50,070 nucleotides of DNA from a bacterium (lineage in GTDB: Bacteria; Bacteroidota; Ignavibacteria; Kapaibacteriales; UBA7675), in the NCBI GenBank assembly GCA_030430495.1, contig JAUIKM010000042.1, positions 1 to 50,070 of the forward strand. The letters run 5' to 3'. The notes under the pieces are model-generated. The model was not told the origin of the DNA and did no database searches. It saw nothing but the letters and a program-made list of their open reading frames with translations. This document shows, in pieces, positions 1-50,070 of the stretch. The number at the start of each line of letters is the position of its first letter. The stretch's first letter is position 1. Both the position numbers and the translations under genes were made by a program.

Positions 1-37
1 GCCACGCAAACGGTCGCATAGCAGAATCCCGCATGCG

Positions 38-53
38 GTACGATCAATCGTAC
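38..53. promoter_or_regulatory. Perfect short inverted repeat, operator-like
   Basis: GTACGAT and ATCGTAC are perfect 7-base arms separated by CA. The size suits a dimeric regulator half-site pair, but no adjacent gene is visible in the window to give it a target. It could be chance. Confidence 0.2.
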
Positions 54-170
54 GGCGCAGGGGGGCTACGTCTCTAAAACACCGGTCGGGATAAATTCCT
101 TGCTTTTTAACATACCGGCGGCGGGGGAGGGCCCCTTTGATCTAGCCGGGAGTACGCCCAAAATCTCACA

Positions 171-232
171 GCTCCCCGCTCAACTCCTCAAACCGCCCGC
201 TCAACGCACATAACCGCCCGTTCAAGCGAACG
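171..232. repeat. Three degenerate 21-bp direct repeats
   Basis: Units at about 171-190, 191-211 and 212-232 share the core CCGCCCGCTCAA. The second and third units differ at only a few bases, while the first is more diverged. The 21-base period would fit a seven-codon repeat, but no frame across it looks coding. Confidence 0.35.
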
Positions 233-744
233 CATTCGGCCTCCTGGATTTCACTTCCGCGTTTTTTCATTTCGACCGCAACGCACACTTCTTGCTTCCA
301 ACCGCGGCGTTTCTGCCGGAAATCGTTGTCGCGATTCTGACTCAATGGAGCTGTACGTACGCCTCGTCCGACTGCCCGACAGCTGGTGGCCGGGCTGTTA
401 ACCGCAGGCGCAGCAGATGATGTTCATCTCCCGGATTGCCCTCCTCTGACTGAAGACGCTGCGCCGTTTCTCACCGGCTGGCTTTTCTCTTTTGTTTGTC
501 ACACAGACTCAAGTCTCGAGTCCCAAAGTCTGTTAACAGCCGCCGAACCGCAAACCCCAGGTCTGAGTGACGATCACAACAACGTTAAACTCAAAGCCTG
601 ACCTCCCGGCGCCGGCTGATCTGTCTTAAACACGACACACAGTGGTAAACAACAAGAAAAAAGCAAGACGGCAACAGGCGGCGAAGCGCTCATGAAAGTG
701 CGCGGGCGGGCAAAGTTGAAAGATCGGTTAAACAGCAGCAAAAC

Positions 745-775
745 AAAAAAGCCGACGAACATAGCTCGTCGGCTT
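745..775 (-). terminator. Rho-independent terminator of the transketolase operon
   Basis: Read on the minus strand, a 10-bp perfect stem (766-775 pairing with 749-758), with a 7-base loop at 759-765, runs directly into a T-run formed by the A's at 745-750. It lies about 35 bases past the stop of the C-terminal transketolase gene, exactly where an operon terminator is expected. Confidence 0.9.
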
Positions 776-807
776 AAGAATTATCCGTCTTGACAAACCG
801 CGAAAAA

Positions 808-1827
808 TCAGGCATCGACCGCAGATGCGGACGCCACGTCGCGAACCTCGCGGTAGCCGCTCGATCCCTTGTCGCGACGGTCAATAGCTGCCAGCGCCGA
901 TGCGTAAATGTCCTTCCAGGTAAGACCGAATTTCTCCATCAGCTCCAGCGGATCGCCGCTGCCGCCAAACGTGTCCTTAACACCGACAAACTCCATCGGA
1001 ACCGGGGCGTTTTTGGCGAGCACTTCGGCAACCGCACCGCCCAGACCGCCATGCACCTGGTGTTCCTCGGCCGTGACGACAGCGCCGCATTCGCGCGCCG
1101 CATCAACGAGCGTTTTAACGTCGAGCGGTTTAATCGTCGCAACGTTAACAACGCGCGCCTGGATGCCTCTGGTTTTGGCGAGTTCTTCCGCCGCACGCAT
1201 CGCTTCCCACACCAGCGCGCCACAGGCAACCAATGCTACGTCGCCGCCCTCGCGGAAGACCTGCGCTTTGCCGAGTTCAAACGGCGTGTCTTTGGTGGTA
1301 AACATCGGAACCGGCGAACGACCAAAACGAATGTAGGCCGGGCCGTCGAGTTCGCCGATGGCGATCGTGGCTTTGCGCGCTTCCTCGTAGTCGCAGGGCA
1401 CCACCAGCGTCATGTGCGGCAGCGTCCGCAGCAGCGCTACTTCTTCCAGCACCTGGTGCGTGGCGCCGTCGGGGCCGACGCTGATACCGGAGTGACCGCC
1501 GCCGATTTTAACATTTGCTTCGTTATAACAGACCGAAATGCGCAGCTGATCGGCATTGCGCAGCGCACAGAACGCGCCGTAACTGGCAAAAAACGGCACC
1601 TTGCCGGAGAGGGCCATGCCGGCCGCAACCGTCGTGGCATTCTGCTCGGCAACACCCAGAGAAAAGAATCGATCCGGGAATTTGTCTTTGAACACGGAGG
1701 TTCGCACCGAACCGGTAATGTCGCCGCCGAGGACAACGACGTTGGGATTGCGTTCGCCTAATTCGGCCAGACCGTCGCCAAAGCCGTGGCGCGTGGGTTT
1801 TTCACCGAGGAGCTTGAATTCTTGCAT
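808..1827 (-). CDS. Transketolase, C-terminal subunit
   Basis: This is the pyrimidine-binding plus C-terminal half of a two-subunit transketolase (339 residues). With the N-terminal subunit it would transfer two-carbon ketol units between sugar phosphates in the non-oxidative pentose phosphate pathway, in the cytoplasm. The sequence shows the GVAEQNA segment at about residues 58-64, whose Glu61 should be the family glutamate contacting the thiamine pyrophosphate aminopyrimidine ring. It also shows GGGHSG near 109-114, GPDGATHQ near 118-125, and a C-terminal domain with EEHQVHGGLG. It is the last gene of a three-gene minus-strand run, 78 bases after a lipoprotein gene, and is followed by a strong terminator. 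Split transketolases are known in many bacteria and archaea. The 1-deoxyxylulose-5-phosphate synthase family shares the fold, but the split architecture argues for transketolase. Confidence 0.95.
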   Translation of the reverse strand: MQEFKLLGEKPTRHGFGDGLAELGERNPNVVVLGGDITGSVRTSVFKDKFPDRFFSLGVAEQNATTVAAGMALSGKVPFFASYGAFCALRNADQLRISVCYNEANVKIGGGHSGISVGPDGATHQVLEEVALLRTLPHMTLVVPCDYEEARKATIAIGELDGPAYIRFGRSPVPMFTTKDTPFELGKAQVFREGGDVALVACGALVWEAMRAAEELAKTRGIQARVVNVATIKPLDVKTLVDAARECGAVVTAEEHQVHGGLGGAVAEVLAKNAPVPMEFVGVKDTFGGSGDPLELMEKFGLTWKDIYASALAAIDRRDKGSSGYREVRDVASASAVDA

Positions 1828-1905
1828 GCCTGTTTAAGCCGGATCTAAAGTGTTAAGAGAAGTTTTCGTGTTGTACAACGCCCATGTGCGAAACCGTTCC
1901 GGGCG

Positions 1906-2457
1906 TCAGATTTTCAACTTGAGCGCGTTGAAATTAAGCGACTCCAGAATGCCGCGGGCGTCGAGAGCGGACTCCTTCGGCATGCGCATTATTTCAATGA
2001 CGATGCCGAAACGATCCAGCGCCAGAAAACGAATGGTGCCGCTGCGTTCGCCCGGGTCCCACTGCTCCACGCCTATGCCGTTGTTGTTTTTGATCGTGCT
2101 GAAGCCTTCCTGCGAACTCTTGGAAAACACGTCGTATTGCGACTTGTACGGCAGCATGTAATCGGTCAGGTCGGTAAAGTCGGTGACCGAAATGCGCACG
2201 TAACCGCCGGCATTAAACATGTACTCGCCGGAGGCTTTCATGAGTACGCGCCCTTCACTGGTCTGACGACCGCCGGAGTGCGGCGTGGTACGCGTACCGG
2301 GAATGATGGTAGGAAACAGCTGCTGCAGATCCTCAACGGACAGCGGCTCAAGGGTCTGCTGGGCGCGTTCCCCTTCTTCGCTTCCACAGGAAACAGCCAG
2401 TATCAGCAGTGCACAGATGCAGAGGCGGCCTGCTAACAACCTGAAGCTACATTTCAT
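1906..2457 (-). CDS. Small putative lipoprotein between transketolase halves
   Basis: This 183-residue protein begins with a basic, hydrophobic lipoprotein signal peptide ending in a lipobox-like LAVSC, with Cys24 as the likely lipidated residue. It should therefore sit in the cell envelope. The mature part is soluble-looking, with a mixed polar sequence, no further membrane segment and no motif I recognise. The C-terminal region (about 110-183) alternates hydrophobic and charged residues like a small beta-rich fold. It lies 58 bases downstream of the N-terminal transketolase gene and 78 bases upstream of the C-terminal one, so it is probably co-transcribed with both. Nothing in its sequence suggests a role in sugar metabolism. 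Its place inside an otherwise tight enzyme pair is odd. Confidence 0.8.
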   Translation of the reverse strand: MKCSFRLLAGRLCICALLILAVSCGSEEGERAQQTLEPLSVEDLQQLFPTIIPGTRTTPHSGGRQTSEGRVLMKASGEYMFNAGGYVRISVTDFTDLTDYMLPYKSQYDVFSKSSQEGFSTIKNNNGIGVEQWDPGERSGTIRFLALDRFGIVIEIMRMPKESALDARGILESLNFNALKLKI

Positions 2458-2515
2458 GGGTCAATGATTCGATGTGCGCCGACACGCCGCGCCTGTGCGC
2501 AGGGCCGGCGGCGGA

Positions 2516-3367
2516 TTAATCCAGTTCCGACAGGGCGATTTTGGCTTCTTCGGCATTGGGCGGTTTGCCATGCCATTCGTATTGGTCTTCCATGAAGGAG
2601 ACGCCTTTGCCCATTTTCGTTTCAGCCACAATAGCTGTGGGAACGCCGGTTCCCTTCTGCCAGTTTTCCGTGAAGCGGTCAAAAGCCGCGTAGAGCTGAT
2701 TGAAATCGTGGCCGTCGACGACGATCGTGTCAAAGCCGAAGGAACGGCACTTTTCATCAATGGGATAGACGTTCATCACGTCGCGCAGCCGCCCATCGAT
2801 CTGACAGTCGTTGTTGTCGATGATCCAGCAGAAGTTGTCCAGGCCGAAGTTTGAAGCGGACATTGCCGCTTCCCAGACCGACCCTTCCTGCAGCTCGCCG
2901 TCGCCTGTCAGCGAATAGACGCGGCGTTTGTTTTTGTCGAGCAGTCGATCGCTCATGGCCATACCGACGGCAATCGAAATTCCCTGCCCCAGCGAGCCGG
3001 AAGAGGTTTCGATGCCCGGCAGTCCCATATCGCGGCCGGGGTGTCCCTGCAGGCGCGTGCCGTATTTGCGCAGGGTCATGAGTTCTTCACGCGGAAACAT
3101 ACCGGCATTTGCCAGGGCGGCGTAGAGAACGGGCGCCATGTGGCCGGCGCTCAGCACAAAACGATCGCGTTCCGCCCAGTCCGGGTTGGACGGATCGTAC
3201 TTCATGAAACCGCCGAAGTAAAGAACCGAATAGATGTCGGTCGTCCCCAGCGGACCGCCGCTGTGACCGCTGCCGGCCTCCAACAGCATGGAGACAATAT
3301 CACGTCTGATTTGCGTCGAAATCGCCTCGTGTGCCTCGGCCGACTGCCGCTTGTTTTCAAATTTCAT
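2516..3367 (-). CDS. Transketolase, N-terminal subunit
   Basis: This is the thiamine-pyrophosphate-binding half of a split transketolase (283 residues). The family's GDG(x)n-NN cofactor signature is clear: GDGELQEG from residue 155 and DNNDCQIDG near 184-192, giving Asp156 and Asn186 as likely metal ligands. His35 (GSGHSGGPLG) and His76 (SAGHMAPVLY) match active-site histidines of the family, and GSLGQG near 124-129 is also typical. It is the first gene of the minus-strand trio and pairs with the C-terminal subunit at 808-1827. Upstream, a TAAATTTG box lies about 98 bases before the start codon. Confidence 0.95.
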   Translation of the reverse strand: MKFENKRQSAEAHEAISTQIRRDIVSMLLEAGSGHSGGPLGTTDIYSVLYFGGFMKYDPSNPDWAERDRFVLSAGHMAPVLYAALANAGMFPREELMTLRKYGTRLQGHPGRDMGLPGIETSSGSLGQGISIAVGMAMSDRLLDKNKRRVYSLTGDGELQEGSVWEAAMSASNFGLDNFCWIIDNNDCQIDGRLRDVMNVYPIDEKCRSFGFDTIVVDGHDFNQLYAAFDRFTENWQKGTGVPTAIVAETKMGKGVSFMEDQYEWHGKPPNAEEAKIALSELD

Positions 3368-3464
3368 CGCGCTCTGAAACCAGTGGTCGTTGTTGAATGC
3401 TCGTAATTACCGTGTCCCCGGCGGTGCAATAACACGCACCTGCCTGCGACAACAGGCAAAGGCA

Positions 3465-3472
3465 CAAATTTA
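3465..3472 (-). promoter_or_regulatory. Candidate -7 box (TAAATTTG) for the transketolase operon
   Basis: On the minus strand this is an exact match to the Bacteroidota -7 consensus TAnnTTTG. It lies in the 272-base gap between two divergent genes, about 98 bases before the transketolase start. I see no TTTG at the usual upstream spacing, so support is only partial. Confidence 0.35.
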
Positions 3473-3639
3473 GTAAAAATTCCGGGCAGCAGCGCGCTAA
3501 TTGTCCAAAATTCGAACGAGCCGCCTGCGTCCCCACCGCCGCAGCGATTTTTGATTCGGCTTGCATCCAACTATTTTATATACTGTGCCGGAAGCGAAGT
3601 ACGCCGGTAGCGCACAGCACAGGGAAGGTCGGCCGCTCC

Positions 3640-4950
3640 ATGAAGATCAAGAAGTATATCGCAGCAAGCATGAAAGAAGCGGTGGAGCAGATGCGCCGCG
3701 AGTTGGGCGACGAAGCCGTCATCCTCTCCACACGCTCCCTGCCGAAGGCCAACGGGCACCCGGGCGAGATGCTTGAGATCACCGCTGCCGCGGATACTTC
3801 CGAAAACGAAACAGCGCGCGAGACCGTCGCCGCCACCGCCCCGAGCACCTTCCAGGCGCGCCGTTACTCCGACACCTACGTCCGCGAAATCAGCCGCAAG
3901 GAGCGCCTGCCTCGAACGCCGGTCGCATCCCGGCCGCAACCAGCATCAGACGCCAAAGACAAAAACTCCGGCCAGGATCTGCTGCTCAGACAAGCCTCGG
4001 CCTTTGCCTCGCTGCAGGACGAACTCGCCGACATTCGCGAGCGCCTTGTGGACATTACCCGCGGCATCCGCTACAAACACTCAGCCTCTCTGAACGATCA
4101 CAGTTCCATCCTCTATCAACGCCTGCTGGACAGCGGCCTGCGTGAAGACCTCACGCTGGAAGTCATCGGGTCGGCCATGGCCGAAGTAAAAAGCGGCGGA
4201 TTACACGAGCTGTTGACGGCCGTGCGCAAGTCGCTGGGCAGCCGCATCAAAATTTACGGCGGGCTGGAATACGGAGGAGGCCAGGGCGCAAAACAACGAC
4301 GTGTCATCGTTGTCGTCGGCGCGCCGGGCGGCGGGAAAACATCGGCGCTGGCGAAAATGGCCATCGCGGCGCGCCACGTGCACAAGGCCGACGTGCGGAT
4401 TATTTCCGCCGATACGCACCGCATCGGCGGTGTAGAACAATTGCAGACAATCGCAGCCATCGCCGGCCTGCCCTTCGAACTCGTTTACAGCTCGCAGGAA
4501 CTGCGCCAGGCTGTTGTCGGCGCGACGGAGCCCGACTTTATTTTTGTCGACACGGCCGGCTGCGGGCCGCACGACCGCAACCGCAAACTGGAAATCCGGA
4601 CTTTTCTGGAGGCGGCCGCGGCCGACGAGGTGCTGCTGGTGCAGGACGCCTGCGCCTCCGAGTACAGCATCCGCGCGGGTTTTGAAACCGGCGAGTTCTT
4701 CAACGCCGGAGCCATGATCCTGAGCAAAGTCGACGAGTGCAGCGCCATCGGGCCCGTGTTCAACGCTCTGCTCTCGAATGCACAGGCCGCCGCCGGACGC
4801 CCGGCCATGCCGCTGGCGTATTTCTGCACCGGGCCGGCGATTCCCGACGACATCGAACCCGCGGCGCGCATGCCGCTGGTCGACATGTTGCTGCCCCTCC
4901 ACGCCGAGCCGGCGCGCAACGGAGCACGAGCGGCGGGAGTGGCGTCATGA
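3640..4950 (+). CDS. flhF: Flagellar GTPase FlhF (SRP-type)
   Basis: FlhF is an SRP-family GTPase that directs flagellar position and number at the cell pole. This copy has 436 residues, the usual size. The N-terminus (MKIKKYIAASMKEAVEQ, then GDEAVILSTR) is the typical FlhF opening. A low-complexity Ala/Arg linker follows, then the NG domain: P-loop GAPGGGKTS from residue 227, ISADTHRIG, and VDTAGCGPHD as the G3 region. The P-loop is slightly atypical (GG where GVGKTT is common). The start has GGGAAGG about 12 bases upstream. Its stop overlaps the next start as ATGA, indicating translational coupling to flhG. In many genomes flhA precedes flhF. Here the upstream neighbour is the divergent transketolase gene, so this gene opens its own operon. 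Confidence 0.93.
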   Translation: MKIKKYIAASMKEAVEQMRRELGDEAVILSTRSLPKANGHPGEMLEITAAADTSENETARETVAATAPSTFQARRYSDTYVREISRKERLPRTPVASRPQPASDAKDKNSGQDLLLRQASAFASLQDELADIRERLVDITRGIRYKHSASLNDHSSILYQRLLDSGLREDLTLEVIGSAMAEVKSGGLHELLTAVRKSLGSRIKIYGGLEYGGGQGAKQRRVIVVVGAPGGGKTSALAKMAIAARHVHKADVRIISADTHRIGGVEQLQTIAAIAGLPFELVYSSQELRQAVVGATEPDFIFVDTAGCGPHDRNRKLEIRTFLEAAAADEVLLVQDACASEYSIRAGFETGEFFNAGAMILSKVDECSAIGPVFNALLSNAQAAAGRPAMPLAYFCTGPAIPDDIEPAARMPLVDMLLPLHAEPARNGARAAGVAS

Positions 4951-5762
4951 GCGAACAGGCCGCAGACATTTTGCTGCGCGAACAAACGCCCGGCACAGGC
5001 GGCGCCGAAGGCGCAAGACCATTCGTCGTTGCCGTTTCCAGCGGCAAGGGCGGCGTCGGCAAAAGTGTGATCGCCGCCAATCTGGCGCTCGCCCTGGCGC
5101 TCAAACAGCGCCGCGTGCTGCTCTGGGACGGCGATTTCGACTATCCCAACGCTCATATCCTTTTCGGCGTGGAACCGCGCGGACGCGCCAACGACGTCTA
5201 CAGCGGTCGCATCAAACTGGATGCCGCCCTCCATTCGCTCAATCCCACGCTGGACCTGCTGGCCGGCAAAACGGGCGGCACGACGAAAGACGCACCGCCG
5301 GCACAATTGCGCGAGACGCTCGACGCGCTCGGCCGCCGCGGCTACGACGTCGTCGTCATCGACAATGCCGCCGGCTCGCAGGACGGAACGATCCAGCTCT
5401 GTGTGCTGGCCGACCTTTCAATCGTCGTGGCGACGGACGAGCCGACCTCGATCGTCGACGCCTACGGGCTGATCAAAATCCTGAAGGCACATTCGCGCGA
5501 GGGCGCGCTGGGCCTGCTGGTAAATAATATCATCGACCGCGATGACGCCGACGACGTGGCGAAAAAGGTCAATCTGGCGACGGAGAAGTTTTTAGATTTG
5601 CACATTCCGCTCGTAGGATTTGTGCCCTACGACCGCATGGTTCGGCAGTCGATCGTCAGTCAGGCGCCCCTGATTGAACAGGCGCGCGACTCCGAAGCGG
5701 CGCAGGCTATCGAATTGACGGCTGCAACTCTGGACCGCGTGCTGGCTGAAAGCCGGCGCTGA
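4947..5762 (+). CDS. flhG: MinD-like ATPase FlhG
   Basis: FlhG (FleN/YlxH) is a MinD/ParA-type ATPase that restrains flagellar number as the partner of FlhF. I start it at the ATG overlapping the flhF stop (271 residues). A longer frame upstream would run through flhF and is not credible. The deviant Walker A motif KGGVGKS lies near residue 36. The Walker A' region reads LLWDGDFDYPNAHILFG, with DGD in place of the more common DAD. Walker B reads VVVIDNAAG, with Asn where Thr is usual. DEPTSIVDAYGLIK is characteristic of FlhG. These substitutions are unusual but the fold is unmistakable. It is translationally coupled to flhF. Confidence 0.92.
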   Translation: MSEQAADILLREQTPGTGGAEGARPFVVAVSSGKGGVGKSVIAANLALALALKQRRVLLWDGDFDYPNAHILFGVEPRGRANDVYSGRIKLDAALHSLNPTLDLLAGKTGGTTKDAPPAQLRETLDALGRRGYDVVVIDNAAGSQDGTIQLCVLADLSIVVATDEPTSIVDAYGLIKILKAHSREGALGLLVNNIIDRDDADDVAKKVNLATEKFLDLHIPLVGFVPYDRMVRQSIVSQAPLIEQARDSEAAQAIELTAATLDRVLAESRR

Positions 5763-5803
5763 ATCCATATTCATGAGTCCGGCAACAAGGGGAATTCCGG
5801 CAC

Positions 5804-6208
5804 ATGGCCAAAAAAGGCAAACAAACGGAAGAAACGGGCAAACAGGATCGCTACGGCGACTTTCCGATCAGGATCCTGGGCAAGGTCTGCATGGCCGCCG
5901 CTTTCATTACCTTCATTGTTTCAGCCATCAACTCCGGCGATCTGTGGGCCGCCGCCTTCCACGCTTTCATCGTCGGAATCGGCTTCCTCATCATTGGAGC
6001 GCTGATACTGGTGACCTACATTTCCATTATGAGCCGCATCCAGCAGGAACGCGCCGAGGAAATGAAGCGCCGTCTGGAAGAGGAACAACGCGAGTTTTTT
6101 GAATCGCAGGTGCGGCTGCACGATGCGATGGAAGATATCGGACGCGAACGACAAGAATCGGATGACGCCGGCGCGGATAAGCGGGATGCCGCTTCGGCCA
6201 ATCGATAA
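5804..6208 (+). CDS. Small membrane protein with C-terminal coiled coil
   Basis: This 134-residue protein is not one I recognise. After a polar N-terminus of about 22 residues it has two hydrophobic stretches (about 28-45 and 52-74) that look like membrane helices, with a short Asn-Ser-Gly-Asp turn between them. A highly charged helical segment follows (about 78-118, rich in Glu, Arg and Gln) that should form a coiled coil in the cytoplasm. The start is preceded by AGGGGA about 11 bases away. It lies between flhG and fliA, 41 and 21 bases from each, so a role in the flagellar or polar system is a fair inference from context only. Confidence 0.8.
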   Translation: MAKKGKQTEETGKQDRYGDFPIRILGKVCMAAAFITFIVSAINSGDLWAAAFHAFIVGIGFLIIGALILVTYISIMSRIQQERAEEMKRRLEEEQREFFESQVRLHDAMEDIGRERQESDDAGADKRDAASANR

Positions 6209-6229
6209 TCGAACGGGAGTATTCCACCA

Positions 6230-7036
6230 GTGGCAATGAGCACGACAGGTAAGCAGCTACGTTCGCAGACCCGGTCCACGGAAGAACTGCAGGCCGTCTG
6301 GAGCGACTTCCTGCAGCGGGAAGATCAGGCCGCCAAGCGCCGCCTGATGATGCAGTACATCGGCCTGGTGCGCTACGTCCTGCACAACCTCAACCTGCCG
6401 CCCAGCCCCGTCCTCGGCGAAGAAGATCTGGTTCAGTTCGGCATCCTGGGGCTCAATGACGCGCTCGACCGCTACGACAATGATCGCGGCGTCAAGTTTG
6501 AAACCTTTGCAATTCCGCGCATCCGCGGCATGATCCTGGATGAGGTGCGCCGCGCCGACTGGCTCTCCCGCACGGCCCGCAAACGCTCGCAGGACTTCCT
6601 GCAGACAGCCGACAAAATGCGCGCCGAGTACGGCCGCGAAGTCAGTCAGGAGGAGATCCGGCAGCGCCTGGGGCTCAACGCGGAAGAGTACAAGATGTAT
6701 CTGCGCGCCGCGGCGGCCGCCACCGGCGTGATCAACATGAACGACACGCACGGCGCGGGCGAAGACGACGACGGTGGAACCGATCCGGTCTACTCCGTTC
6801 CGGACGATTCCACCCCGGACGCCCTGACGGCCATGACCGAACAGGAACGCGTGGACAACCTGACGCGCTACCTGGAGCGCCTGCCCGAGCGCAAACGCCT
6901 CATCATGTCGCTCTACTATTTCAAAAATCTGACGTTCAAGGAAATTGGCCAGCTGCTCAAGGTGTCCGAGAGCCGCGTCTGCCAGATTCATTCCGCCGTC
7001 CTGGTGGAACTCCGCAAAAAACTCAAAGACGTTTAA
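6230..7036 (+). CDS. fliA: Flagellar sigma factor FliA (sigma-28)
   Basis: This sigma-70 family factor of the FliA/WhiG class directs RNA polymerase to late flagellar and chemotaxis promoters. It has 268 residues, close to the family norm. Region 2 includes GEEDLVQFGILGLNDALDRY, KFETFAIPRIRG and ILDEVRRADW, which is near-diagnostic. Region 3 carries EIRQRLGL. Region 4 has LPERKRLIMSLYYF and FKEIGQLLKVSESRVCQIHS as the -35 binding helix-turn-helix. I prefer the GTG start at 6230 over the ATG at 6236 because the GGGAG at about 6215-6219 is better spaced from it. The stop overlaps the next start by one base. Residues about 178-202 form a Gly/Asp-rich acidic insertion between regions 3 and 4. Confidence 0.94.
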   Translation: MAMSTTGKQLRSQTRSTEELQAVWSDFLQREDQAAKRRLMMQYIGLVRYVLHNLNLPPSPVLGEEDLVQFGILGLNDALDRYDNDRGVKFETFAIPRIRGMILDEVRRADWLSRTARKRSQDFLQTADKMRAEYGREVSQEEIRQRLGLNAEEYKMYLRAAAAATGVINMNDTHGAGEDDDGGTDPVYSVPDDSTPDALTAMTEQERVDNLTRYLERLPERKRLIMSLYYFKNLTFKEIGQLLKVSESRVCQIHSAVLVELRKKLKDV

Positions 7037-7959
7037 TGCTCAGCTCTGCCGTGCAGGACAGGTTGCTCTCCCTGCGCAACCTGCCGACGATCCCCAACGT
7101 CGCTTCCGAGGCGCTGCACCTCATCGAACATCAACACACCAGCGCCGGCCGTCTTGGACGCATTATCGAGCAGGACCAGACTTTGACCGCGCGTGTTTTA
7201 CACGTCGCCAACTCGCCTTTTTATGGTTTTCCCCGCGAGATTTCAACCATAGATCTGGCAATCGTCATTTTAGGATTCAACGCTATCAGGGAGATTATCC
7301 TAAGCCTGGTGGTGCAGAAAGTGTTGCTCAATCTGGATGAGCGCGTCTTCGACAGTCGCGGGTTCTGGCGCTATTCAATTTTCTGCGGGACCACCGCGCG
7401 ATTCCTGGCGCGCAAACTCGGTTATCGCATGGCGGGCGAGGCATTTGTGGCCGGTTTGATGCACGACATCGGCGTGCTGATGATCGCCCAGCACTTCAGC
7501 CGCGAGCTGCGATTAATCCGCGAGGCGCAGCAAAAAACAGGCGCCCCGCTGGTGGTGGCTGAGGAGGCCGTCCTCGGCTCGCATCACGGTCCGATCGGCG
7601 CGTGGCTGGCCGAACGCTGGAATCTGCCCGCCCAGTTGATTCACGCCATCGGCGAACATCACGAAGAACCGCCGGCGTCCACGATCGCGCCGAACAAAAG
7701 CGACGGTGATTCAATATCAGCCAGTCTGGACGATATTGACCACCCATTGACCGCCATCGTCGCTCTCTCCGAGTGGTTTGCCGCCCACATGGGTTATCGC
7801 GACTGGGCGCAGGAGCGCGAATTCTCCCCGCTCAATTTTCCGCCCGCTCTCATGACGCGCCTCGGCGCTCACGACGCTTTTGACAGTCGCTCCGCGATTG
7901 AAGCACTCACGCCGGCGCTGACGGAAGAATTTGAAAAGGGCAAAGTTTTTAATAATTAG
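7036..7959 (+). CDS. HDOD-domain signalling protein
   Basis: HDOD proteins are non-enzymatic HD-related output modules seen in chemotaxis, c-di-GMP and cell-cycle signalling. This one has 307 residues. The HDOD domain covers about residues 8-205: LRNLPTIPNVASEAL at the start, IIEQDQTLTARVLHVANS, the conserved AIVILGFNAIREI, and AGLMHDIGVLMIAQHF, where the HD pair is retained. A HAIGEHHEEP segment follows near 200-210, then a C-terminal helical region. Its start codon overlaps the fliA stop, so it is coupled to the sigma factor. The histidine kinase gene begins 44 bases downstream. HDOD genes next to flagellar regulators are common, so a motility-signalling role is a reasonable inference. Confidence 0.9.
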   Translation: MLSSAVQDRLLSLRNLPTIPNVASEALHLIEHQHTSAGRLGRIIEQDQTLTARVLHVANSPFYGFPREISTIDLAIVILGFNAIREIILSLVVQKVLLNLDERVFDSRGFWRYSIFCGTTARFLARKLGYRMAGEAFVAGLMHDIGVLMIAQHFSRELRLIREAQQKTGAPLVVAEEAVLGSHHGPIGAWLAERWNLPAQLIHAIGEHHEEPPASTIAPNKSDGDSISASLDDIDHPLTAIVALSEWFAAHMGYRDWAQEREFSPLNFPPALMTRLGAHDAFDSRSAIEALTPALTEEFEKGKVFNN

Positions 7960-8003
7960 GTCGGCATTCGGTAAAACGGCATACGATTTGATGCGGAAAG
8001 TGC

Positions 8004-9572
8004 ATGCAAACCAGCAAAACACCCGGAAATATCGCAGGAACGGACATGACTGCCGCCGGCGCCGAGCAAACGCCGGACACAGAGCGCCTGCCCAACTCCG
8101 CCGCCGAACCCGAGTCCGCCGAAGCGCTTGGTCGCCTCTTTCCGCACATGGAGCGCCTGGCCGTCAGCCAGGACGAATACATCCGCGCACTCGAACGCAG
8201 TATCCAGCTGCTGCAACGCGAAGTGGAGCACCTGCGCCAGACGCGCCCCGCTCCCGGCGCTGAAGCCGCCGCCGCTGTAAGTTCGCCCGACACCAAGGCG
8301 CTGCGCAGCACGGCCCAGCTCATCCGTTCCTACTCCACGCCCGAACAGGTCATCGGCAGCCTGCAGGCCTACATCGATCAACGCTTCCCTGTCCTCGACA
8401 GCGGCATGTACCTCTTTGCACCGGGCCTGACGGCGCTGACCTCCGCCAGTGAAAACTCCTCCGAGCGACTGACGCGCATCTGCCGCTCTATCGACGAAGA
8501 ATGTATTATCGACTGGGCAATTCGCCAGCGCCGCACGCTCGTGATTCCAAATGTTGCCGATCCCGACGACAGCGCCACGAGCATTGTTATCATTCCGCTC
8601 TTCCTGCGCGGCGCGGCCGTCGGTGTCTTTCTGGCGCTGACGACACTTACGGCGCAGGAGATCGCCAACGGCGATCTGGAAGGACTGACAGTGCTTGCCG
8701 AGTCGGCGGCTATCGCCATAGACAACATCCGCAGCAGCAAAGAAATCTCGCGCATGAACAACCGGCTTAATTCGCTCAACCAGCAGATGGTGCGCTCCGC
8801 CAAGCTGGCGTCCATCGGCGAGCTGGCCGGCAGCATCGCGCACGAAATCAACAACCCGCTGCAGATTCTGCTCGGGCACATTCAATTGCTGGAGAGCGGC
8901 GTCGGCGATCCGGGCCGCAGAATAAAAATCGTCGCGCGTCAGGTCGATCGCATCGGCGAGATTACCCAACGGCTCCTCGATTTTGCGCGCAATGTGCCCG
9001 TCGACAGCCAGCCCGCGCCGCTCGACCTGAACGAAGCCGTTGAGCGCGTCCTGCAATTTGTCGGCGCGCAGTTGCAGCGCGACGGTATCGACGTTGAATT
9101 TGAACCTGAAGCCGGACCAAAAATCTGCAACGGCATTCGCTCCCAGCTGGAGCAGGTCATTCTGAATATTATCCTGAATGCACGCGACGCCATGCCCGAC
9201 GGCGGTAAACTCACGATGGCGCTCTTTGAGGAAGGCAACAATCGCCTGTGCCTGACGATTGCCGATACGGGCCTGGGTATCCGTCGCGAAAACCTGGCAC
9301 AAATTTTCGACTCGTTTTTCACGACCAAACCGGCCGGACGCGGCACCGGACTGGGCCTCTCCATTTCGCGCCAAATCGTGGAACAGCACGACGGCGAGAT
9401 TTCGCTGGTCTCGGAATACGGCAAAGGCACAACGTTCAGAATTGTGTTGCCCCGCCTGCGTGATGTGACCGTGCCGGAGCGGGCGACCGCCGAAGCCGCA
9501 GAAACTCAGGCCGCATCCGCGCAGTCGCACCTGCGTTCGGACAAATTACCAGACAGTGCGGAGCGCGTATGA
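8004..9572 (+). CDS. GAF-domain sensor histidine kinase
   Basis: This 522-residue cytoplasmic two-component kinase has no membrane segment. A helical region of about residues 35-85 precedes a GAF-type sensor domain (about 95-235). The HisKA helix carries LAGSIAHEINNPLQILLGHI with His280 as the phosphorylation site. The ATPase domain follows with NIILNARDAMPDGG (N box), IADTGLGI (G1), FDSFFTTK (F box) and GTGLGLSIS (G2). It is therefore a NtrB-like class kinase, which often partners with sigma-54 activators or receivers. No response regulator is visible nearby. An alternative ATG lies 14 codons in, also with a plausible ribosome binding site. The stop overlaps the next start as ATGA. Its membership of the flhF-fliA operon suggests it senses a cytoplasmic cue for motility. 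Confidence 0.92.
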   Translation: MQTSKTPGNIAGTDMTAAGAEQTPDTERLPNSAAEPESAEALGRLFPHMERLAVSQDEYIRALERSIQLLQREVEHLRQTRPAPGAEAAAAVSSPDTKALRSTAQLIRSYSTPEQVIGSLQAYIDQRFPVLDSGMYLFAPGLTALTSASENSSERLTRICRSIDEECIIDWAIRQRRTLVIPNVADPDDSATSIVIIPLFLRGAAVGVFLALTTLTAQEIANGDLEGLTVLAESAAIAIDNIRSSKEISRMNNRLNSLNQQMVRSAKLASIGELAGSIAHEINNPLQILLGHIQLLESGVGDPGRRIKIVARQVDRIGEITQRLLDFARNVPVDSQPAPLDLNEAVERVLQFVGAQLQRDGIDVEFEPEAGPKICNGIRSQLEQVILNIILNARDAMPDGGKLTMALFEEGNNRLCLTIADTGLGIRRENLAQIFDSFFTTKPAGRGTGLGLSISRQIVEQHDGEISLVSEYGKGTTFRIVLPRLRDVTVPERATAEAAETQAASAQSHLRSDKLPDSAERV

Positions 9573-11293
9573 CATCACTTCGGTTCCACCTGGTATTGCT
9601 CCTGTTGATCGCCCCCCTGTCCGCCGCCGCGCAACAGGCCGCCAACGAACTGCTGGCGATCGAGACGGCCGATGACGGCCAGATAGAATTCCGTTTTGAC
9701 CGGGCTCCGGTCGTCAAAAATTCGGCGCTTTCAACGCAGAAAACGCGTATCAGTCTGCGAATCGAGAACTGCGGCGTGCGTGACGACGCCCGCAACGTGC
9801 CCGGCGCCGGCCCCGTTGAGCGCATCTTTGTGCAGCGCGACGAAGCCGATGCGATGATTTACATCGAGCTGCGCCAACGCGGCGGCTATTCGCTGGCGGT
9901 GCTGCCCTACAGCGCCCAATTGCGCCTGTACGTCGTCGACTGGCTGCAAATGGACGCCTCCGCGGAGCACTTTCACAGCGGCCTCCTCGCTCTCGAATCC
10001 GGCGCGCGCGGCGCGGCGCTGAACGAATTCGGCCAGGCCGGGGACCACGCCGATGCGGCCGCCATGAGCGGCATTCTGTACATGCGGACCGGCGATGCGG
10101 CCGCGGCGCGCGCACAGCTGGAACGCGCCCTCAAACTGAAAAGCGGCTTCCCCGATGTATTTGCCGCCCTCTCCAGTCTGGAAAAAGCCGACGGCAACAC
10201 CAAACGCGCCGCCGACCTGGCCGCGACATTTTTTGAACGCAGCGGCCGCGACAGCATCGCGACCCTGTTCACGGCAAGCTCGGCTCCCGCGACGGACTTC
10301 GACGAACCTTTGACCCTGGCCGCCGCCATCGTGCTGCCGGGACGCGACTCCCTGCCTGCCGCGGAAACAGCCGCGACGGACTCAAGCACAGACGCGGACA
10401 CAAGCGATTCCACGCGATCCGGCGCTCCGGCGCTGGCGCTGGCGGAAGCCGATACGGCTGGACGCGGCCCCTCCGAGTTTGCCCTGCGCTACGGCCGGCC
10501 GCGCCAGGCGCGCAGCGACGAGTTGAAATCACTCATGCCCGGCTGGATCAAATGGGCCGCCGCGGGAATAGCCATCGTCGCCGTGTTCGGCGGCATCGGC
10601 GTCGCCGTGTTTTATTTCCGCTGGCGCAAGAAAAAAATGGCGGGCAGTCCGCGGACCGCCGCCCCCGGCTCCGAGTTCGAAGCCATGGTGCGCGAAGCCC
10701 TGGCCGCCGATGAAGCCGAAGCCGCGACGGACGCCGCATCCGGAGCCTCAAACAACGGCCGCCCCGATGGAAACACCGCCGACGCAGACCGCGCCTACGC
10801 CCCCAAACCCGACGCCGAGTGGCTGGCGGCGCTCGACGACACGCAGCCTCTCGCTGCGGGACTAACAAAAAATGGCCTGGGCGAAGCCGAATCAGAAGCA
10901 AACACAGCCGACGAAACCGACGATCCGAGCGCCGACGCCGCATTGCCGGAAGATGAGTACGCGCTTAACCAGACTGAAGAAGCGGATGAGGAAGACAGGC
11001 GCAGAACGATAAAAGCAATGCATTCGAGCGGCGCGGCGCTGGACATGGCCCGCACACTGGGACGCAGCCGCATGCAGTCGCGCCTGGAACACCTGGCCGA
11101 CGTGGACGCCGCCGGCATTCCCGATGGACGCATTGACCGGGCCGCCCTGGCGCGCGACCTCGGCGTAACTGCGGGCGAACTGCAGATCAAACAGGCGCTG
11201 GGCAGGTTGGAAGGTGCGAACGATGCCGAACGGGTCGATAAACTGGCCGCGATATTCGGGACGCGCACTGGAAGCAATCTGAAAAATTCTTAA
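9569..11293 (+). CDS. Secreted-N/one-TM protein with TPR, flagellar operon
   Basis: This 574-residue protein is not one I can name. It has a cleavable-looking signal peptide (to about residue 22, ending SAAAQQ) and a beta-rich domain (about 25-125) reminiscent of AMIN-type domains. TPR-like helices follow at about 130-225, including a clear TGDAAAARAQLERALKLK repeat. Next come an Ala/Asp-rich linker, one membrane helix (about 325-350, WIKWAAAGIAIVAVFGGIG) and a basic RWRKKK stop-transfer. A long acidic cytoplasmic stretch follows. The last 85 residues are helical with an HTH-like ARDLGVTAGELQI segment. It is coupled to the kinase gene by ATGA. The layout resembles, in reverse order, the polar landmark FimV (TM, acidic region, TPR). 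That is an analogy, not homology I can show. Confidence 0.8.
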   Translation: MTSLRFHLVLLLLIAPLSAAAQQAANELLAIETADDGQIEFRFDRAPVVKNSALSTQKTRISLRIENCGVRDDARNVPGAGPVERIFVQRDEADAMIYIELRQRGGYSLAVLPYSAQLRLYVVDWLQMDASAEHFHSGLLALESGARGAALNEFGQAGDHADAAAMSGILYMRTGDAAAARAQLERALKLKSGFPDVFAALSSLEKADGNTKRAADLAATFFERSGRDSIATLFTASSAPATDFDEPLTLAAAIVLPGRDSLPAAETAATDSSTDADTSDSTRSGAPALALAEADTAGRGPSEFALRYGRPRQARSDELKSLMPGWIKWAAAGIAIVAVFGGIGVAVFYFRWRKKKMAGSPRTAAPGSEFEAMVREALAADEAEAATDAASGASNNGRPDGNTADADRAYAPKPDAEWLAALDDTQPLAAGLTKNGLGEAESEANTADETDDPSADAALPEDEYALNQTEEADEEDRRRTIKAMHSSGAALDMARTLGRSRMQSRLEHLADVDAAGIPDGRIDRAALARDLGVTAGELQIKQALGRLEGANDAERVDKLAAIFGTRTGSNLKNS

Positions 11294-11305
11294 CTTTCCC
11301 GATTG
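11291..11305 (+). promoter_or_regulatory. Candidate promoter box shared with the dus upstream region
   Basis: TAACTTTCCCGATTG here matches TAAATTTCCCGATTG at 19583-19597 at 14 of 15 bases. Both lie shortly upstream of a gene start (about 42 and 68 bases from the end of the motif). The first eight bases resemble the Bacteroidota -7 box. It overlaps the stop codon of the preceding gene. Confidence 0.35.
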
Positions 11306-11404
11306 CACTTTTTACCCGGCAGACGATAACAAAATGGGGCGTTGCGGATGTTCCTGTCAAAAATGCCGGGCTCCCCGGAGATCGGGGCAACCCTGAAGCC
11401 GAAT

Positions 11405-12916
11405 ATGTTCCAGAACGGCCGCTACATTCGCCTCTTTCTTCTCCTGCTGTCTGCACTGACTCTGGGCCCCATGGCCGCGTCCGCGCAGTGGAAAATCCAG
11501 GAAGACGATCTGGTCGGCGCCGGCGCCGTGCAAAGCGTGATTGAGGTGCGCTGCGGTCCTGAGACAATCGTGCTGGCGGGAACAAGCCTGGGAATGTTCG
11601 TCGATCCGACGGGTTATGCCGCGCCGGGACGTTGGATCCGCGCCAACGAAGGGCTGCCCGGCAATGGCCAGGTCGGACAGATCAAAGGTATTTTTTCACT
11701 GGTTGGACGCGATTCCATCGTGTTTGCCGCCGTTGAAGGCGGCATTTACGCCACCGTCGTCACCAGCGCAAACATCCCGCCCTGCCGTCCGCGCGCGTGG
11801 TTTCCCTTCGGCAACAACGTTGCTGCGCTGGGCACGGTCAACGATATGCACCTGGCGGATTCCTCGCTCTACGCCGCAAGCGACGACGGCATCTGGCGCA
11901 TCGATTTTAAGCCTGACAGCCTTGATCGTTTTGAAGTCACGTCAACATCGGCCGTCTGGAGCCGCGTCGGCACCAACTTCACGAATGATGCGCTCTCCGT
12001 TCACAAACATCGCAACAACCTCGTGGCAGGCTACTGGCGCAACGGCGCGGAATTTTACGACGAAAACTGCGAACAAAGCGGCTTCGACTGCGCGTGGTTT
12101 ACCGTCGGCCAGAACATTCCCGCCGACGAACTCAGCATCCACGACATCGTCAGTGTGAGCATGGCCAGCCTGCAGGTGGAAACGGAGTTCAACTCCATCC
12201 CCTGCCAGGGCGTGCTGCTGGCCGGTGCGGGCGACCCCAATCTCTTCCTGGCTCCCACGCCCCTGCCCGATTCGGTTCCACAGGCGCTCGACTTTCTGGT
12301 CGACATCAGCCCCGTCAAGTACGACCGGCGTATGAACCACAGGATCAATACCGTCCTGGCGGGCGACTTCCCTTCCGCTCCCAACTCCATCTTTGTCGGC
12401 TCCGAACTGGGCGGCATCTGGTGGTCCGGCGACTGCGGCGCGAGCTGGCAGATGCTGAACGACACGGAAGAAGGCACGAATATCGACGGCGCGGACATCA
12501 GCATGCTGACGGTCATCCGCGACGACCTTCTGCTCGCCTCAATGCGCACGGGCGGCCTGTTCCACGGCAGCGGTTTTGCACTGGCTTCGCTCAAAGAACT
12601 CATGCAAAACGTGCGGCCGACCGCCGTCAACGAAGATACGACAACGGTAAAAGTGGCGGAATTCGACGTCACGGCCGATATTTCCGGTGAGCGCGGTTTT
12701 GCGGAACTGGCGGTACCGGATGAGAATCTGGGCAAAATTACGATCGAGGCCTACAACCTGCTTGGTAAGAAGGTGCTCGACATTTACAGTGGTCAGATGA
12801 CGCGCAACCGCGACAATTTTGAATTCAGCCTGGCCGCACTCCCCGGCGGCATGTACCTCTGCGTGGTGCGCGGGCGCAACCTCAAACTGGCGGATAAATT
12901 TGTTGTTTCACGCTGA
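11405..12916 (+). CDS. T9SS-sorted secreted protein, propeller-like
   Basis: The C-terminal ~70 residues form a type A T9SS sorting domain: YNLLGKKVLDIYSGQ, then LPGGMYLCVVRG and a terminal LADKFVVSR. The protein should therefore be exported by Sec, then across the outer membrane by the type IX system. From the ATG at 11405 it has 503 residues and a good signal peptide (LFLLLLSALTLGPMAASAQ). Starts at 11342 (TTG) and 11348 (ATG) would put 19-21 extra residues before it. The body has repeated blade-like segments (VLAGTSLGMFV, VFAAVEGGIYAT, LYAASDDGIWRID, FVGSELGGIWWSGDCGASW) typical of BNR/sortilin-like beta propellers. Ligand or enzyme activity is unknown. A PorV-like barrel gene follows directly. 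Confidence 0.85.
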   Translation: MFQNGRYIRLFLLLLSALTLGPMAASAQWKIQEDDLVGAGAVQSVIEVRCGPETIVLAGTSLGMFVDPTGYAAPGRWIRANEGLPGNGQVGQIKGIFSLVGRDSIVFAAVEGGIYATVVTSANIPPCRPRAWFPFGNNVAALGTVNDMHLADSSLYAASDDGIWRIDFKPDSLDRFEVTSTSAVWSRVGTNFTNDALSVHKHRNNLVAGYWRNGAEFYDENCEQSGFDCAWFTVGQNIPADELSIHDIVSVSMASLQVETEFNSIPCQGVLLAGAGDPNLFLAPTPLPDSVPQALDFLVDISPVKYDRRMNHRINTVLAGDFPSAPNSIFVGSELGGIWWSGDCGASWQMLNDTEEGTNIDGADISMLTVIRDDLLLASMRTGGLFHGSGFALASLKELMQNVRPTAVNEDTTTVKVAEFDVTADISGERGFAELAVPDENLGKITIEAYNLLGKKVLDIYSGQMTRNRDNFEFSLAALPGGMYLCVVRGRNLKLADKFVVSR

Positions 12917-12932
12917 ACACGGCCCCATAGCG

Positions 12933-14018
12933 TTGTTTCCGCGGCGGAGTTCTACAGGAATTCCCACACAGCCCCTTGACCTTTTAAAGGCCATTTTGCT
13001 TGTCGGCGTGCTGGGAATTGCGGGCTTTGCCGTGCCGTTGGCGGCGCAGAGCAACGGAGGCGCAGCGCCGGAGTCCTACCTGCTGCGCGGCGTCAGCGCG
13101 CGGGCAATTGCAATGGGCGACGCGTACACGGCGGTGGCCAACGATCCGGCGGCGATGTACTACAATCCGGCCGGTCTGGCCTTTCAATCGCAGCGGCCGC
13201 AGGTCGGCGGCATGTTCAGCGCGCTGGACTTTGAGCGCCGGCACAACTACCTGGCCTACGGCCAGTCATTTGCCGACTGGATCGGCGCGGGGATTTCCGT
13301 CAACAACTACGACGCCGGCACGATCACGGGCCGCGATGCCGCCGGCAACCCGCTCGGCACCTACGAAAACCGTCAACTGGCCGCGGCGGGCGGCGTGGCC
13401 TTCCGCACGCGCAACATTTCCGCCGGTGCAAGCGGTAAGTATTTGCTGAATACGCTGGACGGCGCCGACATCAAAGCGGACGGCTGGGCCGTGGACGTCG
13501 GAATGAAGATGCAGCTGCTCGATGTTATCTCCGTGGGCGTGGCGGCCAACAACCTGTTCGGCGAGTTGCAGTGGAACAACGACAGCAAGACGGTGGAGGA
13601 GATTCGCTATTCCATTCGCGGCGGCGTAGCGGTGGAATTGCAGCTGGAATCACTGACGGACTACGAGCGCACCAATGTGCTGGGCGAGATCAAAACAGAG
13701 CGGCGGCGCTCCGACGGATACATTCTGCTGGCGCTCGACGCCGAATTTCACGAGAAAGACAAACACACCGCCCTTTTGCTTGGTGCAGAGATTGCGCCGA
13801 TTCGTGAGTTGGCTCTGCGAGGCGGCTTTCCAATCGTGAACGACGACCGCGGCGTGTCACGCGTCTTTGCCTTCAACCGCTTCGGCGCGGGTTTGTCCCT
13901 GCGCGTCATCGCGGACGAGGAGTTGCCATTCCGCATGCATCTGGATTACGCGTTGAGCAAATCCTATCTGAACACGGACAAAATCAGCCATCACCTGTCG
14001 ATTTTACTTCAGTTCTGA
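12933..14018 (+). CDS. PorV/PorQ-family outer membrane barrel
   Basis: The mature N-terminus reads YLLRGVSARAIAMGDAYTA, followed by ANDPAAMYYNPAGLAF. This is the hallmark opening of the PorV/PorQ (FadL-like) outer membrane family. PorV is the T9SS shuttle that carries cargo to the attachment complex. The rest (about 330 residues) alternates as amphipathic beta strands and ends in an aromatic, LSILLQF, as outer membrane barrels do. The start is uncertain: no ATG lies between the previous stop and the signal-peptide core (ILLVGVLGIAGFAVPLAAQ). I give the TTG at 12933, which yields an 18-residue N-region with RR. A TTG at 12993 is possible but would cut into the signal peptide. Being next to a T9SS cargo supports a secretion role, but the family is broad. 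Confidence 0.8.
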   Translation: MFPRRSSTGIPTQPLDLLKAILLVGVLGIAGFAVPLAAQSNGGAAPESYLLRGVSARAIAMGDAYTAVANDPAAMYYNPAGLAFQSQRPQVGGMFSALDFERRHNYLAYGQSFADWIGAGISVNNYDAGTITGRDAAGNPLGTYENRQLAAAGGVAFRTRNISAGASGKYLLNTLDGADIKADGWAVDVGMKMQLLDVISVGVAANNLFGELQWNNDSKTVEEIRYSIRGGVAVELQLESLTDYERTNVLGEIKTERRRSDGYILLALDAEFHEKDKHTALLLGAEIAPIRELALRGGFPIVNDDRGVSRVFAFNRFGAGLSLRVIADEELPFRMHLDYALSKSYLNTDKISHHLSILLQF

Positions 14019-14364
14019 CGTTTTACATTTTGAAAATACACCATTAATATCTAATTTTTCGCCGTCCTTGTTACGTCAAAAACGCGTGCCCCCCGAACAA
14101 AGCACGTGCACATGTACCCGGGCATTGCCCTCAAAGAAAGTCAACGACATATCCTCGGAAGAATTCACACGCGGCGAGGAGAGCTGTGGAATGCGATCTC
14201 CGCAAAACCTTGATGCCACGCTCTTTTCGGCAAAACAGGATGGGAAAACGTTCCCTTGATGGGGAGAGAATCGAAACTAAGGAACTAAATCGGTAAGGCA
14301 CTAGTCGCAGTCAAGTCGTTGATTTCGAATGGCGGCTACGTGGAGCAGAACGGAGGTTTACCAG
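14019..14364. other. AT-richer intergenic stretch
   Basis: This stretch is noticeably richer in A and T than the genes on either side. I see no convincing gene. A frame at 14068-14259 lacks a ribosome binding site and family features. A small hairpin, GGGAA-AACG-TTCCC, lies at 14242-14255 without a T-run. TAATTTTT at about 14053 could be part of a promoter. Confidence 0.45.
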
Positions 14365-14661
14365 ATGTTTTCGAGCACTGAACCAGAAATCGTTAGCAAG
14401 CAGATACAGTCATTGGTGGACAAAGAGGTCGCGACATTGCATCAATTGACACGCACTGAACAATGCCGCGACCTGTACGAAAGTTTTAGGATCACCAACC
14501 ACCCGGATCGTCGTAAAAATCGATCCAGGAGGCATCGTCCTGATAGTCGTATACGATTTGATTGGTTAACTGCTGATCAGATTCGATCTGTTGAATCTCC
14601 GCCTGATTTTGTTGTTCAATCGCCTCGATCTCTGAAGTCCAGTACGTGTTCGGACTCGTAA
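14365..14661 (+). CDS. Small ORF with consensus ribosome binding site
   Basis: This is a possible 98-residue protein. The ATG has GGAGG at 14352-14356, eight bases upstream, which is ideal. The first half (MFSSTEPEIVSKQIQSLVDK and on to about residue 48) looks like a normal helical, mixed-charge protein. From about residue 49 the frame becomes Arg/Ser-rich. There it runs antisense to another small ORF (14492-14701, minus), so the second half may be a shadow of that gene or the result of a frameshift. No family is recognised. It could be a truncated remnant. Confidence 0.35.
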   Translation: MFSSTEPEIVSKQIQSLVDKEVATLHQLTRTEQCRDLYESFRITNHPDRRKNRSRRHRPDSRIRFDWLTADQIRSVESPPDFVVQSPRSLKSSTCSDS

Positions 14662-14701
14662 TCTCACTGAGATAAAGCAGTATACAGAGTAAGGTTAACA
14701 C
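14492..14701 (-). CDS. Small signal-anchored acidic protein (candidate)
   Basis: This is a possible 69-residue protein starting at GTG, with a perfect GGAGG at 14709-14713, seven bases upstream. It has a hydrophobic N-terminus (LTLLCILLYL) like a signal peptide or anchor, then a Glu/Gln/Ile-rich helical part and an Asp/Tyr-rich acidic tail ending DFYDDPGGW. The amino acid usage, with very little Arg, is unlike the Arg-rich antisense shadows typical of this genome and argues for real coding. I recognise no family. It overlaps the plus-strand small ORF tail to tail. Expression would place it in the envelope. Confidence 0.45.
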   Translation of the reverse strand: MLTLLCILLYLSEITSPNTYWTSEIEAIEQQNQAEIQQIESDQQLTNQIVYDYQDDASWIDFYDDPGGW

Positions 14702-14862
14702 GACGCATCCTCCACGATTCTTGATTGCAAATGTCGTTCGAGGAGGGAAGATGGTGATCGTGACAATTCCCCGTTGCGCTGATTAACGCGTCATTGTTGC
14801 ATCCAAGTTGTGATCATATAAAGCCAATCGGCTGTTAACATTCTGAATTTACGCGGTTCTAC

Positions 14863-16377
14863 ATGAAAAATCTTAAAAAACTCGCTCGTTTTGTTGCAAA
14901 CCAAAATTTGCCTTTGTCCTCACTAAGCGGTACGGAAAACAAATTTTTCGAACTGGTTTGTTCGCGGGATTGCGATACAGACCACCAGGCCCTGCGTTCA
15001 CTCTACGGAAAAACCAAAACTACCTCGACCTATCGAGCGCTGAAGTTCAGGCTGCGCGAACGCCTGCTGGACTCGATGTTGCACCTGGAGATAAGCGGTG
15101 AAAAATACTCCGAGCACTTTGCGGCTGAGGCGGCAATCCGCAAACGGTTCTACATCATCTTTTTCCTGTGGCGTTTCTTCTTCGACAATCTGGCCTACCA
15201 ATTAACAAAAAAACTGATGGAGCAAGCCCACCGCTATCAAATTACGGATATTGAACTTGAATGCGCAAAATTACTGCAAACATATTACTGCTCCCGCAAC
15301 CGATACACTGATTTCGAAACAATCAGCCGGGAAGTTAAGTCGCTTACGGCGCGTCTGTCGGCGGAAAACGAGTTAAAATACCTGTACCAGAAAATCCGCA
15401 TGACCGTAGCCGGCGCGGTGCGCCTGAACGCCGACAGCCTGCAGGAACTGCATATCGCATTGCAAAAACTCAACGTCCACCGGATGCGCTACGAATCTCA
15501 TGCCATCCAGATGTATTACTTCCGCTCCGCCAGTTATCTGGCCCAGGCTGAAAAACGGCACCAGGAAGCCATCTGCATCTCGGACGAAGCGCTCGTTTAC
15601 TTCCGCTCCGTACCACACCTGACGCTGATAAAGGAGCACATTGAATTCCTGTCCGTCAAAGGCAAATCATTCCTCAAAATGCACGACCCGGTTAACGCGC
15701 GTTTTGCCTTCCTCTCCTGCCTGCGGTTTAACAATCACAATCAGGATTCCTGGTTTATTTTCCAGTCCTACGCTTTTATACTGGCGCTGCATCTCGGCAA
15801 GGTTTCCGATGCAAATGAGACGCTGCAGAAAGTCTTTGCCTCCGAGCGCTTTAAACAACAGAACGAACAGGTGCGCGAACTGTGGGAGCTGTTCAAGGCC
15901 TATCTGTTCTTTATTTACATTCGCGACGGCGGCGAGATAGACCACAACCACCGGCACATGATTAAACGCTGGAACAACAGCTTCCCCCTGCTCTCGCGCA
16001 AGCGCCAGGGATGGAATATCGCACTGACAATTATCCAGGCGCTCTTCCGCATAATCACCGACGGCGTCGACGATCTGGACGATCACTTTCGCAACCTCAA
16101 CTACTACGCCGAGCGCCACTTAAACAAAGCCGAGACTTATCGTTCCATGGTCTTTGTGCGCATGCTGATGTTAATTCCCAAGGAGCAGGGCGACTACAAT
16201 CGCGTAGAAAAACTGGCGCGCAAATGGCTGCAGAAATTGCGCAGCAGTCCCAGTTACATGGACGACCACGAGATCATTCCCTACGAACGCCTGTGGACCT
16301 GGGTGTTGCAGATTCTCGCCGGCCAGAAGCAACTGTTTAAACAGGACAGCCGCGGCGAACACCTGCGCACGGGTTAA
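14863..16377 (+). CDS. Helical-repeat protein of unknown function
   Basis: This 504-residue protein is almost entirely alpha-helical by eye and rich in Leu, Tyr, Phe, Arg and Lys. It has no signal peptide. Successive helix pairs such as YLAQAEKRHQEAICISDEAL and KSFLKMHDPVNARFAFLSCL have TPR-like spacing, so a TPR-type scaffold is likely from about residue 110 onward. The N-terminal 90 residues (KLARFVANQNLP, then RALKFRLRERLLDSMLHLE) look like a separate helical domain. I recognise no catalytic motif and cannot assign a function. Its first 200 bases are AT-richer than the rest, as is the upstream gap. A glycosyltransferase gene follows after 45 bases, but with its own promoter-like box, so co-transcription is uncertain. 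Confidence 0.85.
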   Translation: MKNLKKLARFVANQNLPLSSLSGTENKFFELVCSRDCDTDHQALRSLYGKTKTTSTYRALKFRLRERLLDSMLHLEISGEKYSEHFAAEAAIRKRFYIIFFLWRFFFDNLAYQLTKKLMEQAHRYQITDIELECAKLLQTYYCSRNRYTDFETISREVKSLTARLSAENELKYLYQKIRMTVAGAVRLNADSLQELHIALQKLNVHRMRYESHAIQMYYFRSASYLAQAEKRHQEAICISDEALVYFRSVPHLTLIKEHIEFLSVKGKSFLKMHDPVNARFAFLSCLRFNNHNQDSWFIFQSYAFILALHLGKVSDANETLQKVFASERFKQQNEQVRELWELFKAYLFFIYIRDGGEIDHNHRHMIKRWNNSFPLLSRKRQGWNIALTIIQALFRIITDGVDDLDDHFRNLNYYAERHLNKAETYRSMVFVRMLMLIPKEQGDYNRVEKLARKWLQKLRSSPSYMDDHEIIPYERLWTWVLQILAGQKQLFKQDSRGEHLRTG

Positions 16378-16408
16378 GTATTGAGCTAAACAACAGCCAA
16401 ATCTTGCG

Positions 16409-16416
16409 TATATTTG
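16409..16416 (+). promoter_or_regulatory. Candidate -7 box TATATTTG before the glycosyltransferase
   Basis: This is an exact TAnnTTTG match that ends six bases before the ATG at 16423, so a transcript from it would be leaderless or nearly so. A TTG lies 25 bases upstream (16381-16383), longer than the usual spacing. Support is moderate at best. Confidence 0.3.
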
Positions 16417-16422
16417 CCGACT

Positions 16423-17550
16423 ATGAATATTCTCGTCATCAACTGGCAGGACATACGCAATCCGCACGGCGGCGGCGCAGAAGTTCACCTGCACGAAATC
16501 TTCAAGCGCGTTGCCGCCATGGGGCATCGGGTAACGCTCTTCTGTTCGCAGTTTGAGGGCGCGCCGGCCGGTGAAACAATCGACGGCATAGAGGTGATCC
16601 GCGAAGGGTCGCGCAACATGTTTAACTTTCACGTCTGGCCCCGCTACCGGCGCGACTTCGGCAAGCGCGATTTCGACATCGTGGTGGACGACCTGAACAA
16701 GATCCCGTTTTACACGCCGCTCTACGTGCGCAAACCGCTGCTCGGCATCGGCCATCACTTCTTCGGCAAAAGCATCTTTCTGGAAGCCGGCGCCGCTGCC
16801 GGCGCTTACGTCTACGCGGCCGAAAAACTCGTGGACCGCATCTATCGCTCGACGCCCTTTGCCGTTGTGTCTGAATCGACCAAAGACGAATTTGTTGCGC
16901 GCGGTTTTCCGCCGGAAAATCTCTCGATCATTCCCAACTGCATCGATCAGGATCTCCTGCCGATGCGCATCGGCAGCAAGGCCGACACCCCGACCGTTGC
17001 TTACTTCGGCCGCCTGAAAAAGTACAAAAGCGTCGATCACGTTCTGCGCGCTTTTGCACTCCTGCGGTCCGACATCCCGGCGGTCCGCCTCGAAATCCTT
17101 GGGAGCGGCACGTTTCGCGACGAGCTTGAAGCCCTGGCCGCCGAGTTGCAAATCGCCGAGGCCGTGCGTTTTCACGGTTATGTGTCGGAAGAAGTCAAGA
17201 TCGAGCAATTGAGCCGCGCACACTGCGTCGTCAATCCTTCGATGAAAGAAGGCTGGGGTATCACCAATGTGGAAGCCAACGCCTGCGGTACTCCGGTGAT
17301 TTCCGCCGACGTGCCCGGTCTGCGCGACTCCGTCCGCGACGGCGTCAGCGGTTTGCTCTACCCCTACGCCGACATCAAAGCTCTGGCGGCCGCCATGCGG
17401 CGCATTTTACAGGACAACAATCTGCGAACCGGTCTTGAGCGCGGCGCGGTCGACTGGGCCCGCCGTTTCGACTGGAACGACTCCGCCCGCAGAATGGCCG
17501 ACCTCATGCAGTCGGTGGCGGCGGCCCACAAGGAACAACAGCAGTCATGA
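16423..17550 (+). CDS. GT4-family glycosyltransferase
   Basis: This is a GT-B retaining glycosyltransferase (375 residues) that would move a sugar from a nucleotide-sugar donor to a glycan, lipid or protein acceptor on the cytoplasmic side of the membrane. The N-terminal acceptor domain opens with MNILVINWQDIRNPHGGGAE, with the Gly-rich loop of the family. The C-terminal donor domain has VAYFGRLKKYKSVDHVLRAF, LEILGSG, RFHGYVSEEVK and the GT4 donor-binding element NPSMKEGWGITNVEANACGT, with the EX7E glutamates in the KEGWGITNVE segment. I start it at the ATG rather than the TTG nine bases upstream. The stop overlaps the ABC-F start as ATGA. The substrate cannot be told. Confidence 0.9.
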   Translation: MNILVINWQDIRNPHGGGAEVHLHEIFKRVAAMGHRVTLFCSQFEGAPAGETIDGIEVIREGSRNMFNFHVWPRYRRDFGKRDFDIVVDDLNKIPFYTPLYVRKPLLGIGHHFFGKSIFLEAGAAAGAYVYAAEKLVDRIYRSTPFAVVSESTKDEFVARGFPPENLSIIPNCIDQDLLPMRIGSKADTPTVAYFGRLKKYKSVDHVLRAFALLRSDIPAVRLEILGSGTFRDELEALAAELQIAEAVRFHGYVSEEVKIEQLSRAHCVVNPSMKEGWGITNVEANACGTPVISADVPGLRDSVRDGVSGLLYPYADIKALAAAMRRILQDNNLRTGLERGAVDWARRFDWNDSARRMADLMQSVAAAHKEQQQS

Positions 17551-19511
17551 TAAGCGTTTCCAATCTCTCCGTTCACTTTGTCGGCCGCTACCTGTTCGAC
17601 GGAATCTCCTTTACGATCAATCAACGCGACAAAATCGGCCTGGTCGGCAAAAACGGCGCGGGCAAGTCCACCCTGCTCAAAATTCTCGCGGGCAATCTGG
17701 AAGGCGAGAGCGGCGGAGTGTACGCCGCCGGCGAGGTGACGATCGGTTATCTGCCGCAGGACATCGTGACCACCGGTGGACGCAGCGTCTACGAAGAAGC
17801 CGCCACCGCCTTTGCCGAGACCAAACGCCTGGAACATCGCATCAATGAACTATCCGACGAGATAGCCGCACGCGAAGACTATGAGTCGGAAGACTATCAC
17901 AAGTTGATCGAAGAACTGAGCGATTCGACCGAGCGCTTCAAGCTCGTCGGCGGCCACAGCATGGAAGCGGATATCGAACGCGTGTTGACCGGGCTCGGTT
18001 TTGAGCACGACGACATGGCGCGCGACACCGGTGAATTCAGCGGCGGCTGGCAGATGCGCGTGGAACTGGCCAAGATTCTGCTGCAGCGCCCCTCCTGCAT
18101 CCTGCTCGATGAGCCCACCAACCACCTCGACATCGAGTCGATCCAGTGGGTCGAAGAATTCCTGCACAACTACGACGGCGCCGTTGTCCTCGTCTCGCAC
18201 GACCGCGCCTTCCTGGATGCGGTGACAAACCGCACGATTGAAATCTCGCTGGGCAAAGTCTACGACTACAACGCCGCCTACAGCGCCTACGTGGAAATGC
18301 GCCGCGAACGCCGCGAACAACAGTTGAAAGCTTATCGCAACCAGCAGAAACACATCGAAGAGACCGAGAAATTTATCGAGCGCTTTCGCTATAAAGCCAC
18401 TAAAGCCGTGCAGGTCCAGTCGCGCATCAAACAGCTCGAAAAACTGGACCGCATTGAAATCGACGAAGACGACTCCTCGCGCATCCACTTCCGCTTTCCG
18501 CCGACGCCCCGCTCCGGCCGCATAGTGGTGGATATTAAGGAGTTGAGCAAACGCTACGACGACACGCCGGTACTGAACGACATCGAGCTGACGCTCGAAC
18601 GCGGCGACCGCGTGGCATTTGTGGGCAAAAACGGCGCCGGCAAATCCACGCTATCGCGCATTATCGTAGGGCAGGAAAGCTGCGACGGCCAGTGTGAACT
18701 GGGGCACAATACTATCCTGGGCTACTACGCGCAGCACCAGGCCGAAATGTTGAACAGCAACTCCACGGTTTTTGATGTCATCGACGAAGCCGCCACGGGC
18801 GAAATGCGCTCGCAGGTGCGCGACCTGCTCGGCGCGTTTCTGTTCAGCGGCGACGACGTATTCAAAAAAATCAAGGTGCTTTCCGGCGGTGAAAAGTCGC
18901 GTCTGGCGCTGGCCAAACTGCTGCTGGATCCGATCAATTTGCTGGTGCTCGACGAACCGACGAACCACCTGGACATGGTCAGCAAGGATGTGCTCAAACG
19001 CGCCCTGATGGAATTCGACGGCGCCTTGGTCGTCGTCTCGCACGACCGCGAATTTCTGGAGGGCCTGACCTCCCGCGTCATTGAATTCCGCGACGGCGGC
19101 ATCGTCGAGCACAGCGGCGACATCCGCGAATTCCTGCGCGCCCGCAACGTCGAGTCTTTCCGTGAGTTCGAAGCCGAAAAGGATCGGCCCCAATCAACGA
19201 CGGCGGCCGGCGGCGATGCAGCCTCGCAGGATTCCGCCGCGGAGCCCGGCAAAAATGCATGGAAAGATCGCAAGAAAAAACAGGCCGAATCGCGCCGCCT
19301 CAAACGCGCCGTCAGCGATTGTGAAGCCGATATCGTCAAGCTCGAAGAGCGCATCGCCGGGTACGCAAGCCAGATAAATGCACCCGGATTCTACGACAAA
19401 CCCGAGTCCGCCAACGTGCTGCGCTTCTATGAAAAAACGCAGGCCGACCTCGAGGAAAAAATGACCGAGTGGTCCGCCCTCGGCGATGAATTAAGCGCCC
19501 TGGACGACTGA
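17547..19511 (+). CDS. ABC-F family ATPase (ribosome-associated type)
   Basis: ABC-F proteins are soluble twin-ATPase factors that act on the ribosome E site rather than in membranes. This one has 654 residues with two nucleotide-binding domains. Walker A motifs are GKNGAGKST near residues 34-42 and 360-368. Signature motifs are FSGGWQMR and LSGGEKSR, and both copies carry the ABC-F hallmark LDEPTNHLD. The interdomain linker (about 250-310) is the charged helical P-site tRNA interaction motif region. A C-terminal coiled-coil extension (about 570-654) follows an Ala/Asp-rich spacer, as in Uup and YdiF types. It is coupled to the glycosyltransferase gene by a four-base overlap, although the two functions are not obviously related. 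Confidence 0.93.
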   Translation: MISVSNLSVHFVGRYLFDGISFTINQRDKIGLVGKNGAGKSTLLKILAGNLEGESGGVYAAGEVTIGYLPQDIVTTGGRSVYEEAATAFAETKRLEHRINELSDEIAAREDYESEDYHKLIEELSDSTERFKLVGGHSMEADIERVLTGLGFEHDDMARDTGEFSGGWQMRVELAKILLQRPSCILLDEPTNHLDIESIQWVEEFLHNYDGAVVLVSHDRAFLDAVTNRTIEISLGKVYDYNAAYSAYVEMRRERREQQLKAYRNQQKHIEETEKFIERFRYKATKAVQVQSRIKQLEKLDRIEIDEDDSSRIHFRFPPTPRSGRIVVDIKELSKRYDDTPVLNDIELTLERGDRVAFVGKNGAGKSTLSRIIVGQESCDGQCELGHNTILGYYAQHQAEMLNSNSTVFDVIDEAATGEMRSQVRDLLGAFLFSGDDVFKKIKVLSGGEKSRLALAKLLLDPINLLVLDEPTNHLDMVSKDVLKRALMEFDGALVVVSHDREFLEGLTSRVIEFRDGGIVEHSGDIREFLRARNVESFREFEAEKDRPQSTTAAGGDAASQDSAAEPGKNAWKDRKKKQAESRRLKRAVSDCEADIVKLEERIAGYASQINAPGFYDKPESANVLRFYEKTQADLEEKMTEWSALGDELSALDD

Positions 19512-19582
19512 TTGTTTCCGCCGCAAATGCAATCTCCACAACACTTTGCACAATCGAGGTTTCAGACCACGCGCAATTTTCG

Positions 19583-19597
19583 TAAATTTCCCGATTG
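19583..19597 (+). promoter_or_regulatory. Candidate promoter box upstream of dus
   Basis: TAAATTTCCCGATTG lies about 68 bases before the dus start. It is nearly identical to the box at 11291-11305. Its upstream part TTTTCGTAAATT (19577-19588) also recurs exactly before the first crotonase gene at 44335-44346. The repetition before unrelated genes suggests a housekeeping promoter element. Confidence 0.4.
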
Positions 19598-19665
19598 TTT
19601 TGATTTCGCCGGCGCTCGTCGCAGGCAGTTCTGCACAGTCGTGATGAACAAAGGAAGCCGCTCAC

Positions 19666-20679
19666 ATGCGGATTGGATCGATAGAAGTTGAACGCGGTGT
19701 TCTGCTGGCGCCCATGGAGGACGTCACCGACCTGCCCTTCCGCATCATTTGCAAGCGGCTGGGCGCGGATATCGTTTATACCGAGTTCATCTCTTCCGAA
19801 GGCCTCGTGCGCAATGCCTGGCGTTCGCGTTCCAAACTGACGGTAGAGGACGAGGAACGCCCGGTCGCCATTCAGATCTTCGGCGGCAACATCCCCGTGA
19901 TGGTCGAGGCGGCGCGTCTTTCCGAGGAAGCCGGTCCGGATTTCATCGACATCAACTGCGGCTGCTGGGTTAAAAACGTGGTGGCGCGCAGCGCCGGCGC
20001 GGCCCTGCTCAAAGATCCGCCCCTGATGGCCAAAATGGCGCGCGAAATCGTCGACACGGTCAAACTGCCCGTCACGCTCAAGACGCGTCTGGGCTGGGAC
20101 AAAAATTCCATCGTCATCGAAGACGTTGCGCGCCGTCTGGAGCAGGCCGGAATTGCCGCTCTTGCAATTCATTGCCGCACGCGGGACATGGGCCACAACG
20201 GCGACGCCAGCTGGGACTGGATTGCCAAGGTCAAACAAGCCGTCGACATTCCGATTATTATCAACGGCGACATCAAAACGCCGCAGGACGCCAAACGCGC
20301 GTTTGACGAGACGGGTTGCGACGCAGTCATGATTGGCCGCGCGGCGATTTCCAACCCCTTTATCATGCGCCAGACGCGGCGCTACCTGGACGAAGGTGTG
20401 CTGGAAGACTCTCCGACGGCGGAAGAGCGCATCAACACATTGATGGAACATTTGCGCCTGGCGATCCTCCACAAAGGCGATCGCCTCGGCATACGCGAAT
20501 TCAGAAAATTTTACAGCGGTTATCTCAAGGGTCTGCATTGTGCTTCGTCTGCACGTGGCGACCTTGTGCTGTACGACAGTTTCGAACAAATCGAGGAGCG
20601 CCTGGTGCGCTACCGCGAGTTTTTACAGGAATATGAGGCCGAGCGCCTGGCGAACGATACAGTTTACGCGGCAGCCTGA
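19666..20679 (+). CDS. dus: tRNA-dihydrouridine synthase (Dus family)
   Basis: This FMN enzyme reduces uridine to dihydrouridine in tRNA D-loops. It has 337 residues, the family length. The TIM-barrel motifs are in order: LLAPMEDVTDLPFRIICK at the start, YTEFISSEGLVRN, DINCGC with the presumed catalytic Cys100, LKTRLGWD, HCRTRDMGH with His169, and PIIINGDIKTPQDA followed by MIGRAAISNPF for phosphate binding. In most Dus proteins the catalytic Cys is followed by Pro; here it is followed by Trp. The paralogue class (A, B or C) cannot be fixed by eye, though length and neighbours suggest a DusB-like enzyme. It precedes tilS, another tRNA-modifying gene. Confidence 0.92.
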   Translation: MRIGSIEVERGVLLAPMEDVTDLPFRIICKRLGADIVYTEFISSEGLVRNAWRSRSKLTVEDEERPVAIQIFGGNIPVMVEAARLSEEAGPDFIDINCGCWVKNVVARSAGAALLKDPPLMAKMAREIVDTVKLPVTLKTRLGWDKNSIVIEDVARRLEQAGIAALAIHCRTRDMGHNGDASWDWIAKVKQAVDIPIIINGDIKTPQDAKRAFDETGCDAVMIGRAAISNPFIMRQTRRYLDEGVLEDSPTAEERINTLMEHLRLAILHKGDRLGIREFRKFYSGYLKGLHCASSARGDLVLYDSFEQIEERLVRYREFLQEYEAERLANDTVYAAA

Positions 20680-20800
20680 ATGATTTCCAAGACGGGACAC
20701 AGCCTGATAAAACCTCTCTTGTTTGTCCCCGAGAACAAAGCCGCAAACAGCCGCGCACGGTCTTTTAACCCGCACTAATACGACGGGTCTTACAGACAAC

Positions 20801-23800
20801 ATGGCAAAAAAATCCGACGCGGGCTCACACAAGAGCGCCGCGCGTACCCCGCATCCGGAACGATCCTCACAGGCGCCGGACGACAACCCGCAACAGGAAC
20901 CCAGACGTTCCGACACCGACAGAGAGCGCCGGCCGCAGCAATCGCGCAGGCGTGGCGGCGGCAGCCGCAGCAACCAGAATCGCAACAGCGGACGTCGTCC
21001 CCAGGCGGAGCGCCCCCCCGCGCCTCAACGCCGACAGAACTTCGCTCCCGAACAACATCCCTTCGGTCCTCCGGTTCAGTATTTCGACGACGAGCGTGGG
21101 CAGGACAACAACGAACGCTACGAACGCAGCCCTCGCGGCCGCGAACGCACGCCCGACTGGACCGATCAGTACTACGAAGATTTCTACGGCCGTCCGCAGC
21201 GCCAGCAAGCCGATTTTTATGACGACCGGCGCGCTCCCGCCCCGACGCCTGGCCGCCGACCTGAGTTTGCAGGTGAATACGACGACTTTTACGGTCCGCC
21301 GGCCCCCGAGGCGCGCCAGGACGATCGCCGTCGCGGACGCCGCGACGACAGACGCCCGGACGAAGCCGGCGCTCCCGAGTACCAGGATGATCGCGATCGC
21401 CGCGGCCGTCGCGGCGATGAGCGACGCGGCGACAGACGTGATGAACGACGCAGTGAAAGACGCGATGAACGACCTGACGACAGACGCGATGCCAGACGCG
21501 ATGAACGATCTGACGACAGACGCGATGAACGATCTGACGACAGACGCAATGAGCGACGCGGCGACAGACGCGGTGAGCGACGCGGCAACAGACGCGATGA
21601 ACGAATCGACGACAGACGCGATGAACGAATCGACGACAGACGCGATGAGCGACGCGGCGACAGACGCGATGAGCGACGCGGCGACAGACGCGATGAGCGA
21701 CGCGGCGACAGACGCGATGAGCGACGCGGCGACAGACGCGATGAACGAATCGACGACAGACGCGATGAACGAATCGACGACAGACGCGATGAACGAATCG
21801 ACGACGGACGCGATGAACGAATCGACGACAGACGCGATGAACGACGCGGCGACAGACGGCAACCCGAGCGCGGTCGCCGACCTGACCGACGACGTACGGC
21901 GGACGATGCGCCGTCGCAGGAAGATGATCGTCGTGTAGAAACCCCGCGCGAAGAATCGCGTGGTCGCGGCGGACGCGACGGCGCTCAACAGCGCGGAGGC
22001 CGGCAAAAACAGCGCGGAGATCTGCCCCGCGACGAACACCTGGAGCAACATGCCGGCGAAGGCGCACACGATGACGCGCCGGCAGACAAACAACCGGCTC
22101 ACCGCAAACGCGGCGACGACGCAACAACGCGCGACGCCCGCAGCGATGACGAGCAAAAGGATCGGAAACAGAGCGGACGCGGCAAAAAAGGCAAAACCGA
22201 AGTAACCGACGGAAAAACGCCCAAACACAGCCGCTCGGAGACGGCAACCGACAAAGTCGAAAGCAAAACAGCTGAAAAAGACGACGACGGCGATCGCAAG
22301 CCGCTGCACGCTCAGCGCGAAGCGGAACCGGGCGAGGCGCACTCCGACGACGACGAACAAAAAGACGGCAAAGGCAAACGCGGTAAAGGACGCGGAAAAA
22401 GCAGCCGCCGCACCGCCGATACGCGCCGCCTGGAACTGCCGAAAATCAAGATCTCACGCGAATTCCCGAGCAAGGAAGAGCGCGCCGAATACCTGGCAAA
22501 GGTCGCTCCGCTGCCCCTGGATGCCTGGTGCGAGACCCCGTCGGCCGTGCGCGAGTTGATCCTGAGCGTGGAACGCCAGCTAAAAACCGACCTGGCCGTT
22601 GATGGCGGCGCACGCATTATTCTGGCCGTCAGCGGCGGAGTGGATTCCTCCGTGATGCTGGACATCATGGTTGAACTGGCTTTCCGCAATGGCTATGAGT
22701 TGTTTGTGGCGCACTTCAATCACCGGCTGCGCGGCGACAGCGCAGACAGCGACGAAGAATTTGTGCGCACGCGCGCCAGGGAACTGGCCCTGCCGTTTAT
22801 CGGCGGATCGGCCGACATCAGTTCCTACGCTTCGCGCGCCAAAATCAGCGTGGAGCAGGCCTCGCGCGATGTGCGATATCGCTTCCTGGAACAGGTGGCG
22901 CGTAAATCCAACGCCGGCCTGGTGGCTACGGCGCACACGGCCAACGACACGGTGGAAACGCTGCTGCTCAACCTGATGCGCGGCACGGGGCTGACCGGCC
23001 TGAGCGGTATTCCGGCGCGCCGCAGATTCACAAAAGACTGTAGCCTCATCCGCCCATTCCTGAACGTCAAAAAAGCCGAGTTGGAAGTGTACGCCTCGGC
23101 AAACGGCACAAAATGGCGCGAGGATGAGAGCAACAACCTGATGCTGTTTACGCGCAATAAAATCCGCCACGACCTTCTGCCGCGCCTGCAGGCCGATTAT
23201 TCGCCGGCGATCGTCGACATCCTGCTGCGGACTTCGCGGTTGCTGAGCGGCGCGGACAAAGCCGTGACGCAGATGGTGGAACGCTCGGTCCAGCGCATCG
23301 TCAAAGCCAAGGGCAACTCACGGATTACACTTCTGATTGCGGCGCTCCAGGCCCACAGCGAATTCCTGCAGGGCGAATTGTTGCAGCGCATCATCCAGAA
23401 ACAATTCCACATCCTGCCGCTGCCGATTGCCGCGGTGGACCGCCTGCTGAAATTGATGGACGCGGACGTCGGCACACGCACGGACATTTCCGGGCGACTG
23501 TTTGCGCTCAAAGACCGCGAAACGATTATCGTGGCGGAAAAACAGGCCAGCTATTCGTTGAAAATGGCGGTGGAAAAAGGCCGGGAATACACCGTCGGCA
23601 ACTACAAAATCAAGCTGAGCGAAGTAGCGGTTGACGTCGCCAAATTCGACCAGAATCCGAATGTGGAATTTCTGGACATGGAAACGACGCCGCGCCGCAT
23701 GACCCTGCGCACCTGGGAGCCGGGCGACAGCTTCCGCCCCCTGGGCATGCGCGGCAGCATGAAGATCAGCGACTTTCTGACAAATCAGAAGGTGCCGCTC

Positions 23801-23947
23801 CTCGACAAACAACACCAACTGGTTCTGGCCACAAGCCGCGACATTCTCTGGGTCGTCGGCCACAGAATCAGCGAGACGTTCCGCGTGCCGAAAGGCGCAA
23901 AAACCGCATTGAAGGTGGAATGGAGCGAGCTGGAGGACGACAACTGA
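20801..23947 (+). CDS. tilS: TilS lysidine synthetase with giant disordered N-terminal extension
   Basis: TilS converts C34 of the AUA-reading tRNA-Ile to lysidine using ATP and lysine. It is essential in most bacteria. The C-terminal ~450 residues are a normal TilS: PP-loop SGGVDSS from residue 611, HFNHRLRGDSADSDE, TAHTANDTVETLLLNLMRGTG and LIRPFL. At about 964-1040 is the TilS C-terminal domain with LRTWEPGDSFRPLGM and WVVGHRISETFRVPK. The preceding ~590 residues are low-complexity, dominated by Arg, Asp, Glu, Gln and Gly. They include DFYG-like aromatic motifs (about 125-170) and a DRRDERxx octapeptide array (residues 210-349). The usual family length is about 320-480, against 1048 here. 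The frame is continuous, and the ATG at 20801 is the natural start. Internal initiation near 22556 (TTG) would give a standard-size TilS and cannot be excluded. Confidence 0.92.
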   Translation: MAKKSDAGSHKSAARTPHPERSSQAPDDNPQQEPRRSDTDRERRPQQSRRRGGGSRSNQNRNSGRRPQAERPPAPQRRQNFAPEQHPFGPPVQYFDDERGQDNNERYERSPRGRERTPDWTDQYYEDFYGRPQRQQADFYDDRRAPAPTPGRRPEFAGEYDDFYGPPAPEARQDDRRRGRRDDRRPDEAGAPEYQDDRDRRGRRGDERRGDRRDERRSERRDERPDDRRDARRDERSDDRRDERSDDRRNERRGDRRGERRGNRRDERIDDRRDERIDDRRDERRGDRRDERRGDRRDERRGDRRDERRGDRRDERIDDRRDERIDDRRDERIDDGRDERIDDRRDERRGDRRQPERGRRPDRRRTADDAPSQEDDRRVETPREESRGRGGRDGAQQRGGRQKQRGDLPRDEHLEQHAGEGAHDDAPADKQPAHRKRGDDATTRDARSDDEQKDRKQSGRGKKGKTEVTDGKTPKHSRSETATDKVESKTAEKDDDGDRKPLHAQREAEPGEAHSDDDEQKDGKGKRGKGRGKSSRRTADTRRLELPKIKISREFPSKEERAEYLAKVAPLPLDAWCETPSAVRELILSVERQLKTDLAVDGGARIILAVSGGVDSSVMLDIMVELAFRNGYELFVAHFNHRLRGDSADSDEEFVRTRARELALPFIGGSADISSYASRAKISVEQASRDVRYRFLEQVARKSNAGLVATAHTANDTVETLLLNLMRGTGLTGLSGIPARRRFTKDCSLIRPFLNVKKAELEVYASANGTKWREDESNNLMLFTRNKIRHDLLPRLQADYSPAIVDILLRTSRLLSGADKAVTQMVERSVQRIVKAKGNSRITLLIAALQAHSEFLQGELLQRIIQKQFHILPLPIAAVDRLLKLMDADVGTRTDISGRLFALKDRETIIVAEKQASYSLKMAVEKGREYTVGNYKIKLSEVAVDVAKFDQNPNVEFLDMETTPRRMTLRTWEPGDSFRPLGMRGSMKISDFLTNQKVPLLDKQHQLVLATSRDILWVVGHRISETFRVPKGAKTALKVEWSELEDDN
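21428..21847 (+). repeat. 24-bp coding tandem repeat (17 units) in tilS
   Basis: Seventeen 24-base units, plus one 12-base half unit near the fourth, encode octapeptides of the form DRRDER followed by RG or ID. Two unit types alternate in blocks: one ending CGACGCGGC (ERRG) and one ending CGAATCGAC (ERID). The central and 3' units are nearly identical at the DNA level and the 5' units are diverged, which suggests recent expansion at the 3' side. Unit length is a multiple of three, so copy-number change would keep tilS in frame. Confidence 0.93.
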
Positions 23948-24498
23948 ACAGCGAATCGCAACGCGTCGAAATCAACGGCAAACTTTTCCGCCCATTTATC
24001 TCCCGCGATCGCATAGCGACGGAAATCGCCCGTTTAGGCGACGAAATAACACGGGACTACAATCAGAAAAATCCGCTCTTCGTCGTGGTGCTGAAGGGAT
24101 CGTTGATCTTTGCCGCTGATCTGCTGCGCGCCGTGCGCACTCCCTGCACGCTGGAATGTATGCGCGCGCAATCGTACGGAGCGGCGATGACGTCGCAGCG
24201 AACTCCCGAAGTGGAAGCGATGGAATTTGACTGTTCCGGCCGGGACATCATCATCCTTGAAGACATCGTCGACACGGGCCGTACAATTTCAGCCATAACG
24301 CGGCGTTTACAGGCCTGTTCGCCTAACTCGGTGAGGGCCGCGGCGCTACTCGACAAGCCTGGTGCGCGCGATCCGCACAACGCTTACCGCCCGGACTACG
24401 TCGGATTTGAAGTAGAGAATGACTTCGTCGTAGGATATGGCCTCGATTTCGACGAACAGGGGCGTCAGCTGGCTGACATTTACATTCTCGAGACCTGA
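23920..24498 (+). CDS. hpt: Hypoxanthine phosphoribosyltransferase
   Basis: This purine salvage enzyme joins hypoxanthine or guanine to PRPP to make IMP or GMP. It has 192 residues with the family features: ISRDRIATEIARLGDEI, VVLKGSLIFAADLLRAV (the loop before the PPi site), the PRPP-binding EDIVDTGRTIS at about 110-122, and VGYGLDFDEQGR near the C-terminus. The ATG at 23920 overlaps the tilS end by 28 bases. A CTG at 23944 has GGAGG seven bases upstream and would trim eight residues before the conserved region, so the true start is open. The tilS-hpt-ftsH order is also found in Bacillus subtilis, which supports all three calls. Confidence 0.93.
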   Translation: MERAGGRQLNSESQRVEINGKLFRPFISRDRIATEIARLGDEITRDYNQKNPLFVVVLKGSLIFAADLLRAVRTPCTLECMRAQSYGAAMTSQRTPEVEAMEFDCSGRDIIILEDIVDTGRTISAITRRLQACSPNSVRAAALLDKPGARDPHNAYRPDYVGFEVENDFVVGYGLDFDEQGRQLADIYILET

Positions 24499-24597
24499 AA
24501 TACGCGGCGCCCGACGGCGCAAAATCCGGCCTAAAATAATTAAACGTTATGCCCATCTTAGAGTGCAGTTCCCGTTTTTTGGTGGAGTCCTGATACA

Positions 24598-26793
24598 ATG
24601 GCCCAAAACGACAATAACGACCGTCCCAATCCCGAGCGCAGACGCCCGCCTGAACGGCCCGGCATGCCCGGCGGCGGCGGCGGTTTCAACCGCAATAACA
24701 ACGACGACGACGACAACAACTTCTCGCGCTCAATGCGCACTGCGCTTGTCTGGATGTCAATTCTGGGCGGTACCCTGCTGATTCTGTTTTTCTTTAACTC
24801 CAGCCAGCAGGGTCAATCACGCATCAGCTACAACGAGTATCAGCGACTGATCTCTGAAGGGCGCGTCAAAACGGCCACCATTGAAAATCAGGGCCTCAAC
24901 TCCTACCTGTTTATCGGTAAACTGAAAGGCCAGACCCGCGTCAATTTCGGCGAGGGCGTTGCTCACGAGATTTCGTCCTTTAATGTTCCCCTGGCTTACG
25001 TCAACAGCGAAACCGAAGAATGGTGGCGCTCCAACGGCGTCGAATGGACCTACAGCAACAACTCCAACTCCATCTGGGACACGCTGTTAACATTTCTGCC
25101 CTTCATCCTGCTGATTGCCATTTTTATGGTCGTGATGCGCCGGATGCAAAACGGCAACTCCCGCGGCATCTTTACCTTCGGCAAGTCGCGCGCGCGCCTG
25201 ATCAACGATACAGGCAAAAAAGTGACGTTTGAAGACGTCGCCGGCGCAGATGAAGCCAAATATGAACTCGAAGAAATCATTGAATTCCTGCGCAATCCTG
25301 AAAAATTCCAGAAACTGGGCGGCAAGATTCCGCGCGGCGTGCTGCTGCTCGGGCCTCCGGGTACCGGTAAGACGCTGCTTGCGCGCGCCGTAGCCGGCGA
25401 AGCCAACGTGCCCTTTTTCTCCATCTCCGGCGCGGACTTCGTTGAAATGTTCGTGGGCGTCGGCGCCAGCCGCGTGCGCGACCTGTTTGAACAAGCCAAG
25501 AAAAACCATCCCTGCATCATCTTTATTGACGAGATCGACGCCGTCGGTCGCCACCGCGGCACCGGTCTGGGCGGCGGTCACGACGAGCGCGAACAGACGC
25601 TCAATCAGTTGCTGGTTGAAATGGATGGTTTTGAGCAGAATTCCGGCGTGATTGTCGTGGCTGCCACGAACCGCCCCGACGTGCTGGACCCCGCCCTGCT
25701 GCGCCCGGGCCGCTTTGACCGCCAGGTAGTGGTCGACCGACCGGACGTCAGGGGACGCCTCGGCATCCTGAAAGTCCACACGAAAAAAATCCCGATGGAT
25801 CAGAGCGTCAATCTGGAAGTCATTGCCGCCGGCACGCCCGGCCTCTCCGGCGCCGACCTGGCCAACCTCGTCAATGAGGCCGCTCTGCTCGCAGCGCGCT
25901 ACGGCTGCGACGCTGTCAACATGGAACTGATTGACGAAGCCAAGGACAAGATCCTGATGGGCGTCAAGCGTCAGAGCATGGTCATTACCGATGATGAAAA
26001 ACTGACGACAGCCTACCACGAAATGGGCCACGCCCTGGTGGGCATGCTGGTCAAAGACAGCGATCCCGTGCACAAAGTCACGATCATTCCGCGCGGACGC
26101 GCACTGGGCCTCACTTCTTACCTGCCGTCCGAGCAACTGCACACGATGAGCAAGGAACGCATCGAAGTGCGCATCGTGGCACTGCTGGCCGGCCGCGCCG
26201 CCGAAAAACTGGTGTTCAACAAACTGAACACCGGCGCCATGAACGACCTTGAGCGCGCCACCATGCTTGCGCGCAAAATGGTGTGTGAGTGGGGCATGAG
26301 CGATACGCTGGGACCGGTCTTCTACTCGAACAACGATGAAGAACCGTTCCTGGGCCGCGAACTCTCTCACTCCAAACACATCAGTGAGGAGACGGCGCGC
26401 GCAATCGACGCCGAGGTTCGCAGCATCATGCAGGCGGGGATGGAAAAGGCTGAAACGCTGCTGCGCGAAAACATGGACCTGCTGCACAAAACGAGCCAGC
26501 TGCTGGTTGAGCGCGAAAGCCTCGATTCCAGCGAGCTCAAACTCATCATGGAAGGCAAGGAACTGCCGCCCAAAGCAGTTTCGCTGCACGCCGTGGGCAG
26601 CAAAGCCGGCAAAACCGAGGCGGCGGGCGAAGCGACCGCAGCTGCCGACGGTGACACGCGTCGCCGGCGCTTTGCATCCACGCTCAAGTCCACGATAAAA
26701 AGCAAAGAAAAATCCGGCTCCGGCGAGGAAGTCGAAAAAGGCAAGGTTGAAGGCAGCCGCGGCGATGCGGATGCCTCTGCTGAAGGCGCCTGA
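24598..26793 (+). CDS. ftsH: ATP-dependent zinc metalloprotease FtsH
   Basis: FtsH is a membrane-anchored AAA protease that degrades misfolded membrane proteins and short-lived regulators. This copy has 731 residues. After a low-complexity Asn/Pro/Asp/Gly N-terminus of about 45 residues come two membrane helices (about 46-68 and 160-183) bracketing a periplasmic domain. The AAA domain has Walker A GPPGTGKT at 252-259, Walker [12 protein letters not shown] and the second region of homology [20 protein letters not shown]. The protease site is HEMGH at 474-478, matching HExxH, although HEAGH is the common form. The later acidic zinc ligand lies in [16 protein letters not shown] precedes the start by about ten bases. 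It ends the tilS-hpt-ftsH cluster. Confidence 0.95.
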
Positions 26794-26815
26794 AAAATCC
26801 GGATCAGAAAACGTC

Positions 26816-26867
26816 ACGTCCGCATTTCCGCGTTGGTTAAACGCCCGGAATGCGGACGTTTCTGTTT
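26816..26867 (+). terminator. Rho-independent terminator after ftsH
   Basis: A 10-bp perfect stem (ACGTCCGCAT at 26816-26825 with ATGCGGACGT at 26850-26859) continues inward with an imperfect GCG/CGC-type extension. It is followed by a T-rich TTTCTGTTTC tract. It lies 22 bases after the ftsH stop. Confidence 0.85.
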
Positions 26868-27499
26868 CAGGACAAAAACAAGACAAACAGCGTTTCGGAG
26901 CATGTTTCGGCGTTGTGGGTGCAGCGCAGTCTTCAGTCGTAGTGGTAGAGAGTTGATTCCAATCCCGAAACAGGGGGCCCGGGGGAAGGCGGGCGCTCAA
27001 CTCAAGTTTTGAACACAGTGTTGCGTGGTTTAAATTGCATTCCTGCGCGACGCGGAGGGAGCAGACACCCCTCTCGTCAACATCCACACTAAAAAGTGCG
27101 TCGCGTAAGTACTCCCTTTTTTTGGCGCGATTTACAACGAAGGGAACCTCGGTAGCGCGGTGGTTGTCTTCACGCCCGAATCCCAATTGGGCACCGTCCG
27201 AAATGCCGGCGGCATCAGTGGAACGATTGAGCGATTGAAATGGAAATCAAAGTCGAACGCGAAGCGCATCCGGGCTTGGCGTTCAATTATTGTCCATTAT
27301 TGGCCACTTGGCCGCAGGCACTCATGAGTTCGGACCGGCCCTGGCGAAAAATCGCCCGTTTAACTCCGCATTTGCCACTTTGGTACGATTTTTTCAACGA
27401 TGTATTCGGACATCTGTATTGCGGTGCGCCCTCGTTCCGGCTATGGGCGCTCACGGAAGGATGACCGACATTTATATACATCAGGCATGGAGCCTATCC
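26868..27499. other. Intergenic leader region before the giant surface-protein gene
   Basis: About 630 bases without a supported gene. It contains a small perfect dyad AACAC-A-GTGTT at 27012-27022 and a C/G tract near 26975. A frame in line with the giant gene is open from 27290 but reads like non-coding sequence, and the credible signal peptide begins only at 27500. A long 5' leader or promoter region is likely. No riboswitch is recognised. Confidence 0.5.
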
Positions 27500-30400
27500 A
27501 TGAAATCAGTTCGCGATGGCGTTTATTCCCTGTTTTTCGGCTGCCTGCTGATGTGCATGGCTGTTTCGACGGCCCCTGCACGCGTACAACCGTCCGCCGA
27601 TCAGGTCAGGTCGACCGACCGCGTGTCGACCTTCAACGAAGCGTATCTCCAGAATAGAGGTCAATGGGACGACGAAGCGCTCTTCCTGCTGCGGCGGCCC
27701 GGCCTGCGCATGTGGCTGACGCACGAAGGCATCGTCTACGACCTGTTCTCCGTCGACGTCGCTCCCCCGCCGGCCGACGCCCCGCCTTTCAGCGAGGGCA
27801 TCAGGACCCGCCGCGGCCACGTTGTGCGCTTCGCTCTGCAAGGCGCGCAAAGCGCCGGGACAACCATGGAAATGGCTGGAGAGGGAAACACGCGCTACAA
27901 TTGGTTCCGCGCAGACAAGGCCGTACAAGGCGTGCGAAGTTATGATGAAGTGGTGATTGGCGACATCCTGCCGGGAATTGATGCGCGCTATTATATGGAC
28001 GGCGCTGTGCCGCGTTACGACCTGATCGTCAATCCGGGCGCCGGGACCGAGCAGTTGGTCTGGAATATCAGCGGCGGCGACAAAGTTGAAATCGATGCCG
28101 ACGGCAACCTGCTTGTACATACATCGCGCGGAACCCTGTCACAATCCGCACCGATTACATTTCAGGAAAACCCCGACGGCACCCGCAGTTATGTCAACAC
28201 GCGTTTTGTGCTTTCGCAGGGGCCTGTTCCCATGGTTGGCTTTGAGACGGAAGTTTACGACCGCTCGCGGCCGCTGATCATCGATCCGCTGATCTGGAGC
28301 ACCTACCTGGGCACAAGCGACGACGAAGCTTCGCTGGGCATTGAGCTGTACACCACGACCGACGTCAACAACGTGGTCACGATCGAAAATGTCTTTACCT
28401 GCGGTTACACGGATTCGGACTCTTTCCCGGTGCAGGCAGGCGGCTACCAGCAGACCAATTCCGGCGAGCTGGACGCCTATGTGGCGCGTTTTGACAAAGA
28501 CGCAACGGATCTGGAGGAATGCACTTATATCGGCGGTTCCGAAGACGACGTTGCGCGCGATATTGCGGTTGACGGCGACGGCGACGTGTATATCACGGGC
28601 TACACAACCAGCGGCATCGACAAATATCCGACGACCGTCGGCGCGGCCCAAACCAACCACGGCGGCGACTGCGATATCTTCGTGACCAAATTCGCCAACG
28701 ACCTCGGCACGCTGGAGTACTCGACTTTTGTCGGCGGAAACTCCGACGACCGCGCCTATGCGATTGCGCTTGACGACGAAATGGCCATCGTGGCCGGAGC
28801 CAGCAGCTCCAACAACTTTCCGGACGTCGGCACGGTGTTTGACGATGTTCTCACGAGCACGCTGTTCGACGCGGTCATTACCAAGGTAGCGGACGACGGC
28901 GGTTCGTTTGTGTGGTCGACTTTTCTGGGCAAGGACGCGCTTGATATTGCACTGGACGTTGACATTGATTCCAATCAGGATGTCTACGTCTGCGGTGTAA
29001 CGGGCAACACAAATCAATCCAATCTGTTCTGGCTGCAGGACGCTTTTGACGCGACCTTTAACAGCACGGCCAACGATCAGCTGGTATTCGAGCAATACGA
29101 CGGATTCGTCACAAAGATCGAAAGCGACGCTTCTGCTGTTCTCTATTCGACTTTTTTTGGGGGAGTAAAAGACGACTATTGTTCAGGGCTTGATGTACTA
29201 TCCACCAGCCTCGTGTATGTAGTCGGTTCAACATTGTCAGACACCACCAATCACGATTTCCCGGTAAAAGGAGCATACCAGGCCGACCTCAGTTCTTCAA
29301 GCGATGTATTCGTCGCCGGATTTGATGTCAGCCAGGCAGGTGTTAACAGTCTTGTTTATTCGAGTTATTTGGGCGGTTCATCGCAGGATTACGGCCATCG
29401 CATTCAAATGGTCGCAGATTCAGCCTACGTGATCGGTATCACGAACTCAAACGACTTTCCGACGAATTCCTTTTCCTATTTCCGCCGCGCCATCGGCGAT
29501 GAAGACGTCTTCATGACCAAACTGATCGTTGACGAAGGCGTCAATGGTCTGGAGTACTCGACCTATTTTGGCGGTAAAAAAACGGACCGCCGCACGGACG
29601 ACAACGACGAATTTTTCGCCTACATGCCCAACCTCGGCATGTCGCACTATGTTAACAACAACTACATCTGGATTTGCGGCGGCACGCAGTCGGTGGACTT
29701 CCCCACCAGCGTCGACGCGTACCAGGAAGAGTACGAGGGCAATCCGCGCGACGCCTTCCTGTTAAACTTCGAGTTAACAGCCGACAAGATCGACGTGTTA
29801 AGTCCGACGCAAAACGAAGAGTACTGCGTCTGTGATTCGATTAAAGTTAAATGGTCGCGCACCGGCAACGACGATGTAATTATCCACCTGGTGGATGAAG
29901 ACTTTGATCCGGAAGACGACGGAGCGACGGAGACAGCGGTCATCGACACCGTTAACTTCGTGACGCCGGTTGACAGTTTAATGTGGAAGCTGCCGGAAGA
30001 TCTGGACCCGACCAAAAAGTACAGTGTACGCGTCTACGACGCCATCAACCCGGCGCTCTACGACAGCAGCGAATACTTCTACGTCTACGCCCCGCCGGTG
30101 ATCGATTCCATCGGCGGCGACACCGAGCTCTGCCTGGACGTCAACGCCGAAGTTGAACTGGAAGCCGAATTCGCAACATCCACGACGGCGACAATCAAAT
30201 GGCAGGAGTTAACGAGCAGGAATCCGGACGTCTGGACCGACTTAAACGGCGAGACGACGGAGCGGCTGGAGTTCACGGCCACGCCGGCCGACAACAATCG
30301 CATTTTCCGGATTGAGATTGAAAACGAATGCGGCGTCACGTCGGCCACGATGCAGCTCATCATCGTGCAGAAACCGAACATTCTGGCCTACGTTCCGGCG

Positions 30401-33400
30401 GCGGCGTCCTGCAAAGGCAAGACCTTGACCATCGGCGTGGTGGCGGAGTTTTATCCGGACGCAGACATCACCTGGCAGGAGAGCACCGACGACGGTGCCA
30501 ACTGGTCTGACGTCGACGGCCCCAAACCCGCACTGCACTCGCCCCAGACAAATGAATTTGACACGCCCGTGGTTTCGGGCGCGTCGAACGGGAATAAATA
30601 CCGCGCCAAACTGGAGAACAGTTGCGGCGTTGTTTACAGCGCCATCACGACAATTGTTCTGCAATTCCCGCCGGAAGACCCGGTCCAGCCTGTCGATCAG
30701 GAAGAATGTGAAGGCGACCAGGTGACATTTACCTGGGATTTTGACGCCTTCCCGCTTCCCACGGACTACGGCTGGGAATGCAGTACGGACGGCGGCGCCA
30801 ACTGGACTTTTGTGGCCGGTTCGCAGGGGCAGAAAACGCTCACAATAGCAAGCGCAGACAAGGCCGACGCGGGCAAACTCTACCGCGCCTATGCACGCGG
30901 ACACACCTGCTGGGATCCCGGCGAAGAACTGCTAAGCAACGAAGTTTCCTACGACGTCATCGACCCGCCAAACATCAGCGGCGCGCCGAGCGACACGACG
31001 ATCTGCATCGGCGATGGGGCCTCGTTTAACTTCACAGCTGAAAACATCGACAATTTTGAGTGGTTAAAAGACGGCCAGCCGATTACCGACCCGACGATTT
31101 CGCGCGGTATCAATTCGCTGAGCTTTTTAACATTTGCGGCCTCACATGCCGGCAGCTACAGCTACACCGGCAGCGGCGACTGTACGCCGTCCGCCTCGTT
31201 CTCCTTTACAATCACGGCGGGCGACGTACCGACGATCGACACGCAGCCCCTTGACGTCTTTGCCTGTGAAGGCGAGGACGCCACGTTTACTGTTGATGCC
31301 GACGGGGCCGACACGTACGAGTGGTTTGTGGACGAACTGGACGGCAACGGTTTTACTCGCATCTCCGGCGAGAGCGGCACGGACCTGACGATTTCAAGCG
31401 TCACGACCGCGATGGACGGTTTCCGCTACCGCGTGCGCGGCCGCAACGACTGCGGGCGCTCCGACTGGTCGGACATCGTGGTCTTAAGCGTCGGCACCGA
31501 ACCCTCGTTTACCACGCCGCCGGCGGACGTCGAAGTGTGTTTAAACGATCCGGGTTTAACCATTTCCTTTGAAGTGGACGGCGATCCCGCTCCGAGCATC
31601 ACCTGGTATCGCGATCAGAACGACGGCAACGGCTTCCAGGTGTTTAACACCGCGGCCAACGAAAAGTCCTATACGTTCAGCCCGGTGACAGCCGATCTGG
31701 GCGACGACAGGTTTTACATTGAAATCAGCAACAGCTGCGGCACCGTGCAGTCGGCGATTATCGACGTGACAATTCTGACCGAGCCGGTTGTAGAATTGGC
31801 GGTTGCTTCGCCGACGGTTTGTGCCGGCGAACAGGTCGTTTTTGAAGTCGATTACTCCGGCGCGGAACCAATTGCGGTCAGCTGGCTGCGCCGCCCGGCC
31901 GGCGCGCCGAGCTGGACGCCGATTGCCGGCCAGAACGGCAAGACCTACACAATTCCCGCCGCGGATATCAACGACGACCAGACGCGCTACCGCGCCGAGC
32001 TGGTTAACTCCTGCGGCACGACGCGCAGCACGGGATTGCTGACAGTTGTCGACAAACCGCAGTTCACCAACGACGCGCCGGCGGATCAGGCCGTGTGCGA
32101 AGGCGACGACGTCACCTTCACGGCCGTGCTGGTGGACAACACAACGCCGATTGACGACTACCAGTGGCAGCAGGACGACGGCGGCGGATTTGTCGACTTA
32201 AACAACGGCGCGAATGTCAGCGGAGCAAAAACGCTGGCCCTGACGCTGCAGAACGTCACGACGGCGATGCACGGCTACCGCTATCGCCTCGTAGCTGAGA
32301 ACCAATGCGCTTCCGGCGCGCAGGCCGTCGTTTCCCCCATCGCGGAACTGACGGTTAACTACGCGCCGCGCGACCTGGCGATCGACAATATCGATCCGAT
32401 CTGCAGCGGTGAAGAATTCAGAATCAGCGCTTCGGCCGACAGCCGCCCGGCGGCGACCGTGCAGTGGCAGCGCTGGGACGGCACGAGCTGGACCGACATC
32501 GCCGGCGCGACCAACACGGAACTGGTGGTCAATCCGATCACGAGCGACTGGGACGGCGACAAAGTCCGCGCAGTCTTCACCAATGCGGTTTGCTCTCCCA
32601 ACGCCAATATCGAGTCGAGCGACATCGAGGTGCTGGAAGAAGTTGTGATCGACAACAACACGCCGAACACAACCGAAGTCTGCGCAGGCGAAGATCTGAG
32701 CTTGACATTCACCGTGACGGGCAGCGAGACAATTATCTATCAATGGCAGGTGGATCGCGGCGACGGCAATGGCTTTGTCAATCAGGCCGACGGCCTCGAG
32801 GTTAACACAACGGTGGTCGGCGGCGCGACGACGCGCACACTGACGATCGACGATGTGGATGAATCGCTGGACGGTCACCGCTATCGCCTGCGCGCCGAAA
32901 ACGACTGCACTTCCGAAATTTTCTCCGACGCACTGACGCTGACGGTTAACTACGCGCCGCGCGACCCGGCCATCGACAACATCGATCCGATCTGCGCCGG
33001 CGAAGAGTTTATCATTAACGCATCTGTCGACAGCCGCCCGGCGGCGACGGTGCAGTGGCAGCGCTGGGACGGCGCGAGCTGGACCGACATCAGCGGCGCG
33101 ACGAATACCGAGCTGCGCATCAACCCGATCACGAGCGACTGGGACGGCGACAAAGTCCGCGCCGTGTTTACAAATCCGAAGTGTGCTCCGGCCGTCAACA
33201 TCGAATCGGCCGACATCGAAGTGCTGGAAGAAGTTGTAATCGACAACAACACGCCGAACACAACCGAAGTCTGTGCAGGCGACGACCTGAGTTTAACATT
33301 TGACGTAAGCGGCAGCGAAACAATTATCTACCAATGGCAGGTGGATCGCGGCGACGGCAACGGATTTGTCAACCAGAGCGACGGTCTCGAGATTAACACA

Positions 33401-36400
33401 ACGGTTATTGGTGGATCGACAACTCGCACGCTGATCATTAATGACGTCGACGAGGCGCTCCACGGTCACCGCTATCGCCTGCGCGCCGAGAACGACTGCA
33501 CGTCCGAGATTTTCTCCGACGCACTGACGCTGACGGTTAACTATGCGCCGCGCGACCTGACCATCGACGACATCGATCCGATCTGCGACGGCGAGGTGTT
33601 GATTGTTAACGCTTCGGCCGACAGCCGCCCGCCGGCGACGGTGCAGTGGCAGCGCTGGAACGGCGCGAGCTGGACGAACATCAACGGCGCAACAACGACC
33701 GAACTGCGCATCGACCCGATTGACGCCGGCTGGGACGGCCACAAAGTGCGCGCCGTGTTTACCAACCCCGAGTGCCCACCGGAAGCCGACATTGAATCCG
33801 TTGACATAGAGGTTCTGGAGGACGTGCAGATTACGGCTTCCGACCTGCCCGACGAACATTGCGTCGGCGACCTGGCGCAATTCTCCGTCACGCTCGACGG
33901 CAGCACGCCCTATACCATCGCCTGGGAGACGTTTAACGGCGCCACCTGGGATCTGGTCGGTTCGCTCGAAAATTACTCGCGCACGATCCAGGCTTCGGAC
34001 GACGGCCTGCGTCTGCGCGTCCGCGTCAGCAACGACTGCGCCACCCTGCCGCCGCTGGAAATAACGCTCAAAATTGAAGAGCCGCCGGCGATCGTAACGC
34101 AGCCGACGGATCAGGAAATCTGCGAAGGCGATAACGCAACGTTCAGCGTCTCGGCGACGGGCACGGCGCTCTCCTACCAGTGGCAACGCCGGGATGGCGC
34201 GCTGTTTACCGACATCCCCGGCGCGGCGGCGCAGAACGCTTCCTACACACTTAACAACGCCCAACAGTCGACGGACGACGGCGCGCGCTTCCGCGTGATC
34301 GTCTCCAATTCATGTGGCGTCGGCCTGGCTTCGGCTGAAGTAATGTTAACGGTCGACATCGCGCCGACAGTCGACAGCGACCCGACCGACCAGGAAGTGT
34401 GCGAAGGTGAAAACGCGACCTTTACGGCCGCGGCCACGAGCCGCCCCGCTCTGCAGTACTTTTACGAGGTCAACGACGGCGGCGGCTGGGCCAACCGCAC
34501 GGCGCTTGCCTCCGGCAGCCTGACCCTGAACAACGTCACGCCGGATATGGACGGCAACCTGTACCGCTTCGTTTTTGTTAACAAATGCGGTGAAAGCATC
34601 AGCGGCGAAGCGCTGCTGACGGTGAACGTCAAACCGGCATTCGACGTCGAGCCGGACGATCAGACGATCTGCGCCGGCGAGACGGTGATCTTTACTTCAC
34701 AAATTGATCCGGCTGTCAAACCGACACCCACCTACCAGTGGCAGGTCGACGATGGTTCCGGTTTCAGCGACTTAAACAACGGCACGGACGTCAGCGGCGC
34801 AACAACGCCGGAACTGACGCTCGACAACGTGACAACGGCTATGAACGGCAACCGCTACCGCGTGCTGGCGTTCAACATCTGCGCGCCGGGCGGCATCGAG
34901 TCCCGGGCGGCGGTGCTGACGGTCCACGACGTGCCGGAAATCAGTTCACAGCCGACGGATCAGCGCGTCTGCGCCGACGACAATGTGACCTTCAGCGTGG
35001 CGGCGCTGACGCCCCCGGCAATCGACAGCTATCAATGGCAGGTCGATGACGGCTCCGGTTTCAGCGACATGGCCGGCCAGAACGGCGCGAGCCTGAACTT
35101 CACGGCGCAGGACGGCATGAACGGCAACGTGTACCGCGTGATCGTCGAAAATGCCTGCGGCACGACCACGAGCGATGAAGCGCTCCTGACCGTCGACACA
35201 CCGCCGACCATAACGCAGCAGCCGATCAGTCAGACGATCTGCGAAGGCGAGGACGTCTCCTTTACCGCGATTGCGGACGGACGCCCCGCCCCGGACATCG
35301 CCTGGGAAGTCAACAACGGCTCCGGCTGGCAGGCACTCTCCCCCGCCGTTCATACAAACACTTTGACGATCAACGCGGCGGATCGGTCGCTGGACGGCAA
35401 CCAATACCGCGCGCTGTTTACGAACGACTGCGACAAGCTGACGAGCGACGCCGTCACCCTGACGGTTAATTACGCACCCGAAAATCCGACGATCAGCGGC
35501 ACGGAACCGATTGTCATCTGCGAAGGTGAAGAACTTGTCATTACGGCGTCGGCCGACGGCAAAGAGATGCCGACAGTTCAATGGGAAGTCAACCGCGGCA
35601 TCGGCTGGGAAGAAATTCCCTTCCAGACCAACCCCACGTTGAACATTGTCGTCAACGACTTCGGTTGGGACGGACGCAAATACCGCGCGCGCTTTACCAA
35701 CAGCTGCGGCGAGGTGCTGACGGACGAACGATCGATCGAGGTGCGGCAGGAAGTCGCGATCACCGAACAGCCGCAAGGCGATGAGTTCTGCGTGGGCGAC
35801 GAAGTGACCTTCGACATCAAGGTGGAAGGCGCCGAGCCGATCACGATCAACTGGGAAGTCAACGACGGATCCGGCTGGACGCAGGTGGCAAGCGGCGACA
35901 GCTACACTCGCATGATTATGAGCGAGGACGACGACGGCCTGCAGGTGCGCGCCGTGGTGTCCAACGACTGCAACGAAGTGATTTCCGTCGTGGTACAGCT
36001 CACGATCAAATCGCCGCCGACGATTACCGCCGAGCCGCAGGACGTCCAGATCTGCGAGGACGACGACGCAAGTTTTACGGTCGAAGCCGAAGGCAGCGAC
36101 CTCGAATATCAGTGGCAGCAATTCAACGGCACGGACTTTGACGACCTGCCCGGTAAAAACGACAAGACGCTGACGCTGACGACGGTTAAACAGGCCATCT
36201 ACGACGGCGCACAATTCCGCGTGGTTCTGAGCAATGGCTGTAATGTGGTCAACTCGGAAGTCGTGACGCTGACGGTGGACATCGCCCCGACTATCGACAC
36301 GGAAATCGCCGACATGCAGGTCTGCAGCGGCGAATCGGTCACCTTTACGGCTACGGCCGACTCGCGTCTGCCGCTCAGCTACGGCTATCAGGTCGACCGC

Positions 36401-39400
36401 ATGGACGGCAACGGCTGGTCGGCCGAGACGGCACTGGCCGGCAGCAGCCTGACGATTGACGACGTGCAGGCCGACATGGACGGTTGGCTGTACCGCCTGG
36501 TCTTCACGAATGACTGCGGCAGCACAACGACGCTCGCCGCCGAGCTGACCGTCGATGTGGCGCCGACCTTCGACATGCAACCTGTCGATCAGACGGTGTG
36601 CGCCGGCAACACGGCGACATTCGAAGCGACGCTCGAGCCGGGGACTAAACCAGAGGCAAGCTATCAGTGGCAAGTGAATGATGGATCGGGTTTTGTGGAC
36701 CTGAGCGACGGCGCGAACGTCGGCGGATCACAAACGCTGACCCTGACGATCGACAATGTGACGGTCGACATGGCGGGCAACCTCTACCGCGTAACGGCTG
36801 AAAATCTGTGTGCGCTGGAGAGCAGCCTGGAAGCCGAACTGTTTGTGGACGATGTGCCGGAAATCACGACGCAGCCCACGGATGAAACCGCCTGTGAGGG
36901 CGAAAACGTGATGCTGTCCGTCGCCGCGGGCAGCCCGCCGGATCTCTCTTATCAGTGGCAGGTGGACGAAGGCAGCGGTTTTGCGGACCTGGCGGGCGAA
37001 GACGACGCCACCCTGCTGCTGGGCGCGGTGACGGCCGCCATGAACGGCAATACCTACCGCGTGCGCGTGATCAATTACTGCGGTGAGACGCTGAGCGATG
37101 AAGTTGTGCTGACGGTCAACACATTGCCGAACGTGACGGAACACCCCGCCGGTCTGGTGATCTGCGAGGGCGAGGACGCCGAGTTCACTGCGCGCGCCGA
37201 CGGACAGCCGAGTCCGGTGCTGCGCTGGCAGTCCAACGACGGCAGCGGCTGGCAGGACATCAGCCCGGCCGAAACCAACGAAACCCTGACGATTTCCGCG
37301 GCTGACCGCAGCCTGAGCGGCACGCAATACCGCGCGCGTTTCAGCAATGCCTGTGGTGCGGAATTCAGCAATGCCGCCTCGCTGACGGTCAACTACGCCC
37401 CGACGATCACGGCGGAACCGGTCGATCAAACGGTCTGCGAAGGCGACGAAGTGCGCTTTACGGTCGGACTGGACGGCGACCCCGCTCCGGATGTTCAGTG
37501 GCAGGTGGACCGCCGGGACGGCAACGGCTACAGCGACCTGGCCGGCGAAGAATCTGCGGTGCTGGTGCTTCCGAACGCCGACCCGAATCAGGACGGCTGG
37601 ACCTATCGAGCTCACATTGAAAATCCCTGCGGCGAGACCTTCAGTCTACCCGCGACGCTGACCGTGGACACAAATCCGCGCATTACGCTGAACCCGACGG
37701 ACGCCGAGCACTGCGAGGGCGAGGACGCCCGTTTTGAGGCGGCCGCCGATGCGCAGCCGCAGCCCGACGTCCAGTGGGAAATCGATCGCAACGACGGCAG
37801 CGGTTTTGTGCCGCTGGCAGGCGAAACGAACACCACGCTGGACCGCCCGGCCGTCAATGCCGCGCAGGACGGCTACCGCTTCCGCGCCGTCTTCAGCAAT
37901 GCCTGCGGCCAGGTGGAGAGCGCCGTCGTGAGCCTGATCGTGCGCAGCGCGCCGACGATAGCGGACGAGCCGACGGACATTATCACCTGCGAGGGTGAGA
38001 CAGTGAACTTCGTGGCGGCAGCCAACGGCAATCCCCTGCCGGACATCCGCTGGGAGGAGAACCGCGGTACGGGCTTTACGCCAATCGGTGGTGAGACCGA
38101 CCCCGTGTTGACGCTGACCAACGTGCAGCCGGAGCTGGACGGCACGCTCTACCGCGCCGTTTTCACGAATCAGTGCGGTGAGGCGACGAGCGTCGAGGCG
38201 AGCCTGACGATTCAGGAGTCCCCCGCCATCACGCTTGAACCCCAAAATCTGACGATCTGCGAAGGCGAGGACGCCGAGCTGACGGCCGACGCCGAAGGCG
38301 TGCCCGCGCCGGATGTTCAATGGCAGGAAAACCGCGGCGCGGGATGGAACAACATCGACGGCGCGGAAAGCCCGACGCTGCTGATCGGCGGTGTGGACGA
38401 AACGCTTGACGGCGTGCTCTTCCGCGCGGTCTTCACGAATGCCTGCGGCGAAGCGACCACGACGGACGCCGAGCTGCGCATCCACGTGGGACCGAGCATT
38501 GATGTGCAACCGCTGGATCTGACGGTCTGCGAAGGCGAGGACGCCCAGTTTACAGCCGTTGCCGACGGCACGCCGTTGCCGACGGTGCAGTGGCAGGCCG
38601 ACGACGGCGGCGGTTTTTCCGACCTGCCCGGCGAGACAAATACCACGCTCAACATGGCCAAGGTCGCGGCGGGTGCGGACGGACGCATCGTGCGCGCCGT
38701 CTTTACCAACTCCTGCGGCGTCCTGACGAGCCGCGCGGTCAGCCTGACGGTCTGGACCGCGCCTGAAATCACACTGCAACCGCGTGACACGGGCGCATGT
38801 GAAGGCGGCACGCTGGAACTGACGGCCGCGGCCGAAGGCCGCCCCGCGCCGGAAGTGCAGTGGCAGGTGGACGAAGGCGGCGGTTTTGTCAATCTTGTCG
38901 GCGAAAACACGCCGCTGCTGACGGTGCGCAACGTGCCGGCCGCGGCCGACGGTTATCGCTATCGCGCGGTCTTCAGCAACGACTGCGGCGAGACCTCCAC
39001 ACGCGAAGTAAGCGTGCGCATCGAATACCCGCCCATTGTGGAACGCCAGCCGCGCGACACAACAATCTGCGCCGGCGAGCCCGTCGAGCTGGTAGTTGAA
39101 GTCATCGGCGATCCGCAACCCAATATCCAGTGGCTGCGCGACGACGGCGTCGTCGTGACGGAAATTGCCGGTGCAAACAGCGCCATCCTGACGATCGACG
39201 TCGTGCCGGCCGCCTGGAACGGACAACAATTCCGCGCGCGCTTCAGCAATTCCTGCGGCACGCTCGAATCCGAAGCTGCTACGCTGACGGTCAATACCCC
39301 GCCGGTGATTACCACCGACGCTGTCGACCTGACGATTTGTGAAGAGAATCCGGCCGAATTCACGGCCGCCGCGACGGGACAGCCGATACCAACGATTCAG

Positions 39401-41575
39401 TGGCAGCAGAGCGACGACGGTGCGGACTGGAACGACATCGCCGGTGCAACGGACGAAACACTCGATCTGCCGGCCGACGCGCCCGCCGTGGACCAGCGCC
39501 TCTACCGCGCCGTGTTCACCAATGAGTGCGGCACTGCATTCGGTCAGCCCGCGCGCCTGACGGTGCAGACCACTCCGGTCATTGCGCAGCAGCCTGCCGA
39601 CGTGACCGTCTGCGATGGCGAAAATGTGACAATCAGCGCAACGGCCACGGCAACGCCGCAGCCGGACGTTCAATGGCAGCAGTTTATCGGCGGCGTTTGG
39701 ACGGACCTCAACGGCGAAACTGCGAACGACCTGAAACTGAGCGGCGTAACAGCCGCGCTGAACGGCAGCCGCTTCCGCGCCTTGTTTGTCAATGCCTGCC
39801 AAATTGAAGTGATTTCCGAGGAAGCCGAGCTGACGGTGCAGACCTTCACGGTCAGCGTCAGCGAGGACGGCGCGGACGTGGGCGCTATGATCGACTTTGG
39901 CGAAATTGTGCGCTGCGACGGACCGGCGGGCGAGAGCCGCTCCCTGCGCCTGGCGATCGACGCCATCGGCACACAGAGCGCCGAGTTGAGTTCGATCGTT
40001 TTTGACGGACCTTTCAGCGCGACGCTGGCGGCGAACACGCAGATCGACGTCGACGCACCCGTCGACTTTGAGCTGACTTTTACCCCGACGGGCGACGGCG
40101 CGGCGACGGGCTCGATGACTCTGGTCTTTGAACCCTGCGGCATCACGCGTACGATTGAACTGCGCGCGCTGCAGACCGTGCCCGAAATTACGGCCATCTC
40201 CGCGAACGAAGACTTCGGCACCGTGGCGGAGGGCGACTTCTCCAGACGCGACATCGAATTTGAAAACAGCGGCAGCGCGACCGTACTGATCGAAAACTGG
40301 AATGATATTCAGCCGCCCTTCTACGTGACGGCAAGCGTTCCGGCCGGTCCCCTGCCGATTGCGCTTGATCCGGGCGAACGCATCACGGTAACGGTGGAAT
40401 ACCGCCCCGAAACACAGGACCAGGTTGAGACTTCGACGTTGACGGCATTTTCGCAGACGCCTTGCGAACGCTCGGCTTCGACGGCCCTGCGCGGCGAATC
40501 AGCGCCTCCCCCGCGTGCGCGCATTGTCGCCATCCCGCAGGCGCTCGACTTCGGCGAAGTAATGGTCACGATGTCGGCCGAGCTGGACCTGGTGCTGGAA
40601 AACCGCGGCGACAAAACGGGGCGCATCAACAGCCTGCGTTTTGACGAGCTCGGAACGCCCTTCCGCGTCGAAACCGCCCTGCCGATTCCGCTGGACATTC
40701 CGCCGAACGAATCGCGCCGCCTGAAAATCTCGTTTAATCCGACCGCGGTCGGCGATTTCGAGGACTCGCTGCGCTTCTTTGCCGAGGAAGGCATCACGCC
40801 GGTGGTATTCATGAAAGGCACCGGCATTCCGCTGCCCGAAAGTTCGACAAGTATCTTTGTGCCGAATCTTTCGGCCGAACCGAACACGAACAACTTCTCC
40901 GTGCCGCTGATTCTCGAGGACCAGAACGATCTCGAGCTGGTCGACATTCAGGACCTGACCGTTGAACTGGTGTTCGACGCCACGCTCTTTTACCCCGAAT
41001 CGGTTTCGCGTGGACGCATCGTGTCCAACACGACCGACCGGGTGCTCGGCAAACTCGAGCGGCGCGTGCGCATTGAAGTGCCCGCCTCCGAATTCGCGAC
41101 CACGCCGGTCGACGGCGAAGTGTTAACCAGCATGATCGGCACGGTGCTGCTCGGCGAAAACGAGCAGACGGAGATTCGCATCGACGAAGCCACGTGGGAC
41201 GTCGGCCTCGGGACCAACATCGTCCTGCGTCGCAACGGCAGCCTGTCGCTTGAGAACGTATGTCGCGTCGGCGGTACGCGCCTGATTTCGCTCAACCGCG
41301 CTTTCGGCATCACGTCGATTTCACCCAATCCGGGCGGCGCGAACACAGAGATTATCACGGAGGGCGTCGGCCTCGGCCCCGCCAGCCTGGAGATATTTAA
41401 CGAAGCCGGCAAACGCGTGTACTTTAACGAGTGGACGCAGACAGCGGGCGCTGCACAACACGGCAACTATCGCATTCATCAAATCGATGCGTCGGATCTG
41501 CCGAGCGGTACTTATCACGTCATTTTCCGATCGCGCGAACGCCTCGACAGCGGCCGCCTCATTATTGTGAAATAA
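27500..41575 (+). CDS. Giant T9SS-secreted Ig-repeat surface protein (4691 aa)
   Basis: The signal peptide (SLFFGCLLMCMAVSTAPA) and GGAG seven bases upstream fix the start at the ATG of 27500. Domains by eye: an N-terminal 'NRGQW...' module (about 45-260) of the kind that precedes SBBP repeats; seven SBBP beta-propeller repeats (about 264-760; units such as LEYSTFVGG, VLYSTFFGG); a linker domain (about 770-862). Then come about 35 Ig-like domains (about 864-4112), each near 93 residues with a pattern of C-E-G-E-x-x-x-F, a VQWQ-type tryptophan, YR and N-x-CG. Three choice-of-anchor-D/ASH-like domains follow (about 4113-4443), then a cohesin-like module (about 4450-4590) and a type A T9SS sorting domain (ISPNPGG to the end). 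It is probably a surface adhesin or matrix protein. No enzyme motif is seen. The stop is 37 bases from the OmpA-family start. Confidence 0.93.
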   Translation: MKSVRDGVYSLFFGCLLMCMAVSTAPARVQPSADQVRSTDRVSTFNEAYLQNRGQWDDEALFLLRRPGLRMWLTHEGIVYDLFSVDVAPPPADAPPFSEGIRTRRGHVVRFALQGAQSAGTTMEMAGEGNTRYNWFRADKAVQGVRSYDEVVIGDILPGIDARYYMDGAVPRYDLIVNPGAGTEQLVWNISGGDKVEIDADGNLLVHTSRGTLSQSAPITFQENPDGTRSYVNTRFVLSQGPVPMVGFETEVYDRSRPLIIDPLIWSTYLGTSDDEASLGIELYTTTDVNNVVTIENVFTCGYTDSDSFPVQAGGYQQTNSGELDAYVARFDKDATDLEECTYIGGSEDDVARDIAVDGDGDVYITGYTTSGIDKYPTTVGAAQTNHGGDCDIFVTKFANDLGTLEYSTFVGGNSDDRAYAIALDDEMAIVAGASSSNNFPDVGTVFDDVLTSTLFDAVITKVADDGGSFVWSTFLGKDALDIALDVDIDSNQDVYVCGVTGNTNQSNLFWLQDAFDATFNSTANDQLVFEQYDGFVTKIESDASAVLYSTFFGGVKDDYCSGLDVLSTSLVYVVGSTLSDTTNHDFPVKGAYQADLSSSSDVFVAGFDVSQAGVNSLVYSSYLGGSSQDYGHRIQMVADSAYVIGITNSNDFPTNSFSYFRRAIGDEDVFMTKLIVDEGVNGLEYSTYFGGKKTDRRTDDNDEFFAYMPNLGMSHYVNNNYIWICGGTQSVDFPTSVDAYQEEYEGNPRDAFLLNFELTADKIDVLSPTQNEEYCVCDSIKVKWSRTGNDDVIIHLVDEDFDPEDDGATETAVIDTVNFVTPVDSLMWKLPEDLDPTKKYSVRVYDAINPALYDSSEYFYVYAPPVIDSIGGDTELCLDVNAEVELEAEFATSTTATIKWQELTSRNPDVWTDLNGETTERLEFTATPADNNRIFRIEIENECGVTSATMQLIIVQKPNILAYVPAAASCKGKTLTIGVVAEFYPDADITWQESTDDGANWSDVDGPKPALHSPQTNEFDTPVVSGASNGNKYRAKLENSCGVVYSAITTIVLQFPPEDPVQPVDQEECEGDQVTFTWDFDAFPLPTDYGWECSTDGGANWTFVAGSQGQKTLTIASADKADAGKLYRAYARGHTCWDPGEELLSNEVSYDVIDPPNISGAPSDTTICIGDGASFNFTAENIDNFEWLKDGQPITDPTISRGINSLSFLTFAASHAGSYSYTGSGDCTPSASFSFTITAGDVPTIDTQPLDVFACEGEDATFTVDADGADTYEWFVDELDGNGFTRISGESGTDLTISSVTTAMDGFRYRVRGRNDCGRSDWSDIVVLSVGTEPSFTTPPADVEVCLNDPGLTISFEVDGDPAPSITWYRDQNDGNGFQVFNTAANEKSYTFSPVTADLGDDRFYIEISNSCGTVQSAIIDVTILTEPVVELAVASPTVCAGEQVVFEVDYSGAEPIAVSWLRRPAGAPSWTPIAGQNGKTYTIPAADINDDQTRYRAELVNSCGTTRSTGLLTVVDKPQFTNDAPADQAVCEGDDVTFTAVLVDNTTPIDDYQWQQDDGGGFVDLNNGANVSGAKTLALTLQNVTTAMHGYRYRLVAENQCASGAQAVVSPIAELTVNYAPRDLAIDNIDPICSGEEFRISASADSRPAATVQWQRWDGTSWTDIAGATNTELVVNPITSDWDGDKVRAVFTNAVCSPNANIESSDIEVLEEVVIDNNTPNTTEVCAGEDLSLTFTVTGSETIIYQWQVDRGDGNGFVNQADGLEVNTTVVGGATTRTLTIDDVDESLDGHRYRLRAENDCTSEIFSDALTLTVNYAPRDPAIDNIDPICAGEEFIINASVDSRPAATVQWQRWDGASWTDISGATNTELRINPITSDWDGDKVRAVFTNPKCAPAVNIESADIEVLEEVVIDNNTPNTTEVCAGDDLSLTFDVSGSETIIYQWQVDRGDGNGFVNQSDGLEINTTVIGGSTTRTLIINDVDEALHGHRYRLRAENDCTSEIFSDALTLTVNYAPRDLTIDDIDPICDGEVLIVNASADSRPPATVQWQRWNGASWTNINGATTTELRIDPIDAGWDGHKVRAVFTNPECPPEADIESVDIEVLEDVQITASDLPDEHCVGDLAQFSVTLDGSTPYTIAWETFNGATWDLVGSLENYSRTIQASDDGLRLRVRVSNDCATLPPLEITLKIEEPPAIVTQPTDQEICEGDNATFSVSATGTALSYQWQRRDGALFTDIPGAAAQNASYTLNNAQQSTDDGARFRVIVSNSCGVGLASAEVMLTVDIAPTVDSDPTDQEVCEGENATFTAAATSRPALQYFYEVNDGGGWANRTALASGSLTLNNVTPDMDGNLYRFVFVNKCGESISGEALLTVNVKPAFDVEPDDQTICAGETVIFTSQIDPAVKPTPTYQWQVDDGSGFSDLNNGTDVSGATTPELTLDNVTTAMNGNRYRVLAFNICAPGGIESRAAVLTVHDVPEISSQPTDQRVCADDNVTFSVAALTPPAIDSYQWQVDDGSGFSDMAGQNGASLNFTAQDGMNGNVYRVIVENACGTTTSDEALLTVDTPPTITQQPISQTICEGEDVSFTAIADGRPAPDIAWEVNNGSGWQALSPAVHTNTLTINAADRSLDGNQYRALFTNDCDKLTSDAVTLTVNYAPENPTISGTEPIVICEGEELVITASADGKEMPTVQWEVNRGIGWEEIPFQTNPTLNIVVNDFGWDGRKYRARFTNSCGEVLTDERSIEVRQEVAITEQPQGDEFCVGDEVTFDIKVEGAEPITINWEVNDGSGWTQVASGDSYTRMIMSEDDDGLQVRAVVSNDCNEVISVVVQLTIKSPPTITAEPQDVQICEDDDASFTVEAEGSDLEYQWQQFNGTDFDDLPGKNDKTLTLTTVKQAIYDGAQFRVVLSNGCNVVNSEVVTLTVDIAPTIDTEIADMQVCSGESVTFTATADSRLPLSYGYQVDRMDGNGWSAETALAGSSLTIDDVQADMDGWLYRLVFTNDCGSTTTLAAELTVDVAPTFDMQPVDQTVCAGNTATFEATLEPGTKPEASYQWQVNDGSGFVDLSDGANVGGSQTLTLTIDNVTVDMAGNLYRVTAENLCALESSLEAELFVDDVPEITTQPTDETACEGENVMLSVAAGSPPDLSYQWQVDEGSGFADLAGEDDATLLLGAVTAAMNGNTYRVRVINYCGETLSDEVVLTVNTLPNVTEHPAGLVICEGEDAEFTARADGQPSPVLRWQSNDGSGWQDISPAETNETLTISAADRSLSGTQYRARFSNACGAEFSNAASLTVNYAPTITAEPVDQTVCEGDEVRFTVGLDGDPAPDVQWQVDRRDGNGYSDLAGEESAVLVLPNADPNQDGWTYRAHIENPCGETFSLPATLTVDTNPRITLNPTDAEHCEGEDARFEAAADAQPQPDVQWEIDRNDGSGFVPLAGETNTTLDRPAVNAAQDGYRFRAVFSNACGQVESAVVSLIVRSAPTIADEPTDIITCEGETVNFVAAANGNPLPDIRWEENRGTGFTPIGGETDPVLTLTNVQPELDGTLYRAVFTNQCGEATSVEASLTIQESPAITLEPQNLTICEGEDAELTADAEGVPAPDVQWQENRGAGWNNIDGAESPTLLIGGVDETLDGVLFRAVFTNACGEATTTDAELRIHVGPSIDVQPLDLTVCEGEDAQFTAVADGTPLPTVQWQADDGGGFSDLPGETNTTLNMAKVAAGADGRIVRAVFTNSCGVLTSRAVSLTVWTAPEITLQPRDTGACEGGTLELTAAAEGRPAPEVQWQVDEGGGFVNLVGENTPLLTVRNVPAAADGYRYRAVFSNDCGETSTREVSVRIEYPPIVERQPRDTTICAGEPVELVVEVIGDPQPNIQWLRDDGVVVTEIAGANSAILTIDVVPAAWNGQQFRARFSNSCGTLESEAATLTVNTPPVITTDAVDLTICEENPAEFTAAATGQPIPTIQWQQSDDGADWNDIAGATDETLDLPADAPAVDQRLYRAVFTNECGTAFGQPARLTVQTTPVIAQQPADVTVCDGENVTISATATATPQPDVQWQQFIGGVWTDLNGETANDLKLSGVTAALNGSRFRALFVNACQIEVISEEAELTVQTFTVSVSEDGADVGAMIDFGEIVRCDGPAGESRSLRLAIDAIGTQSAELSSIVFDGPFSATLAANTQIDVDAPVDFELTFTPTGDGAATGSMTLVFEPCGITRTIELRALQTVPEITAISANEDFGTVAEGDFSRRDIEFENSGSATVLIENWNDIQPPFYVTASVPAGPLPIALDPGERITVTVEYRPETQDQVETSTLTAFSQTPCERSASTALRGESAPPPRARIVAIPQALDFGEVMVTMSAELDLVLENRGDKTGRINSLRFDELGTPFRVETALPIPLDIPPNESRRLKISFNPTAVGDFEDSLRFFAEEGITPVVFMKGTGIPLPESSTSIFVPNLSAEPNTNNFSVPLILEDQNDLELVDIQDLTVELVFDATLFYPESVSRGRIVSNTTDRVLGKLERRVRIEVPASEFATTPVDGEVLTSMIGTVLLGENEQTEIRIDEATWDVGLGTNIVLRRNGSLSLENVCRVGGTRLISLNRAFGITSISPNPGGANTEIITEGVGLGPASLEIFNEAGKRVYFNEWTQTAGAAQHGNYRIHQIDASDLPSGTYHVIFRSRERLDSGRLIIVK
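32351..33810 (+). repeat. 591-bp tandem duplication inside the Ig array
   Basis: Two complete copies (about 32351-32941 and 32942-33532) and a partial third (from 33533 to about 33810) share long identical or nearly identical stretches. Each begins at ACGGTTAACTA and encodes NYAPRD, then TIDDIDPIC or AIDNIDPIC. The 591-base period is 197 codons and equals two Ig-like domains. The neighbouring Ig domains are far more diverged, so this is a recent expansion of a two-domain unit. Confidence 0.9.
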
Positions 41576-41611
41576 GGGACTTAAACAGGGTCCCGTTGCC
41601 CAGGTTCTATC

Positions 41612-43789
41612 ATGAGCATGAGCAGACTTAACAAAGCCCTTCTTGTTTGTTGTTGTTGGTTCAGCCTCGCGTTGTCGGGTCAGGCCCAAAACGCCGAACC
41701 GCCAACCGACAACCCGTCGACAAACAAAAAGGCGGCCAAAGAGCTGCGCACAGCATCCGATGCCGACTCTGTGGACGCTTCAGCGCAGCCGCCGCGGAAC
41801 GACGCGCCCCTGCACGTTGAGCAGTTTAACAACATCCCCTATCCGCTTATCGGTGTATTCGGCGGGATGCAGTTGAACCAGCACAGCGCCGGTTTCAGCA
41901 ATTTACCGGGCGTACCTTCCTGCTGTCCCGGCTACGAAAGCGGCAGCGGCGCGGGCGTGGCCTTCGGCGGCATGTTTCAGTTGCCCGCCACGGAAACGAT
42001 CGCTTTGCAGATGCGCGCCTCGTTTACAAGCCTGGGCGGTGAGATTGTCGAGCCGGAGAGCTTTGAAATTCTGAACGAAAACACGGACGAGACACAGACG
42101 GCGACGTTTGAGCACAGGCTGGAATCATCGATTAACGTTCTGGCGCTTGAGCCTTCGGCGCTCTGGTATCCAATCGATCGACCGCTTGCGTTGCGTCTGG
42201 GCGCCAACCTGGGTTTTGTGATTTCCGACAGTTACAGCGAGCAGGAAGTGCTCGTGACGCCCGAAGCGGCGACCTTTTCCAACGGCGACGTGGTGCGTAA
42301 TGCCAGCGACGGCGCCATCCCGAATGCGCAGAGCCTTTATGCCGGCGTGACGCTGGGCGTCGGATACGACCTGCCCCTGGCCGCTTTCCTGCGTTTAACA
42401 CCCGAAATTTCTTACACGTACAACGTCACGAATGTCGTGGACGGCATCGACTGGAATGTTAACGCGCTGCGCTTCGGCGCGGGGGTAAGTTATGCCTTTT
42501 TCCCGTCGCCGCCCCCGCCGCCGCCGCCACCGCCGGCGCCGGAACCCGAACCGAAACCGATTCCCGAGCCGGAGCCGCTCGAACCGCCGCCGCCGCCGGT
42601 GCTTGCCACGGATATTTCCATCGGCAAGATCTTCAAAAACGGCGCGGAAACAGACGACATGAGTTTAACGGTGGAAGAGACGGAGTACCGCGAGGTCCTG
42701 CCTTTGCTGCCGATCGTGTACTTCCCCGCAGGCGAATCGGAGCTTAAACAAACGCGGCTGAACCGCATTACGCCGGACAGCGCCGAGACTTTCCGCGAGT
42801 CGGACCTGCCCAACAAGACGCTGGAATGTTACTATCACACGCTTAACATTATCGGCCGTCGTCTGCTGGAAAACCCCGAGGCGAAAATCAGCCTGAAGGG
42901 CGTCATCAACCCGCGAGAGGGTCGCGGCAATCCGGCCGAACTGGCGCAGGAACGCGCGGAGGAAGTTAGGAAGTACTTCACCGATGTATGGAATATTTCG
43001 GACGATCGCATTTCGCTTTCAACCGCGCCAAGCGACAAGGTAACGCCTAACTCGCTCAACGAAGTTGTCGAAGAGGAACGTTCGGTCGTCATAAGCACGG
43101 ATTCGTACGAGGTGTTGCGTCCGGTGGTTATCACGCGCTCGCGGCGCGGTATCGACGTCACGTCGATGGAATTCCTGCCGAGCGTTGTATCGGAAGCCGG
43201 ACTCGAATCGCTTGAGATCGAAATCCGCCAGGGCGAGCACTTCGTCGCCGCTCTGTACGACACCACCAGCGGCCTGATCCGCTGGGAGCCGGAAGCCGAT
43301 GCATTCACAAACGAAGAAACACCGCTGACGATAGCACTCAAAGTGCGCGATATTCAGGGACAAAGCGACTCCGTCGCCACGTCCGTACCGGTTCGTCAGT
43401 TGACGATCCAGGACAAAAAGTTAAACAACCAGAAAGACCGGATTATCGAGAAGTACTCGCTGATCCTGTTTGAATTCGACGACCACGAGCTGGACGTGCG
43501 CAACCGCCGCATTCTGGATGAGGTGGCTTCACGCATACAGCCCAACTCCACCGTGTTGATACAAGGTTTTACCGACCGCACAGGCACGGAGGAATACAAC
43601 GAACGGCTGGCACGGGACCGCTCGCGCAAGATCGTGCAGTACCTGGAAGACCGCCTTGAAATCGAGCACGACAATATTCGCTGGGAAGCCGTGGGTAAAA
43701 AACGCGCGCTTTACGACAACGACCTGACGGAGGGCCGCGCGTACTCGCGCACGGTTGTGATCAGCATCGAAACGCCGATCAAGCGGTGA
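41612..43789 (+). CDS. OmpA-family outer membrane protein
   Basis: This 725-residue envelope protein has a signal peptide (LLVCCCWFSLALSGQAQ) and a beta-barrel-like region at about 70-290 with alternating strands, ending FGAGVSYAFF. A Pro/Glu linker follows at about 299-331. Next is a degenerate OmpA-like module (about 365-500, VYFPAGESEL and AQERAEEVRKYF), then a mid domain. The clear C-terminal OmpA peptidoglycan-binding domain (about 615-725) carries LFEFDDHEL, GFTDRTGTEEYNERLARDRS (the conserved Asp and Arg that grip diaminopimelate) and EGRAYSRTV. It would tether the outer membrane to peptidoglycan. It lies 36 bases after the giant protein gene, so the two are probably co-transcribed. 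A short GGGAC/GTCCC hairpin at 41576-41594 without a T-run could tune the ratio. ATG codons at 41612 and 41618 are both possible. Confidence 0.92.
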   Translation: MSMSRLNKALLVCCCWFSLALSGQAQNAEPPTDNPSTNKKAAKELRTASDADSVDASAQPPRNDAPLHVEQFNNIPYPLIGVFGGMQLNQHSAGFSNLPGVPSCCPGYESGSGAGVAFGGMFQLPATETIALQMRASFTSLGGEIVEPESFEILNENTDETQTATFEHRLESSINVLALEPSALWYPIDRPLALRLGANLGFVISDSYSEQEVLVTPEAATFSNGDVVRNASDGAIPNAQSLYAGVTLGVGYDLPLAAFLRLTPEISYTYNVTNVVDGIDWNVNALRFGAGVSYAFFPSPPPPPPPPPAPEPEPKPIPEPEPLEPPPPPVLATDISIGKIFKNGAETDDMSLTVEETEYREVLPLLPIVYFPAGESELKQTRLNRITPDSAETFRESDLPNKTLECYYHTLNIIGRRLLENPEAKISLKGVINPREGRGNPAELAQERAEEVRKYFTDVWNISDDRISLSTAPSDKVTPNSLNEVVEEERSVVISTDSYEVLRPVVITRSRRGIDVTSMEFLPSVVSEAGLESLEIEIRQGEHFVAALYDTTSGLIRWEPEADAFTNEETPLTIALKVRDIQGQSDSVATSVPVRQLTIQDKKLNNQKDRIIEKYSLILFEFDDHELDVRNRRILDEVASRIQPNSTVLIQGFTDRTGTEEYNERLARDRSRKIVQYLEDRLEIEHDNIRWEAVGKKRALYDNDLTEGRAYSRTVVISIETPIKR

Positions 43790-43874
43790 GTCGACGCGTC
43801 GCACAGAAAAGCATTGAAGCCGGCGTACTTGCGGCTTGACACTGCGCGACGAGCAAGAGGAAAAACAAGCCAAA

Positions 43875-43916
43875 GGCCCGATTGAGGGGCCGCCTGGCGA
43901 AGTGGTCCGAGGCGGC
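43875..43916. other. Two hairpins upstream of the terminator
   Basis: GGCCC (43875-43879) can pair with GGGCC (43887-43891). Alternatively GCCGCCT (43889-43895) can pair with AGGCGGC (43910-43916), sharing bases with the first, so the two are mutually exclusive. On the minus strand the first is followed by a T-rich tract (TTGTTTTT). It may be a two-way terminator or a switch-like structure. Confidence 0.35.
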
Positions 43917-43940
43917 AAAAAACGTCGAGATTAAAGTGAG

Positions 43941-43980
43941 TCCGCGTGTGGAGCTCGAGGAGTCTGCGCGCGGATTTTTT
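43941..43980 (+). terminator. Rho-independent terminator after the OmpA-family gene
   Basis: TCCGCGTG (43941-43948) pairs with CGCGCGGA (43967-43974), eight base pairs with one G-U, directly followed by six T's (43975-43980). It lies about 150 bases after the OmpA-family stop and would end the giant protein-OmpA transcript. Confidence 0.7.
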
Positions 43981-44334
43981 GTTTGCGGGGTTGGAGTGTA
44001 TGGGGTGCGAGCGCCAGGTTAGGAGACAGAGGGTTTGGGGTTGGTTGAGAAATTGATGGTTCTTTGAGTGAAATCAATGGGCCCCTACCCCCGCCGCCAC
44101 CGCCAGAAAAAGCACACCACTATCCAACCGCAGGCCCTCCGCCTCTCAGCGGACCACAGCCTGCAGCCTCCACCACCACGGGCCGCCCACGCGTCGGCGC
44201 CCGCTATGCCGCAAGTCTAAGCACAATCGCGCCCGTTTCAAGCGGTAAAAAACTGAACGCCCCCCAAAACGTGGTCCAACGTGCCGTTTTCACCGCTGAA
44301 CGGGCAACAGCGCCCTGCCGCCGTTGACGCCACT

Positions 44335-44347
44335 TTTCGTAAATTGT
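44335..44347 (+). promoter_or_regulatory. Candidate promoter box before the crotonase genes
   Basis: TTTTCGTAAATT here is identical to 19577-19588 upstream of dus. The TAAATTGT part is a near match to TAnnTTTG. It ends about 60 bases before the ATG at 44407. Confidence 0.35.
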
Positions 44348-44406
44348 ACCTCGCTTTTTCAGAACCGGCGGTCGTCCGCCGCCATCAGTCCGTGGAGAAC
44401 GCGCCC

Positions 44407-45186
44407 ATGCGTGAATTCGAATGCATCAGGATCTATCAGGCCGCCGACGGCATCGGCGCCATCCAGATAAATCGCCCCGATAAACTCAATGCGCTCAGCC
44501 TGCAAACAATGCGCGAACTCGTCGACGCCTTCGAAGCCTTCGATGCCGATGAGTCCGTCCGCTGTATCGTGCTCCACGGCGACAAAAAAGCGTTTGCCGC
44601 CGGAGCCGACATAACTGAAATGTCCGATGCCACGGCTATCGATATGCTCGGACGCGACCAGTTCACACGCTGGGATCGCCTTCGCAAAATCAAAACGCCC
44701 GTCGTGGCGGCCGTCAGCGGTTTTGCGCTGGGTGGCGGCTGTGAACTGGCCATGATCTGCGATATGATCGTCGCGGCGGAAAGTGCCCGATTCGGTCAGC
44801 CCGAAATTAAAATCGGCGTCATGCCCGGCGCGGGCGGCACGCAGCGTTTGACGCGCGCCGTCGGCAAAGCCCTGGCCATGGAAATGGTGCTCACCGGCCG
44901 CATGATTTCCGCGCGCGAAGCACACACCGCCGGACTGGTTAACCGCGTCTGCCCCGACGCCGTCTACCTGGAAGAAGCCATTTCACTCGCCAGATCCGTG
45001 GCGTCGATGCCGCCGCTCTCCGTGCGCCTCGGCAAAGAAGCCGTGCTGAAAGCCTTCGATACAAGCATCGAAAGCGGCCTGGAATTTGAGCGCAAAAACT
45101 TCTATCTCCTGTTCGCCAGCGAGGACGCGCGCGAAGGCATGACGGCGTTTATGGAAAAGCGCAAACCCGATTGGTCCGGCAAGTAA
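44407..45186 (+). CDS. Enoyl-CoA hydratase (crotonase family, ECHS1/PaaF-like)
   Basis: This enzyme hydrates trans-2-enoyl-CoA to 3-hydroxyacyl-CoA in beta-oxidation or the phenylacetyl-CoA pathway, in the cytoplasm. From the ATG at 44407 (GGAG nine bases upstream) it has 259 residues, the family length. The oxyanion-hole segment AAGADITEM is intact, as are both catalytic glutamates: Glu113 in GGGCELAM and Glu133 in FGQPEI. PGAGGTQRLTRAVGKALAMEM closely resembles the mitochondrial short-chain hydratase. The frame is open further upstream, but that part is not conserved in character. It heads a run with a second crotonase and a 3-hydroxyacyl-CoA dehydrogenase. Confidence 0.93.
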   Translation: MREFECIRIYQAADGIGAIQINRPDKLNALSLQTMRELVDAFEAFDADESVRCIVLHGDKKAFAAGADITEMSDATAIDMLGRDQFTRWDRLRKIKTPVVAAVSGFALGGGCELAMICDMIVAAESARFGQPEIKIGVMPGAGGTQRLTRAVGKALAMEMVLTGRMISAREAHTAGLVNRVCPDAVYLEEAISLARSVASMPPLSVRLGKEAVLKAFDTSIESGLEFERKNFYLLFASEDAREGMTAFMEKRKPDWSGK

Positions 45187-45215
45187 TCACAACACAAAAA
45201 GTTAAACACAAGACA

Positions 45216-46028
45216 ATGCAAGACACTATGACATTTGAAACTCTGCTGTACGATCTGCAGGACGGCGTCCTGACAATCACGCTCAACCGGCCCGATTCGT
45301 TCAACGCCTGTAACGAACAGTTAACAAGCGACCTTCAGGCGGCGTTCAAAACGGCCGAAGAAGATGACAAAGTGCGCTGCATCGTGCTGACCGGCGCCGG
45401 ACGCGCCTTCTGCTCGGGACAGGACCTGAAGGAAGCTCCCACAGGTGCCGACGGCGGCGACGGCGAACGCCGCTCGCTGGCCGACAGCCTGCGACGCCGC
45501 TACAATCCAATTATCCGCACACTGCGCAGCATCCCCAAGCCCGTCATTGCCGGAATTAACGGCGCGGCCGCCGGCGCAGGCCTCTCGCTCGCACTCGCCT
45601 GCGACGTGCGCATCATGAGCGAGCGAGCCAAACTGGTTGAAGCATTCATCGGCATAGCACTGGTGCCGGACTCCGGCGCGAGTTATTTCTACACGCGCAT
45701 GATGGGTTATGCCCGGGCCTTTGAATTCGCCACGCTTAACAAACCGATGAGCGCGGAAGACGCGCTGCGCCTCGGCATGGTCAATCAGGTCGTTGCGGCC
45801 GACGTGCTGCCGGCGGCGCTGCAAAACCTGGCGCGCACCTATGCCAATGGTCCGACGCAAAGCTACGGCTTTGTTAAACACATGCTGCAACGCGGCGAAG
45901 TTGAATCGCTCGACAGCATCCTGGATATGGAAGTAGACTACCAGCAGCGCGCCGGTCAAAGCAGCGACTACCGCGAAGGCGTCCAGGCCTTTATCGAAAA
46001 ACGCCGCCCGAACTTCCAGGGCAAATAA
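45216..46028 (+). CDS. Crotonase-family isomerase, PaaG-like
   Basis: This 270-residue protein is a second, distinct crotonase. It has the oxyanion segment GRAFCSGQDL and GAAAGAGLSLALACD, but lacks the two glutamates of a hydratase. Instead it carries AFIGIALVPDSGASY, whose Asp matches the catalytic Asp of PaaG-type 1,2-epoxyphenylacetyl-CoA isomerases. A PaaG or PaaB-like isomerase role is therefore more likely than hydration. I start it at the ATG of 45216, though the ATG at 45228 is possible. It lies 29 bases after the first crotonase gene. The rest of the phenylacetate pathway (epoxidase, ligase, ring-opening enzyme) is not in the window, so a fatty-acid isomerase role remains open. Confidence 0.88.
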   Translation: MQDTMTFETLLYDLQDGVLTITLNRPDSFNACNEQLTSDLQAAFKTAEEDDKVRCIVLTGAGRAFCSGQDLKEAPTGADGGDGERRSLADSLRRRYNPIIRTLRSIPKPVIAGINGAAAGAGLSLALACDVRIMSERAKLVEAFIGIALVPDSGASYFYTRMMGYARAFEFATLNKPMSAEDALRLGMVNQVVAADVLPAALQNLARTYANGPTQSYGFVKHMLQRGEVESLDSILDMEVDYQQRAGQSSDYREGVQAFIEKRRPNFQGK

Positions 46029-46105
46029 CCCCCGGTGTCGGCTGCGGCAACTTCGATCTGTTCTGTTAACCAGGCCGCCCATCATCCGATGTTGGCGCCA
46101 TTTTG

Positions 46106-46113
46106 TAAAATTT
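46106..46113 (+). promoter_or_regulatory. Weak AT-rich promoter-like box
   Basis: TTTTGTAAAATTT (46101-46113) resembles the TTTTCGTAAATT boxes found before dus and the first crotonase gene. It ends 16 bases before the dehydrogenase ATG. It may give this gene its own transcript in addition to read-through. Confidence 0.25.
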
Positions 46114-46129
46114 CTAAACCGGAAACGAT

Positions 46130-46996
46130 ATGTTAATCGGAATTTGCGGCGCGGGTACGATGGGCGCCGGTATTGCGGTCGCAGCGATTCAGAACGGACA
46201 CGACGCCCTGCTGTTCGACATTCAGCAGACCTCGCGCGAGCGCGGCGAAGCTTTCATCAACAAACAGATCGAAAAAGCCGTGGCGCGCAAAATTATGACG
46301 CGCGAAGCTGCGGACGCCGCACTGGCCAGATATGCTTTCACCGATAAACTCGAAGATTTCAGCAAGTGTGAAGTTGTAATTGAAGCCGTGGTCGAACGCC
46401 GCGACGTCAAGGACCAACTCTTTGCCAAACTCGAAGAGATTCTGCCGGAAACGGCCATCCTGGCGACCAACACCAGCTCGATTTCGATCGCCTCGCTGGC
46501 GGCCGAACTTAAACATCCGTCCCGATTTATCGGCATGCACTTCTTTAATCCGGCGCATATCATGAAGCTGGTCGAAGTGATTCGCGGCCCCAAAACGAGC
46601 CCCGAGGTGGTTGAAACAACCGTCGCGCTGGCCAAATCGCTGCGCAAGTCCCCCGCCGTGGCCGCCGATGTTCCCGGTTTTATCGTTAACCGCGTGGCGC
46701 GCAATTTTTACAACGAAGCGCAGCGCATCTGCACCGAAAATACGGCGACGATTGAACAGGTGGACAACATCATGAAAAATGCCGGTTTCCGCATGGGGCC
46801 GTTTGAACTCATGGACCTGATCGGCGTCGACACCAACCTGGAAGTCACCAAATCCGTCTGGGCGCAGTACTTTAACGAGCCGCGTTTTCAGCCTTCGCTG
46901 ATGCAGCAGCAGTACGTCGACGCCAAAATGTGGGGCCGTAAAACCGGCGAAGGTTTCTACAAGTACGACCAGGATGGCAACAAAGTCGAGCGCTGA
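46130..46996 (+). CDS. 3-hydroxyacyl-CoA dehydrogenase (PaaH/Hbd-like)
   Basis: This NAD-dependent enzyme oxidises 3-hydroxyacyl-CoA to 3-ketoacyl-CoA. It has 288 residues, the single-domain-pair form. The Rossmann fold opens with IGICGAGTMGAGIA. ATNTSSISI and IGMHFFNPAHIMKLVEV contain the catalytic-dyad His in HFFNP. DVPGFIVNRV and GPFELMDLIGVD complete the signature, and the C-terminus has the KTGEGFYKYD motif. HFFNPVPVMKLVE is the common form, so AH in place of VP is a mild variant. GGAAA precedes the start. Together with the two crotonases upstream it could run two steps of beta-oxidation or the lower phenylacetate pathway. The thiolase is not in the window. Confidence 0.93.
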   Translation: MLIGICGAGTMGAGIAVAAIQNGHDALLFDIQQTSRERGEAFINKQIEKAVARKIMTREAADAALARYAFTDKLEDFSKCEVVIEAVVERRDVKDQLFAKLEEILPETAILATNTSSISIASLAAELKHPSRFIGMHFFNPAHIMKLVEVIRGPKTSPEVVETTVALAKSLRKSPAVAADVPGFIVNRVARNFYNEAQRICTENTATIEQVDNIMKNAGFRMGPFELMDLIGVDTNLEVTKSVWAQYFNEPRFQPSLMQQQYVDAKMWGRKTGEGFYKYDQDGNKVER

Positions 46997-48314
46997 CCTG
47001 ACGGGCCCAGCTTCACGCCGGCGCGTTTTGCGCCTGGCAATTCCCAACATCGTTTCCAACATCACCGTGCCGCTGCTCTCCGCGGTGGACACGGCTATGA
47101 TGGGCCGCATGCCCGCGCTCGCCCACCTGGAAGCCATTGCCCTCGGCGGTTTAATTGTCTCCACCATCTACTGGCTGTTCGGTTTTCTGCGCATGGGCGC
47201 AACGGGAACCGGCGCTCAGGCGCATGGACGCGGCGACGATGCGGCCGCCGCCAATGTTTTATACCGCGCGCTGCTGGTGGCGCTGCCCGCCGGCCTGCTG
47301 GTTATTCTGTTCGCTCCCCTGATTGCCGACATCGGCCTGCTGATTGCCGATGTTAATCAGCAGACAAGTCTCTTTGCCCGCGACTACCTGACAATTCGTT
47401 TTCTGGCGGCCCCGGCCGCCCTGGCGATGCTCGCGCTCAACGGCTGGTTTCTGGGCATGCAGAACGCACGCATTGTCATGATTCTGGCCATCGGAATCAA
47501 TAGTGTTAACATCCTGGCCAACCTCTTTTTTGTCTACGGCCTGGGCCTGCAACACGAAGGCGTCGCCTGGGGCAGCGTGGCGGCGCAGTACAGCGGCCTG
47601 GCGGTGGCGCTGTTTGCCCTGCGGCGCGGATTTCGGTCCCACCTTGGATTGTTTAACTTGTCGCAGATACTCGATCGCTCCGGGCTGCGCGCCTTTTTCA
47701 GCCTGCACTCGGACATCTTTATCCGCACGCTCTGCCTCGAATTTGTCTACGTCTCTTTTTACATGATTTCGCCGCGTCTGGGCGTGTTAACACTCGCGGC
47801 CAATCAACTGCTCATGCAGTTCTGGACGATGACCGCGTACGGCGTGGACGGTTTTGCTTTTGCCATTGAATCGCTCGTCGGCAACGCCGTGGGCAAACGC
47901 GATGAACAGCGACTGCGCCTGGACCTGCGCACCAGCTTCCTGTGGGCTTTTGCCATTGCAGCCCTCTGTTCACTCGCCATTCTGTTTTTCGGCCGCGAAT
48001 TCCTGTTTATCTTCAGCGACAAAACTGAGCTTGTTAACTTTGCGCACGAGTTCATCGCCTGGATGGTTCTGGTGCCGCTCGTCAGCGTGCCGGCGTATTT
48101 GTGGGACGGCGCTTATATCGGCGCTACCGCAGGACGCGACATGCGCCGCATCATGATTATGGCGACCTTCGGCGTTTTTGTGCCGACGGCCGCGCTGGCC
48201 GTTCCGCTCTGGTCCAACCACGGTCTCTGGGCGGCAATGATAGCATTTACGCTGGCGCGCGCCGTTTTTATGTCGCGTTCGGCCGACCGCGTTGTACTTG
48301 CTGCGGCGCGTTGA
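46974..48314 (+). CDS. MATE-family efflux transporter
   Basis: This is a multidrug and toxic compound extrusion family protein (446 residues) with about twelve membrane helices in two related bundles, expelling organic cations by Na+ or H+ antiport. The opening LAIPNIVSNITVPLLSAVDTAMMGRM and the GATGTGAQAHGRGD loop after the second helix are typical of the DinF-like subgroup. The mid-protein YGVDGFAFAIESLVGNAVGKRD segment is the equivalent in the second half. The ATG at 46974 overlaps the end of the dehydrogenase gene by 23 bases. No later ATG would keep the first helix, so this start is favoured. Substrate is unknown. Confidence 0.92.
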   Translation: MATKSSADLTGPASRRRVLRLAIPNIVSNITVPLLSAVDTAMMGRMPALAHLEAIALGGLIVSTIYWLFGFLRMGATGTGAQAHGRGDDAAAANVLYRALLVALPAGLLVILFAPLIADIGLLIADVNQQTSLFARDYLTIRFLAAPAALAMLALNGWFLGMQNARIVMILAIGINSVNILANLFFVYGLGLQHEGVAWGSVAAQYSGLAVALFALRRGFRSHLGLFNLSQILDRSGLRAFFSLHSDIFIRTLCLEFVYVSFYMISPRLGVLTLAANQLLMQFWTMTAYGVDGFAFAIESLVGNAVGKRDEQRLRLDLRTSFLWAFAIAALCSLAILFFGREFLFIFSDKTELVNFAHEFIAWMVLVPLVSVPAYLWDGAYIGATAGRDMRRIMIMATFGVFVPTAALAVPLWSNHGLWAAMIAFTLARAVFMSRSADRVVLAAAR

Positions 48315-48476
48315 CTCCGGCTGGTTGTTTAATATTCGCTTCTATCTGATCCTGTACTGCTCCGGACATGAGACGCTTCGCCTCCTCATTGGCATTTCGG
48401 CGGCTTGCTTTTTGCTTTTGTTTGTCAGCGTGTTTAAAGGCGCGCACATTTGTGCCGGTTTCACATTGAGCGCGAA

Positions 48477-48930
48477 TCAGCCGGCAGTCGGATCAAACGG
48501 AATTGGTCGCAGAGTGCGTTTAAGTCGCCCGGGATGCGCCGGCGTTCCATCCCGATTGTATTTCAGACAGAGCGGCTCGCGGCCCGCCGCGGCAATCAGG
48601 TTTAAAACACGCTTGACCCGCACAGACCCGGCGGCGTGACGGCCCCAGGCACAGAGCACAATGTCTTTTTTGTTTAACCGCCTGAGTGCGCGCATGATGT
48701 GCACATCATTGTGCGGCCCTACCAAAAAGCCTGCCTTTATCAGATCAGCGGGAAAGGTGGCGCACAAGGCAAAGAGGTTTACGATTTCTATAGCGCCAAA
48801 ACCCCAGTCGCGCGCGAAGTTTTCACAGCGGGTTATGGTGGCGTCGTTTGCGGCGGCGGTGGATGCGGTCTCACGTCGAGCAACAGTTTATTACGAATCT
48901 GACAGCGTAATTCTACGCGTCGACAAAACA
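48477..48930 (-). pseudogene. Decayed DUF1643-family gene
   Basis: On the minus strand, from about 48887 to 48477, one frame reads as the bulk of a DUF1643 protein (function unknown): ASTAAANDATITRCENFA matching the family's NPSTAD-DDxTIRRC block, WGFGAIEIVNLFAL, VGPHND, VLCAWG and DGTPAHP. The frame has two stop codons at 48888-48893, immediately upstream, and no start codon before the conserved block. The likely N-terminal part (ending NKLLLDVRPHP) continues in a different frame at about 48868-48940, so a frameshift near 48860-48870 has broken the gene. The first possible start in frame is a TTG at 48767, in mid-domain. It lies 80 bases after a T9SS protein gene on the same strand. A sequencing error is an alternative explanation. 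Confidence 0.75.
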
Positions 48931-48967
48931 GGACGCCGGACCGCGAATCCAGTTGAGGGACAAAGTA

Positions 48968-50070
48968 CTACTTCCCAACCACCACACTTCGACTCGCACT
49001 ATACGGCCCGGCGCGCATCACAATCTGATACACGCCCGCCGCCAGATTCGTCACGCGGCGTATATATTCTCCCGCGGCCAACTGTTCGTCCGCCACGACT
49101 GCAACGCGCGTGCCGAGTGTGTTGTAGATCTCGACCGTTGTGTTAACCTCAAAACCGGTTGAAAACTCAATGTCAAAACTGCCCGAGGCCGGATTGGGAC
49201 TGGGTGTCCGCAGTCCAAAGCCGATGCCCGTCAGTCCGATGTTGCGCGACTGACTTAAACAAACCGGACTGAGCGGGATGCCGCCGGGAATAAATCGAAC
49301 ATCAATACACGCGCCGCTCAGTGAGCTCGCCGTGATTTCGATGTGCGCAAACAGCGAGTCGTAGGGAAATTGAAAAACCGTCAGCGGCAGTTGGAACAGT
49401 ACGCCGCTCGTCAGGGCGCTTTCACCATTTCCGTTAAACTCAATCGTGTTGGCCGCCAGGTCCGGGTTTGCCGTCCAGGTCCAGCCCGTCAGTACATCTT
49501 CGTGGCCGCGGCGCAGGACGAGGCCGTTAAGCGGATATTCGAGCGAAAGCGACAGATCCCTGATGTTTAATTCTTCAATGTCGTTTGCGTCGCCGCTTAA
49601 ACGGATCTGCACGAGGCGTTCTTCACCCGGCGTGGCCGGGCGGTCGTTGAGTCGCAGCACTTCAAACAGCAGTTCGGCGGCGGGACGTACGTTTACCGTC
49701 ACGGAAGCCTGCGACTCACAGCCATTGTTGTCGGTTCCGGTCACGGTGTACACCGTTGTTTTATCCGGGTTTGCGGTCGGCGTCGCCGAGTTAACATCGT
49801 CGAGGCCGTCGGCCGGTTCCCAGCGATATGTCACCGCGCCCGAGGCTTGCAGATCTACGCTCTCGCCCGCGCAGATCTCGGCTACGGGTTCGATGTTAAT
49901 CACCGGATCGGACAGGACTTCGAGTTCGACGTCAACGGTCGCCTCGCAGCCGCCGCTGCGGCCCGTCACACTGACGGTGATGTTCTCAACCAGTGTTAAA
50001 CGCGGCGTTGGTGAATTTGCATCGTCGAACAGACCTTCGGGCTCCCAGCTGTAACTCTGCGCGCCGGAGG
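48968..50070 (-). CDS. T9SS-secreted surface protein, C-terminal part (runs off window)
   Basis: The frame is open from the window edge, giving the last 366 residues. It has at least two PKD/Ig-like repeats of the gliding-associated type: a YSWEPEGLFDDANSPTP unit and a YRWEPADGLDDVNSATPTA unit, with ICAGESVDL and NNGCESQ. A cohesin-like beta domain follows (LLFEVLRLNDRPATPGEE onward). The protein ends in a type A T9SS sorting domain with PSPNPASGSFDIEFS, VEIYNTLGTRVAVV, LAAGVYQIVMRAG and a terminal SVVVGK. The cohesin-like plus sorting tail resembles that of the giant Ig protein, including a Cys-x-x-x-x-R-x-I/L lead-in. Surface adhesion or matrix function is inferred. Confidence 0.9.
   Translation of the reverse strand, partial: SGAQSYSWEPEGLFDDANSPTPRLTLVENITVSVTGRSGGCEATVDVELEVLSDPVINIEPVAEICAGESVDLQASGAVTYRWEPADGLDDVNSATPTANPDKTTVYTVTGTDNNGCESQASVTVNVRPAAELLFEVLRLNDRPATPGEERLVQIRLSGDANDIEELNIRDLSLSLEYPLNGLVLRRGHEDVLTGWTWTANPDLAANTIEFNGNGESALTSGVLFQLPLTVFQFPYDSLFAHIEITASSLSGACIDVRFIPGGIPLSPVCLSQSRNIGLTGIGFGLRTPSPNPASGSFDIEFSTGFEVNTTVEIYNTLGTRVAVVADEQLAAGEYIRRVTNLAAGVYQIVMRAGPYSASRSVVVGK

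Follow-up and report, generated by a model that had tools for sequence, protein, structure and literature searches.

The TilS protein (tRNA-Ile lysidine synthetase) encoded in the window, the stretch of 50,070 nucleotides of a Kapaibacteriales genome analysed here (contig JAUIKM010000042.1), was found to carry, in front of a complete catalytic core, an N-terminal extension of more than 500 residues that is predicted to be disordered. Comparison of relatives indicates that this extension is translated as part of the enzyme and that extensions of the same kind occur in most families of the order. TilS is an essential enzyme that has been studied as a compact protein. The sequence of the tail was found to change completely from family to family while its bulk properties are kept, and a role as an RNA-affine charged arm is tentatively proposed.

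The tilS gene, its catalytic core and its neighbours

The open reading frame at 20723–23947 (+), read from the ATG at 20801, encodes a TilS of 1048 residues uninterrupted by a stop, a length that had been claimed in the original prediction and that is borne out by the frame; its identity as TilS is borne out by both Pfam TilS domains and by the NCBIfam model TIGR02432 (180.3 bits, with a curated cut-off of 93.6). In the Pfam profile search, ATP_bind_3 covered residues 606–790 and TilS_C (PF11734) residues 968–1041, the latter with 30 bits against a gathering score of 22. Residues S611, G612, G613, D615 and S616 were invariant across 45 sequences. The AlphaFold2 model showed pLDDT values of about 85–97 over most of the core, its best fold match in Foldseek was 3A2K (E = 1.2e-32, TM = 0.75 by target length), and the best solved structures by sequence were the TilS proteins of Aquifex, Geobacillus and E. 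coli. By every feature checked in the sequence and in the model, the core is a complete, ordinary TilS. A single tilS was found in the 5.6-Mb genome to which the window, a complete contig, belongs. Three CAT tRNAs are present in the same genome (L093, L106 and L113), all called Met by ARAGORN; by sequence, L113 resembles initiator Met and L106 elongator Met, and L093 is the Ile2 candidate. Since one of the three CAU tRNAs resembles tRNA-Ile2, the substrate of TilS, tRNA-Ile2 (CAU), is likely to be present. The genome gave 42 tRNA matches in total, and tRNA-Ile(GAU) was absent among the typed ones; it may sit in an rRNA operon that is absent from the assembly.

The gene had been described as directly following dus, a second tRNA-modifying gene, and dusB does adjoin it upstream (Table 1), but the extended form is not alone in this placement, as the order dus-tilS-hpt-ftsH is kept across much of the order, families with a short TilS included. 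Because the gene order is the same with and without the extension, the extension occupies the short dus–tilS gap of the other genomes. Low-complexity sequence was also noted elsewhere in the window: FtsH has an Asn/Asp/Arg-rich N-terminus (24598–24735) and an 84-residue Ala/Lys/Gly/Glu C-terminal tail (26539–26790), the frame at 4737–5759 (+) has a 97-residue Arg/Ala/Gly-rich N-terminus ahead of a MinD/FlhG-like ATPase sequence (SSGKGGVGKS), and a short CCG/15-bp tandem repeat lies at 42503–42541.

Table 1. Features of the tilS locus in the window and of the C-terminally tailed tilS genes of another order.
Feature	Position	Strand	Evidence
dusB (tRNA dihydrouridine synthase), upstream neighbour	19666–20679	+	TIGR00737, 338.6 bits vs cut-off 293.3; synteny
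tilS including N-terminal extension, 1048 aa	20801–23947	+	Open reading frame; MAK/MAR N-terminus common to relatives
Disordered extension, residues 1–541	20801–22423	+	AlphaFold2 pLDDT <50 nearly throughout, all coil; low hydropathy; charged fraction 0.55
Aromatic patch, DFYG/DFY at residues 127, 138 and 162	21176–21292	+	Sequence; D-W-Y-G patch alike in relative G002
About 19 octads (DRRDERRG/DRRDERID), residues 199–352	21395–21856	+	TRF and translation
Lys/Arg-rich patch beside the core, into LELPKIKIS, residues ~515–553	22343–22459	+	Sequence
Folded linker from extension to catalytic domain (strand 550–554; helices 558–567, 573–577, 581–597)	22424–22612	+	AlphaFold2
TilS core: PP-loop ATPase domain with SGGVDS and TilS C-terminal domain	22613–23944	+	Pfam, NCBIfam, structure matches
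hpt (hypoxanthine phosphoribosyltransferase), overlaps the tilS end	23920–24498	+	TIGR01203, 156.8 bits vs cut-off 150
ftsH, downstream neighbour	24598–26793	+	Pfam
C-terminally tailed tilS of G073 and G091	L150:708–3266 and L151:313–3225	-	Gln/Pro-rich, net-positive, AAKK/KRPAKK motifs near the end

Translation of the extension

Over the repeats, the +1 frame and the antisense strand likewise lack stops, so the openness of the frame is little proof of translation, and the frame-specific codon preference in the repeat section was weak (own frame −0.13) and was not counted as evidence. Two antisense open reading frames over the extension, at 20790–22247 (−) and 20867–22360 (−), of 485 and 497 codons, most plausibly just mirror the Arg/Asp codon repeats. 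The extension was found in frame with the core in 29/29 of the extended TilS proteins of the order that were examined. In close pairs the dN/dS values of the extension were 0.30, 0.19, 0.29 and 0.14, with 0.02–0.08 for the core, and the protein-guided alignment behind these values was cross-checked with alignments built on DNA alone. In the latter, the extension varied most at third codon positions and the gaps of two pairs were multiples of three (4/4 and 10/10, respectively), while two more divergent or repeat-rich pairs had some gaps that were not, which may be due to ambiguous alignment or to frameshifts compensated locally. Most families keep the predicted start as MAK/MAR (or MPK/MPR). 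Because relatives keep the frame, close pairs show purifying selection and the start is conserved, these comparisons indicate that the extension is translated with TilS, and the claim that it truly belongs to the enzyme held.

An alternative, which the original prediction had named among the findings that would refute it, is that the working enzyme begins internally, the upstream part being untranslated or a separate frame. In-frame candidates exist just before SGGVDS (GTG 22547, TTG 22556 and GTG 22568, the first two lying 25–28 codons upstream of the motif), and initiation at GTG 22547 or TTG 22556 would yield a TilS of normal size; from the ATG at 20801 up to the first of these candidates, the frame has no further ATG, GTG or TTG. 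Nevertheless, a frame that runs on into the core in all extended relatives, upstream residues under purifying selection and an upstream start conserved as MAK/MAR make this alternative very improbable, and both an independent upstream gene and an internal-only start were rejected as the main reading on the dN/dS values, the triplet gaps and the conserved start. A minor second isoform may still be made from an internal start beside the long form. A missing stop codon or an assembly error was ruled out, as the in-frame extension is common to relatives.

Anatomy of the extension

The extension had been described as low-complexity up to about residue 590, and its disordered, Arg/Asp/Glu-rich character stood (Arg 24%, Asp 16%, Glu 10%), but the predicted disorder stops near residue 541 and residues ~542–600 form a folded linker in the AlphaFold2 model. 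Disorder prediction agreed with the original expectation, with pLDDT below 50 almost throughout residues 1–541 and no secondary structure; in the alignment given to AlphaFold2, relatives were represented only from a point some 80 residues ahead of the PP-loop, and the tail was therefore effectively folded alone. Fusion with a known domain was ruled out, since Pfam returned only the two TilS domains and AlphaFold2 gave no fold before about residue 542. The DFYG-like aromatic motifs and the DRRDER octad array that had been reported were both recovered (Table 1), the latter as a tandem array detected by TRF at 21483–21858, with a period of 24/72 bp and 85–91% matches. In the octad section 63 R and 61 D/E were counted in 147 residues, which is an Arg-enriched mixed-charge composition, and the charges of the array were well mixed (z = −2.5 against shuffles). 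The net charge of the window tail was +13 over 580 residues, that is, nearly neutral. A search of the genome itself for tail-like sequence returned only the tail, together with weak matches of the same stretch in other frames.

A disorder survey of 403 kb (~7%) of the same genome, comprising 283 open reading frames, placed the TilS tail as the longest disordered run, with 439 residues against 147 for the next (threefold). In the samples of two other genomes, TilS ranked first of 321 open reading frames (G005) and third of 299 (G050). A genome-wide habit of disordered tails was not supported, as TilS is an outlier in the samples and the Rho of the window's own genome is an open frame of just 460 residues.

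Distribution among relatives

TilS was searched in 61 genomes, namely the window's own and relatives of the same family and order, and was found in 60/61, many as open frames of 700–1250 residues. Extensions in the order range from about 90 to 765 residues. All examined members with complete loci of families f1, f4, f7, f8, f9 and f10 have an extended TilS, as does part of f3; families f2, f5 and f6 and the remaining f3 have a short one. When the long/short label was placed on a tree of the cores, 5 changes were required versus 17.1 for shuffled labels, and the presence of the extension is thus phylogenetically clustered on this tree. The window sits in a supported clade of 12 rows, all of them long. 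A simple reading of these sequences is that the extension was gained once, early, and afterwards lost in parts of f3, on a core tree that cannot separate gain from loss. A Candidatus Kapabacteria TilS was found to group among f3, as did the TilS of a contig labelled Desulfobulbaceae (JAGXRP010000035.1), which is nearly identical to f3 members (branch 0.017) and whose bin is probably misnamed or contaminated.

The extension had been thought to be without precedent among TilS proteins. Class-wide (294 genomes) and phylum-wide (118 genomes) surveys showed no further long N-terminal extension among the matches listed, so the form does appear confined to one order, but within that order it occurs in most families, and only the R/D composition and the octads are local to the window's lineage. 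Long TilS frames outside the order (G072, G311, G315, G382, G309 and G321) look like non-coding read-through before a normal start and were set aside, and viral contigs yielded no relative. In two genomes of one genus in another order of the class (G073 and G091), a TilS with a normal N-terminus carries a disordered C-terminal tail of 375–490 residues with an NCPR of +0.09, which to judge from the sequences is apparently independent of the N-terminal one. Two members of f9 have, besides the N-terminal tail, a short Lys-rich C-terminal one.

What is kept between families

The tails could not be aligned between families, and their length, composition and repeat units vary. Tails of the R/D type were found only in the window, G002 and G011; the tail of G001 has KKPAAK and QNKQ repeats, some f3 tails have NPNQ repeats, other f3 tails and those of f9 are of a K/T/E type, and those of f8 and f4 are of a P/R/S type. 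The window and G002 share a block order, with an aromatic D-[FW]-Y-G patch, an R/D section and a K-rich section beside the core. No motif common to the extensions of all families was found among the 29 extended sequences; within f8, four sequences (L055, L056, L054 and L058) hold a conserved block inside the variable extension, SPFGDIIETIQEVLIARNSGRYVP ... HPAIGFKMYAPNPH, also written SPFGDIIETIQEVLIARNSGRYVP ... RPPGVDLHPAIGFKMYAPNPH, which may be a binding motif. Several relatives presented blocky charge patterns (z = +2.3 to +6.4) whereas the octads of the window are well mixed, and therefore the behaviour of the tails may differ between families.

Nevertheless, 27/29 extensions carried a net positive charge, counted either along the entire tail or along its main part. 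The 50 residues next to the core were more basic than the remainder, with a median NCPR of 0.12 versus 0.055 elsewhere (Wilcoxon p = 0.003, with kinship ignored). Other disordered segments in the sample of the window's genome had a median NCPR of −0.031, and those of G005 a median of +0.072; since the latter are also net positive, a basic character does not single out TilS in every genome. The sequence comparison shows that what is kept between families is length, disorder, a slight positive charge and the basic patch beside the core, together with a start that is basic in most of them, not the sequence.

Proposed role and alternatives

The reading that is tentatively favoured, at a little under even odds, is that the TilS tail is a lineage-specific, RNA-affine charged arm on an essential enzyme, kept for its bulk properties. 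Through its basic start and the patch beside the core, the tail would touch tRNA or other RNA weakly and at many points, and these contacts would raise the capture of scarce tRNA-Ile2 (CAU) or hold the enzyme at assemblies rich in RNA. Its acidic residues, like the repeats, would act as a solubilising, tunable spacer, and the repeats would turn over fast by slippage because bulk chemistry alone would matter. The arm is supported by the in-frame extension of every extended relative, its dN/dS of 0.14–0.30, the triplet gaps and the phylogenetic clustering, by the prevailing positive charge and the basic patch, set against a slightly negative median for disordered segments of the same genome, and by the apparently independent basic C-terminal tail of G073 and G091. 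The first rank of TilS for disorder in two of the three genomes sampled, the block order common to the window and G002, and the comparable Rho of Bacteroides and human LysRS also point to it. Against it, the window tail is nearly neutral and its octads well mixed, so that RNA affinity should be blunted, several f3 lineages as well as f2, f5 and f6 live with a short TilS, and the disordered segments of G005 are net positive too. A wider version, in which TilS has become an RNA-organising protein across the order, is considered unlikely; the tail would bring TilS into clusters with tRNA or anchor it there, perhaps along with further enzymes of tRNA modification, the decoding of AUA would come to depend on cell state, and the same property would have evolved in another lineage at the other end of the enzyme.

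The strongest rival to the RNA arm is a nearly neutral expansion, in which an insertion between dus and tilS was tolerated, expanded by slippage and kept only since changes of charge or hydrophobicity would cause aggregation, with no specific job for the tail. The complete difference in sequence, length and repeat units between families, the short TilS of several f3 lineages and the young look of the 24-bp tandem array all fit such an expansion. However, most families of a deep clade have kept about 90–765 residues, dN/dS of the extension is well below 1, the MAK/MAR start and the basic patch beside the core are conserved, and a like tail arose on the opposite terminus in another order, and the nearly neutral expansion is accordingly rated as doubtful, though not lightly dismissed. 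By analogy with the Rho region of Bacteroides thetaiotaomicron, the tail might instead phase-separate TilS with RNA under stress or starvation and so switch its activity. The precedent is from the same phylum, where the charged regions of Rho vary just as much (PMC10284900, PMC13269538), the tail of the window combines Arg-enriched mixed charge with aromatic motifs, and several relatives have blocky charge; for the octad part the idea is weakened because the octads are well mixed and peptides of alternating R and D reportedly failed to phase-separate (PMC9324279), and condensation is therefore regarded as an improbable main role. Less probable still is a docking or turnover tail, which would recruit a partner (ribosome, DusB, Hpt or RNA degradosome) or serve as an initiation site for an AAA+ protease and couple the TilS level to physiology: hpt and ftsH adjoin the gene and the f8 extension holds a conserved block, but no motif is common to all families and the gene order is identical with a short TilS.

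Comparison with known systems

As an enzyme the protein is a known TilS. From residue 605 it is like the solved TilS structures (the Geobacillus kaustophilus TilS–tRNA complex 3A2K, Aquifex 2E21/1WY5 and E. coli MesJ 1NI5) in its PP-loop SGGVDS, C-terminal domain and fold, but the solved chains are of 311–464 residues and the window TilS has about 600 more in front. The order-wide disordered tail is the new aspect, no description of a disordered tail on a bacterial TilS having been found in the literature searched. The octads of the window are like Arg-enriched mixed-charge domains (R-MCDs) in being built of R and D/E, whereas tails rich in Lys, Gln, Asn or Pro are found in other families of the order and the R-MCD look was seen only in the window and, largely, in G002 and G011; speckles are not known from bacteria. 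With R/D peptides, blocky sequences were reported to phase-separate and alternating ones not to (PMC9324279). The TilS of Plasmodium falciparum also has an N-terminal extension, of 180 residues, but this is a predicted apicoplast transit peptide (PMC12069591), a function inapplicable to a bacterium. Human lysyl-tRNA synthetase likewise bears a disordered N-terminal appended domain, which is reported to bind nucleic acid non-specifically (PMC6213541); the enzyme differs in being eukaryotic and part of a synthetase complex.

The order-wide, fast-evolving TilS tail offers a natural experiment on disorder in RNA enzymes, in which sequence is free and bulk chemistry is kept, and what looks like a separate case, on the C-terminus of TilS from another order, adds to it. 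In design the protein is comparable to Rho of Bacteroides thetaiotaomicron, which is likewise conserved, essential and active on RNA, and which in one lineage acquired a long, charged, disordered region; the composition of that region is highly variable between taxa and it drives RNA-dependent condensation (PMC10284900, PMC13269538). TilS was found to have the same combination of a long, lineage-restricted, charged disordered region and a conserved RNA-acting protein, and together TilS and Rho suggest a recurrent gain of charged disorder on core RNA-acting proteins in the phylum. The two differ in that the Rho region is an internal insertion whose RNA-dependent condensation was shown experimentally, whereas the TilS tail is terminal and predicted to be disordered.
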